Assembly: GCA_950295325.1 (NCBI GenBank)
Contig: OX485806.1
Location: 40,732,001-40,796,000 of the forward strand
Origin: Polytrichum commune
Taxonomy: Eukaryota; Streptophyta; Polytrichopsida; Polytrichales; Polytrichaceae
DNA: 64,000 nt
Direction: 5' to 3'
The notes under the pieces are model-generated. The model did not search any database, was not told the origin of the DNA, and saw nothing but the letters and a program-made list of their open reading frames with translations. This document shows positions 1 through 64,000 of this stretch, piece by piece; position 1 is the first letter of the stretch, and each line of letters begins with the position of its first letter. Position numbers and translations under genes: made by a program.

Positions 1-1290
1 CTGGAGGACATGATCGGAGAGCACTGCCATATTCAGAACAACCTTGTCATTCCCCCCCCCCCCTGCAACAATTAAATCTAAAGAGCCTGTGAAGATTGTT
101 TAACTCGCTCGAAATTCCTTCTTTGTCGATGTTGAAACTGTACAGAGGACGATGGTCAAGCTCTATATATGGAATCACAATTTTGGGTATGTCAATTTTT
201 ATGCTAACATTGCTTTTCTTTTTCAAATTTGCTGCCGTTTCTTTCGCTGCAGCTTTTGTTCTTGGTGCAGGACTATGTATCAGCAATAGTGAATGGGGAG
301 AGCCGATCGCTAGTTACAGATGAAACAGTTGAGTTTGAGAAAAGATGAGTTGAAGTTCAAGACTGCAGGAAAATTACAGACCATTTTGGACGAATCTATG
401 GAATATATCTTCATCAATGAAGAAAAACTGAAAGATCACAACATGTAATGGTTGACAGACTAATTTCAATACTTCTAGGGGGTGACCTTCGATCCAGTGA
501 CATGCTGGGCAACCCAGCCCAGACCATCCCAGAGCCCCTCCCCCCTAAACCCTAAACCTCAAATCGGATGTTTTTGTACACGAGTTCTTCAACATTACTG
601 CCCACTGTCGGCTGAGTAACCACAACCTCTCCCAGACATGGCATCTCTCTTAGTGTACCGGCCACCACGCTCATTTCGGCATCTCTCTTAGTGTACTGGC
701 CACCACGCTCATTTCTTCCAAGGTAGTAATGTAAGGGCAATCAGGAGATGAGGAGCATTCCCCGACTGTCCCTAAATGTACTAGCAGGACACAATCCACA
801 CATAAAAGCGCGCCTCCTCCGAAGCAGAGCACTCTCAAATGCAATGTTGCAAAGCTGAGATACTAGAGACTAGTCGCACACTCTTCCTTGTACCTATTGC
901 CCAGAAAACCTTGAGGTGTCAGCACTATCTCTTCCGAACTCTTCCGGTGAGTGTGTGAGCACTTCGTGATGAAAACTCCATAGCCATCAAATAGGGGAAG
1001 CGGTGGATAAAAGTGAGCAACATACATACCTCAAACCGATGTAGCCGGTATGGGCACTTAAAGCCTTACTGTTCAGCAGCACTGCCGCGCCTCCTCCGAA
1101 ACAAAGCCTCCTCCAAAACAAAGCCTCCTCCGAAACAGAGCTCCTCCTCGAACACAGCGGACGAAAACGCGAAGCAAATTGAAACCCTAGCCATCAACAA
1201 ACGGGCGTGGGGAAGACGACCCCAACGACATCACGTTCCTTTTGCATCCATTTTTGGACTAAAGAAAATCCCAGTTATCATCCATCCCCG
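1..1290. other. Non-coding DNA with short repeats
   Basis: I see no supported gene here. There is a C homopolymer at about 52-63, a short plant-telomere-like stretch (ccctaaaccctaaacc) near 543-558, and a 17 bp-scale imperfect repeat (gcctcctccgaaacaaa) repeated about three to four times at 1086-1150, with a related stretch near 810. Positions about 283-470 resemble 49160-49350 in the same orientation, and a short part recurs inverted near 62580-62640, so this belongs to a dispersed repeat. The open frames are short and look like chance. Confidence 0.5.
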
Positions 1291-1310
1291 TGAGTCCTCA
1301 ACCCATTTAC

Positions 1311-1541
1311 ATACCATACTAAACATAACTTCTAGGATCCTTATCTTCAGCCCCTATATTAGTTTTACAAAAAAATAATGGCCCATGTTTTATGTGCATC
1401 TAACTTACTTATAATTTCATTGTCTACATTTAATGGCCCCTTCATTATTTGGAATTCCTTTATAATTTTTATTTCAAATGATTTTAATCCTCTCTATATT
1501 ATGCCGCACGTCGTTTTTAAAATGCACTAAGTGATCTACCC
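1311..1541 (-). repeat. Fragment of the hAT-like non-autonomous element found at 52013
   Basis: Read on the minus strand, this segment matches the first part of the element at 52013-52876: both carry ACTTAGTGCATTTTAAAAAC, the ACGACGTGCGGCATAATATA box, AATGAAGGG..CCATTA and a GGGGCTGAA..AAGGATC stretch. Its outer end is CACGGGTAGATCACTTAGTG versus CACGGGGAGGTCACTTAGTG in the full copy. I do not find the opposite terminus upstream, so this copy looks truncated or rearranged. Confidence 0.65.
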
Positions 1542-1839
1542 GTGGAGTCGGTCGACCGAATCCCGACCCCATCCCATGGGCAAGCTGTGGATGACCCTCA
1601 ATCCATGGTGGCACAGGATTTAGGTCGGTCGATCCAAACCCCCTACTAAAATATTTTGTGGAACTATTTTTGGTCTTGCGCACAATATTGGGAGTTCACA
1701 TTTTAGTTGTGTTGCAAATGTTTTTATACTCGGTGTCCCTATTGATCATGATGTCTTGCATTTAGCGATATTTGATTATTTTGGACCCTTGCATTGTGTC
1801 CATGTGTGTTGAGGTTTCATGTGCATGTGTGTAGGCGCA

Positions 1840-3320
1840 ATGGAGGGAGTTGATGGAAGAGGGGATTCCTTCTCTGAAGACATGGGCAACACCCAATCTT
1901 CGTCTGGGGATGAGCTAGACATTGTCGGGGAGGATAGTTTTGATGACAGTGCAGATGAAGGTCATTTGGGGAGTCCTTCGCCATCTGCCCCTTCTTGCCC
2001 CATTGTGGAATGTGCAGGGCTTTCACGAGCTTCATGGGTGAATTTGGATGTGGTACTTGTTAATGACAATGGAGTTGCTGTGGCGGAGGGTATTTGTCGT
2101 AACACACATCCACAAGATTGCATTGATGAAAACCCCCTTGGCACCGAGGACGTTGGAGTTGTTATATTGGAATCACTCGTACATTCCGAAGTGAATCCAA
2201 CTCATAGGTTGTCGCAACCCTTGCTAGCTCAATTAGCAATCTTGCGAATTTTCCTTTCTAGCAAAGGTTACGAGCGCTAACCCTTCGCATTCCGCCATGC
2301 TAATGGTTAGCTCCTCCTACCCCGGACCATATAGTTCATAGAAGGGGAACCAACCCTCCTACTTTGCTTTTGGGACTCACCCCTTAATCGGTAACCCATT
2401 TCTTGGATGTGGACTTCCATCCATGGGAAGTCCAATCCTATGTTGATCATCGCATTGCCGGAGCAACACTACAACAACCCGAAGCATACTAGGCAACTAT
2501 GGCCTCACAATGGGCCAATGCCCATGGAGGCCGTGCCGTTCGGCCTCGGGTGGGTGAGGCCACACCACCTCACCCATATAAGCCTCTAGGACTTCACGCG
2601 GGGCCCCTACCCCACCGTCAACCAACCTCTTGTCTCTCTACCAAGAGTTGGGGCCAAGTGGACATTTTCCTTTAGCTGCTGGGCCTAGAACCCCCCAGCA
2701 GCTTCAGACCATCATAACTTCCTTGTATGATGTCTGATCATAACAACCAACCACTCCATCTTCATCTACGCTTCACTTAGATGCCGATGGACTAATCACT
2801 TGCCCCATTCGGGCAAGTATTGAGGAAGTTATGCCTGTTTGAACCTTGGCAGTCCCGGGAATCACTCCCAGGCACTGCTGTACCAGGGCGCTGTCCCGGG
2901 ACAGCGCCCCACTCAAATGGCCATAACTCCTAGCTCACACCTCCGATTGAGGTGTTCTTGAGCTTTCTAGAATCACCACGCCATGAGCTACGCATAACTC
3001 ATGGCCTTACCCTTGTGCCTCCTAGTCTTCGTGGGTGGGAGGCGTTCCCAACGCCCGGGGCCCTCACCCACACTAGGATCACTTGGGCCCTCTCACCAAC
3101 GGCGCCACAAGTCCCGGGTGTCACTCCGGGGTCCCCCTTGTGCCCATGGTGTTTCGGGCACTCCTCATGGACAGGTGCGCGACATAGGTTCTCGTTGCGA
3201 AGGTGGCCGTTGAGGAATGTGACAATTGAGGGGGTTAGCTTGCATGACCATGAGCGACGACACATCCAAATCCAACAGGAGCTCCAACCAAACATTCGGC
3301 CACGCAAAGGCCTACTGTGA
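1840..3320 (+). pseudogene. Acidic open frame interrupted by a solo LTR
   Basis: An ATG at 1840 opens a Ser/Asp/Glu-rich frame (MEGVDGRGDSFSEDMG...) that runs to 2209. A solo LTR (2210-3184) then interrupts it. If the LTR and one copy of the target duplication are ignored, the frame continues in phase from 3190 (FSLRRWPLRNVTIEGVSLHD...) to a stop at 3318-3320, giving about 170 codons. This shows the site was open when the LTR landed. An AG acceptor-like site (TGTGTAG) lies just before the ATG, so it could be an exon. No domain is recognised. It might be a LINE ORF1-type or host exon; function unknown. Confidence 0.45.
2210..3184. mobile_element. Solo LTR, copy 1 (TG...CA, 5 bp TSD)
   Basis: This 975 bp segment begins TGTCGCAACCC and ends GGTGCGCGACA, so the ends form the inverted TGTCGC/GCGACA typical of LTRs. 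It is flanked by the direct 5 bp duplication TAGGT (2205-2209 and 3185-3189). A second copy lies at 16600-17572 with a different duplication, which shows independent insertion. A TATA-like box (CATATAAG) lies near 2576-2583. A perfect 24 bp palindrome centred on CCCGGG lies at 2886-2909. There is no internal gag-pol beside it, so it is a solo LTR left by LTR-LTR recombination. Superfamily cannot be assigned. Confidence 0.9.
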
Positions 3321-4029
3321 GCCCAACATGGTGCCCACATGTGGTGATTAACTCTTTGAAACCAATTTTAATTTGACTTTGATGTGTTATGATTATTCAC
3401 AAAACATAAAAAGAGTGAAGTGTGGTTTGGATTTAAGTTTAGGCTTTAGAATGTGTTGGGTGGTTATTTCAAGGGTTAAGTTCAATAGGATAATGCCTTG
3501 ATTATGTGAGTAGGGGGTAAGGTGAGGCAAGGTGAGCTCCACGGGTTAAATGCCCACTTTTGGATCCACCTTGGTAGTTTAGGAAGAAGGAAGTTTGGTG
3601 GAAGGGGATTAGTCCCTACTTTGAAGGTGAAGGTTAAGGGATTGTGATTGGAGGTGCTAATCCTCTCACCCTATCCTCACCTCTCTCTCCCTTTCTCCCT
3701 CTCTCCCTCTTTGCTACTTAAGGTGTTTTCTCTCTCATTTTCCTCTCTCTCCCTCAAGCGCTCTCAAGGGAGCAAGTCCTTAATAGCTTGAGTCACGTGT
3801 GTAGGATATTAGTTTTAGTGGAGTTCATTAGTTAAGCTCTCTCTCTCATTGTCTCTAAAGGGGGTGAGTTCTTAGAACTTGATACAAGGGTGTGAAAGAA
3901 GTAGCTCTTAGAGTAGTTGTGTGTTAGATTAGTTTAGTTCATTAGCGGGTAAGTTAGCTCACTTATCCCAAAGTACAAGGGAGAAGGAATTAGGAGATGT
4001 GTGGATTAGTACTTAAGGTTGTACGATTC
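3321..4029. other. Non-coding, CT-rich stretch
   Basis: No gene seen. There is a polypyrimidine CT-rich tract at about 3660-3780 (ctctctccctttctccctct type) and again near 3838-3858, which could be a leader or promoter-type microsatellite, but there is no coding evidence around it. Confidence 0.5.
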
Positions 4030-4455
4030 AACGGGGGTGGCTACCTTACTCGCTACCAGCTGCACTCTGCTGTCCGAGGCCTAACTGGGCAGTTGCATTC
4101 TGATGGCCGAAGCCCAACGGTGGTGGCTACCTTATTCGCTACCAGCTGCACTCTGCTGCCGAGGCCTAACTGGGCAGTTGCATTCTGATGGCCAAAGCCC
4201 AACGGTGGTGGCTACCTTACTCGCTACCAGCTGCACTCTGCTGCCGAGGCCTAACTGGGCAGTTGCATTCTGATGGCCGAAGCCCAACGGTGGTGGCTAC
4301 CTTACTCGCTACCAGCTGCACTCTGCTGCCGAGGCCTAACTGGGCAGTTGCATTCTGATGGCCGAAGCCCAACGGGGGTGGCTACCTGACTCGCTATCAA
4401 CTACAACTCTACTGGTCTAATGCCAACGGGGCAGCTGCAAGTAACTTTAATGGAC
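4030..4455. repeat. 85 bp tandem repeat array, about five units
   Basis: Unit boundaries marked by aacggNggtggctacc fall at 4030, 4116, 4201, 4286 and 4371, a spacing of 85-86 bp. The middle units are almost identical (ctgccgaggcctaactgggc ... gatggccgaagcccaac) and the last unit has diverged. It is GC-richer than its flanks. The open frame across part of it (3997-4188) is a by-product of the repeat. Confidence 0.95.
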
Positions 4456-4720
4456 CAAGGCAAATCTTGGAGTAAGCCCGGGCTAGCCTTGTTAGGCCTT
4501 AACTTAACGAATCAAGATATAGTAACCTTAGTGCTTCACCACAATTTAACCTTGTACCACAATAGAATATTTTAGAATATTTTAGACCTTAGGTAAGTAT
4601 GGGATTCATTAGGCTAGGTATGGCATGTGTGATTTTCGGTTGTATTGGTGCTTGAACCATTAAGAAAAGTGTTTTTCAACACTCGAACCCAGTGGTCAAA
4701 ACAAATCACTTGGATTACTA

Positions 4721-4945
4721 ATGGAGAAGGTGGAGGACATCCGCGGTGGCGAAACAAAGGAGGTTAGGCCGATGGAGAAAGTGGGCGACTCTAGTAATGG
4801 AAGAAGGAAGAAGAGGATAATCAAAGGCCAAAGGGGAATATCTTTGAGAGCTTGTGTTGCCAAGGCCGCCGGTTGGACCCTTGAGAAAGCCAATTCGGCT
4901 ATGGGTCAAGAGGCTACCATTAATAAACGAAGTGATTCAAAATGA
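4721..4945 (+). other. Short basic open frame, possible exon
   Basis: A 74-codon frame starts MEKVEDIRGGETKE and contains a small internal repeat (MEKVED..., MEKVGDS...), then a basic patch GRRKKRIIKGQRG and ends in NKRSDSK. It lies 57 bp upstream of the open region of the methyltransferase-like gene and could be a 5' exon of it or a retroelement fragment. No family is recognised and no clear splice pairing to the next frame was found. Confidence 0.25.
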
Positions 4946-5001
4946 CATGAATGCCTTGGGATGTTAAGGGAGCATTTTCAATACACAAACAATACATGTG
5001 A

Positions 5002-7310
5002 TTCTCAAAACCATCACCCGGACTAGGACGCTTAAGGGGGGTGGGTTTGGCCTCACAAGGAGGTTCTAGAAGTGCGCCGCGGCCAGTGCCTTCAGCTAGC
5101 AGATTGTCAGAAGGGCCAAGCAGACACTCCACGCCATCTAAAAGAATTAGGGACGATATGGAGAAGTCTGGTATCACGGAGACAGCTGAGGTCAACTCGT
5201 CGCCTGTCATGCCGACTCCTTTGAAAAAGGGAGAAAACCCTGATGCGGCAAAGGCAACTCGTATCCTTCGCGACTTCAACAATTACTCGAAGGATTGCTG
5301 GCCCATGGAACGGCACTTCACCTTCAATGTGGACTGCTTCAAATGCGAGAAATCCCCCAACAAGTGGGTGGTGAGGTCACGTGAAAGCGGAGGTGTGAAG
5401 TGGCAAATCAACAACTTGATGAATAACGTGAATTGGGATAGGCAAACTGTGTGTGTTATGCCAAAGGGTTTCACTTCCCGTCCCACGGAAAAAGATTGGG
5501 CAAGAATCCAGAACGGGGAGTTTTGGATTATTGATGGACAGCACAGCTTGGAGGCATCGCAGATCATCTTCAAGGATGATAACTTCCAGCATGAGCTCAA
5601 GGGGGACCTGCGCTACTGGAAGGCGTTCCTAGTGTGGTCAGACGACTAGGACAAGCTCCGGAAAATTTCGACATTTTTGAATTCCGGGAATAAAATCAAG
5701 GCGTTTGAGGCATCATGGGCAGCAAACATAGTGGCTGCGAGAGACGTGTGGGTGGCACACGGGTGCCCACCAAAGGAGAGGGAGAATGCAAAAAACCAGT
5801 CTCCACAATGGAAGGTAAGTTTACGAACGATCGTTTGTAAACATCTGGTTCCTTTTCAACATTCTTGATCATTTTATTTACGAACGTGCGTTCGTATTTG
5901 GTAGCCCGCTGACATTGCTTTCTAATGCAGGCGTTTTGCGATGCGATGGTGGACAAATTCTCTTCCATCGACATGAAGTCCACTTCAACGAAGTCAGTGC
6001 TCGAGCTTAAGGATGAGCTATGGCTTATATGTTGCAACAGAGACACCTGGGATTTGTGGACCCAATTTTTTGATGCTCACAATGCGGGGGATCTCGTCAA
6101 CCCCGACACTGAAGAAAAATATAATCAGGAGAAGACTGGAGAGGCGCCTCCGCTGTTGAGGGAATTTTTTAGGCCGCTTCAGGGGTTGACGGAGTCGGAA
6201 TTGCAGAGATGTGCAGTGCATGCTCTTGGGAACACCGTCGGGAGAACAATCCCTTACCCGAAGATATTTCTTAAGAGGCCAAAGCACAGGCCCGGAACGT
6301 ACTCCATCAAGGAGTGGTGCGAACATTGCAAGTTGAAGACCAACGCAATGAGGGAGTTGGGCGCACTCATCCCGGAGTACAAACTCTTCCAGGCCGACGG
6401 AGACATCAACTGGGCTGGATGGAAGGAGTTCAAGGTCGGGTACAACATCAACGGCTCTTCCATGCGTAGGCTAGTTAAGGAACACGCCTCCGTCTTAAAA
6501 CTAAAGGGGAACAAACGGACCAAGAAAGCAGAGACAGATCCCCAGGAGGTGGAGTTGTATATAAAGTTTTTGGAAAGGAAGCGGAGGGCCACATTTGAGG
6601 GAGTGGCCAGATTTTGTTTGGTAACCACTGGGCTGGAGAGAACCACGTTTTCTAAGTGGGACGGCACCATCAGCAAGGCCGAGGTGAGGGAGGACCGCAG
6701 GGGTTGCCCATTTGCCCTGATTGATTTCAGGGGGATCCCAGGAGGTGCGAGGCAAGGGGCAAAGGATTTTCCCTTCTACAACCCTTTCATGGCAAAGTTT
6801 CAAGACTACAGATTGCCTGACATGAGGGAGCCTCACGTATGGATTTGGATAGTGGAACAGGAGAAGCTATCCATTGTGACGGAGCTATACGAAAATACCA
6901 TCAAGTTTGAATACAGCATCTACCACAACACCTACGTGCCCGCAAAAACGGAAGGGATCGTGGCCATCAACGAGGCCAGGGGCAACAAGCAGGTGGGAGC
7001 TGTCAACCTGATCTTCTTAATGTACAATGCTCTCAGAAATGGGAGAGCGCCTGTGAAGGCAAACAATACTTTCAAGAAGATATACAGCATCCCTCACCCC
7101 CCTCCCAAGGAACTGCTACAGGAGACACTGTACACGGTTTTCCCCGCGTTGGAGCTCAGGTTGGAGTTCTACGTGTCAGTGTTGCAGAGCTTGGCAATCA
7201 CTGGAGAGATTGTATACAACGTCTTTGGAGGGGACGAGACTTGTATGCGAGCAATGTTCGGAGAATTGGACAGCGGAGAGCAGAAAATGGAGACCAAAAT
7301 CCAAATATAG
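5002..7310 (+). pseudogene. ParB-like box plus N4/N6 DNA-methyltransferase-like protein, interrupted by a TAG
   Basis: Two exons: an open stretch from 5002 to 5814, and 5931-7310. They are split by a 116 bp phase-0 intron (5815-5930; AAG|GTAAGT, TAATGCAG|GCG). The first clear ATG is at 5158; the true start may lie in an upstream exon. Exon 1 has DCFKC and, at 5527-5544, IIDGQHS, which resembles the D-G-Q-H-R box of ParB-like/DGQHR proteins. Exon 2 resembles beta-class amino-methyltransferases in order: a FALIDFRGIPGG stretch (about 6712-6744) where the DPPY motif is expected, a hydrophobic PHVWIWIVEQEKLSIV strand, AVNLIFLMYNAL, and near the C terminus GEIVYNVFGGDETCMRAM (7205-7258) in the place of the SAM-binding motif I. 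DPPY and canonical F-x-G-x-G are not preserved, so catalysis is doubtful. A TAG at 5647-5649 breaks exon 1, with the same frame open on both sides (VWSDD*DKLRKIS). The intron carries two copies of the ACGAAC palindrome. The domain assignment is motif-level inference. Confidence 0.55.
5815..5930 (+). other. Intron of the methyltransferase-like gene carrying two palindromes
   Basis: The donor GTAAGT is followed directly by a palindrome (TTACGAACGATCGTTTGTAA, 5821-5840). A second palindrome sits at 5879-5896 (TACGAACGTGCGTTCGTA). The intron ends in TTTCTAATGCAG. The phase is 0 on both sides, so the two open frames join cleanly. Confidence 0.8.
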
Positions 7311-9130
7311 ACATTTTGCTAAATTTAGCTCGTAAAATTTAGCAGTTTGGAATATATTTCAGAAATATTCGAAGAATATCATTATTTTTGGCCAATTTTT
7401 GAGACCTATAACCGTGGACCCAAGGGGTTTAAAGATTGAAAAATTCCTATTTTTTGCCTATTACCGTGCTCTCATTTTCCAGTAATATTGGTTGATTTAA
7501 ACAAATTTTTTTAACATGTATGTTTTCGTTGTCTTCTACAGGATGAATATCATCTATTTCTTCGAAGGTCGTTTCTCAAGGGCGCCAAGCACCTTTTTCA
7601 GGGATATATAACCTTGGGCTATGGTCGACTTTTTCTCTTTTTTCGATTGATTTTTTGCTACCTAATCACTATAGGGTTGGGCTATCTACTCTAGGGTTAT
7701 GGATGAGGACAGAGGTGTTGCTGTTTCACTTGGTGACTGTGTAGGCCCATTTCAACCATATGTGGAGGGTGGGGAAGAAGAGCAGGTGGAGGTTTGTAGC
7801 CAGGGGCTTGAAGTGATGGGGGATCTCGAGGTCCGATTAGTTCCGAGAGGAGACCCTTCACCAGCACAGGATACTAGTGACACCTTGGTTTTTGAGGAGA
7901 AGGTGGAGGTGCCCTTGCCACCTCATGCATACTCGAAGGTTGGAAAAATCCCCCTGGGAACTTATTCCCGGGAAACACTTAGTGGGTTGAGGGGACGAGG
8001 TCCATTGTTGAAACGTTCCCACCTAGGATAAATGCCAAGTGTGGTGCCGAAAATGGACGTGAATATAGTTTGTCCTGTAGTGGAGCCGGAGGTTCGTAGT
8101 TACGCCAAAATGGCAAGGGGCAAACCAAAACGCATTAAATTCAATCAATGAAACCAAGTGAACAACCATTGATTGGCAATTATAAAGCGATACATAGTTA
8201 GTACCAATAGTACAGCCCTTAAAAGGGACCGGAGTTTCTATCTATCTATCTACTAATAGTGCATTGGTGGGTGCTTACAAAGTAGTCGTGCATAGTGTAC
8301 TTGTGCTAGGTGGCAAGACATTAGTGGTTAAAGATATAGATACACAATGCAATCAATGTGAATGACAAGACCCTTTATATTGAAAAAGACAATATGAATC
8401 TTATATTGCTGACTCAATTCATGTAATGATGAGGGAATTTTGAGTGGCCACCGTCCATTGACAAGAGTCCAACCGACCAAGCGTGTGTGTAAGCTCTGAT
8501 GTCAAATCATCAAAAATATCCTCCTCAACACTAATAGTGTCCTCTCTGAAGCCAAACCAAAGACTCAGACGTTGTGACGTCATGTAAGCTAGTCCGTCCT
8601 CTTCCATCCGAAAGGTAAGTGGGACTCTCACTCCATGTGCATAGAGGACAACCATCCCCAACTCTACTTTAGCAGGAATATGAGCCATGATGAGGGGAGT
8701 GAGGACTTGCACTAAGAGGAAAATATGAGAGAGGATTCTGAACATTGTGGGCCATCTATATATTACAAATGGGCTGCCAAAGACAACGACATGATGCACA
8801 TGATGGATGAACTCTGAACGAAAGCTCTACTAATATTTTCAATATGGAAACAGCCGCCCTTGAGTCTAAAAGTGATGGGTAACGCTGTCACGATATATAT
8901 AAGTACAGCGTGCAAGTCATGGTAGACATTCTATTTGACAAGAAATTAAATATGATTATTTGGTGCCGACTTAAAGCATAATGCATAACTAGGTCTAGAG
9001 ATAGACTTGACGTTTCAAGACAGGAATAGAACGAATGACAAAGACCCAAGTGGGCATTAAATATAGGACTGTCCCTCGTGCAAACACTTGTATAAGATCT
9101 CGTGATACTCATCTCCTTTGTTTTAGAATC
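7311..9130. other. Mostly unassigned DNA with two hypothetical open frames
   Basis: AT-rich DNA follows the methyltransferase-like gene. One frame at 7699-8031 (+, 110 codons, MDEDRGVAVSLGDCV..., acidic then Pro-rich) and one at 8419-8799 (-, 126 codons, with a hydrophobic start and then ...RVPLTFRMEEDGLAYM...) look more protein-like than chance, but I recognise no domain in either. A (TCTA)n microsatellite lies at about 8239-8255. Confidence 0.3.
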
Positions 9131-12100
9131 ATAAGTTATGGTTATCACTTTATGTGGGTGTCCAATATATGGGTTTCGGGACCGAAACCTTTGTTTTAGT
9201 TGGCCTCATTTCGGGTTAGAATCTAAGTCTTTGAAAGTGGCATATAGGCTTAGATATCAGGTTATCACTTTATGTGGATGTCCAATATATGGGTTTCGGG
9301 ACCGAAACCATTATTTGGAGGTCCCTAAATGGCCTCATTTCAAGATAGAATCTAACACTTTGAAGCCTCGGCTCCACTTTGAGAATTCGGGTGCTCACTT
9401 TATATATGTCTAGTTGGCCTCATTTCAGGTTGGAATCTTACAATTAGAGGCCTCGTCTCTAGGTTCAGATTTTAGGTGATCACTCTATGTTGTCTTAGTT
9501 GGCCTCATTTCGGGTTAGAATCTAAGTTTTTGAAAGTGGCATATAGGCTTAGATATCAGGTTATCACTTTATGTGGATGTCCAATATATGGGTTTCGGGA
9601 CCGAAACCTTCCTTTTGAGGTCTAGAGGGTCACACCCTGAAGTCCCAGCTTCAAGGTTCAATTTATAGGTGCTCACTTTATATATATCTAGTTGGCCTCA
9701 TTTCAGGTTATAATCCAAAGCTTTCAAGCCTCAGCTCTAGTTTGATATTTCGGGTGCGCACTTTATATATGTTTAGTTGGCCTCATTTCATGTTAGAATC
9801 TAACACTTTGAAGCCTCGGCTCTACTTTGAGATTTCGGGTGCTCACTTTATATATGTCTAGTTGGCCTCATTTCAGGTTGGAATCTTACAATTAGAGGCC
9901 TCGGCTCTAGGTTCAGATTTTTGGTGATCACTCTATGTTGTTTTAGTTGGCCTCATTTCGGGTTAGAATCTAAGTTTTTGAAAGTGGCATATAGGCTTTG
10001 ATATTAGGTTATCACTTTATGTGGATGTCCAATATATGGGTTTCAGGACCGAAACCTTCCTTTTGAGGTCTAGAGGGTCACACCCTGAGATCTCGGCTTC
10101 AAGGTTCAAATTACAGGTGCTCACTTTATATAAGTCTAGTTGGCCTCATTTCATGTTAGAATCTAAGACTTTGAAGCCACGGCTCTACTTTGAAATTTCG
10201 GGTGCTCACTTTATATATGTCTAGTTGGCCTCATTTCAGGTTGGAATCTAACACTTTGAAGGTGGGCTATAGGCTAAGATTTCAGGTTCTCACTCTATGT
10301 TGTTTTAGTTGGCCTCATTTCAGGTTAGAATCTAACTCTTTGAAAGTGGCCTATAGGCTTAGATTTCAGGTTATCACTTTATGTGGATGTCCAATATAAG
10401 GGTTTCGGGACCGAAACCTTCCTTTTGAGGTCTAGAGGGTCACACCCTGAGATCTCGGCTTCAAGGTTCAAATTACAGGTGCTCACTTTATATAAGTCTA
10501 GTTGGCCTCATTTCAGGTTAGAGTCTTAAGCTTTGAAGCCTCGGCTCTAGGTTCAGATTTCAAGTGCTCACTTTATATAAGTCTAGTTGGCCTCGTTTCA
10601 GGTTATAATCTAAAGCTTTCAAGCCTCGGCTCTAGTTTGATATTTCGGGTGCTCACTTTATATATGTGTAGTTGGCCTCATTTCAAGTTAGAATGTAGAA
10701 TTTGAGGATGGGCTCTAGGCTTAGATTTCAGGTTCTTATATTATGTGGCTGTCCAATATATGGGGTTCGGGACCGAAACCTTCCTTTGGAGGTCCCTGGG
10801 TGGCCTCATTTGAACTTAGAAACTAACACTTTCAGGCCTCGGCTCTACTTTGAGATTTCAAATGCTCACTTTATATGTGTGTAGTTGGCCTCATTTCAAG
10901 TTAGAATGTAGAATTTGAAGGTGGGCTCTAGGCTTAGATTTCAGGTTCTCAGATTATGTGGCTGTCCAATATATGGGGTTCGGGACTGAAACCTTCATCG
11001 GGAGGTCCCTAGGTTGTCCAATATATGGGGTTCGGGACCGAAACCTTCATTTGGAGGTCCCTAGGCTGTCCAATATATGGGGTTCGGGACCGAAACCTTC
11101 ATTTGGCGGTCCCTAGGCTGTCCAATATATGGGGTTCGGGACCGAAACTTTTTTTGGAGGTCCCTAGGTGGCCTCATTTCAAGTTAGAAACTAACACTTT
11201 GAAGCCTCGGCTCTACTTTGAGATTTCACATGCTCACTTTATATATGTGTAGTTGGCCTCATTTCAGGTTAGAATCTAACACTTTGAAGCCTCGGCTCTT
11301 GTTTGAGATTTCAGGTACTCACTTTATATAAGTCTAGTTGGCCTTATTTCAGGTTAGAATCTAACACTTTGAAGCCTAGGCTCTAATATGAGAATTCGGG
11401 TGCTCACTTTATGTTGTTTTAGTTGGCCTCATTTCAGGTTAGAATCTAAGTCTTTTAAAGTGGCCTATAGGCTTAGATATCAGGTTCTCACTTTATGTGG
11501 GGGTCCAATATATGGGTTTCGGGACCAAAACCTTCCTTTTGAGGTCTAGAGGGTCACACCCTGAAGCCCCGGCTTCAAGGTTCAATTAAAGGTGCTCACT
11601 TTATATATATCTAGTTGGCCTCATTTCAAGTTATAATCTAACACTTTGAAGCCTCGGCTCTAGTTTGATATTTCGGGTGCTCACTTTATATATGTGTGGT
11701 TGGCCTCATTTCAGGTTAGAATCTAACACTTTGAAGCCTCGGCTCTTGTTTGAGATTTCAGGTGCTCGCTTTATATAAGTCTAGTTGGCCTTATTTCAGG
11801 TTAGAATCTAACACTTTGAAGCCTAGGCTCTAATATGAGAATTCGGGTGCTCACTTTATGTTGTTTTAGTTGGCCTCATTTCAGGTTAGAATCTAAGTCT
11901 TTTAAAGTGGCCTATAGGCTTAGATATCAGGTTCTCACTTTATGTGGGGGTCCAATATATGGGTTTCGGGACCGAAACCTTCCTTTTGAGGTCTAGAGGG
12001 TCACACCCTGAAGCCCCGGCTTCAAGGTTCAATTTACAGGTGCTCACTTTATATATATCTAGTTGGCCTCATTTCAAGTTATAATCTAACACTTTGAAGC

Positions 12101-12420
12101 CTCGGCTCTAGTTTGATATTTCGGGTGCTCACTTTATATATGTGTGTTTGGCCTCTTTTCAGGTTAGAATCTAACACTTTGAAGCCTCGGCTCTTGTTTG
12201 AGATTTCAAGTGCTCACTTTATATAAGTCTAGTTGCCACATTTCAAGTTAGAATCTAACATTTTGAAGCCTAGGCTCTAGTATGAGAATTCGGGTGCTCA
12301 TTTTATGTTGGTTTGGATGGCCTCATTTCAAGTTAGAATCTAACACTTTGAAGCCTCGGCTCTAGTTTGATTTTTCACATGCTCACTTTATGTTGGTTTA
12401 GTTAGCTTCATTTCATTCTA
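9130..12420. repeat. Satellite-like tandem array of ~85 bp units with higher-order structure
   Basis: The core unit is about 85 bp: GTTGGCCTCATTTCAGGTTA ... GAATCTAACACTTTGAAGCC ... TCGGCTCTAG ... GTGCTCACTTTATATA. Successive starts include 9413 and 9498. A second unit type adds GTCCAATATATGGGTTTCGG followed by GACCGAAACC and AGGTCTAGAGGGTCACACCC. Near-identical blocks start at 11337 and 11784, a higher-order period of 447 bp. A run of the CCAATATATGGGGTTCGGGA box is locally amplified at about 10964-11150. Several short frames stay open through the array and are not genes. Confidence 0.95.
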
Positions 12421-13277
12421 TTGACTACCATTGTTTGAAACATGGCATTCAAGTGTCTTTACTAATATCTCTGCATGAGTATGTTCAACAATGATATGAG
12501 GTGCACATCTATATTACACAATGGTCTACAAACACAACTTTGAATAGGATCATACTATACAACTGAAATTCTAGAGGTGAAATCGATAAAGTACACTGCC
12601 AATGTTTGCTAATCCGGGTGGTAACTTAGAGATCTGCACATTGGTCATACGGCTGAATTTGTGTTTGTTTGGGTACGCTATGTGTTTAATTTGATTTCTG
12701 GGCTTATGATTTAGTGGCCCTTAGGCAGGTTAGGTTAGGGTGGCAGATTATACATGAAGGGCAACCTGGAATGGGGTGCCGTTGCAGGCACCCCCCTGCA
12801 ATGATTTTTTTTCATTGAGTTTATTGGTCAAAAGGCAAAATCCTTGTTTGTTTGGGTAGGCTAAGTGTTTAACTTCACACTTATAGAGGGTGTACTGTAT
12901 GTGGAGAAATTTTATTAAGAGACCTCCTTCGTGTTTACTTCAAATAGTACATGTTTTTAATTTATAGTAATATGTACTATAGTATACGTGTTTGGATATT
13001 GAACTGGTGACGTCATACTGATGTAAGCCCTAATGTTGTATTTTATTAAAATGTTGGCCTATTTCCATGGTAATAGACTATATAACCATTAAAACTTTCT
13101 AAAAATAGGTAGATGTTTTTCATTCATTCCCGCGGTTATAGGTGCATTTTTCCTCTCATTTCATGTCTCAAATCGAGTTCTCCGCTCTCCGCTCTTCGCT
13201 CACCGCTCTCTGCTCACCGCTCTCCGCTCGCATACTACCTTTCCCCTCTTTGGAGGCAGCAAGTTCAGTACGCGGCC
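12421..13277. other. AT-rich spacer and possible leader of the phosphatase-like gene
   Basis: No coding feature in the first part. The stretch 13150-13240 is a C/T-rich low-complexity run of repeated ctccgctc/caccgctc units immediately upstream of the proposed start codon at 13278. It could be a 5' leader or promoter-proximal pyrimidine tract. Confidence 0.4.
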
Positions 13278-13280
13278 ATG

Positions 13281-13503
13281 GTAAGCTCCCCTTCGAATTA
13301 CGAACGCGTGTTTGTAATGTTCATTGATTCAGATGTTATAATAGTTTTGGCATGTTTTCTCCGTGGGTTGATCTGGCCTTGTCTCAATGTTGTTGTTTAC
13401 GAACGCGCGTTCGTATATGCTGACATGTTTGGAATCGTTGGTTCAAATGTTGGGGTTGGTCGTCAATAACTACGTTGACGCCCAAGATGAGGATGAATAT
13501 CAG
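13281..13503 (+). other. First intron of the phosphatase-like gene, two palindromes
   Basis: A GTAAGC donor directly follows the ATG, and the acceptor is GAATATCAG. Palindromes are at 13298-13317 (TTACGAACGCGTGTTTGTAA) and 13398-13415 (TACGAACGCGCGTTCGTA). As in the methyltransferase-like gene, the first palindrome lies close to the donor. Confidence 0.6.
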
Positions 13504-14898
13504 GTCCACAGGGTGAAAGCGTCCACAATGGACCTCGATGACATGTGTGTCCCTAGGGAGGACTTCAGCATGCCCGTCAACGAGGGCATGCCGGCCATGG
13601 AGACAGACGATGACGAGCCCGCCCCCTCCGTGGACATGGACGCCATCTTGTAGTCGTTCAACATCACTCCTTTACGGATGTTGGCGCCAACGGGTCACCC
13701 TTCTGACCCCCAAGGGACACCGGGGGGCTATACAGGATCCTCGGCTGGGACAACCCAGGATGTCCTCCCCGCTAGAGTGTCTGGTGCGGAACCCTTCGGC
13801 ACGCCTGGCAGCTGCTCGACTTCAGTGTCTCCAAGGCCCGTCGTCGTTCCGAGGATGGAGACCCTCGACCTCCTCGACCAACGCTCGCGTCCATCCTTGG
13901 ACCTCTTCCGGAACACGAGGAGGAGGATGAAGAAGACACCGTACGTGGAGTTGCCGGAGGGAGCAATCATCGAGGTGTCGGACGAGGACGAGGGGGACAT
14001 GGACATCATGGCGGAGCTGGGGGTCGATTACGACAAGAACAAGCGGGTGAAGGAGGAGGCGCTGACCGTTGCCGAGCTGAATGCCAAGCTAGAGCAAAAA
14101 ATGAAGGAGGAAATGGCGGCTGCGGCAGAGGAGAGTGCAAGAAATATGGCCCACATGCAGGAGGCGCTGCGGGAGTCCGCAACAAAGACTGACGCCATAT
14201 TTGAGATGCTCAGAAATATGCAGAGCTTCTCGGCGCCAGCACAACAGCCTTACCCCTTCCCCGGAGGATACCCCTCCCATTCCCCCCCTCCAGGCATGTT
14301 CCCCGGAGGACCTTCGCACCCACCAGCACCACACCCAACGCCAACTGGGAGTCCTCCGCCCCCTCAAATGACTGCCACCCCCGCCAACTCCCACGATGCG
14401 ATAAGGGCTGCCATACGCGAGGACGAAGATTTACGAACGCGCGTTCGTGAATCCTCAGGTCCGGCAGTCCTCACCCATCCCCCTCCAAGGGTAGGACTGG
14501 CCTCATTCACTGAAACCAGTTGTTTCACAGTCGTCCCCAGGGTAGTGGATAGGCAGGGCGATGAATCTGCGCAACACACTGACATGGTCATTGTGGAGGA
14601 AACGCAGGGGAGCCCCAATGACGCGGCAACTGTCCAAAGAATGGACGTTGAGAGCCCTGACCTGGGACGGCATCCATCCGCGGAGATGGAGGATGTCCGC
14701 ATGGACACTCTCGACCTGGGCGGAGACGACGACGACGCGGACCACATTGTGCAGACCCAGGCATCACAATCGGAGCGGGCCACAGATGCCATGGAGACAG
14801 AGACGGCTGGCCCAATGGGGATTACGAACGCACGTTCGTTGATCGAAGAGGAGGGAATTGCTCAGTCCAGCGCCGCTGCCCCTCCCCCCGATGACGAG

Positions 14899-15500
14899 GT
14901 AACTCTCCTCTGAGAATACCACTCATTTGACGAACGCGCGTTCGTAACCACTAACCCATGCGCGTTGTGTTCTTGGCGGTTCCTGTCAATCAACATCACG
15001 AGGCGTGCGAGGACCCTTCTCTACGTGGACCCTTAGCCCGATAAATTTTGTAGAACACGGCATGTAGTTGCCATAGGAAACTGTGAATAATTATCACGTG
15101 AGACAATTGTAAATATTCACCGAATTAATATATGAGCAGATGATCTCTGCGTCGCATCTCCCAAACTTATTGTATCGTATCGCATCTTGTATTATGTATG
15201 TTCATGCGCATCATTACACTTTCACACCCACCTCATTAACGAGCGCCCGTTCGTAAAAGGGTGCGACCATCTGTCCACCTCCTTCACGAACGAGCGTTCG
15301 TACATGTGCTTCTATCCGCGCTCACGAACGAGCATTCGTAAATGATGCGCCACCCCCAGCCTTCATTCACGAACGCTCGTTCGCAAGCCTGCACTTGACC
15401 ACATTCTCCTTGCACTATTTTCCTCGCATAATCGTCTTTTCCTTAATGCAATGTTATTTATTGGATCATAGAATTAAACTAATCGAGTTGTTAATCACAG
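14899..15500 (+). other. Second intron of the phosphatase-like gene, five palindromes
   Basis: A phase-0 intron from GAG|GTAACT to TTAATCACAG|GAT. Both flanking exons stay open across the junction (PPDDE|DPPEIGRKP). Palindrome copies are at 14928-14947, 15236-15256, 15285-15302, 15322-15342 and 15366-15386, the densest cluster in the window. Confidence 0.65.
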
Positions 15501-16327
15501 GATCCCCCGGAGATAGGTCGGAAACCCTCGACCAGTGGACGTCTTACCCGAAACAAACCGTTCGTCGTGTTCGACCTGAATGGGGTGTTGTGTCACACCG
15601 AACACATCCCCTGGGTCCCCACGCGTCCCTTCCGTCACCCCAACGAAAGGGACTACGACGGAGAGCTCGACATGCTCATTAACCGCAAGGTTGTCCGCGC
15701 CCGTCCCCGCCTGCGTGACTTCCTTCGAGAGGTGCTCGATGTAGCTCACGTCATTGTGTGGAGCTCTATGGTCATGGAGAACACCGAGCCAATCGTCGAC
15801 TTCCTCTTCCGCGATCTTCCGAGCCCTTGCCTCATCCTCGGCCAAGAGGATTGCGATGAATTGCTTGACGAAAAGGGTATGCCGGTTCCAAAGTTTGGCG
15901 GTCGTGGTGGAGGACAACAATTCCTTAAGGTCCTGAGGTCAAGACTGTGGCGGGGCATCCCCCGGCTGCAGGGGGTACCCCACGGGTGGTGGCCGACCCC
16001 CGAGAACACCGTCCTCGTTGACGACAGCCCCACCAAAAGCGTCTTGAACCCCCCGGGGAACGTCATCTTCCCCGCCACTTGGACCGGCGATAGGAACGAC
16101 ACGTTTTTGTTCGATACGCTAGCGCCTTACCTTAGAAGGCTTGTTGTCCACGCCGGTAGCATACCATTTTTTGTTAGGTCCAACCCCATCGGCAATGTGG
16201 GTTTAAGCCCCCGTGATAATGTATTCAAGAGCATCATGAGGCTCGCCAAACTCAATAAATTGATTTGAAATTCCTCCATGTCTTTGCTTGTTATCGTGTG
16301 GTTCACATATCTAATGTTTGCTATGTT

Positions 16328-16371
16328 TTGGATGTCTTTTGTTGTTGTGATTGTTGTTGTTGTTGTTGTTC
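16328..16371. repeat. (GTT)n microsatellite near a splice acceptor
   Basis: A run of gttgttgtgattgttgttgt repeats immediately precedes the TTGCCCATAG acceptor at 16372-16381, serving as a T-rich tract in the proposed intron 16221-16381. Confidence 0.7.
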
Positions 16372-16599
16372 TTGCCCATAGTCTGCCCCAATATGCGACG
16401 CCCCTGTGGTCGACGGCCCTTCCCGTCCCCTCTCGCCCCCTGCCTTCCCTTCCCGCGACGTCACGGACTTCCAAATGCCATCCCTCTACCAGTTCTCGGC
16501 GGTGGACGCGGCCTCGGCAGTGGATTACTCCCGCCACGTCGGCATCGACGACGGCGTCGTCAACAGCCCACCCCCCGCACTTGTCGCCCGCGCCTACGC

Positions 16600-17572
16600 T
16601 GTCGCAACCCTTGCTAGCCCCCTTAGCAATCTTGCCAATTTTCCTTTCTAGCAAAGGTTACGAGCGCTAACCATTCGCATACCGCCATGCCAATGGTTAG
16701 CTCCTCCTACCCCAGACCATATAGTTCATAGGAGGGAACCAACCCTCCTACTTTGCTTTCGGGACTCACCCCTTAATCGGTAACCCGTTTCTTCGATGTG
16801 GACTTCCATCCATGGAAATCCAATCCTATGTGGATCATCGCATTGCCGGAGCAACACTACAACAACCCGAACCATACTAGGCAATTATGGCCTCACAATG
16901 GGCCAAAGCCCATGGAGGCCGTGCCGTTCGGCCTCGGGTGGGTGAGGCCACACCACCTCACCCATATAAGCCTCTAGGACTCTACGCGGGGCCCCTACCC
17001 CACCGTCAAGAGACCTCTTGTCTCTCTACCAAGAGTTGGGGCCAAGTAGACATTTTCCCTTAGCTGCTGGGCCTAGAAGCCCCCAGCAGCTTCAGACCAT
17101 CATAACTTGCTTGTATGATGTCTAGTGCTAACAAGCGACCACTCCATCTTCATCTACGCTTCACGTAGATGCCGATGGACCTCTCACTTGCCCCATTCAG
17201 GCAAGTATTGAGGAAGTTATGCCTGTTTGAACCTTGGCAGTCCCGGGAATCACTCCCAGGCACTGCTGTACCAGGGTGCTGTCCCAGGACAGCGCCCCAC
17301 TCAAATGGCCATAACTTCTAGCTCACACCTTGTATTGAGGTGTTCTTGAGCATTGTAGAATCACCACGCCATAAGCTACGCATAGCTCATGGCCCTACCC
17401 TCATGCCTCCTAGTCTTTGTGGGTGGGAGGCGTTCCGAACGCCCGGGGCCCTCACCCACACTAGGATCACTTGGGCCCTCTCACCAACGGCGCCACAAGT
17501 CCCGGGTGTCACTCCGGGGTCCCCCTTGTGCCCATGGTGTTTCGGGCACTCCTCATGGAGAGGTGCGCGACA
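16600..17572. mobile_element. Solo LTR, copy 2 (TG...CA, 5 bp TSD) inside an exon-like frame
   Basis: This 973 bp segment is colinear with copy 1 at 2210-3184. It begins TGTCGCAACCC and ends GGTGCGCGACA, flanked by the direct repeat TACGC (16595-16599 and 17573-17577). The surrounding frame (...ALVARAYA) continues in phase after the second TACGC (PSPSPFSKEKRTLV), so the insertion is recent relative to decay of the exon. It has the same TATA-like CATATAAG near 16963-16970. The long palindrome of copy 1 is present with two changes (GTGCTGTCCCAGGACAGC). Confidence 0.9.
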
Positions 17573-18329
17573 TACGCCCCGTCGCCCTCCCCCTTCTCCA
17601 AGGAGAAACGGACGCTCGTTCGTTTGGGGCACCTCTCGCCCTCTAGGGACGACGGCGTCGCTCGTCGCGGGCCGAGCCGGCGTCTCCGCATGGACTCCGC
17701 CCCCGCTGACTCCGTTCCTCCCCCCGCAACGTCCTCCCCGATAGTGGGCCCTCCACACCTCGACTCCCCCCACCATTCAACAGTGCAATAGTTCCATCGG
17801 CTCCGGATGCTCCCGTCGACGCCCCCCTCGTTCCCACCGTTCCCCGCATGGACGTCCCCAAAGCCAAGGTGCCCTCCTCAACCCTAAACCCCTTTCCCGC
17901 TTTTGCTTTGCTTGTCTTCCGTGTGCGTGCCGTTCTCTTTACGAGCGCCCATCCCAAACCGCCCTCATTATTTTCCCCACTCCATTCCTATTCTTATCTT
18001 CCTATGACGTTGTTTCGCAGGTGGCTACCCGCTCGCTTGGTGCCCGGCCCTCCTTCACGTCCTCCTTGGATAGGCACTCCCTCAAGGCCGCATCATCCGA
18101 GTCCGATCGTTGTTTGGCCCTCCGCCGTAGCGCAAGACATTCCCTCTCGCAAACGCACTCGTATTCCACTCACAATACCACTCCCCACAATTTGGGAGCG
18201 TGTCCGGAAATTTGGAAGAACAACGGGTATTCCGGGTCCGTCAACAAAAACGGTTATAGCCGCGGGCCGGAGATTTTCAGGGCCATGGAGGCTGCCAAAA
18301 ACAAGGACAAGGCTGCGGAAAAAAAATAG

Positions 18330-19728
18330 TGGGTGGGACTAGTGTGACTAGAAGCGTACTAGTGGGACGGACTCCCTAAATGGGCTTAGGTGTAGAACAT
18401 ATTTAAGTGCTTACTTTCTATGCTATTCCAAGTTACTCAAGACATTGATGGTATTTCCATTATAATTGTATTTCAATCCCAATTAATTCATTGAACTTCC
18501 ATTCATTCTTCGCATCTTCCCTTCCATTCATAACGAGTTGTCATTTCATACGCAACTATTTTCATGTATGCCTCATATTTTTGTTCACTTTCATGCCTTT
18601 ATGTATAATAATAGTAGCATACCATTATACATATGGGATTTTTAGTTGTCATTACTGGTCCAATTTTGAAATGTGCATCCTTATATAGTCTCATAATCAA
18701 CAAAAAGTCTCCAAATACCGAATATAGTGTTATGTTTGTTATTCGAATTTTTGGACAAATTTTCTTTTTTCTTTTGTATTTTTGTTAGTTATTGGTTCAA
18801 ATATTCTTTGTAAACTTCAAATTGGTAGGAAAACATTGAAATTAATGTATTTTAGGTAAAACATGGGATTGGTGAACAAAGGGGTAGAATGTTCCTAACT
18901 ATAGGTTGAAGATTTAAAAAGTCTTATAATGGGGATAAGGACTTTTGGTTGGCTTGGCTATGGACAAACCCGTCATTTGAAGGCTAAGCCACTGGCCTTT
19001 CGTCTCTATAGAGCCGTGGGCCATAGTCAAACCCAGTCATAGAAGACTCGAGCAAACTCCATTTTTCAGACTTTCATTTCCTCTCAAGGAAAGAGTGGAT
19101 CTCTTGTCATTTGTTGGAATTACCAATGCTATAATCTGAATTAAAACTCTCTCTTCCTGAGAATTTATCATGTGTGATCTTTATTATGGTTGTGACCATC
19201 TTGTTAAGAACGATTGTTCAAACTATGATCTATGAAACTACCCAGGTGTGAAGCCTGTGTGGAATATCAAAGTTTTTGAGAGATATAAGTCAAATCGTCT
19301 TGACATGCGTACAACCATAATCTGGATTTGGACCATCCCCCCCTTGAGTGTACTCCCACTACAAGGAAAACACAAAACAATGACGAGGGTTTATGACTAA
19401 TATACGTAAGGAAGTGCACTGATGACTAACACCATTTCTAGTCCTCAACCCTAGACATGATTTGTCGCGCCAATATGTGTGGAAATATTCATTGTCGTGT
19501 GCCAGTGTTCACATCCTCGCCTAAATAGAGTTATTTGAAGTAAATTAACATAATTCTAGTGCAAATCGTCTGATTAGTGAGAGGATATGAAGCCCTTGCC
19601 AGTTTGAAATTATCTTAGTGGACTCCAGAGCTTTCAGGAAGAGAGTGCAATCTTCCTAATGACTAAATCATATCATTGCCATCATGAAGCAAATCACAGA
19701 ATGTAACGCTCAGAATTTCTAAAGAAAT
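18330..19728. other. AT-rich non-coding DNA
   Basis: GC content drops sharply after the AEKK* stop at 18329. No gene, RNA or repeat structure is supported in this stretch. Confidence 0.5.
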
Positions 19729-20675
19729 TACCGTAGTTTAATAGCAGGTTCGGCACAAAATAATTCTTAAAATAGATTCTTAACATTTTGGAATATTATT
19801 GGCATTTTTTGCCGAATATAAAATTAATTATTTTTTAAAATTGCCGAAAAATAAGAAATTTTTACTTCTCACTAGAGTTTTAATTACAGTGGAAGCATAT
19901 GTGAATTTTGAAGGAGAGAAGGTGCTCCTTTTGTAATCAAGCTCACTTACATTAGTCCACAAAGAATATGGGTTAAGAAGTAGCAAGACTCTAGGTGAGG
20001 CTTTTCAAATGTGTTGTACACAAAGTTTTGGAGTCCAATTGAGCATAGAAGTTGAAGTTTTATAGAATTTTGTCCAACTAACAAAAGTTGAGAAATCAAT
20101 CCTTCTTCCACCTCCAACAAGTTTTGTGTCAAAATAAGTCTTTATGCAAAAGATATGGATAAAACAATGCAGCCGTGTAAAGATCAAAAAATTAAAATGC
20201 GTTCATAACAGTTTTTCGGAGCTCATTTGTGCATAGAAGATCAACTTTTTTGGAATTTTGTTGGTTTAAGAAAAGTTTAGAAATCAAGTAATCTTTCACC
20301 TCCAACAAATTTTATGTCATTTGAAGACTCTATGCAAAAGTTATGCGTGTTATAAAAATGAAGTCTAACTAGGTGCTTCACCTCAAAGTTTACATATCCC
20401 ATATGCATTGTTGAACACAACTCCACTCTACTTGGATAAAGCACAGAGCATTCTCAACTCTTCACTCACATCTTACTTGTCATTCAATGCAAGAGAGATG
20501 TACAAGATATAAGCTTAAATAGAAATTTAAAAATGAATTTAAGGTGAATTAAAAAAAATTAAAAGATAAAATTGCCGAAAATATGAATATATTAATTTTA
20601 GGTGCCGAACCTACTTTTTGAACTTTAATTAAATATTAGGCAGCAAGTTGCCGAACCTGCTAGTAAACTACGGTA
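19729..20675. mobile_element. 947 bp non-autonomous DNA transposon with 27 bp TIRs
   Basis: The left end TACCGTAGTTTAATAGCAGG (19729 on) and right end (20649-20675) are inverted repeats over 27 bp with one mismatch, continuing into TTCGGCA. The interior is AT-rich and has no transposase. It holds two similar ~180 bp segments (about 20037-20210 and 20218-20390) sharing GGAATTTTGT, GAAATCAA, CACCTCCAACAA and TATGCAAAAG. A clear target duplication was not identified, so the superfamily is open. Confidence 0.75.
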
Positions 20676-23600
20676 GTGTTGAGTTATAATCAAGGAAGAT
20701 TTATGATTAAGTTCTGAACTATCTTAGCCCGAGGGGGACCATAATCTCATGGAGCCTATTGTGCCCCAATTGCGCAACACATTTTGATTATGGTCTCTTG
20801 ATTTACCCATGGCCTCATACCTCTAGACTTTGGTAAATTGGTTTTCTATACTAAGCTTCCAACTCTAAAGGCCAATGGTCATCTAAATTGATTGTTGTCT
20901 TTGCATTAAATTAATTTTATTAATGATTTTTTTTACAAAATATAGTCATACTATGAACACATTGACATGAATGTAATATAAACGTCTGAGAGTTAACATA
21001 AATAAAAGCTCATTGTGAAAGGAATATAAACTAGCAATACGTATATTATTGGTGAGAAACAATGGAGTAAATAATCACGTGAAATGCATTCGAAAACAAA
21101 CTCATGGATCAATGAACCATGGTATAAGCATGTGTATTGGCTTGTTATGGCCTATGGTTTCGGAAACTTACAGGATGTCGTCCTTCAGTTGGTTCAAGTA
21201 AGGACAATGGTCCTACCGCCTCACTAAAATTCAGATAAATCATGAATTTTTGGAATTTTTGGAATTTAGTTAAAATGTTGAATATTTTTCTTCGAATGAT
21301 AAATGATATTAAGTTTGCTACAAGATGTTTCATTAGTAGATGATCTAGAGTTGGTAAAATAATAGATAATCTTATAGCTCCTAATTTGTTTAGAATAGCT
21401 CATTCTAGTGGCTCACCATAGATTGACATTTTATATCAATTGTGTTTTTTTCCAATCCAATTGGTTTAATATTTTTTACAAGAGGTTGTAGGTGTCCCGT
21501 GAGGTAGTTTGGAACACCACTCCGTTGACGATATCTAACTTAAAATGCTCACCGCAAATTGCCAATTTCATTATAATAATGAATTTTATACTAAAAAATA
21601 GGTCTTGAATCTTCTATTCAATCTAAATAAACTCATAGTATTCTAAAATTATTCTAACAAGTTATAGGTGTTTCGTGAAACAACTTAGAATATCTAATGA
21701 AGACATCAAAATTTACAAGTTCATTATGATTTATCACACTATTTTTTTATAATATTTATATTCAAAAATAGATGTGGAAATTATCTTTATAGTTCAAAGA
21801 ATTCTATGGTATTTCAAATTTTAAATATGGAGTTATGGGTATTTTCGTGAGGTCACTAAAACCCTTATTTCAAACTCTCTAGAGATTTTTGTAATACTCA
21901 TGGATAATTATAGTAGATTTTAGGTTACATTGAGGTACATTGTGATAATCAAAAGGTATTAGATGGGTTTAGTTAATCTAGAACAACTAAGTTTGAGTTA
22001 AAAATTAGGTATTTATTACGGTTACCTACATTTACTCCATTCACAAAGAGTTTCAAAGTACTTTAGTTCATTTGTAATTAATATTAAGTACAAATTTATC
22101 TATAGCTTGGAAGTTCAAGGGGTGTTAATTTTATAACATACATGGAAGAAAAAAAACTTTTTAAAATTACGTATGCATAAAGACAAATGTTAGATGTGGC
22201 ATATCTCTAACCCTAAAACCTAGCCTATGGTACGTAGAATGTAGAGCATTATTTTCTTATGCAAGGAGGATTATTGGATATCCTCAACATTTTAGAAGTG
22301 AAGATGCTCTAGGTATTGCTTAAGAGAATGATAATTCAAAATGAATGGTTATATTGTTGGATTTGAGCTAGAGTTTATATTTTGTTGGCTTATGTTTTAA
22401 TCAATGTATTCTTGAAAAAAATGTTCATTGATGTGTTGGTTTATTTTTGTTATGTTTACAATTCTATGCCTACAACTCAAAAATCTCTAACTCAAAAATC
22501 TATGGTTATATTGAGGAAGGTGTTTTCGATTTGTGAATGCTTGTAGGTAAAAAATAAACATGGTTCAATGTTGAGTTTACATTCTCGTATGACATTACTG
22601 GTTCACTTTATCTATGTTTTGGCTTAGTTATTTATTTTAGCATATTTGATTTCACATGGGATATGTTTGACATAGAACACTTTAATGTAAAATCTATAAG
22701 AATGAAGGTTGTGAACTTCAATGGCAGGTGAGTGGATGTCTTGATTTTTTTTTGTAATTGCAAAATAGTGCAAGAAATCCTTGCAAATAGTTCCAAAAAT
22801 GGTAAATTTTGTATACTATAAATTTTGTAATTAAATATTATCATAAATGATTATTTTTTTATTGGAAAAACACTTCGTAAGAGATAATAATTGCAACACC
22901 GTAAATCTATGATGCCTAAAAAATTGTGTAAGGATTGAAAATTAATGTTAGGTTTACAGTTATTGCTCCATAAGTTTCTCGAATTCTTACTTGTACGACC
23001 AAAAATAAATTCATTGTCAAATAAAAAATGATGTAATAAAGTTGAAATAATGATATTGATGATTGCAATATTATTTGTGATTACAACCATATCGTATTGA
23101 AAATGGATATTTATTTTATTTAACTCTTGTAAAACATCTACAAGTAAGTTCAAGTAAATATTAGAGAACCAATCCGGCCCATCATCTTTCAATAATTCCA
23201 ATATCACCAACACACACTGTAGTAAGCTGTGTCATAATGTGGGCTGAATTATGAATGAAATGTAGACATTCATGTAACTTAATGGCTATTATGAATGCAT
23301 TATTATGTTGATGCTATTTTAATATTGATATTTATTATTATTTCAATTATTTATCAAGTTGAAGCATGTATTGTGGTTGAGGATCATGAGGGTTAGTTTT
23401 GGAGATAAGATTACCAAATGGTGGTATAGTTAGGTTTTTGTTTATAAAAAAACACCTAGGGAAACACTCAAGGAAGACTTTAAAGGTGATTTTGATATCA
23501 TCTAGGTGTCACAAACAAGTTTATTTAGGGAAATACATGCTAATTTCAACTGATTACAAGTTTGATCCAAAAAGTATGTGGTTAGTGACGGGATCAAGAG

Positions 23601-26600
23601 CAACAATCTCTCGACAACTGTATATGCAATTGCGGTTGTCTCTCAACTCACATTATTTAGCAAGGAAATGGTTTGGCAGTGAGTTCATATTGATTAGACC
23701 ACGTGCAATGCATAAGCATAGGCACAACCATGATCAATAGTCTTTCTCATTTCATTCTATTTACCAAAGCCAAGGACTTCTTGGGACAAACAATATTCTC
23801 ATATTAATTAATATTATTAGATGTAACTTGAAATTGCAATGCAATCATCCCTTCCGTGATTCTTACTCTTCTTTGATTATTTCTTGATTTAATTTCACTA
23901 TCCGACAATAGTCTTCTACTTTATCATAATCATCTTATGTCTTGGTTGCAATCATGGTGTAACAATGATTCATGGCCTCATCTCCTAATTTATCCACTTT
24001 AGTTTCAATAATATCTCATGTTATTTCCATGCTCATTACATTGGTAATATCTTTAGACCATGGTCTAGCTAATTAGATTACTATTGCCATTTCAAACTAA
24101 AAACACTGACTAAGTCTAAGAACTTACTTGCTGAGAGTCTTTCTCGACTCTAGGAATTCTCATTAACTCTTCACAACCTATCGTCTCTCCATACTGTTCT
24201 TTAGCTCCCAAAGGCCCTTTCGGCCACCTTCTCCTCACAAAAAGTTTCATCTGTATCAAATAATTCATAGCCTATAATATACTACAGTGACTTGTGACAT
24301 TTGAAATAAACTTGTTTATAAGTACAACAAGACTATGGCCTTCCTTATGATCAACGCGGGCTTGGATTTATTCATTCTTTTTATAAAATTAATGAAAGAC
24401 ATGAATTTACTGCATCAATTTAAATAACATTTTGGAATCACTCTGAGTATGTATACTCGAGACAATCTCCCAACTTGTTAGCTATTCCATGTACTTCTCT
24501 CAGAAAATTAATTTTAAATTATGCTTGCCAAATCATCACAAACTCCGTGGAAATTTCCTTGATCACTCTATACTTATTTTGGCAATTAGACAAATAATAA
24601 AGACTTTCACTCAACTATTTCTCAGACAGTTGTCTCTCCACAACAACTCTAAAAGCTCTCATTCTCTAATCAATGATGGCAATCGATACATGTGTTTTTA
24701 GGTGATTTTCCTATAATTCAGACTATTGACTGCAATTATTCTTAGACACTCGATTTTTTCATAGAAAAATGTTTAATAAATTAACCTACTTGCTGATTTT
24801 TCTCATCTCACCACATATGCATTAGTATGTGAATCACTCGCAGATATTGATGCTTGAGGATATTGAGGTGAATCAGAGGAGGAGAAGGTGCATTTGAGGC
24901 ACAAGGTGTATCTTTTATATTTTGTAATGAAAAAGACATACTTTGGACCTTGGGTTTTGGTTCATTGTGCATGATTGAAGTGGAATTCTAGTATCACATG
25001 TTAGAGAGGTATTCTTCATGACATCTATTATTTGTGAGCAAAGTTTGAGAGCAAGATCCATGTTGGAGAAGGTGCAATGGAGTGTTGAAATGAAGGGGGT
25101 TAAAAGGTACTGGCAACAAAGTGAATTAACTTTCAAGGCTTGAATCTTAGTGATTTATTAAGATATAAAGGTCACTATTGGATAATAGCTTAAAAAATGA
25201 GTTGTTTTGGTTGTGACCAAAATGTTTGGTGCATTAGACTTAGTGCTTGAAAAATATACATTTATGTATAGCTGAGTGTAAGTGACAAGGTTTAGAAGTA
25301 GAACGTTAGTTTAAGTTAAATGTATATTGCAAATTTTATTTTGGTTCTTTCATCATAAAACTTATATGTGAGTGCTTAATGAAATATGCAATGACCATAC
25401 AAAATTACATGAGAGGAAATTGAAAGGGTTGAAAACTACATAAGAGTAAAATTCATTACGTTAGTGTAACCTTTTTTTTTTTGGCTAGTTCTTTTTCAAT
25501 TCATCTATAAACCTCGGTACCCATTAAAAGAACATTGATAGAATGTGAAAGAGGCTATCATGTAAGACAATGAGGTGTTTGACAAGGAAAAACAATTATA
25601 ACTACTCAAGGCGTGAGTCACGAGCAAGGTTACAAGAAGATAGGGCAATAGACTAGAGGCAACCTACAGAACTCAAAGATATAACCACGAAAGGTGTTAG
25701 TTTTAGCATTGGCATGATAGAGTTGCCAAGGCAATGTACAAAAATTGGCCAAAATTTAGAAGATTAGCAACCATATTTCTAGTGATTGGGAGATTGGAAG
25801 TGTGAGCAAGTTGGCCATAGACAATTGAACGTTGCATGTGAAACGACTGTTGGTTGGACTGCCATATTATTTGATCTCTACGATAGAAAAAGACATTGAT
25901 TATTTATAGTATAGAACTTTAACACTGTGGAAGTTTCATTGAGATCATTGTGTAAGTGTAATGTAGAACATAAGAGATTAGGGAAGAGGTAAGATTTGTT
26001 GAGATGCTATAAGTGTGTTAAAGCAAGAGAAGGTTGAAGAAGGATACTATGAGGTTTGAGAACCTTAGGATTGAAATAAAAAAATAAAACATATGAGTTG
26101 TATGATTGCACAGGAAGTCATCAGGGGGATCCATGTATACTATAAACATATATAGCCATAATCAAGGAAAAGTCTGTGAGAGACAAGCCTATTTCTTTGT
26201 AGAACAGGGAAACAATATGATATCGAGAGTTTTGGAGAATGAATGGTTGAGAGGGAAAGAATCAACTTAATTGTAATCATGAAGGAATAAAGAAAATGTG
26301 ATTGTTAGGCTATAAGCATGTGAATGCAATTGAGAGAATAGCGCAATTGTTAGGAAGGTTGTTATGCCATTAGGTTTGTTGGAATCATGATTATTTACTG
26401 TAATATGATGTGTACAATGTGCATATTGTTACGGCTAATTGGATAGCATGGTCATATCCTATGTATATCATTTCACTTGATTATTGCCTTGTTATTGTAC
26501 GTGAATGGAATTATTGTGGCAATTTTTGTAACATGCAGATGTTGGCCTTGGTTTTTTTCATGGAATTAAATTATAAGTGAAAGTTGGATGTTTGATCAAT

Positions 26601-28256
26601 GCAATGTTATGTTGAATTGAAATTACACCTTAAGTAATTAAGGAATGGACTAATGTGAAAATTCATGACAACCCTTACACAAACTCTAACTACATCTCCC
26701 ATAGGTACAACTTCACAATACGCGTACAATGCATGTTTATGAGTGAAAACCTATGCACACATTCTTACTACTCGTCTTGTACGGTGTCCCATTATACTAG
26801 AAGCCCTATCAATTGCTAAAGGGATTTGGTTGAGAGACGTCCAATGCATCTAATACATCATAATCATCACTAATAGGTATATTTGGAGTTTGTAGTAATG
26901 AAAGCAAATGGCATGTATGTGTCTTGATAACTCAAAATTGAACAATGATTCCATACTATAAAAATATAAAGCTTTCATCAAAATATTGATTCTCATTTGC
27001 TCTCTTTCTACCATGACATTTAACCCTTGAATTACTGGAGGTGCATTTGCACATTGAGGAAAACGTATAGCCTCCTAATGAGCTACCGATTTTTTGTGGT
27101 CAAGATTCTTTGCATGAACTTTGATTGCAGATTTTTGGAAAGTCGTGCAACTTGGACTCGTCCCTCATCTGGAATCTACATACATTTTTTGACAAGTAAC
27201 GCATTTCATATATCATATCGTTGGACCATCAATCGGTCTATAATGTAACAACTATGGCCTGCCACTGTTCCATGAAGCCTTAAAACCTCTTTTGTACCTT
27301 CATTGATTGGGAATGACATGAGCAAGTTCTCCAATTACAACATACAAACATCTTCACCTCATTGAGTTTCACTTGCGGTATCCATGTTTTGAGGAAAAGT
27401 TTCAGATCGTTCAAATCTTGGAGTTTGCTGAGATGACTAGATTGAAGGTTGAGATATAAAGCTTCCATTATACATTTTATTTAGATTGAGTTGACGCATT
27501 CATGGTTGTAGTTACTTCTAAAATCCATATGTTATGTCTGCAAAACATTCAAACATGGTCATTTGGTAGACATTCCAGAAACATGTAAATGATCTACATA
27601 GAATTGGCATGCCCAACCTTTAACTTCAAATAATCATCACACCTAATGAACAACATCAAAACAAAGAATATATTAGCAGATAGGAAGAGTTCAATCCATT
27701 CCTTCCTCGTGGGTGCACCTCTGGTCATGCACATGTAAGTGGTCATTTTTACCTTGCGTATTAATTGCCTATATCACATGTGAATCAGAAAAATACTGCT
27801 TGAGCCTCAATTCATTAGTTCTGAAACATAACAAGGAGTGAGCTTGATTTCCAAAATAAGCAAGGAGTGAACATATCAAGTACTCAAACAGCATGAAGAG
27901 AGAGAGAGAAATTGGGCTCGGATGAGACTGAACAACACTGCATCAGACCATCGCCTCCATCTCCAATAGTATTTTACAGAGTTTGCAATTGATAGAGTTT
28001 GAAGTTTACAGTAATGATATGTTGTTGCTGAACCTAGAAAATGTAATTGCAGGAACTGGAATGAACAAAATAATAAAGTACCTGTAATATTTGCAAGCCG
28101 AAAAGTTTGTCTAGCCTAACTTCGTTGTCCCAGTTAGAAAGGAAATTACCGGACCAGGGCTTGAAATGAAGTTTTGTGAGTGCAGGAAGTTTTACTACCG
28201 TTATGGGTTATGTTTTCCAAAAACTGAGCTGTAATTTACAATACTTGAGTTGCTTA
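20676..28256. other. AT-rich, unassigned, probably decayed repeats
   Basis: About 7.6 kb with no convincing gene. The frame at 23399-23740 (+, 113 codons) is the longest but shows no recognisable motif. Frequent stops in all frames and AT-rich composition suit old, decayed transposon sequence. No tRNA or rRNA was noticed. Confidence 0.4.
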
Positions 28257-28521
28257 GGGTGAGTTTCTATGTAGGCCGCTCGCCCACCAAATTCTAGTGA
28301 GTCTTTACCTGGCCTTAATCCTTCGGTGACCGATACTTGTAGGTTTAAGATTCTTTAGTGGGCGCATGGAAGTCTAGTGGCCCGTGTTTCATGACTCTCC
28401 ACATTCTAGCATATCGTCATAATGTGGTTGGTTGGCGGCTTGTGTTTAAGTACATGCGAACACATCCGACTCATTATTATCTAAAATCTAGTGGGTGAGC
28501 ATCCTACGTGGAAACTCACCC
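28257..28521. mobile_element. MITE-like element, GGGTGAGTTTC termini, copy 1
   Basis: The left end GGGTGAGTTTCTATGTAGG follows TTA at 28254-28256. The right end is CCTACGTGGAAACTCACCC, the inverted form, 265 bp in total. The related element at 60969-61260 also starts after TTA. TTA flanks and GGG termini suggest a PIF/Harbinger (Tourist-like) MITE, although the right flank here is not TTA. Confidence 0.6.
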
Positions 28522-30703
28522 ACCATATTCTAGTGTGAATAAGGAGAAACCCGTCCAAATGTAGACGGAATCCGGTGGGGGTAGGGTTCGTATGTGCCAA
28601 CTAGCTACTCCCATCTTCTCAAATCCAGGCCCACCTACTAACCTCCTCCTCCCAGTTATCGAGGATGGAGTTCTAGAACATCATTGGTTCTCTTCAATCT
28701 TCAACCGGTCTTGATTCTTCGGTAATTGGCACTTGTAGGTTAAAGATGTATGTCCAAAAAAATATGAAAGAAAAACTAGAGACTTAAATTCATCCTTGAA
28801 TTAGAGTGAATAATTCTTGAAGAACATAAAATCTTCTAAATGTTGAAATTGTTGAAGAGGTAGTTTTTATAATAGATAAATATAGCTTAATAGCCTTTTC
28901 ATAACATTATTCTGCTGATGAGGTGTGTTCACTTGAAAGTAGTGGGCTTGGGAGAGGCCCGCCACCTGTCCCAGTGTCTACGGCTGGTTTCCCAAAAAAT
29001 CACCCAATGTGTTGCCCAATTTCCTACCTATCTTGTTCCTTTGGTAGGTAGGTAGGAGCAAAAGATTTTGTGACCCGCCAAATCTAATACTATGGAAGTA
29101 GCTTGGCATATGCTTTTTGGAAGTGAATTGGCATGTACTTTCTTTTGAGTTTGGCAGGTCCTTCTCAAATGGATCCGGTCATGGTGGGGTTTTTTTTTTG
29201 TCTCTCTCAATTGGGGTCTTGTGAAGGTGGTTTTGTCTCTCTCAATTGTATTGCTACATTGAAGGATCCTCGTACTCTATTGTGTTGTTTTTTTACTGGT
29301 TGATGATGTGTATTGTGGGAAATCTCATAGGAGGAGACCAAATCTTGTTTAGTTTTGTAAGTTGGTAACAAGGAGCTACAAATTTGGATTATACCTTCTT
29401 GTCATGTCCTACACCAGTGAGCTCACCTGCCTTCTACTTCGTTGCTTCTAATCAATCAATCTTGGGAAATTGTCCCTTTTTGCTAGGGTAGAAGATGGTA
29501 AAACAATCATCTTAAAACGCTGATTATATCATAGTTTGTTATCCAGGATGAACATGCGACGGTTAGGTTTTTTTCTCCGGTTCAGCTATGGCCAGCATCA
29601 ATATTTCGTCCAGGCTACAAATTTGTTTGGTTTCTACTAACATTGGTTATGCTTCTGCTTGAACCCCCATATGTATCTAACATTTAAGTTACTAGAGGGC
29701 ATAAGATTGAGCACATATGGCATTCTTCAATCTACAGTTTTCCACTCTATTTAGGCAGTTGCAATCCTACAGAGCTTCTTGAATGTCATGGATGCTTACT
29801 TGTCAAGGGTAATAAGGAGCTGGTTTTTACTGGAATGCTTGACTTCACGAATCCGAAGTGCAATGTGAAGGACCTCGAAGGATCCGCACCAGCTTCACTA
29901 AACAAGTCCTTAATACTTTACCAAATCAAAAAAATTGGGAACTGTCATGTTTGAGTGAATATTTGACAGGTAGATCCTGGCCATGGGTGTGTGTTGTAAC
30001 TTGAAGCATATTGAGAAACTCACAGTCTGTGTATTAATGTGGACCTTAATTTAACGTCTGAAGCAAAATGTGCCCCGACAGGTGTCTATATCTAATAATC
30101 TGAAGTTCCCAAGAATGTTACCAAAGTAGAGTCATCCATAACCGATCACAAAAAAGATTTGGTGTCAGGTCTTAAGTATAAGGTGGTGCAAATTTTTCCC
30201 ATGTACGAAGATAGAAATCAAGAGGATTGCAATTTTTTTGGTAATTTTATTCGTTAGATTGAAATTATTTAACTGCTCATTGCTCCTTACTTTAGCACTC
30301 AAAAGACATGTGTCATGACACTATTGGTTCCAGCCTAATCGAAATTCAATCCCATTCCCTAGAGGAATAGGTGCCTCTACTATAGATTGGAATGTGCAGT
30401 TCCCAGTAACCTGACATGCGCAGATGTCATCATTTCAGATTTACTTTCTATCCAACAATAAAAAGAAAACCACCAAAAATTGAAGAACATCGGACCTAGA
30501 CTATACCTCGCCAGGTGCTGTAAAATACAACCTCTCAAACATATTATACAATGAGATATGTAGCAACATGATTCTTAGGCAATTCCATGGTTCGATTGCT
30601 AGTGCTTGATTTAAAAGACTACAGTCCAAGTATTTGTCCATAAAGCACTACAAATAACCTCCAACCTTGCAAGTAATTGTTACCGACCATCCCTCGCTGC
30701 TCC
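28522..30703. other. Unassigned DNA downstream of the LysM gene
   Basis: No gene found. A poly-T tract at about 29190-29199 and short open frames only. The 3' end of the minus-strand LysM transcript should lie in the upper part of this interval, just below 30704. Confidence 0.4.
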
Positions 30704-33700
30704 TCATCTTACCATCCCTGTACCTTCAGCATTCGAATCCTCGGGTAAAACAATGTGATCTCCTGTACATATAAATGCACTGTCAATTTGTATTAAATAA
30801 GTCCTATAACTTGTGGTAGACAGAGTCCACCAAAAAGGATTTTCTGAGCAGACCAGAACATAAGGGCCACTTCACACATGCCGTGACCTTGCAATGGTGA
30901 GGACCCTTGACTCTCATCCAAAGGCCATACCATGGGTGTTGGGAAAGTTGTTTTAAGTAGTCACAGGCCCTCAAGCATAGTGTGAAGTGAGAATGGACCA
31001 TGTTGCAAGACCATTGCATAGTTTGTTGGCAGAAAAAGAGGGGAGGATTTGGTTTAATATAATATGTCTCAAACTCTATCAATTTAAGACAAGTACTTAG
31101 ATGTTGTTTGTCTATCCTGGAATCTGTCTTGAAATTTGTCTTGGAATCTGTTCAAGAATCTGCCTTGCAATCTATCCTGCTGGAAAATTTAATAATAATA
31201 AAAGTCATGGTCTCCCGGAATTTAAGTCAAGCCCACCTCTTGGAGGTGAGCCTAACAAAAATTCCGGGAGACCATGAAACCTTATCCAAAGTCTGCCATG
31301 TAGGTCTCCATGTAACTTCTCATCCATGAAGTCTTCTTTGGGACTTTAGGCCTTCGCCTTCGTTCACCTTCGTGTGTGAAGTGAACTTGGACAGTCTCCA
31401 CCTTTCGACCAATGAGAGCTCTTAGATTGCAATGGTCACGGGCCTTCAGTCTTGTGTGTGAAGTGGCCTTAAGTTGGGATCTTCTCAAGAGGGCAGACAT
31501 CCAGGATTCCTTTTTTCTTTTTTGAAAAAGAGATCAAAAAGGAGGGAATCAGCATTCTCATTTAGTAAGTTCTGGAGAGTCCTCAAAGAGAACAATTCGT
31601 ATCAAAGGGCCACATTACACTTATGGCCAAGGCCCATGACCATGAAATTGTGAGGACTCTTGTAACTCATCTGAAGGCTGTATCATGCACGAAGAATGTT
31701 CATTTTGTGTGGTCACAAAATCCAGTAGAGCATGAAGCAATATCCATTGCATGCCATGTAGGACTCAATGCAGGTATGTCATATCAGTTGAACGTCCTTG
31801 ATCCCGTAGGCCCTCAAGCTCTAGTGTAAAAGAGAAGTGGGACAAACTTGGCATTTTGCACCAATGCGAGACTATAGGTTGCAAAGGTCATAAGCTCTCC
31901 CAGTGTAAAGTGCCCCTTAACCAGGAGGAAGTTTCGATAAAGAGCAGACACAATTGAAATCAATAAATAAACTCACACGTTACCTTCATGGATGAGATCA
32001 GCATCTTGAATACCATTGGCTCTCTGAATTGCTTCAACAGTCACTCCAAACTTCTTTGAGATAGAGTACAATGTGTCCCCCTGGAATAATTCAACAGTGA
32101 CCACAAATAAGTATGACATAACCTAACGTACATGATTGACAAGATGGAAGATTCTAATGATAAAAAAATTTGATGGCTTTTAAATTACTAATTAGATGTT
32201 CTTCCTCTTGTGGCATAAACACTAGGTTGTGCTGTCATAGGAAACTCAAAATGTTTTTGGATATATGGATTATACTTTGATAATTTTCAGTTCATACCTC
32301 TCCCACCTCTCACAATCCTAAGTTTTGATTCAGCAGTTAATGCAGCCTCCAGATTTTGCAACATTGACGTGATCTCGATGACATATGGTCTTTTCCAAAT
32401 GTTTTATCCAAAAAATCACAAGGTCGCGCTTCCCTTATGCCACCCTTTTGTGGTAGAAGGATTAATCTTCTCACAATCGAAACTAAGTTGTTTCCAACTA
32501 CATCCCAAACTGAGACCAAAAACCAAAACCATCAGAAAGACATTAAAATTTTGCAATCCTCACCTTCTTAATCTGGTATGTACGAGGGATCCAGAGCTCT
32601 TGTCCTTCTTGTAAGCTGTGAGCATCTTCAATCCCATTTGCCTGCACCATAGAAAGATCACTTCTAACAAACAGCTGACATACAGGGACAACATAAAGCA
32701 ACAAGAAAGTTCAAATGAGAACCTCAATAGCTTTGCTAAACGAAGTGGTATAAATATGAAGTGATAACAGGGACCCACATGTATGTAAATATCTTTGATG
32801 AAATATTGTACTAACCTCCATGAGGACCTCGAGGGATGTGTCGTGCCTCTCGGAAATCTTGTATAAGGTGTCTCCCTTCTCCACCGTATACAACATGTCA
32901 CCTTTTGGCTACACACCATCATCCCAAATAGACGGTTAGCACACACCTAAAAGGGGCAATCACAATCTTCTTCAATGATGAAGTATCCAAAATTAAAAAG
33001 CTCAGTTCTCGAAACTGTTTTGACATCATCTTCTTATTTAGCAAATAAAACAGATCCCACCCACTGTTGTCCTTGAACACAGAGATGATACCACATGCAT
33101 GAAAACAAAAAAAACTCAGACAGATTAATGAGTAGCACAATGTACCAGGTTCTTCTCCCTCTCTATTCTTTTATGATCCTGGAACAAACTGTCCTTGAAA
33201 TTCTGGAAGAACCTGAATGGGTTGGGCCTGCCATTGCGTCAACATGCCTGGATCAGTTGGAGCACAATCTCATTCTGAACAAATCACAAATATAAAAGAA
33301 AGAAATATATAAATATGTAGATAGATATGTAGATAGATAGACATCCTTAAGATTCAAGTAAACTTACATTTAGATGACACTGAGGAACACTTCAGGTGAA
33401 CATGAATGAACTTAAATGGAGCTCCATTTTTCAGGACTGACAAAACTTACCCGCCACCTTGGCTGCCTGCATTGCGAGACTCGGGCTCCCGACCTTCAGC
33501 CATTTCTTGTGCTTCCCTTGGATTCAAGGGCAGCCTGGAGCACCGCACAATTCCTGCTCCGTGCCTTGGGCGCCGATTCTGTGAAGCCCATTAATCAGAT
33601 TTTTATTTTTATTTTGAAAAAAAAGAAATCATACAGACCAGAAACGTATTGAAGGCTTTATCTGAAACAGAGTTTAGGGTTTCACACTGTTTGAGCAGTG

Positions 33701-34383
33701 TATGAAGACATCTTTATTCAAGTTCGGATCCAACAAACTTCGACTAGTACAGATAACCCACAAGTTTCTCCAGAAAACATTTCACATGATCTGAACTTAA
33801 TGTTAGACCGGCATGAGTGTTTCAGAAATTCTAAGTTATGCGAATGGAATTAAATTTCAACTCCCATGGTCTGAGAAGGGATACAGAAGATATCTTAAGA
33901 ATAAAAAACAGGGGACTCACAAGAATATCGAAATCTAAGAACAGAATTTTGGTTTCCAACCATGAAGACATCATTCAAATTCACATCCATTACTATTCGA
34001 CAAGCATGCATAACCCACAAAATTCTCCAGAAAATACGTCAAGGATCTGAACGAGTCAATGTTAGCTCCGCATGGATGTTTCCAAAATCAAAGTTATGTG
34101 ACTGAATGTAACTTCAGCTCCTATGATATATACCTAAAATGCAAGAAAGAGGATGCACACAAGAAGAATATAAAGAAGCCAAAAGTTAGAGGAATCCTTT
34201 CGGTAATGGAATTTTCATTTGCACCAATAAATTTCAAAAAAGTAGACAGAGGAATAGACTCACAAGAAGGAGGCTCGAAGATTTGACCAAATTTTGATGA
34301 AATTGTAGTGATTTTGCAGAAGGGAAGAGACCAGCTCTTGTACCTCCAACTACGGATGGCGCCCCAAGCACATTTACCGCCAT
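30704..34383 (-). CDS. Predicted plastid-targeted protein with two LysM domains
   Basis: Seven exons on the minus strand: 34383-34264, 33578-33451, 33247-33213, 32901-32816, 32641-32564, 32080-31984 and 30762-30704. Together they make 603 nt, 200 codons plus stop, and all intron phases agree (0, 2, 1, 0, 0, 1). The start MAVNVLGAPSVVGGTRAGLF is rich in Ser/Ala/Val, lacks acidic residues and continues to GIVRCS, as in a chloroplast transit peptide. A disordered linker follows, then LysM 1 (YTVEKGDTLYKIS ... NGIEDAHSLQEGQELWIP) and LysM 2 (YQIKKGDTLYSISKKFGV ... NGIQDADLIHEGDHIVLP), ending EGTGMVR*. LysM domains bind N-acetylglucosamine glycans such as peptidoglycan or chitin. With no signal peptide or kinase domain this is not a LYK-type receptor. 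The 35 nt exon 3 and the acceptor at 32902 are the least certain parts. The final intron holds two MITEs. Confidence 0.85.
30864..31469. mobile_element. Harbinger-like MITE in the last LysM intron (606 bp)
   Basis: The left end GGGCCACTTCACACATG and right end TGTGTGAAGTGGCCT are inverted repeats. Direct TAA lies at 30861-30863 and 31470-31472. The 3 bp TWA duplication and G-rich ends fit PIF/Harbinger Tourist-type MITEs. An internal hairpin ATGGTCTCCCGGAATTT / AAATTCCGGGAGACCAT is at 31206-31222 and 31259-31275. Confidence 0.75.
31606..31917. mobile_element. Second Harbinger-like MITE in the same intron (312 bp)
   Basis: The ends are AGGGCCACATTACACT on the left and AGTGTAAAGTGCCCCT on the right (inverted), flanked by CAA (left) and TAA (right, 31918-31920), consistent with one mutated copy of a TAA duplication. 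Its termini resemble those of the neighbouring element at 30864. Confidence 0.6.
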
Positions 34384-34990
34384 AGACAAATCCTTGACCT
34401 AACTTTTGAGCTCCTGAAAAACCCGCATAATTGAATTTTAAACACACACACACACTCACACACTCACACACATTTAACCCCAAGATCTTCTTAACGAAAA
34501 TAATTCACCAGAGCTGTGAGAAAATGTCTCCTTCCAGTTCCAAAACAATTTGAAAAAAGAAAAAAGAAAAATAAACTTCTCACAAAGGTTCCTCCTGCAT
34601 CGCATGTTTTGCTTAAAACAAACAGATAGAAAAAACAATTGAAGAAAAATGGAACTTAACCCTCTCCAAAGAACAAGAAACAGAAACTTAGCCAATTGCA
34701 ACCTAGCTTATAGTGATCAGAGCTGCGTGAACCCACAATTTTTTTAGCACGGAAGGAGGAACAGAAAACAAAGTAAGGAGCGCAAAAAATTACCTTGAAA
34801 TTTTGTGTTGATGAGTTTGGATGATTGCAAAGGAATTGGTGAAGAAGTTGGGAAATTGGAGAGGAATCTGGGTCTTCCAGAGGTTGCCAAACGGCTTCGG
34901 AAAGAGGGCGGGCTGGTGACTGCCAAGTGGATGCTCTTAAGACTGCCACTTGGTAGACGCTGACTTGCAGTTGACCATTACTACCTATCC
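34384..34990 (-). promoter_or_regulatory. 5' leader of the LysM gene with a leader intron
   Basis: Upstream of the ATG at 34383, an acceptor GGGTTTTTCAG|GAGCTC (exon edge 34413) pairs with a donor TTTCAAG|GTAATT (exon edge 34794), giving a 380 bp intron in the 5' untranslated region. An upstream frame beginning at 35072 would, after splicing, stop just before the main ATG, so it is either an upstream ORF or lies outside the transcript. The transcription start cannot be fixed from sequence. Confidence 0.5.
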
Positions 34991-35072
34991 TTCTCCGTCC
35001 GTCCCACAAGGATGAATGAGAATCCAGCGCGGGGGATGATTCTCGATGCTTTTTCACAAACCCATCGCTCAT

Positions 35073-35536
35073 CCAAGAGCATGAGGGTTATCATAACTCG
35101 TCACATGTTTCATCCATGGAGTTGCAATGTCATCCATCATTCCAAAGTTATGTCCACGAGTTGATTAATTATGTTTGTTGATCAGCTCAAGTAGTTGGAT
35201 GATTGGTTGCTCCCACAACTCGTCATCCATTGTCCTCTCAATGGTTATCTAATTCATAACCAATCATTGATGCAATATATGAATGGTTATTAGAGTGCGC
35301 ACCCACCGTCTTTTGCATTTGCAACTAGGAGTTTGAGTGTCATCATGGAATCAAAACAAATAGCAATGTTAGTAAACACTTACAACATACACTTCGCATA
35401 ATATTCAAATGGAAGTAAAAAGAAGCTTATTCAAATCATTTCATACTCGGTGTGGAAGAAAGTGTATGCCATCTATATGCATGCTTATCCTGATAACACC
35501 TTGCAAGAGGAGACATTGAAGGAGTGTCTTCGTGAC
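35073..35536. other. Unassigned DNA
   Basis: No gene or repeat structure recognised between the LysM 5' region and the SINE insertion. Confidence 0.4.
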
Positions 35537-35547
35537 TGCATGAAAGA

Positions 35548-35907
35548 CAAGAGAAACTCCGGTCTCCGGAGGAGACCGATGTGAATTAAGTGTCTGTTCA
35601 ATCCACCCCCAATCCGATGCCCACAGGACAAAGGTATGGAAGTAAGTATCTACTCCCCCCTTTCGAGAGTAGACACTATGGTGACACACTATACTAGTTC
35701 CTAGCTAGCCACTAGTGCCTTGAGGATACCGGACATGGAATCCCCCCAATGGGCTTTGAGGTACCCATACGACAAGGTCCAAAGGACCCCCCACCATAGT
35801 TGGGTGGACTAAGGTGGTGAGCACCACGCCGGCATGGGGAATAGAACCCACAACCTCCTCATTGGGAGCCATGAGCCCTAACCACCAAGCCAAGCCCGTG
35901 GTGCCTC
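35548..35907 (-). mobile_element. tRNA-derived SINE with 11 bp target duplication
   Basis: On the minus strand a Pol III A-box-like TGGCTTGGTGG (35892-35882) is followed 33 nt later by a B-box-like GGTTCTATTCC (35848-35838), the normal spacing of a tRNA-type internal promoter. The direct repeat TGCATGAAAGA is at 35537-35547 and 35908-35918, bracketing about 360 bp. The 5' part reads like a tRNA followed by a non-tRNA body. No poly-A tail; the 3' end is short and T-rich (TTTCTCTTGT), as in several plant SINE families. Confidence 0.75.
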
Positions 35908-35918
35908 TGCATGAAAGA

Positions 35919-37100
35919 ACTGAAGATTGGTTGGTCAAACCCGGATGGTGGGTCAAGTGCATGCTTGCAAAACAACATAGTTTCAGAACAATTGAAGCGA
36001 ACCAACAGTCATGCAAGTATGAACATTCTTGGAGAGGAGGCAACATGCACATTCTTGAAGGTGGACCGAAGAGGCCACCCGCAAGAAGAACCGGTGATGT
36101 ACCATCTCTGATATCCATGGACACAATGACATCCACACCGTTGATGGGAACATCCACACACACCAAGAAGGACAAAATTTCCTAGTGCAAATTCAGAGAC
36201 GTTAGGAAGCGGATCCAAACCTTTGCCAAAAGGTGAGTGCTTGATAGCTCAAGCAAAACAATGATGGCTATGACAAGGATCTTGGAGGGTTCTATTGAGG
36301 CAAGAGACAAATCTCTTGGAAGCTAAACATAGGATTAGCCATGCAAAAGCAACAAGTGTTGAGATCTCCAACATCAAGCAAATGGTGGAGATGGAACTCA
36401 TGGAAGTGCTATCAATTGAAGAGGAAAAGAAGAAGGTTACATAATTGTTAGGCATGAAGTGAAGGCAATAGGATTAATGGAATTTTTTGTAGGAGTTTAA
36501 GATCCATTTCAATAAAATTATCCACTTCAATCAATCACATTGTTATCTCTTTGCTTTGAATGTTCTATCAATTTGGTATCCTATACTTCAAGAGCGTTGT
36601 GTATACATGCACTCAATGTAATAAACTTGAAGACCAAAAACAAATCATTTGAATTTGGCGCTTGAGGGCATTGCAATCTAACTCCAATGAAGTTTATTTA
36701 TGTATGAGAATGTCAACTATAGACATGCATACAAGGTTGCTTGTAAATACACTCACCCACAAAGGATGCTACACACATGATAGCTAGTATTCTAACGACA
36801 CTCGCTTAAAAGTCTCCATCCCAATCATGATGATGTGCGAGCTCAAGTCATTCACCCAAAACATCACAAGTGAAATCCAATTACACTAGTGTATAAAGTT
36901 CATCAAGATGGCTGCAAGTCAAAATAAATGATTGTACTTGGGTTTGGTGGCATCAAATTGCTTCATATATCTTCAAAATTTGTGCTTTAACCAACCAATG
37001 TCCCATTCCACTCTCAAACGGTAGTAGGCATACATCTCGTTGTATGTCGTTAATGTCATTGTTGTAGAGGCTCTTCTTCATTCAAGTTGACTCATGTGTT
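35919..37100. other. Unassigned DNA
   Basis: Open frames at 35814-36185 (+) and 35705-36175 (-) overlap the SINE and are not treated as genes. Nothing else is recognisable. Confidence 0.4.
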
Positions 37101-37106
37101 GTGTCG

Positions 37107-40100
37107 GGACACGCGAACACCAAAATATCCGGATTGGCGTTTTTTAAGTGCCTAATTCGGTTTTGTCCGGATGACCCTAGTATCGTCCAGGGATTATGTG
37201 AAGTGTAGGAGGTTTAGAACTCTCCGTACCCGCTTACCTTCTACTCCTTAGCCGAATTTCCGGAAACCCCGGTTTCCGGACTTCCGGTCTTTTGGACACT
37301 CTTCTTCTTTCGGAGTTTGCCTTTCCGGATTGTACCTTTAGGTCCTAATTATAACACTTACTCACCCCTCTAATTCAGATGTACCCCTCTACGTTCTACC
37401 CTCTAGAATAGGTGGTTTCTTCCGGTGAAGACGTTCCTTATAAGATTGGGATCCGGATATTCCCTCACAACCAATCCGGATTGGCCAAATCCGTCTTGGA
37501 AGGTCACACAGGGAGATCCGGATTATATCTTAGGACCACAACGACCGGAGTATTCCAGATTCCAACCAGCAATCTGACTCGACAGGATAAGTGGGTGATC
37601 CGTGCCACTTTCCGGATTGTCCCGTCCACGAGCGGTGAGACCTCTTCAGAAACTCAGATTGGCGCAAGTCTGGATCCCTTCCGGATCTTTGCCCAACCCT
37701 CCCCACGGCTATCTCATCTAGACGTTACCCAGACATCCGGAACAATGAGGTTCCCTTTCCACTACACTCCGGAGATGGCCTCCAACCTGGAATCCTAACT
37801 GTTCCGGTCCTTCCCTCCTCCTTCTGACAGATCGATCCGGCTACCACTTCCTGGGACTCTACTCAATCTGAGTTAACTGGGCGATCCGTACCACTTTCCG
37901 GATTGGTCCGTCTAAGGGCGGTGGGACCTCTTCAGAAGCTCGGATGGCGCAAGTCCGGATCTCGCCCAATCCTCCCAGCGGCTATCCCAGCTAGACGATA
38001 CTCAACCATCCGGAATAGTGAGGTTTCCCTCCCACTACACACAGAGAGGATCCGCAAGGCAATAACTAGTTCTGATCCGGGTCTCTTCTCCTATGCTCTA
38101 TCCGGAACTCCTATCCCCTCATGCTCTCCCTCCTCAGCTAACAATCTCAAAATCATTCGTACGCAAAATCAAGCAAACACAGTCAAGGGGTGAGAGATCA
38201 AAAAGAATTTATTAGAGTAGGAGCAATCAAAGTAAAACAATGGAGAAGGAACCCTTCCCCAACTCCTTATTCAGCCTTAAGTAGAGGCCCAAAATCCCTA
38301 ACCTAAGGGCGGCGGCCCAGGCGGCCGCCCCTAAGGAAAACCCTAACTGCATCCGTTCTCCCGGATTTCCCGGATCAAGATCCGGATTTTCTGCTGATAA
38401 AACCCAAGGAGAATTTTATTTCTCATCTTCAAAAACTTCTAAGTCCTACCTTCCTACCTCTATTCTGCCTAACTAATCTAACTACCATCCTAAACTAAGA
38501 AGAGCGGTGTTTCTTCTGAGCTGCTCCCTCCTTCGAATGGCTGCCAAGTCCACTAACGGCGGATGAGCCCCCTCCCAGCGATGCCTTCTGTAGCCGCGTG
38601 AGCATCCTCCTCATGTTCGGAGAAGGGGCAATCTCATCCTCCGAGTCCGCTGCTCCTTCAGTCCGCGGTGTTCCGGACCCTGGTGTTCCGGAAACTGTAC
38701 TCCCCTTCCGGACGCTCCGGATCGGGGAAGGATCGCTTCCGGTGCGCTGTTCCGGATTCTGCCCACCCGAGATCAAGGCAGTCCGCGGATCCCTGTTGGA
38801 AGCCGCCCTTGAGGGTGGCGGAGGGAATGGGCTAACCATTTGGCAGTCCGGAGGAGACGACGGTGAGGCTTGGGTCATAGGGGCCTTACCCCTACTCGGA
38901 GTTGCTTCTCGATCCGAAGTCTGGTGCCTTATCGGCGTCCTAGCCCTGTCCGGAGTCCGGGACCGATCCGAGGTCCGCGGAACAGGGGACTGGCCTTGTC
39001 CGGATCTAACAGACCCGGTGTTCTTCCTCCTCACCTGGGGAGAGCGGATCCTTTCCGGAGCTCTTCCGGAACTAGCAGGCCGAGAGCCGCCTCCCTGTTG
39101 GCTGGGTCCTGCAGACGTTGGCGGATTCTGGACCAGGGCGACTTCACCAACCACCTTGTAAAGGGTTCCGGTTGGTGACCCAGTCGGACCCGGATAGAGT
39201 ACCCGCCGGGGTGTTCCGCTTGGCGGAACCACCTTCTGGATTTCCGCCAGGAGATCCTTCATCGTCCGTGAGTATTTCACGAGGATGGGGAGGGTCTGCC
39301 TAGCGGAAGCGGGTTCTCCGGACTCCATCATCCGGTCGTAGAGATGCACCTTGTTGACGATCACTGCCGGATGCCCCACCAACTCCCGGATCCGACTGAA
39401 GACCACTGCCTGCTCCGTGTGGTACTTCCGGATCTCCTCGCTCTTCTAACTCAGCTCCTGAGTCATGGCCGCAACCTGCGCGGTGAGGTGAGCATTCTCC
39501 GTCTTGGCCTGCTCGAGCTCCTTCCTGTCCGCCCTCTTTGCCAGCTCCCAGAGAATATTTCCAGGTCCGCAGCCGTCCAGGGCCTGGTTCGCTCCTCGGA
39601 CGATGTGTTCCAGCCGGTAGTACTGGTTCTGCAGATCCTCCAACCCCTCCTTGACCCACTTGAAGGGATTCTCCGGAAAGTCCCAAGCGGAGAGATCCAC
39701 ATTCCGCCAAGTGGTCTCCCGGCTGGGTCCGGGTTCCGGATGATGATAAAGGGGAGGAGAGATTGGCCTCTGGAGGGTCGGCGGCGGGCTTCCGGGTGAA
39801 GAGGGAGGTGCTTCCGGAATGATGGGGTCGCTGGAAGTCTCCGTCTTGAGGTCTCCGGCTTCCGGATGGAGCTTGTAGGTGACCTCGTCCGCTGCTATCG
39901 TCAGCAAGTCCTCCTCCTCGGCCGTGATGCAGTCGAAGTGCTGATAGAGGTGCAGAATGAAGGGGGAGAGGAAGGAGGGTTTCTGGCCTATATGGGGGAG
40001 GGCTCACCCTACTATTTCTTGAATGATCAGTCCCCAATTTATGGGCCGGACTCCGGACATAGCACCGAACAGGGTGTTAGCCATGGTAAGGCTAATCCGC

Positions 40101-40620
40101 TTCGGCTTGTCCGGGTTAAGGATGGGCAGGAGGAACTCTAACACCCTCCGCTCTCTAAGGTTCCGGCAGTTCCCAGGGTGGAAGCCGTCCTTCGGATCCG
40201 CGTCCCCTCTAAATTTTCCGGCGAACAGGCCATCGCGGCGGCCAGCCCATCCCTCTGCAATCCCCCTCGGAAACCCGTAGACCCTATTCCAAATATCCGG
40301 AGTCCAATTATCCGGATCCCTCCTCTTTGTTCCTAGCCACTGATTCCCTCTCTCGAACTTGAACTCTCGGAGGGTATCTTCTGCTCGGAGGTTCCAGGGT
40401 TTGGCGAGCAACCCCGCGCAGCCCATAACCCGGAGATCCTCCGCTAGCTCCTGCAGCTCCCTGTCCTCCCTCGGAATTGCAGGGATGAGGGCTTTGAGCG
40501 GAACCGGGATGGGTTCCCTCTGATCCTCTTCCCGTGCTTCCGGCATTATCCTCTCTTCTCTCAGTTTCCGTCTCGACTACGGAAACTCTCTCCCCTCCGG
40601 ATTCCATCTCTTCTGCCTAA
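37107..40620 (-). mobile_element. CCGGA-rich retroelement remnant
   Basis: The block has a distinctive composition, with CCGGA/TCCGG motifs recurring through coding and non-coding parts alike, and it contains the gag-like frame at 38495-40546. A direct duplication with ~286 bp period lies at 37598 and 37884 (both atccgtNccactttccggattg). A possible terminus TGTCGGGACACGCG lies near 37107. Upstream of the gag-like start (minus strand) is a short repeated segment (AGTTGGATTGCTGGGACTC and AGTTGGCTTGCCGGGACTC) where a primer-binding region would be expected. No pol domains and no matching LTR pair were seen, so this is a partial or non-autonomous element. Confidence 0.55.
38495..40546 (-). pseudogene. 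Retroelement gag-like ORF with two in-frame stops
   Basis: One reading frame of 684 codons from the ATG at 40546 to the stop at 38495, broken by a TGA near 40004 (EIVG*ALPHIGQ) and a TAG near 39446 (MTQELS*KSEEI). The N-terminal half has a conserved-looking core (NRVYGFPRGIAEGWAG, FHPGNCRNLRERRVLEFLLP, ISLTMANTLFGAMSGVRP) resembling the large gag-type or 'putative plant transposon' proteins of plant elements. The middle part is coiled-coil-like (LTAQVAAMTQELS) and the tail is Ser/Pro/Arg-rich with repeats of R-T-P-D-R-A. No zinc knuckle, protease or reverse transcriptase follows. Family assignment is tentative; its element nature is inferred from composition and context. Confidence 0.55.
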
Positions 40621-42538
40621 TTGCTACAGAGTCCCGGCAAGCCAACTGCCGGTGACTGGAAAGTGCGGAGTCCCAGCAATCCAACTGCTGGCGGCTCGAA
40701 AGAAAAACAACCTCACCACTTGTTCTCTCAACAATTTGCCTCTTGCGAACAGAAAAAAAAAAGTGGGAAGGAGAAGGAAGGGACCCTTAAATATCCTTCC
40801 TCCCACTTCCTTCCCTTATTACCGTTTGTTTTAACGGAAAACGGTTGCCAACCGTTTTCCGACGGTTTTCCCCCAACCGTCATAAATCCGTTGTAACCGC
40901 CACTTCCAGACCGTGGGTTAATCTTGGCGCGGCCGTTACTTGGTCCGGACCATGATCAAACGGTCCTCTCCTAATCCAATTTGACGGACCGGTAATAATG
41001 CTCCTTTTTATCCTTTTTATCGTGCGAGGCGGATTTAAATTGCCCTATTTCCTAGTACAATTAATTTACCCTAAGAGACCCTATTGTCCTCATACGGGCA
41101 AGGTAAAATATGGAAAATGGATCCGTATTTCCGTATTTTTGTATTTCCGTATTTCCGTCGAATATTGGACTCCCACATGTTGGGTTAGACTGAATGAAGC
41201 CCTACCTCAATCACATTGTGTTGTGACAGGAGGTGCTTGTGGATCTACTCCCAAAACATTTGATGTTTTTACACATGGTTGACAAATGATGCACCTCACC
41301 ATTTGTGTTTGCGCCACATCCACATAAGCATGTGAGTCTTAGATTGCGTAGAAGGCCCAAACAATGTTGGCTTGGTGGTAAGGGACCTAACTACAAACAC
41401 AATCAAAGAGCACCACATATGAGCAGCGCCATGCAACGGTTTGCTCAACCTGCAAAACCTCCTTTGGTGATGTTGGCGAGTTGCGTGCTTCGCTAGCCAA
41501 TCTCTATATCTCCTCCAACTCTTCGGTAAGAATTGTACTCCCAATCTCAGCCCCCCTTTCCCTCTTAAAATCACTAAGAGTTCAACCCTCCATCTTTCTT
41601 AACAATGCAATCCCCCAAACCCCCCCCCCTCTTCACCTCCCCCTTACAAACAAACAAAAACGTTGTTGTTCCCTAGAACTCCTAAAATGGCAGCATCAAC
41701 ACAAAATGATAATGAGAAATCTAAAAATCTCCACATGCACACTATCTCTAACCTTTTCCCCATAATGCATCCAACAAAATTGAACAAAATGAACCTTCAA
41801 GTGATAGTGCAACATGACCTCAATCTCCACCTCACTCTCAATTCTTGTAATCATGGCATGATGAATGCAATGACCACATCCACAAATTTACACTATGAAA
41901 AGAGCAACACTCCTCCTCCCTTTAACCCCAAAAAACAAAAAGGAAAAACACAACGAATGTGCAAGAAACCTAAACATTGACAAGAAACACCAAAAACAAA
42001 GAGTCTATGCCATGCATTAGAAGAAAAAAACATTTCTTGCATTAAAGGTGTCTGGAAACACGATAAAAACCTCGCTACGAGTAGCAACACAACAACAATT
42101 CAAGTGGGAGAATACATGTGTTGATGCTAGGCTACCACCCATGAGACTACAAACACTTGTGAAAACGAGGTTTGCTATATTCGTTACTATATTCGTCACT
42201 ATATTCATTAATTTGGGACTTTTTCGGCATTTTGAGACAGTTACAAATATAAGAACATGGATAAAATCACACATATATTGGAGAATGTTGTAAGATGCAA
42301 ATACTTTAAAGCGGGTGTTCATATCAAGAACCCAATTAAGAACTCATATCAAGATGATTTAGGTAGGACGACCCAGACATTAGACCATGTTGTTGTGGTC
42401 CATATATTAATTTGAGACAAGAGAAAGTCTCAAATTAACGAATATAGTGATAAAGTAGTGTTTTCTCAAAAGACACTTGCATACACTAACACCATCAACC
42501 TCTACTATTAATGGCAAAGCTTGTAATTGTAGACACGT
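40621..42538. other. Unassigned DNA between the retroelement and the hAT relic
   Basis: Contains short repeats of ttccgtattt near 41126-41160 and a C-rich run near 41620-41629. A low-complexity A/C-rich stretch lies around 41600-41960. No gene supported. Confidence 0.4.
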
Positions 42539-43490
42539 GTGCCTAATGGCAGCACATGGACCATTGGGAGGGTTGTGACTGATGTCCTTAACCATGTTCT
42601 TAAGCAATGTGCCTTAAAATGGTCTAGGGGCTATTGGTTGCTTTCAAATGCAAAATTTGGTGCCATCTCTATTGCATGGAAACTTGGAGCTGAGTATGCA
42701 AAGGGGATAGCAATGGTGCCTCCTCTTCTTTGTGGATCAACAGATTTTGAGCTTGAGATTTTATACAGCTAAATAATGAAAAATTGCATAAAGGTTCCGA
42801 GGGTTTTTCTATCCTTTGCTACATGTTTTGATGCTAGCAAGGCACACAACATGTTGGCGCTAATGTTGGACCTACTATGTTGGAACTTGAAGTGCATCAC
42901 AGACTACATGGGGAAGGATGTTGTTTAGCTTGTGATTGCACAATATGACCAACATACATTGATACCTCTTTTGAGTGGAGTTCTAAGGTTTTTGCCCCCT
43001 CCCCCCCCCCCCTCCCCTTAGCTTTGAACACATTGTTGCAATCCTTCATTGCAAGACTCACTTTTTGACATTCCTATGACAATTACAAAAAACCAACAAT
43101 GGGATGCTCACAAGAGAGTTGAACATGTTTCAGCCTTTTCATGTACAAATAGAGAAGTGGAGCATCCTCTAACTTGGTGGAAAATGAACTACATACGATT
43201 TTCGAATGTTGACTTTTTGGTAAAGCAAATTCTAGGAATCTTGGGTAGCAAAATTGAATGTGAGCATATCTTCTCCATTGCATGAGTTCTCACAAGCTTG
43301 TGTTGGGGTTTACAAAGTTAGATGCGCCCTTGTGATGATCTATAAGAATTGGCCTAATGACGCATGATTTGGAGTTGCAATTTGCAACAACATTGTGGAT
43401 GATTTTTTCAACAACGTGGGTATGCTCTTGGACGAGGTAGAGGACGAGCTAGATGAGGCATGCCTCTTTGAGGAAGATGTAGAGTAAAAT
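42539..43490 (+). pseudogene. hAT-superfamily transposase relic (C-terminal half)
   Basis: Fragments in shifting frames match the order of hAT transposases: WKLGAEYAKGIAMVPPLLCG (about 42680), then SFATCFDASKAHNMLALMLD (near 42815), and then the C-terminal dimerisation region HPLTWWKMNYIRFSNVDFLV ... LGSKIECEHIFSIA (43150-43281), followed after a stop by a KNWPNDA-like remnant. The KAHNMLALMLD and E-x-I-FSIA strings are characteristic of plant hAT proteins. Stops and frameshifts, and a poly-C insertion near 42993-43017, leave it non-functional. The N-terminal BED finger was not found. Confidence 0.75.
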
Positions 43491-45443
43491 GGCAGTAGTT
43501 TTGTAGTCACATGCATGCACTCCAATTTTGTAGGTTTGCAATAAAATTGACATATAGGAGTTTGGTTCTCATGTTTCTTGGCATTGCCATTTTCAATGCA
43601 TCATCATGTATACATTATGTTGTGCACAAGTGCTACATTTCAAAAAGAATCCAAGTGCAAGAGAGCAACATTGTCACATAATTGGCAATTATGATGTTTG
43701 GCAATGCAACATTTGAGATATTTCTAGATTGCATCAATCTAACAACAATCCTTTTGTACATGGTTTCAATTGTTGACAAGGCTTGCATTTCCCAAATGAA
43801 TGAATAATATACAGTCTAAATATAGAGTCAGTCTACAACATGTAAAAATTGCAATTTATTTATTTATTTTTCCCTTCAATACTACAACATTGCATGAATC
43901 CCTAAGTATTACTTTCTTAGTATGTGTATACCACACCTATAACCATACCTAGGGCTAACATCACAATACTAGTACCTAACCAATACACTTTAACCCCTAA
44001 AATTTTCATACCACAACCTTACTAGAGTTCATAATTTGGGTGTTTCCTAATACCAACATTAGACTAGTATGAAATTTATAAAATACCAGTACAACACTAC
44101 TATAGTAGCAAAACACCTTATATGTAGTAAAATTACAGAGCATCAATATGATATAGTATGGTTTGACCCAAATAATAACATTGGTAAACAAAGATTCACT
44201 CACCTTCACATACCTATGAAACATCAATATTTGACTAGTATTACAATTTTGAAACCCATGGGTAAGGTCTTTGATAACATTATTCATTATCATTACTGGT
44301 ACCATTTATTCAATTAGATACCAATCAAGATTGGTTTTAGCCAATGGTGAGTTATTGAATAAAGTAGAATATCCATGGAAATTTACATAGCATCATCCCA
44401 ATTGGACTTCTTACAATCATGGTAATCATGAAGGTGGGAAGGAGGAACTTAGTGTAATTTTTTGTAAAGCATATGAGAGCAAGGAAAGGGTTCTTTTTTT
44501 AATTATAAAGATCAACTACTCATAAACACAAGAGGTTTGGATATACCCATACATAAATTTGTAGCAAGAATCCATGGTAAAGTATGTAGTATTAGGTTAT
44601 GAAAGGTAATAGATTAATAAGTAAGTTAATGTAGGTGGGAGAAAGTTAAACAAGAAAACGGTAGAACCGTGAGGCTCTGTCCTTTACTATGAAAGACTAC
44701 AAATGTAGTTGTCCACTTTGCTCATGCCATTCCATGGCTATTTACTATACCAAACCTTTCTTGGATTTTGTGCACCTTCTTCTCAAATGCAAGTCAAGGA
44801 TTGAAGCTACTCATTAATCACCCGAAATTTCTAAAATAAATAATCAAGAACTGCCGAAATAACTCTAGTTATCTAGATTTCTTTCAATACATTTTAGGGA
44901 GCAATCATACATATATATAACTATAATTAACATCCACATTAAATAAAGTGGACCAAAAATAACAAGAACAAGTAACGTCCGAGTGTGAACGCAAAGTGGT
45001 TAGGAAATTTGCTCTTGAAACGAAGAAGTTGATGCATAGTCTTTGTCCTACAGACAAAGCCAACAAAGGGCTTAGAATCATATCATAGGAACAAGTCAAG
45101 TGTATGTTGTGGGTGTTTTGTAACGTGGGTATTGGAGGGTGATTACCTTCAAGAGTACTTGTCGGACACATGGCGTGTATAGGATCGGGACTAGGGTGAA
45201 TGAAAGGTAAGTTAATGCTCGCGTGTGAGAATTTTCTCTTGCCTCTACCTTGGGCCTTGACATGCCTTGCCTGCATATGGGGAAGCTCAAGAGCATAGCA
45301 TCCCCATGGACTTCAAGTGCTAGGAGGAAATGACAATGGGAAAATTTTAGATTTGTTATTTATCTCGCACTAATTGTGTAATGTGGATCCTACGAGAATC
45401 AGTTATAAAAGCTAAACGTTGTCGTTAAGACCTGCTTATTTGA
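43491..45443. other. Unassigned DNA
   Basis: AT-rich. About 44155-44250 resembles 63030-63120 on the opposite strand (shared TTGACCCAAATAAT and ATCAATATTTGA stretches), so part of it is a dispersed repeat. No gene supported. Confidence 0.4.
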
Positions 45444-45926
45444 GGGTATGTTTACATTAGTGACCAATGATCATGATCATCACTTTCTAAATTCTCTCAT
45501 TGGTTGAGAAATAAGTGGAGGTCTCAATTTGTTTTTACACAAGGTCACCAAAAGACAAGTGACATGTCAAAAAGTTTGTGACACGGAATCTTACATGTCC
45601 CAAAATGGATAATTTTTTATTGTGGTCCAGATTTGGCAACAAAAGAACCCAGATGCATTCTCTTGGCTGAAAATGAAGGTGGCCATGTTATCAAGAAATA
45701 TGTATTTCAATAAATAAAAAATGCTTTAGCCATTTGATATGACAATGATTCTCATATGAAACACCATGTGCCGGTCTATGTATGCTTTACACTATATTCC
45801 TTAACCAGGGCTTTCAAAGTCTAATGTTGATTTATCTTGGTCACGGTCTTCAGACCGCCGACCATGACCACAAGAAATCCTAAATCCATTTTCTCACAGT
45901 CCTTGGTAATGTGTGTAAAACGGCCC
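45444..45926. mobile_element. MITE-like element, GTTTACAYTAG family, copy 1
   Basis: The left end GGGTATGTTTACATTAGTG and right end GTAATGTGTGTAAAACGGCCC are imperfect inverted repeats. The right flank is TTA and the left TGA. Interior sequence (TGATCATGATCATCACTTTC, CACAAGGTCACC) recurs inverted at 53778-54313 and more diverged at about 58210-58650, which defines a small family. Confidence 0.6.
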
Positions 45927-45936
45927 TTACTACTTA

Positions 45937-46316
45937 GGCTTGGTTCACATGGGGTCACAAGTCCCACGTCCCATAAGTCTCAACATGGAGGCAAAGTCTC
46001 GGCTTTTGATTCTCAATAAAACATTGAAATATGGTTCATTAGCATTAAAGTCGGATCTTGGTTACTTTATGCAAGGGACTTGTGTTGAGAGTTGGGTCTA
46101 GTTTTTTGCTCGGCCCAACTCTCAACACAAGCTTCCAAACCTCACCTCCAAAAAGTGTTGCCATGTAGGCATCCATGTCACACTTGGGACTTAGGACTTG
46201 GGACCCCATGTGAAGTGGTAAGTCACAACCTCCTTGCTCTCAATGGTTGAGGTTGCATGGAGTGACCTCAAGTGACTCGAGACTTAGGACTTGGGACCCA
46301 TGTGGCCCTCACAACC
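45937..46316. mobile_element. MITE-like element with CACATGGG...CAAGTCC ends
   Basis: Starts after TTA with GGCTTGGTTCACATGGGG and ends CCCATGTGGCCCTCACAACC, so the ends are imperfect inverted repeats. A second inner copy of the right arm (ACTTGGGACCCCATGTGAAG) is at about 46197-46216. A hairpin CTTGTGTTGAGAGTTGGG / CCCAACTCTCAACACAAG is at 46079-46096 and 46114-46131. Confidence 0.5.
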
Positions 46317-46318
46317 TA

Positions 46319-46717
46319 GGGTTGGTTTAGACTATGGTGAAGAAGTGCACCAATCGGTCAAGAATCTCAGCCCAAGACAAGGTTATTTGAGGCAACAGTT
46401 GGTATGGTAGACCAGATGGAAGACTTTCTTTTTTAAAAAGAAAAGAATAAAAAGACCCTCAAGTTGGAGTTCCCAGGAGGTCAAGTTTCCTTGTCCGAGG
46501 GTTTGATCTTGCCCTCCAAAGTACTCCCCTAGCAAGAAGTGTCACCATGTTGCTAGTCATGTCATTTTTCATCCATGCTTGAGCTTCTCCATCAGATCAA
46601 ATCTTGGCCGAAGTGTGAACACCAGCCAGTGAAGAACCCATTTTGTAGCCAAATATATTCCTCCATTCCCCTAAAATTCTTGAATGACGCACTTCACCAC
46701 CCTAGTCTAAACCACCC
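46319..46717. mobile_element. MITE-like element abutting the previous one (399 bp)
   Basis: The left end GGGTTGGTTTAGACTATGG and right end CCCTAGTCTAAACCACCC are inverted repeats. The flanks are CTA (left) and TTA (right), compatible with a degenerate Harbinger-type target duplication. It lies 2 bp from the element at 45937-46316, so three MITE-like units are arranged in series from 45444 to 46717. Confidence 0.6.
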
Positions 46718-49467
46718 TTAGTGTGAAAAGTGGCAACTAGCAAACCCATGCATTAATATTGTGTCCACTTAGGAATAGGAAATGTTCATGGAGACATGCG
46801 GTACGTACCTCTTAAGCCAAGACTTGATAACATGCACGCCTTCGTAAGCATATAAAACACTCGATACAAACCTCATGAATTCAATTACAAAATGAGTTGC
46901 AGTGCAGGGCCAATCGCTTTTTACTGCCTCACAATTGACTTCTATAGATCACATCAACTTGAAATGGCTAAATAATTCTAGAGTAGATAGCAACAATACT
47001 AGGAGACCAAGTTAAATGAAGGTTCTCTATTCACACATCTTCAACCGGCACAATGAAGCCAATTTAGGCTAGATGTTGAAGAAATGAATGTGAAATGGAT
47101 AACGATGATGATCACATGGTGTTTAGTTTGAGTGAGAAATTTGTGTGGATCTGTTCCAATAACAATTTTTATTTGTTAAATTCATATACTTGAGTATTTT
47201 AGAAGAGAATATAATAAGACTATCAACATGTTTTGTTATTTCCTATTTTGTTAGTTGTCATATGTTTGCATTATAATGCATTCTTTTTTACTAATTCACT
47301 TAACAGTCAAGCATGTTACTAGGACATGTTCTAAATGCGTTGTATGCAACTGGATTATTGAATCAATCCATGAGTACTAAGTATATGTATCTTGTATATG
47401 GTTTGTGATTTGTGGCCATGTTAGGGGGTCCAATAAATACATGTCACCAACACATTCATGGGGTGATTCAACCTGATTTAATCTCACTGGACTAGTTAAA
47501 AATCTTTGATGTTCATTATAAAAGCAAATTGATTATTAGAAGATTCTTCCAAAAGTGTTCTCACACTCAACTTACTTTGTTGTCTCAATTCCTTGACCAT
47601 TGTATCTCGTTGTATATGGAGATTTAGGTGTCGTTCATAGATACGTGTCTCCATCAAAATAGGCTTCACAGTCCATTCACATGCTACCAATCTTACCATA
47701 TTTAAGAAGTTAATCTTGGGCATTTAACTAGTCAAGGCCGAAAGGTGGCAATAGCCCGTGGGTGAAGTGACTCTTCATCATGCTCACCTCCATCAGGGGC
47801 CACTGTTTCTATCTATTTATCTAACCATCTATCTAGCCAAGGATTTGTGGTATCTATGTAAACACATCCGTCAGAAAGGTGAAAGCACATTGAAATAACT
47901 ACATAGCCTTTAGATGGATACTTCAAGACTCTTTGACTTTTGAAAATAGCATCAAAGATCTTGAAATAGTCTAGCGGAGTCCAATTGGATTTGTGGAACG
48001 AGCGACCCTTAATCCTTAAGAACCATAAGGCAACATCTACCTCTATGCACATTTCTTATTTGGTCTGTAGACTTTGTCTTATATCCAAATAGTGATCTTA
48101 AAACACGGGGATTTTGTGTTGGCATGTTTTATATGATGGCTAAATATAGAGGCATTAAATGGCATTTTCCCGGTTTTTTCATATTAAAAACATGATGACA
48201 TCTAGGAATTTTGGGCATGTTTTTGGACATTAGAGATCCCTTTTGGCATTGAGGCAAGTACATGTGGATAAGTCCAGTTGGGTCCATTTGGAATTAGAAC
48301 GGACCCAAACTTGTTTTTAAAACATATTTCTTGTTTCTCAATATACGCATCTTCTTATCTATTGTTACGTTTCAAGTACTTGAGATATATGTTTTGTACT
48401 AAACTAAATTCTCAAAGCAACTCATAGTTGACATGCACAAAATACAAACCATGGAATCCGAAGCAAAAAAATTTATTAAAAAAACAAAAAACAAAACAAA
48501 AAGGAGAACTTTACATTTTTTTTTTCCTTCTAGCCAGTGAGTACATACGCGTGTGAATGTCGAGAAGGCAAAATGTCGCCCTAAGAAAAACGGCATTGAA
48601 CATAAGGTGACTCAAATCGATGTATGCAACTAGGGCAAAAACAAGTCGGGAGTATAGACTTGATCGATAACATCAAATTACACTCAAATAATTTGAAATT
48701 CTCCATACAAAGACACAATGACCAACCGCCATATACAATTTGCAAAGATTGATCATGATTCCTTCGATGACACCCCATATCATGCCCGTTATGACAATGG
48801 AAAAAATCGGGGAAAAATCTTCAAGGTGCTCTACACACGGTCCTTAGGTCCAACATGGAGGGGACTTGTTTTTACTAAAGGTCTTCATCCGTGACGGATG
48901 ATTTTACGTGGACGGATCACGAACCCCAAGCCCATTCAAAACGACCCGTTTAACGTTACTCACCAACTCTAGAATCTACAACCCAACTACATGTGCGCCT
49001 CTTTAAACTTGTGTCCATGATTGCCGCTCGGACCAAGGTGGGGGGCTTTCAATGCTACACATGCACAGGCTGGAGTCAGGGACAAAAGCTTTTGCTGCTG
49101 GTGGGGCTTTACATTTAATGAGTCCAGGGTTGTAGTAAGTACATACACGGATTGCATGTTAGCTAGGTCAATGATCGGGGAGAACCGGCAGTTAGTTACA
49201 AATGAACCGGTTGAGTTTGAGAAATAACCGGTTGAAGTTGGAGACTGTAGGAAAATTATGGATCATTTTAGAGGAATTTATAGAATATACTTCAATTTAA
49301 TAAAGGAAAACTGGAGGATGTCAACATGTAATCGGTTGGACTTGCAAACACTCGGATCTCAACTGATGATGCTAAAAAATCTCCCTGATCACTGAGCTAG
49401 GTTGTTGATCGACAAGTCCCGAATATCACTTCAACCCTCGCCTCCTCCTTCTTCGATTCCTTTCCTT
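46718..49467. other. Unassigned DNA
   Basis: No gene recognised. 49160-49350 resembles 283-470 (shared GTTGAGTTTGAGAAA and GAAAATTA..GATCATTTT..GGA stretches), part of a dispersed repeat. The frame at 47813-48052 (-, 79 codons) has no recognisable motif. Confidence 0.4.
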
Positions 49468-50385
49468 ATGCCCCCTTCCCACCTGACTTTAGCTAAGACT
49501 AAAAGTTGGTTCTAACAACCCGGCCTTCACACCATCAACGTTATCTAGTGCCGAGCCTAGTTGGAAAATGATGTGGCATGGCTTAAAAGTGGAGGTTTTA
49601 AGGCCCATGCCACACGAGAGCCAAAGGAAGTTTCACAACTTCCTCCAACATGGCACTTTGCTTTTGAAAAGTCTCATTTTCCTTGTTTTTCTCCTCATAC
49701 TGTGGAATTCCAAGCACTAGTGCCCGGTAGTATTGAACTACATTTATTGTGCCATGTCACTCTACTTTATTGCCAAGTAGATCCCGAAGCAATATCCAAA
49801 GCAAAATCCAAAGCTAAAAAGTCATTGTTGCCACTCCCCATACTTCCTCTCATGTGGCAACCACTTGCTCATTTGAACCAATGCTATTCATCCAACTCAT
49901 TGCCGTTCATGCAAGTTTCCTCCCGTGTGGTTCCCACCTAAGCCTCAAGCACCGACCCTCCCAACTATAAATCCAATCCTTACTCTGGCGTCCAATGATG
50001 CGCCGGTTCCTGCTCCTGCAGCAACTTCCCGTCCACAAAATGGGAAGCGTGGTCCTTGAGCGTCTACAATATAACCTACAAGTACACATTGTTTATCATG
50101 TCTATATATGGATGGGATTTGGCTCCTGCTCACCTAATCATGGGTTGTATAGAGGAATTCGATGAAATCAGACAACATGTCTGCAATTTCAGTCAATTAA
50201 CCCGCGATATAAGGTATGCAATTCTTACTTGGTTACTCGGTTATTTGGTGTGAAGGTTGAAATTTATCAACTTCCTACGTGCCAACTTTCTTGTGGACTT
50301 CTCCCACCAGCGGTGGGTCTTTGGCACCTAACGGTTGTTAGAACCAACTTTTAGTCTTAGCTAAAGTCAAGTGGGAAGGGGGCAT
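49468..50385. mobile_element. 918 bp element with 53 bp terminal inverted repeats
   Basis: 49468-49520 (ATGCCCCCTTCCCACCTGAC ... GGTTCTAACAACC) and 50333-50385 are inverted copies with about one mismatch. The interior contains a 126-codon frame (49561-49941, MENDVAWLKSGGFKAHATRE...) without recognisable motifs. The near-identity of the arms suggests recent activity. No target duplication was found, so the class is uncertain; it might be a Mutator-type or foldback element. Confidence 0.7.
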
Positions 50386-52012
50386 TATCCATGCAGAAAC
50401 TATATGGAGCTCGTGCCTCGTATTACAGAAATTGAAACTTCCATCGTGTCTTCATAGGCGAAATCGCCATACAAATTACTTATAAACTCATAAGATTTGG
50501 ATGACGTTGTCAATTTGGGATGGGTATGTCCATGCTTGGATAAAATTTTGTGGTGTTGTTCATATGTGGTGTCATCATCCGTCCAATGATTGTAATCATG
50601 ATGGTTTTCTTGCATATTTGAAAATTTAGAAGAATATGACATAACATTATTAAGTTGTGTGTGTTTGTTTTGTGGGCTATGAGAATATAACCATGGGGTG
50701 TTCAAACCTTGCGTGAGGAGACTTAGATGAAGACAGTGGAGTCCGTTTTTTCAAATATAAAGTGGGATAGGAAAAATGACATGAAAGAGGTTCAGTTAGG
50801 ACTAGAAATTTAATTGACATGTGCAAATTAAGTTCATAGTCTAGGAGATTCAAAAAAGATGAAGATATGAGGAGATTGTGGTATGAGTTAGCACGTGTTC
50901 TCTTGTGAATATTTAGTCTACATTTTTTTAGAGAAGAGAGGAGGAAACAAACATGATGTTTACCTCAAACCTTTGTTGTTTTCCCAATTGCCTGGAAATA
51001 CTTGAATTAAACAGATAAGGGGTTGATCCTTGCGAATGAGATAAACTCCAACAAGGGATTTTTGATAGATCACAAAAAATTATGGTTGAGGAGTGATTCC
51101 TCATACCATGGTCTATGCATTAAGTTAAGTATAGTTGTGAGCTTGTCATGGAGTGAGTTGTTGTCCATTTGAGGACTCAAGTTATAAATTCATGTTGATT
51201 ACCTCGAAATCACTTTGGAAACTTCTCTAAATTTAGTTTCGAGAGAAAGAGTAGTGCAAGTTTATGAATATGATTGAGTATTGGAGAATGTAGGAGAAAG
51301 TTCTATGAGATTGAGGCACTTATATGTGCCTTGTTGAATGGAAATCAATTGACATGTTCGTGTTGCTTGGGCAATTGACTTGTGTCTAGTGTGAGTGATT
51401 TGCACGAGTATGGAAGAATTGCTTCCAAGTAAGGATCTTTGAATGACCAATTTTGCCAACGTTAAATTGTAGCAATGTTCTACGGTACAATGGAGATGCA
51501 GTTAGTAGCATGTGTTAAGTTCAATGGGTTAATTGGTTGAGTGCAACTAAGATTCATTTAGCTCGTGGACTCATTGCCTTGAGTGGAGTAGTATTGCAAT
51601 TTAACTTGGATTGATTCAAGTTTAAGTAATCAAGTGATAGTAGGAGATAGCCAGAGGAGAGATTTTGCTTTCACTTACTCATGTGAATTAAGGACCATCA
51701 ATCATTGGTCTAATTTTGATGAGTGATTGAGAGGAAACATCTAACTTAGACTTGGTTCGTCGTGTGATTAAAAGGATAATTTCCTTAGTAAGATTGCGCT
51801 CAATAGAGGATAGTGTTGTTGTAGTGCACTAATTTAAATCTTGAGAGTGGTAATTGAGAGTCTTGGAAGAATAATGTTTCGGAAATTTCAGAGACTGTAG
51901 ACTATTTTTCCATTTGAGTATTCCCTATTGGTCTTCTCTAACACATGACAAAGTTGGAAGATGAAAGGACAATTGGACAAGACCATTGACTATGAAGAGG
52001 AAGGGTCGGGTG
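50386..52012. other. Unassigned DNA
   Basis: No gene or clear repeat structure was recognised between the TIR element and the hAT-like element. Confidence 0.4.
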
Positions 52013-52876
52013 CACGGGGAGGTCACTTAGTGCATTTTAAAAACGACGTGCGGCATAATATAGGGAGGATTAAAATCATTTGACATAAAAATTATAAAAG
52101 AATTCCAAATAATGAAGGGTCCATTAAAAGTACATAAGCCCATTACAAGTAAAATAGATAGGTATAAAATATGGGCCATTCCCTTTTAGTAAAAATAATA
52201 TAGGGGCTGAAAATAAGGATCTTAGGATGTATGTTTAGTAGAATCAATTTCGTACGCATGCCTCACGAGGGATGGATGAAAAATTATTCATCATTCACCC
52301 AAAAATGGATGAAATTGGAAGCCTAACTCTATGCCCGACTTCTCTTGGTGGTTTTTCTCCCCTTCTCTTTTGAAACTCTTCAACCCGATTGTAGGGCGCC
52401 TGTTTGTGCACAACATTTGAGCCTCACCGTTGTGTTTAGGGTTTAGGATTGCTTGTCGTCATCCTCTTCTCCAATCTTGTGTAGAGTTTTTTAGCCAGGC
52501 TGCGTGATCTGATGCGGAAACCTTGAAGAGCAGGTTTGAAACGATCCACTTTAAGTTTTTCACTTTAAGTTTTTGTACTTGGTTTTTGCAATGGTACGTA
52601 ATTTTTATGTTTTTTTGTTGCCATGCTTTTCCCATCACTTTTGCATTGCATACATTCTTAAATTCAATTTTTTTAATTAAAAGGAATATAGACTACGAAA
52701 AATTTGAATGACATGGGCATTATAAGTAATGGTAGGGTACAAAAAAATAAGCCATTTTAGAATATTATGTAATTATAGGGAGCTTTTAATTCGTGCCTTG
52801 GAGGTAAATAGCCCCTAAACAAATACCCCTCCACCACACGTGGTACACAAAAATCCTACTGAGTGACCTCCCCGTG
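52013..52876. mobile_element. 864 bp non-autonomous hAT-like element, 8 bp TSD
   Basis: Ends CACGGGGAGGTCACTTAGTG (left) and CTGAGTGACCTCCCCGTG (right) are inverted repeats. The direct 8 bp repeat GTCGGGTG is at 52005-52012 and 52877-52884. The 8 bp duplication and CA...TG ends match hAT elements. There is no transposase inside. Part of the left half is shared, inverted, with 1311-1541, so the family has at least two copies in this window. Confidence 0.85.
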
Positions 52877-52884
52877 GTCGGGTG

Positions 52885-53777
52885 GGACGGGCAATACACG
52901 GAGGAAGGAAATACGTATCTTTAGTTGTGTATATAGAAGGAAATACACATTTGAGAACTTGAATTTCGTTGAACCAATAAGCTTAAATTGTATACGGAAG
53001 TTGATAAGATATCCCTAATTGTTGAGTTGTAGTTCCAAGAAATGTCAAGAAAGTTTGGTATGTTTTCAATCATAAAAGGGTTTAACGTAGAGTGAAACTA
53101 AAAGGATAAAACAAATATCAAGTCTGAGGTCTTTTAACCATGGGTGGTATATTGGGTCTCAAAGATTCCAAAGCAAATGTGAATGTGGTGGATGCCTTTC
53201 AACAAAAAAAATATAGCTTTACAATTGCCATATGCTAAAACGTTTAATTAAAGAACAATGCTACCCATGAGTGGAAATTGTATTGCCATTTCAAGCTACA
53301 TTGAAAATGATTAATTTATATGAGACAATTTGATTTCACCAAAGTGCCCTTGGCTTTGGTAAAGAACTTATAATTAGATGGGTTGAAAAACTATTGTTGA
53401 TGGTTGTGCCTATGCTTGTGCACTGTACAAGGTTTAATGAAAATGAACTCACTACCATATTATTGACTTGGTAAAAACAATGAGGTGTATGACAATCAAA
53501 AATGCATGTACTGAAGTCAAGAGATTCTCCACCTTTTTTTGGGTTTAAATGAATGAATTGTCATTCTAAATCCTAAATGTCCTAATTAAACTTATTTGAG
53601 AGCCCTAGATGATACAAAAATCACCTTTAAATCTTCCATGAGTGTTTTCTTGGGTTTTTGTTGTATCCAAACCTAAACTACAAAGACTAAGTTCCTAACA
53701 TCCCATGGTAATATTCACAAGGGCCATATACGAAATGCACATTGCTTAATAAAGTTATGTGACAATTCCTTACTACT
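52885..53777. other. Unassigned AT-rich DNA
   Basis: No gene or repeat ends recognised. Confidence 0.4.
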
Positions 53778-54313
53778 GGGGTCATTTTATACATGTTACC
53801 AAGGGTTGTGAGAAAGTATGATTTAGGACTTCTAGTGGTCAAGATTGGCAGTCTGGAGTCATGACCAAGTGAAATCCTAAATCATTTATCTCATGGTTTT
53901 GGTCATAGACATTGTACAAAGCAAACTTAGAGGGCTCGAACATAGTTTTTTTTGTTGTTTTTTTTAAATATGAATTTAAAACTAAAAGTATGACCTTGTT
54001 AGAAACAATTTTCCTGAAAATTGATGTTGTCACACACTTGTTACTAAGTAATATTGACATGGTCACCTTTATTTTTTTGTTGAAACTACCTTTTGGGTTC
54101 TCTCACTATATAATTTTGGTGACCACCAAACATTATCCACTGTTAAAACATGTAGGATTCCTTGTCACTTTCTCATCCCTTTTCTAACGTGATCACTCTC
54201 TTAGTTTTGACGACCTTATGTAAAACAAAGTGGGACCATTGTTCATTACTCAATTAATGTGAAAGTTTAGAAAGTAGTGATCATGATCCATGGTCGCTAG
54301 TGTAAACATGCCC
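53778..54313. mobile_element. MITE-like element, GTTTACAYTAG family, inverted copy
   Basis: Inverted relative to 45444-45926: begins GGGGTCATTTTATACATGTT and ends CGCTAGTGTAAACATGCCC. It shares ATCATGATC and a GGTCACC box with the other copies. Target duplication not clear. Confidence 0.55.
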
Positions 54314-54955
54314 TGCATTATGTTATGGTAGTGCGAAGAAATGAAATAATGAAATAAAAGGAATCCCAAACCATTACTACTAATAAAGTCCTAAAATAAG
54401 GCCAGATGGTGGTCTCAAAATTCTTGTTCTAATTAAATGGTCTTATTATGATGGAGATTACCTAATTTATATTGATTATGCATCCTAGAATAGTTATCAT
54501 CTTTTGAACACACAATCCAATCTTTGTTAAACACATATTTTCTTTTGGCACATGTTCTTAGATCCACACCTACTAAAACCACACCATTCAATATATAGAT
54601 GTCTACATTTTGGGGTGTTGTAATACTACATTAAATATGATATTTAGTGTCATATTCTATATGACTATGGTAACTTTTCTAGTGACACTTCTTATAAACA
54701 ACTTAACAATTATCGTCATCTCAACTTATACTTCATTCAAGTCTCAAATATTGAAACAAAAGCTTGGTAAATTTTGCATCCTAACATTAATGTTCTGAAA
54801 TATTGTCACGGATGATTGAAATTTGGATAAAAACCCACTTAATAAGTGACGATATTTACAATATTGTAAATCTACAATGCCCTATTTGCTTTACAAGGAG
54901 TGACAAATAATGACATATTCATAATTAGTGTTGGTGACACTACACGGGCGGTTTA
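54314..54955. other. Unassigned AT-rich DNA
   Basis: No gene recognised. It ends with the TTA target site of the next MITE. Confidence 0.4.
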
Positions 54956-55452
54956 GGGCCGCTTCACACTATGGTTGTCCAAGTGGAGAGGCCGTGGGAT
55001 TGAATGGCCAAACTTTGTTAAGAGTCCAAAGAAATGAGCTGAAAATAGTCAATAAAATATTGGAATTGGAGCCTTGGGCCAGGTATAGTGTGAAGCCTCC
55101 AAAGGCCAAGCCCAAAGTCCAAAGAAAGAAGGAACATCCCACTTTATTCCTTGCCCAAAACAATACCTCCAATCTAACGGTCAAGATCTTGTCAGTTCTT
55201 GATTTTTTGTATGAAAAAAAATCAACGGCCTCTTCAACATAGTTTGGGTTTCCATTCTTGTCCGACCCAAACTTCCTTCTAGAGTCCATTGCCTTGGTCA
55301 AAAAGTATTGCCATGTAGGTATTTTGGAGAACGATGGCCTTTGGACTTTGGCCTCTAGTGTGAAGGGTCGAGAGACCGAATTCTTGGTTTCTTGCAATCT
55401 GATTGGTGGAAATCGACAGCTCTCAACCTTTGGCCATAGTGTGAAGCAACCC
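54956..55452. mobile_element. 497 bp Harbinger-like MITE with TTA duplication
   Basis: The left end GGGCCGCTTCACACTATGG and right end CCATAGTGTGAAGCAACCC are inverted repeats with two mismatches. Direct TTA lies at 54953-54955 and 55453-55455. Termini resemble those of the element in the LysM intron (GGGCCACTTCACAC), so both likely use one transposase family. The long frames on both strands (54928-55242, 54969-55472) are by-products. Confidence 0.85.
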
Positions 55453-55455
55453 TTA

Positions 55456-58400
55456 CAATCAATACTGAGCAAGACAAATAGAATTGGTGAACTAAATAAT
55501 CATTTTAGTATGCCAGTCTACAATACATAGTAAGTACATTCTGTAATATCTTACCACTCAACACTAATCAAAATATTTTTAGGATCAACCAATTCGTTTA
55601 GAAAGTGTATTTTTAAAAAATTGAAAAATTAATATGGAAAAACAATTGTTCCTTAGAATCCGGGATTGTCGAATCTAAACCTAAGAACTACATTATGTAA
55701 TCCGCTATAAAGAGCCAAGGTGGTAAAGGTACTACGGTAGTATCCAAGGTGTAGCCCATATCTTCATCAACTTGACCCCTCCCTTGTGTACGATTTATAT
55801 AAAGAGTTCCCACAAACCCATTCAACACTTTCTAGGAGTGGGTTTGGTACAATAGGCCGCATAAATAACCCAAAGGCCAAGCCTCGTTTAATTTGGAAGG
55901 TGTGAAAGGAGCGCAAGTGCTTCACCTTCAATGTGGTCAATGTCAATCAAAGCTAAGGACGGGGTTGGTCACATGTGAATCTCTCCATCACGTGCATAAA
56001 TTTCCCAAGTACTTGCTTGAAGGGGGGGAGGGGGGGGGGGTTGGGAGTTGGAAAGTTGGCCCAAAGTAAAGGGTGCCCATGATTTAAGTACATCACTTCC
56101 TCTCACAATGTTGGTGAGGTCCATGCAACCCGTGATGAGCAAGATAGGTGTACGTTTCGACAAGGTGGATATGGATGTTACAAGGTAGACGTGTGTTATT
56201 CAAAGAGATTTACTCTATGCACCCACTTATCTTAGGATAATGTGAAGCGTGCAATTAGTTGCAAGGTGATTAGGCAAATCCAAGTTGTGGCCGTAACCGT
56301 TTGCCTCATGGTTTTGGGAGCTCATATGAATATCTTATTCATTATCAAAGTGAGCATTTTTGTGCTCACCAAGTGGTCATATAGGTCCCCCCCCCCCTCT
56401 CTCCACGCACACACATCCATGTTGACTATAGGGCCTTATAAGGGTTAGCATATTTTGAGCACATAGTCACATATCTTAAGAATACACTTCTTTTGGGTGT
56501 TTGTTCTTAGATTCACACCTGACCACATGCCATTCAAATTTAGGTGTCCTCATTGTTTGTTGGGTTGATATGAGGTATACATAATTTACCTTATATCATA
56601 CACCATCATGGGGGAGTAACATTGCCACCCATGGGGCAAAGGGTGGTGGTGGTTGGGGGGGGGGGGGGGGGGGGCAAGGTTGGAGAGGGTGGGGGTCAAG
56701 GTTTGAGGGTTGGAGACAAGTGCGTGCACGACCTGTTATTGAAACCTCCTATGTACAATATTGTCACGATCAAAAATTAGACATCCATGCGTGCCTTCTT
56801 CTTCTTCGTCTTATTCAACAACACTAGCAGAAAATTTGTCTATTACAACCGTCCGTTGCGATTTGGCAACTTTGACTCGTGGTTAGAAATGCATAAAAAA
56901 ATCATTTTAGTTGTCAACCAAAGGGGTTTAGTTGTTAATTATCCAAAGACCACAACCAAGAACCTGCGGTTGAGAACCAAAACGGTTAATTTATGCATTT
57001 TCTCGCCATGAGTCGCAAAGGCCAAGTCGCAACGGATGGTGATAACGGATAAGTTCTCTTCTAGTGCAAGATGTTGAAAATAACTATTGTCGTGATTGTG
57101 AGATGGGTTGAGCATCCTCTATTACACCTCAAATCAATGCAAACAACCTCCTTGGATAGACGGATGGATGTACGTGTCTACAAATGCTATATTGGTAAGG
57201 TTTCTAATTCCTCACATGAGCTTCAAATACACCACCACCAACAAACGACAATAAATCATAATGTAGAACATGCCAAAACCAATACCCTACTCATTTGCAC
57301 TTCAAGTACATATTGATTATGAGAATTTCCATCACCTTCACATTAGGTTCTAGTGTTCATTTATAGTCATCTACCAATTAAAATCTCGAATCTTTATAAA
57401 TTTTACATACAATTGGTGTGTTTAGAATGCATGTCCAATTTTAAATGCTAACAAGAAACATCTTAAATATTATCAATATAATGTTAGTATATATGCTCGC
57501 TACTGAAAGCGAGAAAATTAGCACCATTTGCTTTACTTAATTAATGTGGTGAACTCAATTTATTCTTTGAGGCCTCTCCAACCACCAAGGATTTAACTTA
57601 TATAATTTCATGCCTACCCATAGATCATAACATTTAATGAAACCTTGGTGTGTGTTTTGTGGGATGAAGTATTGGATGAGCATTAATCTCCTTTGATCCT
57701 AGACTTGTTTTTGGGGAACACCTTGTGTACAGTGAACTTTTTGACATGCAATTGCAAATTAACATATTTTCACAATTGCAACCTCTTTCTTTGGAAAGGG
57801 GCCATCATCTAGTTGTTTAGGATGTCTGTTTTTGTCAAATTTAAAAAGATATAAAAAGGAAGTCGCATATGGTTGAGTCTTATTTGCCCAAAGTTGCAAA
57901 CTTAAATTATGCATGCCGGTTCCACTCATTGGCTTTTTATTTGACAATTATATATATATATATATATATCCCTAAAAAATGGAGGTGTTGATTGAAGCAA
58001 ACTTTGATGTTCATATCTAACCCTAGAACATATATTAACCTAACATATTGAAACTTGGGGAAAATGACTTTTTTCTTTTTCTTTTTCTTTTTTTTGACCA
58101 CATATTTCTACATTACTTAGTGACACAAGATAGCATAAACAATGTACATCAATCAAATTAAGTCAATCTAATTTACACACTAATTCTTATTGTTCCCATT
58201 TGATCAATATGCTAGTGAGAAATGAATGGCAGTCCCACTTTATTTTACACATGGTCACCATAAAGGATAGTGAGCATTCTTAAAAAATTGGGTGAGAAAG
58301 TGACATAGATTCTTTCATGTCTAGAATTGATGAATATAATGTTTGGTGGCTGCCCATATTTCGTGACGAGAATAGTTCAAACAATATGTCCCAAATGAAA

Positions 58401-60968
58401 ATGATTGTGACCATGACATGGATTCCTATTTTGGCATTGTCTATTCATATCCACAAAGTTGTTTTTGATATTCTCTACTTTCCACGAAGAACACCATGTC
58501 ATGATCTAAGTTTGCTTTACACTATTTCATGTGTCGAAAGCTTCCAAAAAGCGATGAAAACTTCTCTTTGGACCGCCAACCCTAACCACAAGAACATCGT
58601 AAACCCATTTTTTTCCTCACGGCCCTTGGTCACGTGTATAAAACGGTTGGTCCAAGCATTCATTGCTTCCCGAGAGCCTTCAATTCGAGTCCCCCTTCAT
58701 TCTTCCTTTTCCCTTTCACAACATGATGGCACTTGATAGCGTAAGATAATGCTTGTAGGTGACGATGTGGGTCTCTCTATTCCCGCATTCATGTGGTTGC
58801 GGTTCGTTACAAAGCAGACCTCATGTTCTTTACAAAAATTTGTCCGTATCATATGGAATGAGTTTTTGGGTCATGATGTCATTCTATTCTCTCATCAATG
58901 TCACTATGGGGCTTGGTGTGTGCATGCCCTCATAACTAGACATGGCTTATTATTCCACCATATCCATCATTTCGATACCTACATATATTTGAGTGGTACG
59001 TGAACTACAATGCTTATCCTAATTAGTGTGTGTTACTATTGGAGTTACGCAATTTTATGACTCTTTAATGAGAATGAAATATTTTACCAAGCAAAGTCGT
59101 TTACGTTTTCATAATGTCCGAACAACCTATTGAAGATTCATTAGGAAAAATTGAACTCATGAGTAAGACGTTATTTCATTGTGTAATCTCGAATAATAAC
59201 ACATGCTAATTGGGATAATCGATGTACTAGTGTATGAGTTCTTGGCAACCGTCCTGTGTCACTGTAAGAAATATGTGAATCTAACATCATGGTAGATTGC
59301 AATTTTCCAATGATGTAGGACGAATTTTCAGTGACGCGAGTCAATTATTGAGATTTGATCTGCTTGCATTGGTAGGTAAGTGTGGGTCTATGAATAGACA
59401 CCAAGGAGACATGTATTTGTAAGAGATTGGACTACGTGCTCAAAACATGCTGGCAATTTTATGTTGAATAGTCAGCATAAATGGGGGAGGGGAACTATAT
59501 GACCATTGAATAGATACAAGAATCTTCGCTTTGATAAGCGATTAGATATTCACATGAGCTTCAAAAAGTATGAGACAAATGGCTACATGCACGATGTGGA
59601 TTTGCTAGTTGTCTTGTAATAATCGCGTGTTTCGTATCTTACACGAAAATGGGTGCCGAGTGAAAAATACCCAAAGTAGCCAAATCTATTTCATATGCAT
59701 GCAACTGTGCAAGCGATTGAGATTCTGGAAGCCATTTTAGGAGGCCCGACATAAATGTCTTCTTTATAGATTTGTAAACGCTCTTTAATGCTACTTGGGG
59801 AGCCAATTCATCTGCAAGACTATAACTTGTTCCCAACGTTTCCACCTTCAACTTACAAGGGCACCATAAATTTGTGGCCCTATCCAAACATGAAAATGCA
59901 TGTCAACATTGCATGTACGTGCCATTACCAAAACGTTCAACCAATGCAACCTTCAAGATACCATCAATGCTCAACATTTCTAACCAACTATGCCATGTCA
60001 TTTTAGTACTAGCATATGAGTTGTAAGCAATTGACATGCTTGGTTGGAAAGTTGTTCTACATCATTGGAAAACTTATAAATCTACCGCAATGATAAATCT
60101 GCATAATTCTTTCATTAATGCAAGACGATTGCCTACGACTCATGAATATGGTTTAAATGTGAAGCTTCATGAGATACAAGAATATCATCCATGCATAGAG
60201 TTTCATGATCGAACTTTTGAAGATCCAAGGAAACTTCCTATAGCGATGTATCCGAAAGAACGTTTGCTTTAGGATGCTTATTCTTGAGCACGATCCAATG
60301 ATTTTGAAAGAGAGAGTCCTAATGAAACTAGGGCGTTTAGGCCATTGAGTCTTGATGATATTACTAAATAATATGTACCATGCGGAGCTATAAACTATCT
60401 AACCTATATACAACACTTTTTGCAGGCACTCTAGTGAAGAGCAAGTACGAGGTTAACTTTTGATTTGAAGCTTCATAAAGCGAATCGAGTTAAGTTAATG
60501 GGGGAGAGGACATAGTTTTTGTAAGTACGTAATTAAGCAACACATTGACAGTTTCTAATCTGCATGTAACTTGCCATTATCCAATGAGTTTGATGTCATA
60601 TTGTGGGTGGCAATGAGTATCCTGGCCATTAAAATCAAACACAAAGGGATGGTTGTAAGTAAGTAAGCAAGTACTAAGTACACCAAATAGTCTTATTAAC
60701 GCGGGTGGAAAATTAATGTAGAAACTATCAACAAGGGTCACTCTAATTGTCTAGTTGGGGTGGAAATAATGGGGATCTAAGACAATCTTCCTTGAGGTCT
60801 TTAATCAACACCTAACATAAAGTAAAATAATCACCTTGCATCAAAAAAGCATAAAAGAAGTGTTCCTTTCGATTCCTATTTTTCATAATACGGCCTTTGG
60901 ATGATATTCAAAAGTCCTTAGATTTCCATGGACATGGCTGTTGGTATGTGTGTGTAAAGCAACTTTTA
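55456..60968. other. Unassigned DNA with homopolymer runs and a diverged MITE
   Basis: Contains G/C tracts at about 56023-56040, 56387-56397 and 56655-56674, and a (TA)n run at about 57948-57969. 58210-58650 carries a diverged copy of the 45444-type element. The frames at 58749-59003, 59788-60006 and 60036-60272 (+) look somewhat protein-like but I recognise no family in them. Confidence 0.4.
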
Positions 60969-61260
60969 GGGTGAGTTTCCATGTTGGTTGCTTGTCCGCT
61001 AGATTCTTAATAAGAAAGGGTTGGAGGTGTTTTCATGTTGATAAGCAAAAGCAAGCAAGCAACCAACCACATTTTGGTGGCCTACTAGAATATGGAGGGT
61101 GGTGGCCTTTGCACGGCCGCTAGACTTCCATACCCCTACTCAACACTTGAAATAGCAACAATCGTTTGGCACATACGAACACCGGCCCACCACATCCCAT
61201 CCACATTTGTCCTTACTCCCACTAGAAGTCAATGGGCAAGCGGCCTACAGGGAACTCACC
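60969..61260. mobile_element. MITE-like element, GGGTGAGTTTC termini, copy 2
   Basis: Starts after TTA (60966-60968) with GGGTGAGTTTCCATGTTGG and ends GCCTACAGGGAACTCACC, followed by TTC. It is related to 28257-28521 in its ends and in short interior strings such as TACGAACACC. Confidence 0.55.
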
Positions 61261-61366
61261 TTCAATAGTGTCTTGGAATCCCCGGTCAACTACTACTGAG
61301 AATCGTTAAAACCGTAAACCCTAAATGAAAATCTTGATAAGACTATTTGTCCTCAACTGGAGCCTC

Positions 61367-61531
61367 ATAACATTATTCAGATTCATAACAGTCTTATGTG
61401 GGACTGACAATGTTTCATAGAATATTCCCAGATATTCCCCACATTCAATCTGAATGCGTGAGAATATTCTGTGCAATACTGTCAGTCCCAGAGAACACTA
61501 TTATGGATATGGATAATGTTAGGCTAGGGTT
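61367..61531. mobile_element. Small foldback (palindromic) element
   Basis: About 165 bp forming two imperfect inverted arms: AACATTATTCAGATTCATAA ... GGGACTGACAAT ... AGAATATTC on the left and GAATATTCT ... ACTGTCAGTCCC ... ATCCATAATAGT-type complement on the right. The single-stranded form would fold into a long hairpin. No coding capacity. Confidence 0.65.
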
Positions 61532-64000
61532 TTGAGCACCATCTACCTTATTGACGTTCCAATATTTATTACAAACCAATGAAGGATGGGATGTGGCTTA
61601 ATTCAAGCTACACCTGTCCCTCACCGACGTGAATTAAGAAGTGAATGAAATGACCTTCCTTGTTGCATAAGATTGCTACATTTCAATTGGGGCTGGCAAT
61701 TGCAATAAGAACAAAATGGAAGGGCTCGAGACTCGAGCAGGTGGTTGATATTATTATCATTGGGCTGGGCCAGCAGCACTTAATAACTAAGTGCCAGTTA
61801 TACCCACACATGATGAGGTGGCAGGCCTTTGCAAAACCTGGCAACGGTCTTTTATTTATTTTTTAAAATTATGGCACAATTTGAAAAAACAATTGCATGA
61901 AAAGGAACCAAAATATAATCACTCCGAGAGAATCAGTGTAACCCGAGGGGAAATCAAGAAACACTGTCCATATGAGGTCTAACGTTTCAAGTGATCAACA
62001 AGTTGCTACGGGTCACAATAAGACCCTTGACAATCCAAATCGAGTCAAATTCAGAAAAAACAAACAAACTTGGCAACGATCAAAGACTTAAAGATGTGCC
62101 TTCTGATCGCAAGGAAGATAGACAGACCCATTTTTTCTGATAATGTAAGCCGTTTCTCATGTAGTGTGGTACATGTGTGATACTGGAGTGAATTTTTTTG
62201 CAGGCATGGACATGGATATCACAAATGTTTATCTTAATCACTATTTATTTTGAAGCATCGGAATTACATTGGATTTTCAAAGGTAAGATTCTTTTCCAAG
62301 CCATATTCATAGCATAGGTTGACTCACTTGTGATGGTTAGTAAACAAAACTTGAGTGCATTGTTGATGAAAATTGTGTATAGTCAATAGCCTTTTCAAGG
62401 AATCCAAATCTGCGCTTTAACTTATATTTTTCCATCACACTGAACTCCTCACCTCGTCACTACCTATTTTCAACATTCCAAATTACAAAATGATGGCTAC
62501 AGGTATCGAGATTCATGGGTTTAGTATATTATGTATAGATTCTTTCAAAATAATCGATGCTTTGCCTAAAGTTTTGAACTTGAACCGGTTATTTCTCAAA
62601 CTCAACTGTTTCATTGGAACTAGCAGTCATATTTTGCCATATGTAGCTCTATACCCACCAAAATAACAAACTTTCTCTCAAATGTTACCACGTCTCATTT
62701 CTATAGTGGTTGAGACCAATGCTAAACGAGTTTATAGGTGAATGCATGGTATCATGTAATCAACATTAATTATAGTAGTAAAGAACCTATGTATGAGTAC
62801 CGGTATCAAAACACTGGTGTAATGTTACGAGGCTCAGGAGTATGCTGGGATTTGCGAAAATCAACACCTTATGATGTTTATAACCAAATGCTTTTTGATA
62901 GGTACAACATGAGATTCTTATGATAGTCGTTGTATTCGTATTGAAGAGATGCAGCAAAGCATTCGAATGATTATGCAATGTCTTAATCAAATGCTTGGTG
63001 GCATGATTAAAGCGGACGATCGTAGAATCGTAATACCATTCAAATATTGATATTTAGTGGGTATCTCAATGTGTGAAAATCTTTTATATACCCAAGCTAT
63101 TATTTGGGTCAATACTATTCTAAACCATATCAATGCTAGGGCAATTTTATCTAGGTATGCAGATTCTTGCATCGTCTGTAGACCCAAATGCTGTAGAAAA
63201 CAAAAATATCCTCAAATGTCCTTGCCCTACCGAAACCAACACATGTGAGATACTGATCATAGATACTTGAATGGTATAAAAAATAGACATACCAATCCAA
63301 GGTTGAGACCCACTCGAATCCCATATGGAACCACACTCCCCCCCATTCCTAGTAAGAGGTAATATTTAAGATGAATAGGGTGTTTTGAACAATATTTGTT
63401 CTACTCCCATAAACCAAGGTATGTGGCCCTATTGTGGGCACAACTCTGCAACCATATCAATTTTCTTACGGTTGAATTGAAATGGGAGATGTCTCATCCG
63501 GAAGCAATTTGGAATCACACATTTGAGTCATCTCAAGGTTTTTATTTATTTTTAAATTTTATTTTATTTACTTTGGATAGGAGATTCAAAATCTAAAGGA
63601 GGCCAAAGTGAGGATGTTCTCTCTTTAAGTGATCACACATGCCCTCCCAATTGTGTAAACTGTTGAACTCTACATGGTTAGCATTTTTTTTGTTGCATAT
63701 AGTCCAATTTCATCCTAACTCATGTTTTTTTGTTGTCCGCTTAGGTTACTATAAACCCTATCATATTCCTCTAAAACATAGGTGATTAGTTAAGAAAAGT
63801 GACCACATAAAGTCCACATGCCTTACTTCACTTTGACTTTTATAAATAGAGTGTTCTTGAAGCAAAGTGAATTTGCATCAAAAACCCTATTTTATATGCC
63901 ATTGACTTGAAAGCATTATTTGGTTATTGAAGTGTGGGACTAATTGCGTGCCCACACTAGGACCAACAACTAGCCCACAATAATGGGCGAGTTTCCATCT
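61532..64000. other. Unassigned DNA
   Basis: No gene recognised. 62580-62640 carries an inverted copy of the ACAGTTGAGTTTGAGAAA repeat seen near 330 and 49210, and 63030-63120 is the inverted partner of 44155-44250. Confidence 0.4.

Follow-up and report, generated by a model that had tools for sequence, protein, structure and literature searches.

Family-specific palindromes are conserved sites inside a large DNA transposon carrying a DUF7869 gene

The transposon copy in the window

The window analysed here, 64 kb of a 407.8-Mb assembly (C4:40732001-40796000), holds a truncated transposon copy with a cluster of short palindromes. The copy belongs to what is termed class 1 below, and its features are the following.

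5058..18731, plus strand: 5'-truncated class-1 transposon copy (parts B and C and the right inverted end), placed by homology to locus L002; right end at 18731
5058..7231, plus strand: part B, lacking its start and carrying an in-frame TAG at 5647-5649; DGQHS motif in the protein
5821-5840 and 5878-5897: palindrome pair in the part B intron (approximately 5815-5930; splice sites inferred from sequence)
7232-13246: insert of about 6 kb, flanked by a 10-bp duplication
13247..18342, plus strand: end of part B and part C, with a long frame at 13654-14913; 3' part split by the solo LTR
13298-13317 and 13397-13416: palindrome pair between parts B and C, 3' of a splice-donor-like GTAAGC at 13281
14431-14450 and 14822-14841: palindrome pair within the part C open frame
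14928..15386: five palindromes (starts 14928, 15237, 15284, 15322 and 15367) in the putative intron preceding the phosphatase exon (approximately 14899-15500)
15495-16268, plus strand: NIF-type phosphatase of part C (PF03031)
16600-17574: solo LTR interrupting the copy
18703..18731, minus strand: right terminal inverted repeat, AACACTATATTCGGTATTTGGAGACTTTT

The copy is 92.6% identical to L002 over 5058-7231 and 91.1% identical over 13247-14256, where L002 ends. A preliminary description had placed about a dozen palindromes between 5.8 and 18 kb. The cluster itself stands: 11 copies with at most three mismatches to TTACGAACGCGCGTTCGTAA were found, all within 5821-15386, against a mean of 0.00 in 100 dinucleotide shuffles of the window, and 200 palindromes with shuffled arms gave a mean of 0.045 and a maximum of 2 matches at the same threshold. 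Its extension to 17950 does not, as the matches at 17606 and 17939 carry five mismatches each, a level at which a shuffled palindrome finds 2.2 hits in the window on average. The pair in the part B intron occupies the same place in all ten other class-1 copies seen (L002-L005, L032, L036-L039 and the complete copy on contig C3 described below), and the pair at 13298 and 13397 has equivalents in the C3 copy, where they occupy the matching place at 21309 and 21382.

The two genes to which the palindromes seemed confined, regarded at first as otherwise unrelated, are parts B and C of a single transposon; the confinement was apparent because the arrays that lie beside gene A and upstream of part B in other copies are missing here.

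Genome-wide occurrence and the carrier element

The preliminary description expected a palindrome family of this kind to exceed its chance count across the genome, and it does so: the pattern TTACGAACGNNCGTTCGTAA has 3,737 exact copies, whereas its reversed form, itself a palindrome, has none. The same arms around a three-base centre are absent genome-wide; sorted by centre, GC has 0 copies and GT/AC 23. A longer form, ATTTACGAACGNNCGTTCGTAAAT, occurs 1,234 times.

Nine loci were fetched for their palindromes only (L001-L005 and L032-L035), being drawn from the first 100 places among the pattern matches listed, with a lean towards contig C1. All nine showed homology to one large transposon, and in this sample of nine loci an independent, tiny mobile palindrome, as once suggested, found no support. 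The palindromes are conserved sites inside a DNA transposon of about 16 kb; they do not form small mobile units within two host genes.

A complete copy (C3:22519659-22535752) measures 16.1 kb and is bounded by 29-bp inverted ends that are 90% alike. Gene A lies on its minus strand and parts B and C on its plus strand. The Pfam domain DUF7869 was recognised in gene A, where two exon pieces scored 54.5 and 69.2 bits, above the curated cut-off of 26; it lies within the inverted ends and target duplication of this same copy; the phosphatase of part C matched the NIF-type family of Pfam at 2.9e-16. Among 14 elements for which both ends were sought, the target duplication was an identical 4 bp in ten, the flanks were swapped in two, and one end fell outside the fetched piece in two. 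The two elements with swapped flanks have exchanged them with each other. The inverted-end patterns have 335 and 352 matches genome-wide, and strict inverted ends were found within 20 kb on both sides of five of 14 palindrome clusters, on one side of six and on neither side of three.

Exon 2 of part B gave 91 scored matches among 1,152 candidates in the genome, 73 of them stop-free. Parts B and C probably form a single spliced gene, since the B frame runs stop-free into a splice-donor-like GT in class 1 and in the related class 2 introduced below. Pfam and profile searches recognised no DNA-binding domain in B or C, and part B had no significant match in Pfam, PHROGs, NCBIfam or PADLOC, its best profile match being DUF6551 at a non-significant E of 0.12. 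As to a ParB/DGQHR-like domain in part B, the DGQHSxEA motif is kept between classes, but neither a recognised profile match nor a usable fold was obtained. A comparison of two B exons with viral contigs returned no useful match, and a sequence search of solved structures nothing significant. Two AlphaFold models built on shallow alignments were of insufficient quality for use (mean pLDDT 32.4 and 42.8); Foldseek with the second of these poor models (pLDDT 42.8) found no match at E <= 0.001, the best being 0.95.

A non-autonomous type of 9.4 kb was seen in two copies, 97% alike over 7 kb. It retains only short scraps of gene A and the phosphatase, and a match to part B was sought in it and none found; the two copies nevertheless carry 46 and 47 palindromic sites. 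In one of them, L044, both ends are present and the target duplication is CTTA.

Placement and conservation of the sites

The C3 copy contains 30 sites: ten beside the start of gene A, nine upstream of B, two in the B intron, two between B and C, and seven in C exons and the next intron. Sites thus occur in the introns seen in B-C and in some C exons. With up to three mismatches allowed, no site falls within 3.8 kb of the left end or 2.4 kb of the right end of the C3 copy, and subterminal transposase sites were disfavoured on this internal position. No helical phasing of sites was seen (vector lengths 0.08-0.18).

Over 8,217 pairs of sites from different subfamilies, motif identity was 0.92 against 0.265 for the 20-bp flanks, the former being partly so by construction because sites were chosen at four mismatches or fewer. 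Shuffled palindromes sought in the same DNA gave none below four mismatches, and 84 of 146 sites had no flank above 50% identity in any other subfamily. This comparison covered the fetched loci with the window copy left out, whereas the counts of arm changes below include the window; the two analyses overlap in content, and site counts are not independent, as copies share descent. Symmetric conservation reaches about 24 bp, the extension being AT...AT. In exon 2 of part B, two class-1 subfamilies are separated by a dS of about 1.25 with a dN/dS of 0.078; the dN/dS values obtained were 0.078 and 0.141 for this exon and 0.142 and 0.241 for the phosphatase.

Many sites sit in tandem arrays, and the palindromes might accordingly be unselected by-products of tandem-repeat expansion, alike through recent copying; the 12 exact class-4 sites described below form a single 78-bp array. 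The same palindromes, however, stand amid unrelated spacers, which in the sampled loci are less conserved than the palindromes, and they also occur as single intron and exon sites, in subfamilies at a dS of about 1.25, and change jointly within a family, so that this origin is very improbable.

In the preliminary description, the arms were thought usually to change on both sides. In the window, all 17 changed arm pairs are one-sided. Across 315 sites from 14 sources (169 exact; at most four mismatches), 190 changed pairs were one-sided and 20 two-sided; when the 110 distinct 20-mers of these 14 sources were considered, 139 of 153 changed pairs were one-sided and 14 two-sided, all of the latter complementary. 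One-sided changes predominate, so within a family joint change of the two arms is not the rule. Two-sided change is nonetheless in slight excess, at 14 pairs where 1,000 permutations averaged 6.6 and reached 14 at most.

These counts also bear on the idea that the sites act as RNA hairpins in transcripts, to which we give hardly any credence. The sites do occur in introns and exons, and their arms are able to pair; against this, core transitions to G.U (40) are no commoner than those to A.C (47), 190 of 210 changed pairs are one-sided, and arrays lie outside reading frames as well.

A switched palindrome in class 2

Two other families, represented by elements of 17.3 and 17.9 kb with target duplications CACT and TAAG, have the same ends and gene order and carry TTACGGACGNNCGTCCGTAA at the corresponding places. 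This palindrome differs from that of class 1 at one symmetric position, changed in both arms. It has 1,310 copies genome-wide, against 60 hybrids changed in one arm and none with a pyrimidine/purine pair at that position; if arms were paired at random, about 1,980 hybrids would be expected by arithmetic from the counts. With sites assigned to a class at three mismatches or fewer, those of the expected class made up 349 of 352 in fifteen class-1 sources and 42 of 47 in two class-2 elements. Among the class-2 copies fetched, the most divergent one combines both kinds of site (3 GC and 2 GT of five), and a 79% class-1 copy is pure, with 20 of 20 sites of class 1.

Between classes 1 and 2, protein identity is 69-78% for the transposase, 60-62% for the phosphatase, 42-54% for B and 30-32% for the N-terminal part of C, and the left ends are 82-84% identical as DNA. 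The transposase and left end have thus diverged less than B and the N-terminal part of C.

Sites of this sort could belong to a dimeric host transcription factor exploited by the transposons, with different factors serving different families. Their placement beside gene starts and in introns would suit such a factor, as would a second unit (B-C) with no recognised DNA-binding domain. Nevertheless, all nine loci picked by palindrome lie within the element, and the symmetric one-position change tracks the transposon family, which makes host ownership of the sites distinctly improbable.

Palindromes of other DUF7869 elements

A genome search with DUF7869 gave 150 scored matches among 1,491 candidates, and from these L047 and L048 were taken by their transposase alone, regardless of palindromes. 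Counting in these sampled loci only, L047 (class 3) has seven exact copies of ACGGGTG-NN-CACCCGT and L048 (class 4) has 12 exact copies of TGGGTCG-NN-CGACCCA in its 78-bp array. Both palindromes have the same two-base centre as before, and in each locus the copies are found next to the start of the transposase frame. When L047 was shuffled 200 times, a given 7+2+7 palindrome never appeared more than once. The class-4 palindrome was also found in L007 (four exact, one near) and L045 (one exact, two near). Neither locus showed DNA homology to L048, and these sites are not placed in such an element because the L048 transposase had no match there. The 8.5 kb examined from classes 3 and 4 yielded no homologue of B or C.

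Arrays adjoin the transposase gene in the examined copies of each of the four classes, and the sites are numerous and are kept in the non-autonomous 9.4-kb type. Both observations would fit accessory sites of the transposase, or of a TNPA-like helper, needed for transposition and not for expression. We regard this as unlikely, though still to be reckoned with: the sites of the C3 copy are internal, several are intronic, and between classes 1 and 2, whose palindromes differ, the transposase and ends show the least change.

Proposed function

Of the three explanations first offered for the palindromes, a tiny mobile palindrome, a protein-binding operator and a methylation target, the operator is the best supported, by the fixed two-base centre, the symmetry reaching about 24 bp, the lack of a G.U bias and the symmetric, family-specific changes. 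On balance, we lean towards the palindromes serving as operator sites, specific to each family, for a dimeric protein that is probably transposon-encoded and would keep the element expressed. Each site is a two-fold symmetric sequence of 20-24 bp with a fixed two-base centre and would be bound by a symmetric dimer. We infer a dimeric DNA-binding protein from the fixed geometry and two-fold symmetry around a free centre, from spacers that are unrelated, from the persistence of sites in a derivative without B, and from changes that are symmetric and particular to each family.

The binder would be encoded by the transposon, the B-C product being the favoured candidate and the transposase the next. 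B-C is preferred because divergence of the palindrome went with that of B and C more than with that of the transposase and ends. In classes 3 and 4, it may not be the binder, since B and C homologues were not found in the 8.5 kb seen, which makes the transposase a possible binder. The sites lie beside and within the element's own genes, which suggests control of expression, most simply anti-silencing; an anti-silencing or activating role is envisaged, in which the bound protein would protect expression of the element's genes from host silencing, in the manner of VANC in Arabidopsis VANDAL elements. With its own palindrome, each transposon family would possess a private address label and thereby serve only itself.

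A broader proposal is put forward more tentatively, as a possibility falling a little short of probable. The DUF7869 superfamily in this genome may use family-private palindromes (arms of 7-11 bp, two-base centre). Each palindrome would be recognised by a dimer that the element itself encodes and that belongs to a new DNA-binding family, its specificity shifting symmetrically as one family splits into two. This would amount to an independent, palindrome-based equivalent of VANC, with at least four systems in one genome.

How selfish DNA recognises only itself, and how such recognition changes, is an open question that published work has addressed through VANDAL and VANC. Four related palindrome classes coexist in the present genome, of which two have more than 1,000 exact sites each and differ at one symmetric position; because these two are a single position apart and have matching diverged proteins, the coevolution of protein and site is testable directly by swapping. 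A caution also follows for the annotation of such genomes, where palindrome clusters may be transposon labels and not host operators.

Comparison with known systems

Among titles and the opening parts of abstracts, no description was found of this element or of palindromic transposon labels. Elements of the En/Spm (CACTA) group have subterminal TNPA sites and a 3-bp target duplication. They resemble the present element in that a plant DNA transposon carries a short motif many times over. Neither the subterminal sites nor the 3-bp duplication was found here, the sites being internal and palindromic and the duplication 4 bp. Target duplications of 4 bp occur in Sola and other superfamilies; this duplication is the shared feature, and the domain here is named by Pfam only as DUF7869. 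Bacterial REP/BIME sequences and REP-associated transposases likewise link high-copy palindromes to a transposase, whereas in the loci examined here the palindrome belongs to a large element.

VANDAL elements have a MULE transposase and a target duplication of about 9-10 bp. The present element, by contrast, makes 4-bp target duplications and encodes a DUF7869 transposase. Its motif is a palindrome of 20-24 bp with a two-base centre, some of the sites are exonic, and its second unit is joined to a NIF-type phosphatase. The VANDAL motif, unlike this palindrome, is a nine-base, one-way sequence. VANC proteins are the anti-silencing proteins of Arabidopsis VANDAL elements (PMC5735166; PMC10398659). 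The motifs of these elements form arrays in accessory-gene introns and upstream of the transposase gene, and they differ from one related family to another (PMC5735166). The two systems share a multi-gene DNA transposon, this placement of short motif arrays, turnover by tandem repeats, and family-specific motifs. Membership in VANDAL was rejected on the 4-bp duplications and DUF7869, and the likeness would instead be one of apparent mode of working.

Centre of the main palindrome

No exact copy of the main palindrome with GC as its two-base centre was counted in the whole genome. Among the 315 fetched sites (≤4 mismatches), the least frequent centres were GC (1) and TA (2), the dominant ones being CA, CG, TG and CT.

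Transposon copies and relatives

Two copies of the transposon lie on contig C3 of the same genome in inverted orientation, about 248 kb apart (58.13 and 58.38 Mb; loci L016-L019). Their target duplications are exchanged between the two, as ACAT/AAGT and AAGT/ACAT, which would be expected from inversion by recombination between both copies, or from misassembly.

In the window, a short segment at 42195-42451 has both ends similar to the inverted ends of the transposon, and is perhaps a miniature relative.

Insertions, transposase fragments and a second palindrome

1819-3311: class-4 (L048-type) DUF7869 transposase fragment, 72-77% protein identity
2210-3186 and 16600-17574: a pair of solo LTRs from a single family, 94% alike
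7222-7231 and 13247-13256: 10-bp duplication, TCTTTGGAGG, either side of the 6-kb insert

The first solo LTR splits the transposase fragment and the second interrupts part C of the class-1 transposon; by reading of the sequence, they are flanked by the repeats TAGGT and TACGC. At L048, the locus defining class 4, a reading frame at 243-998 contains VYDGNHRLLAW and resembles the DGQHS stretch of part B; it falls outside the class-4 inverted end (position 2646) and had no match in Pfam.

The 6-kb insert (7232-13246) contains tandem repeats, and these carry a second palindrome, GGTTTCGGGACCGAAACC, with 12 copies at ≤2 mismatches between 9172 and 11979 (0.01 expected). This palindrome also occurs eight times at ≤1 mismatch in L011, another locus of this genome. 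The 10-bp duplication is what a MULE-type insertion of the 6-kb insert would leave.
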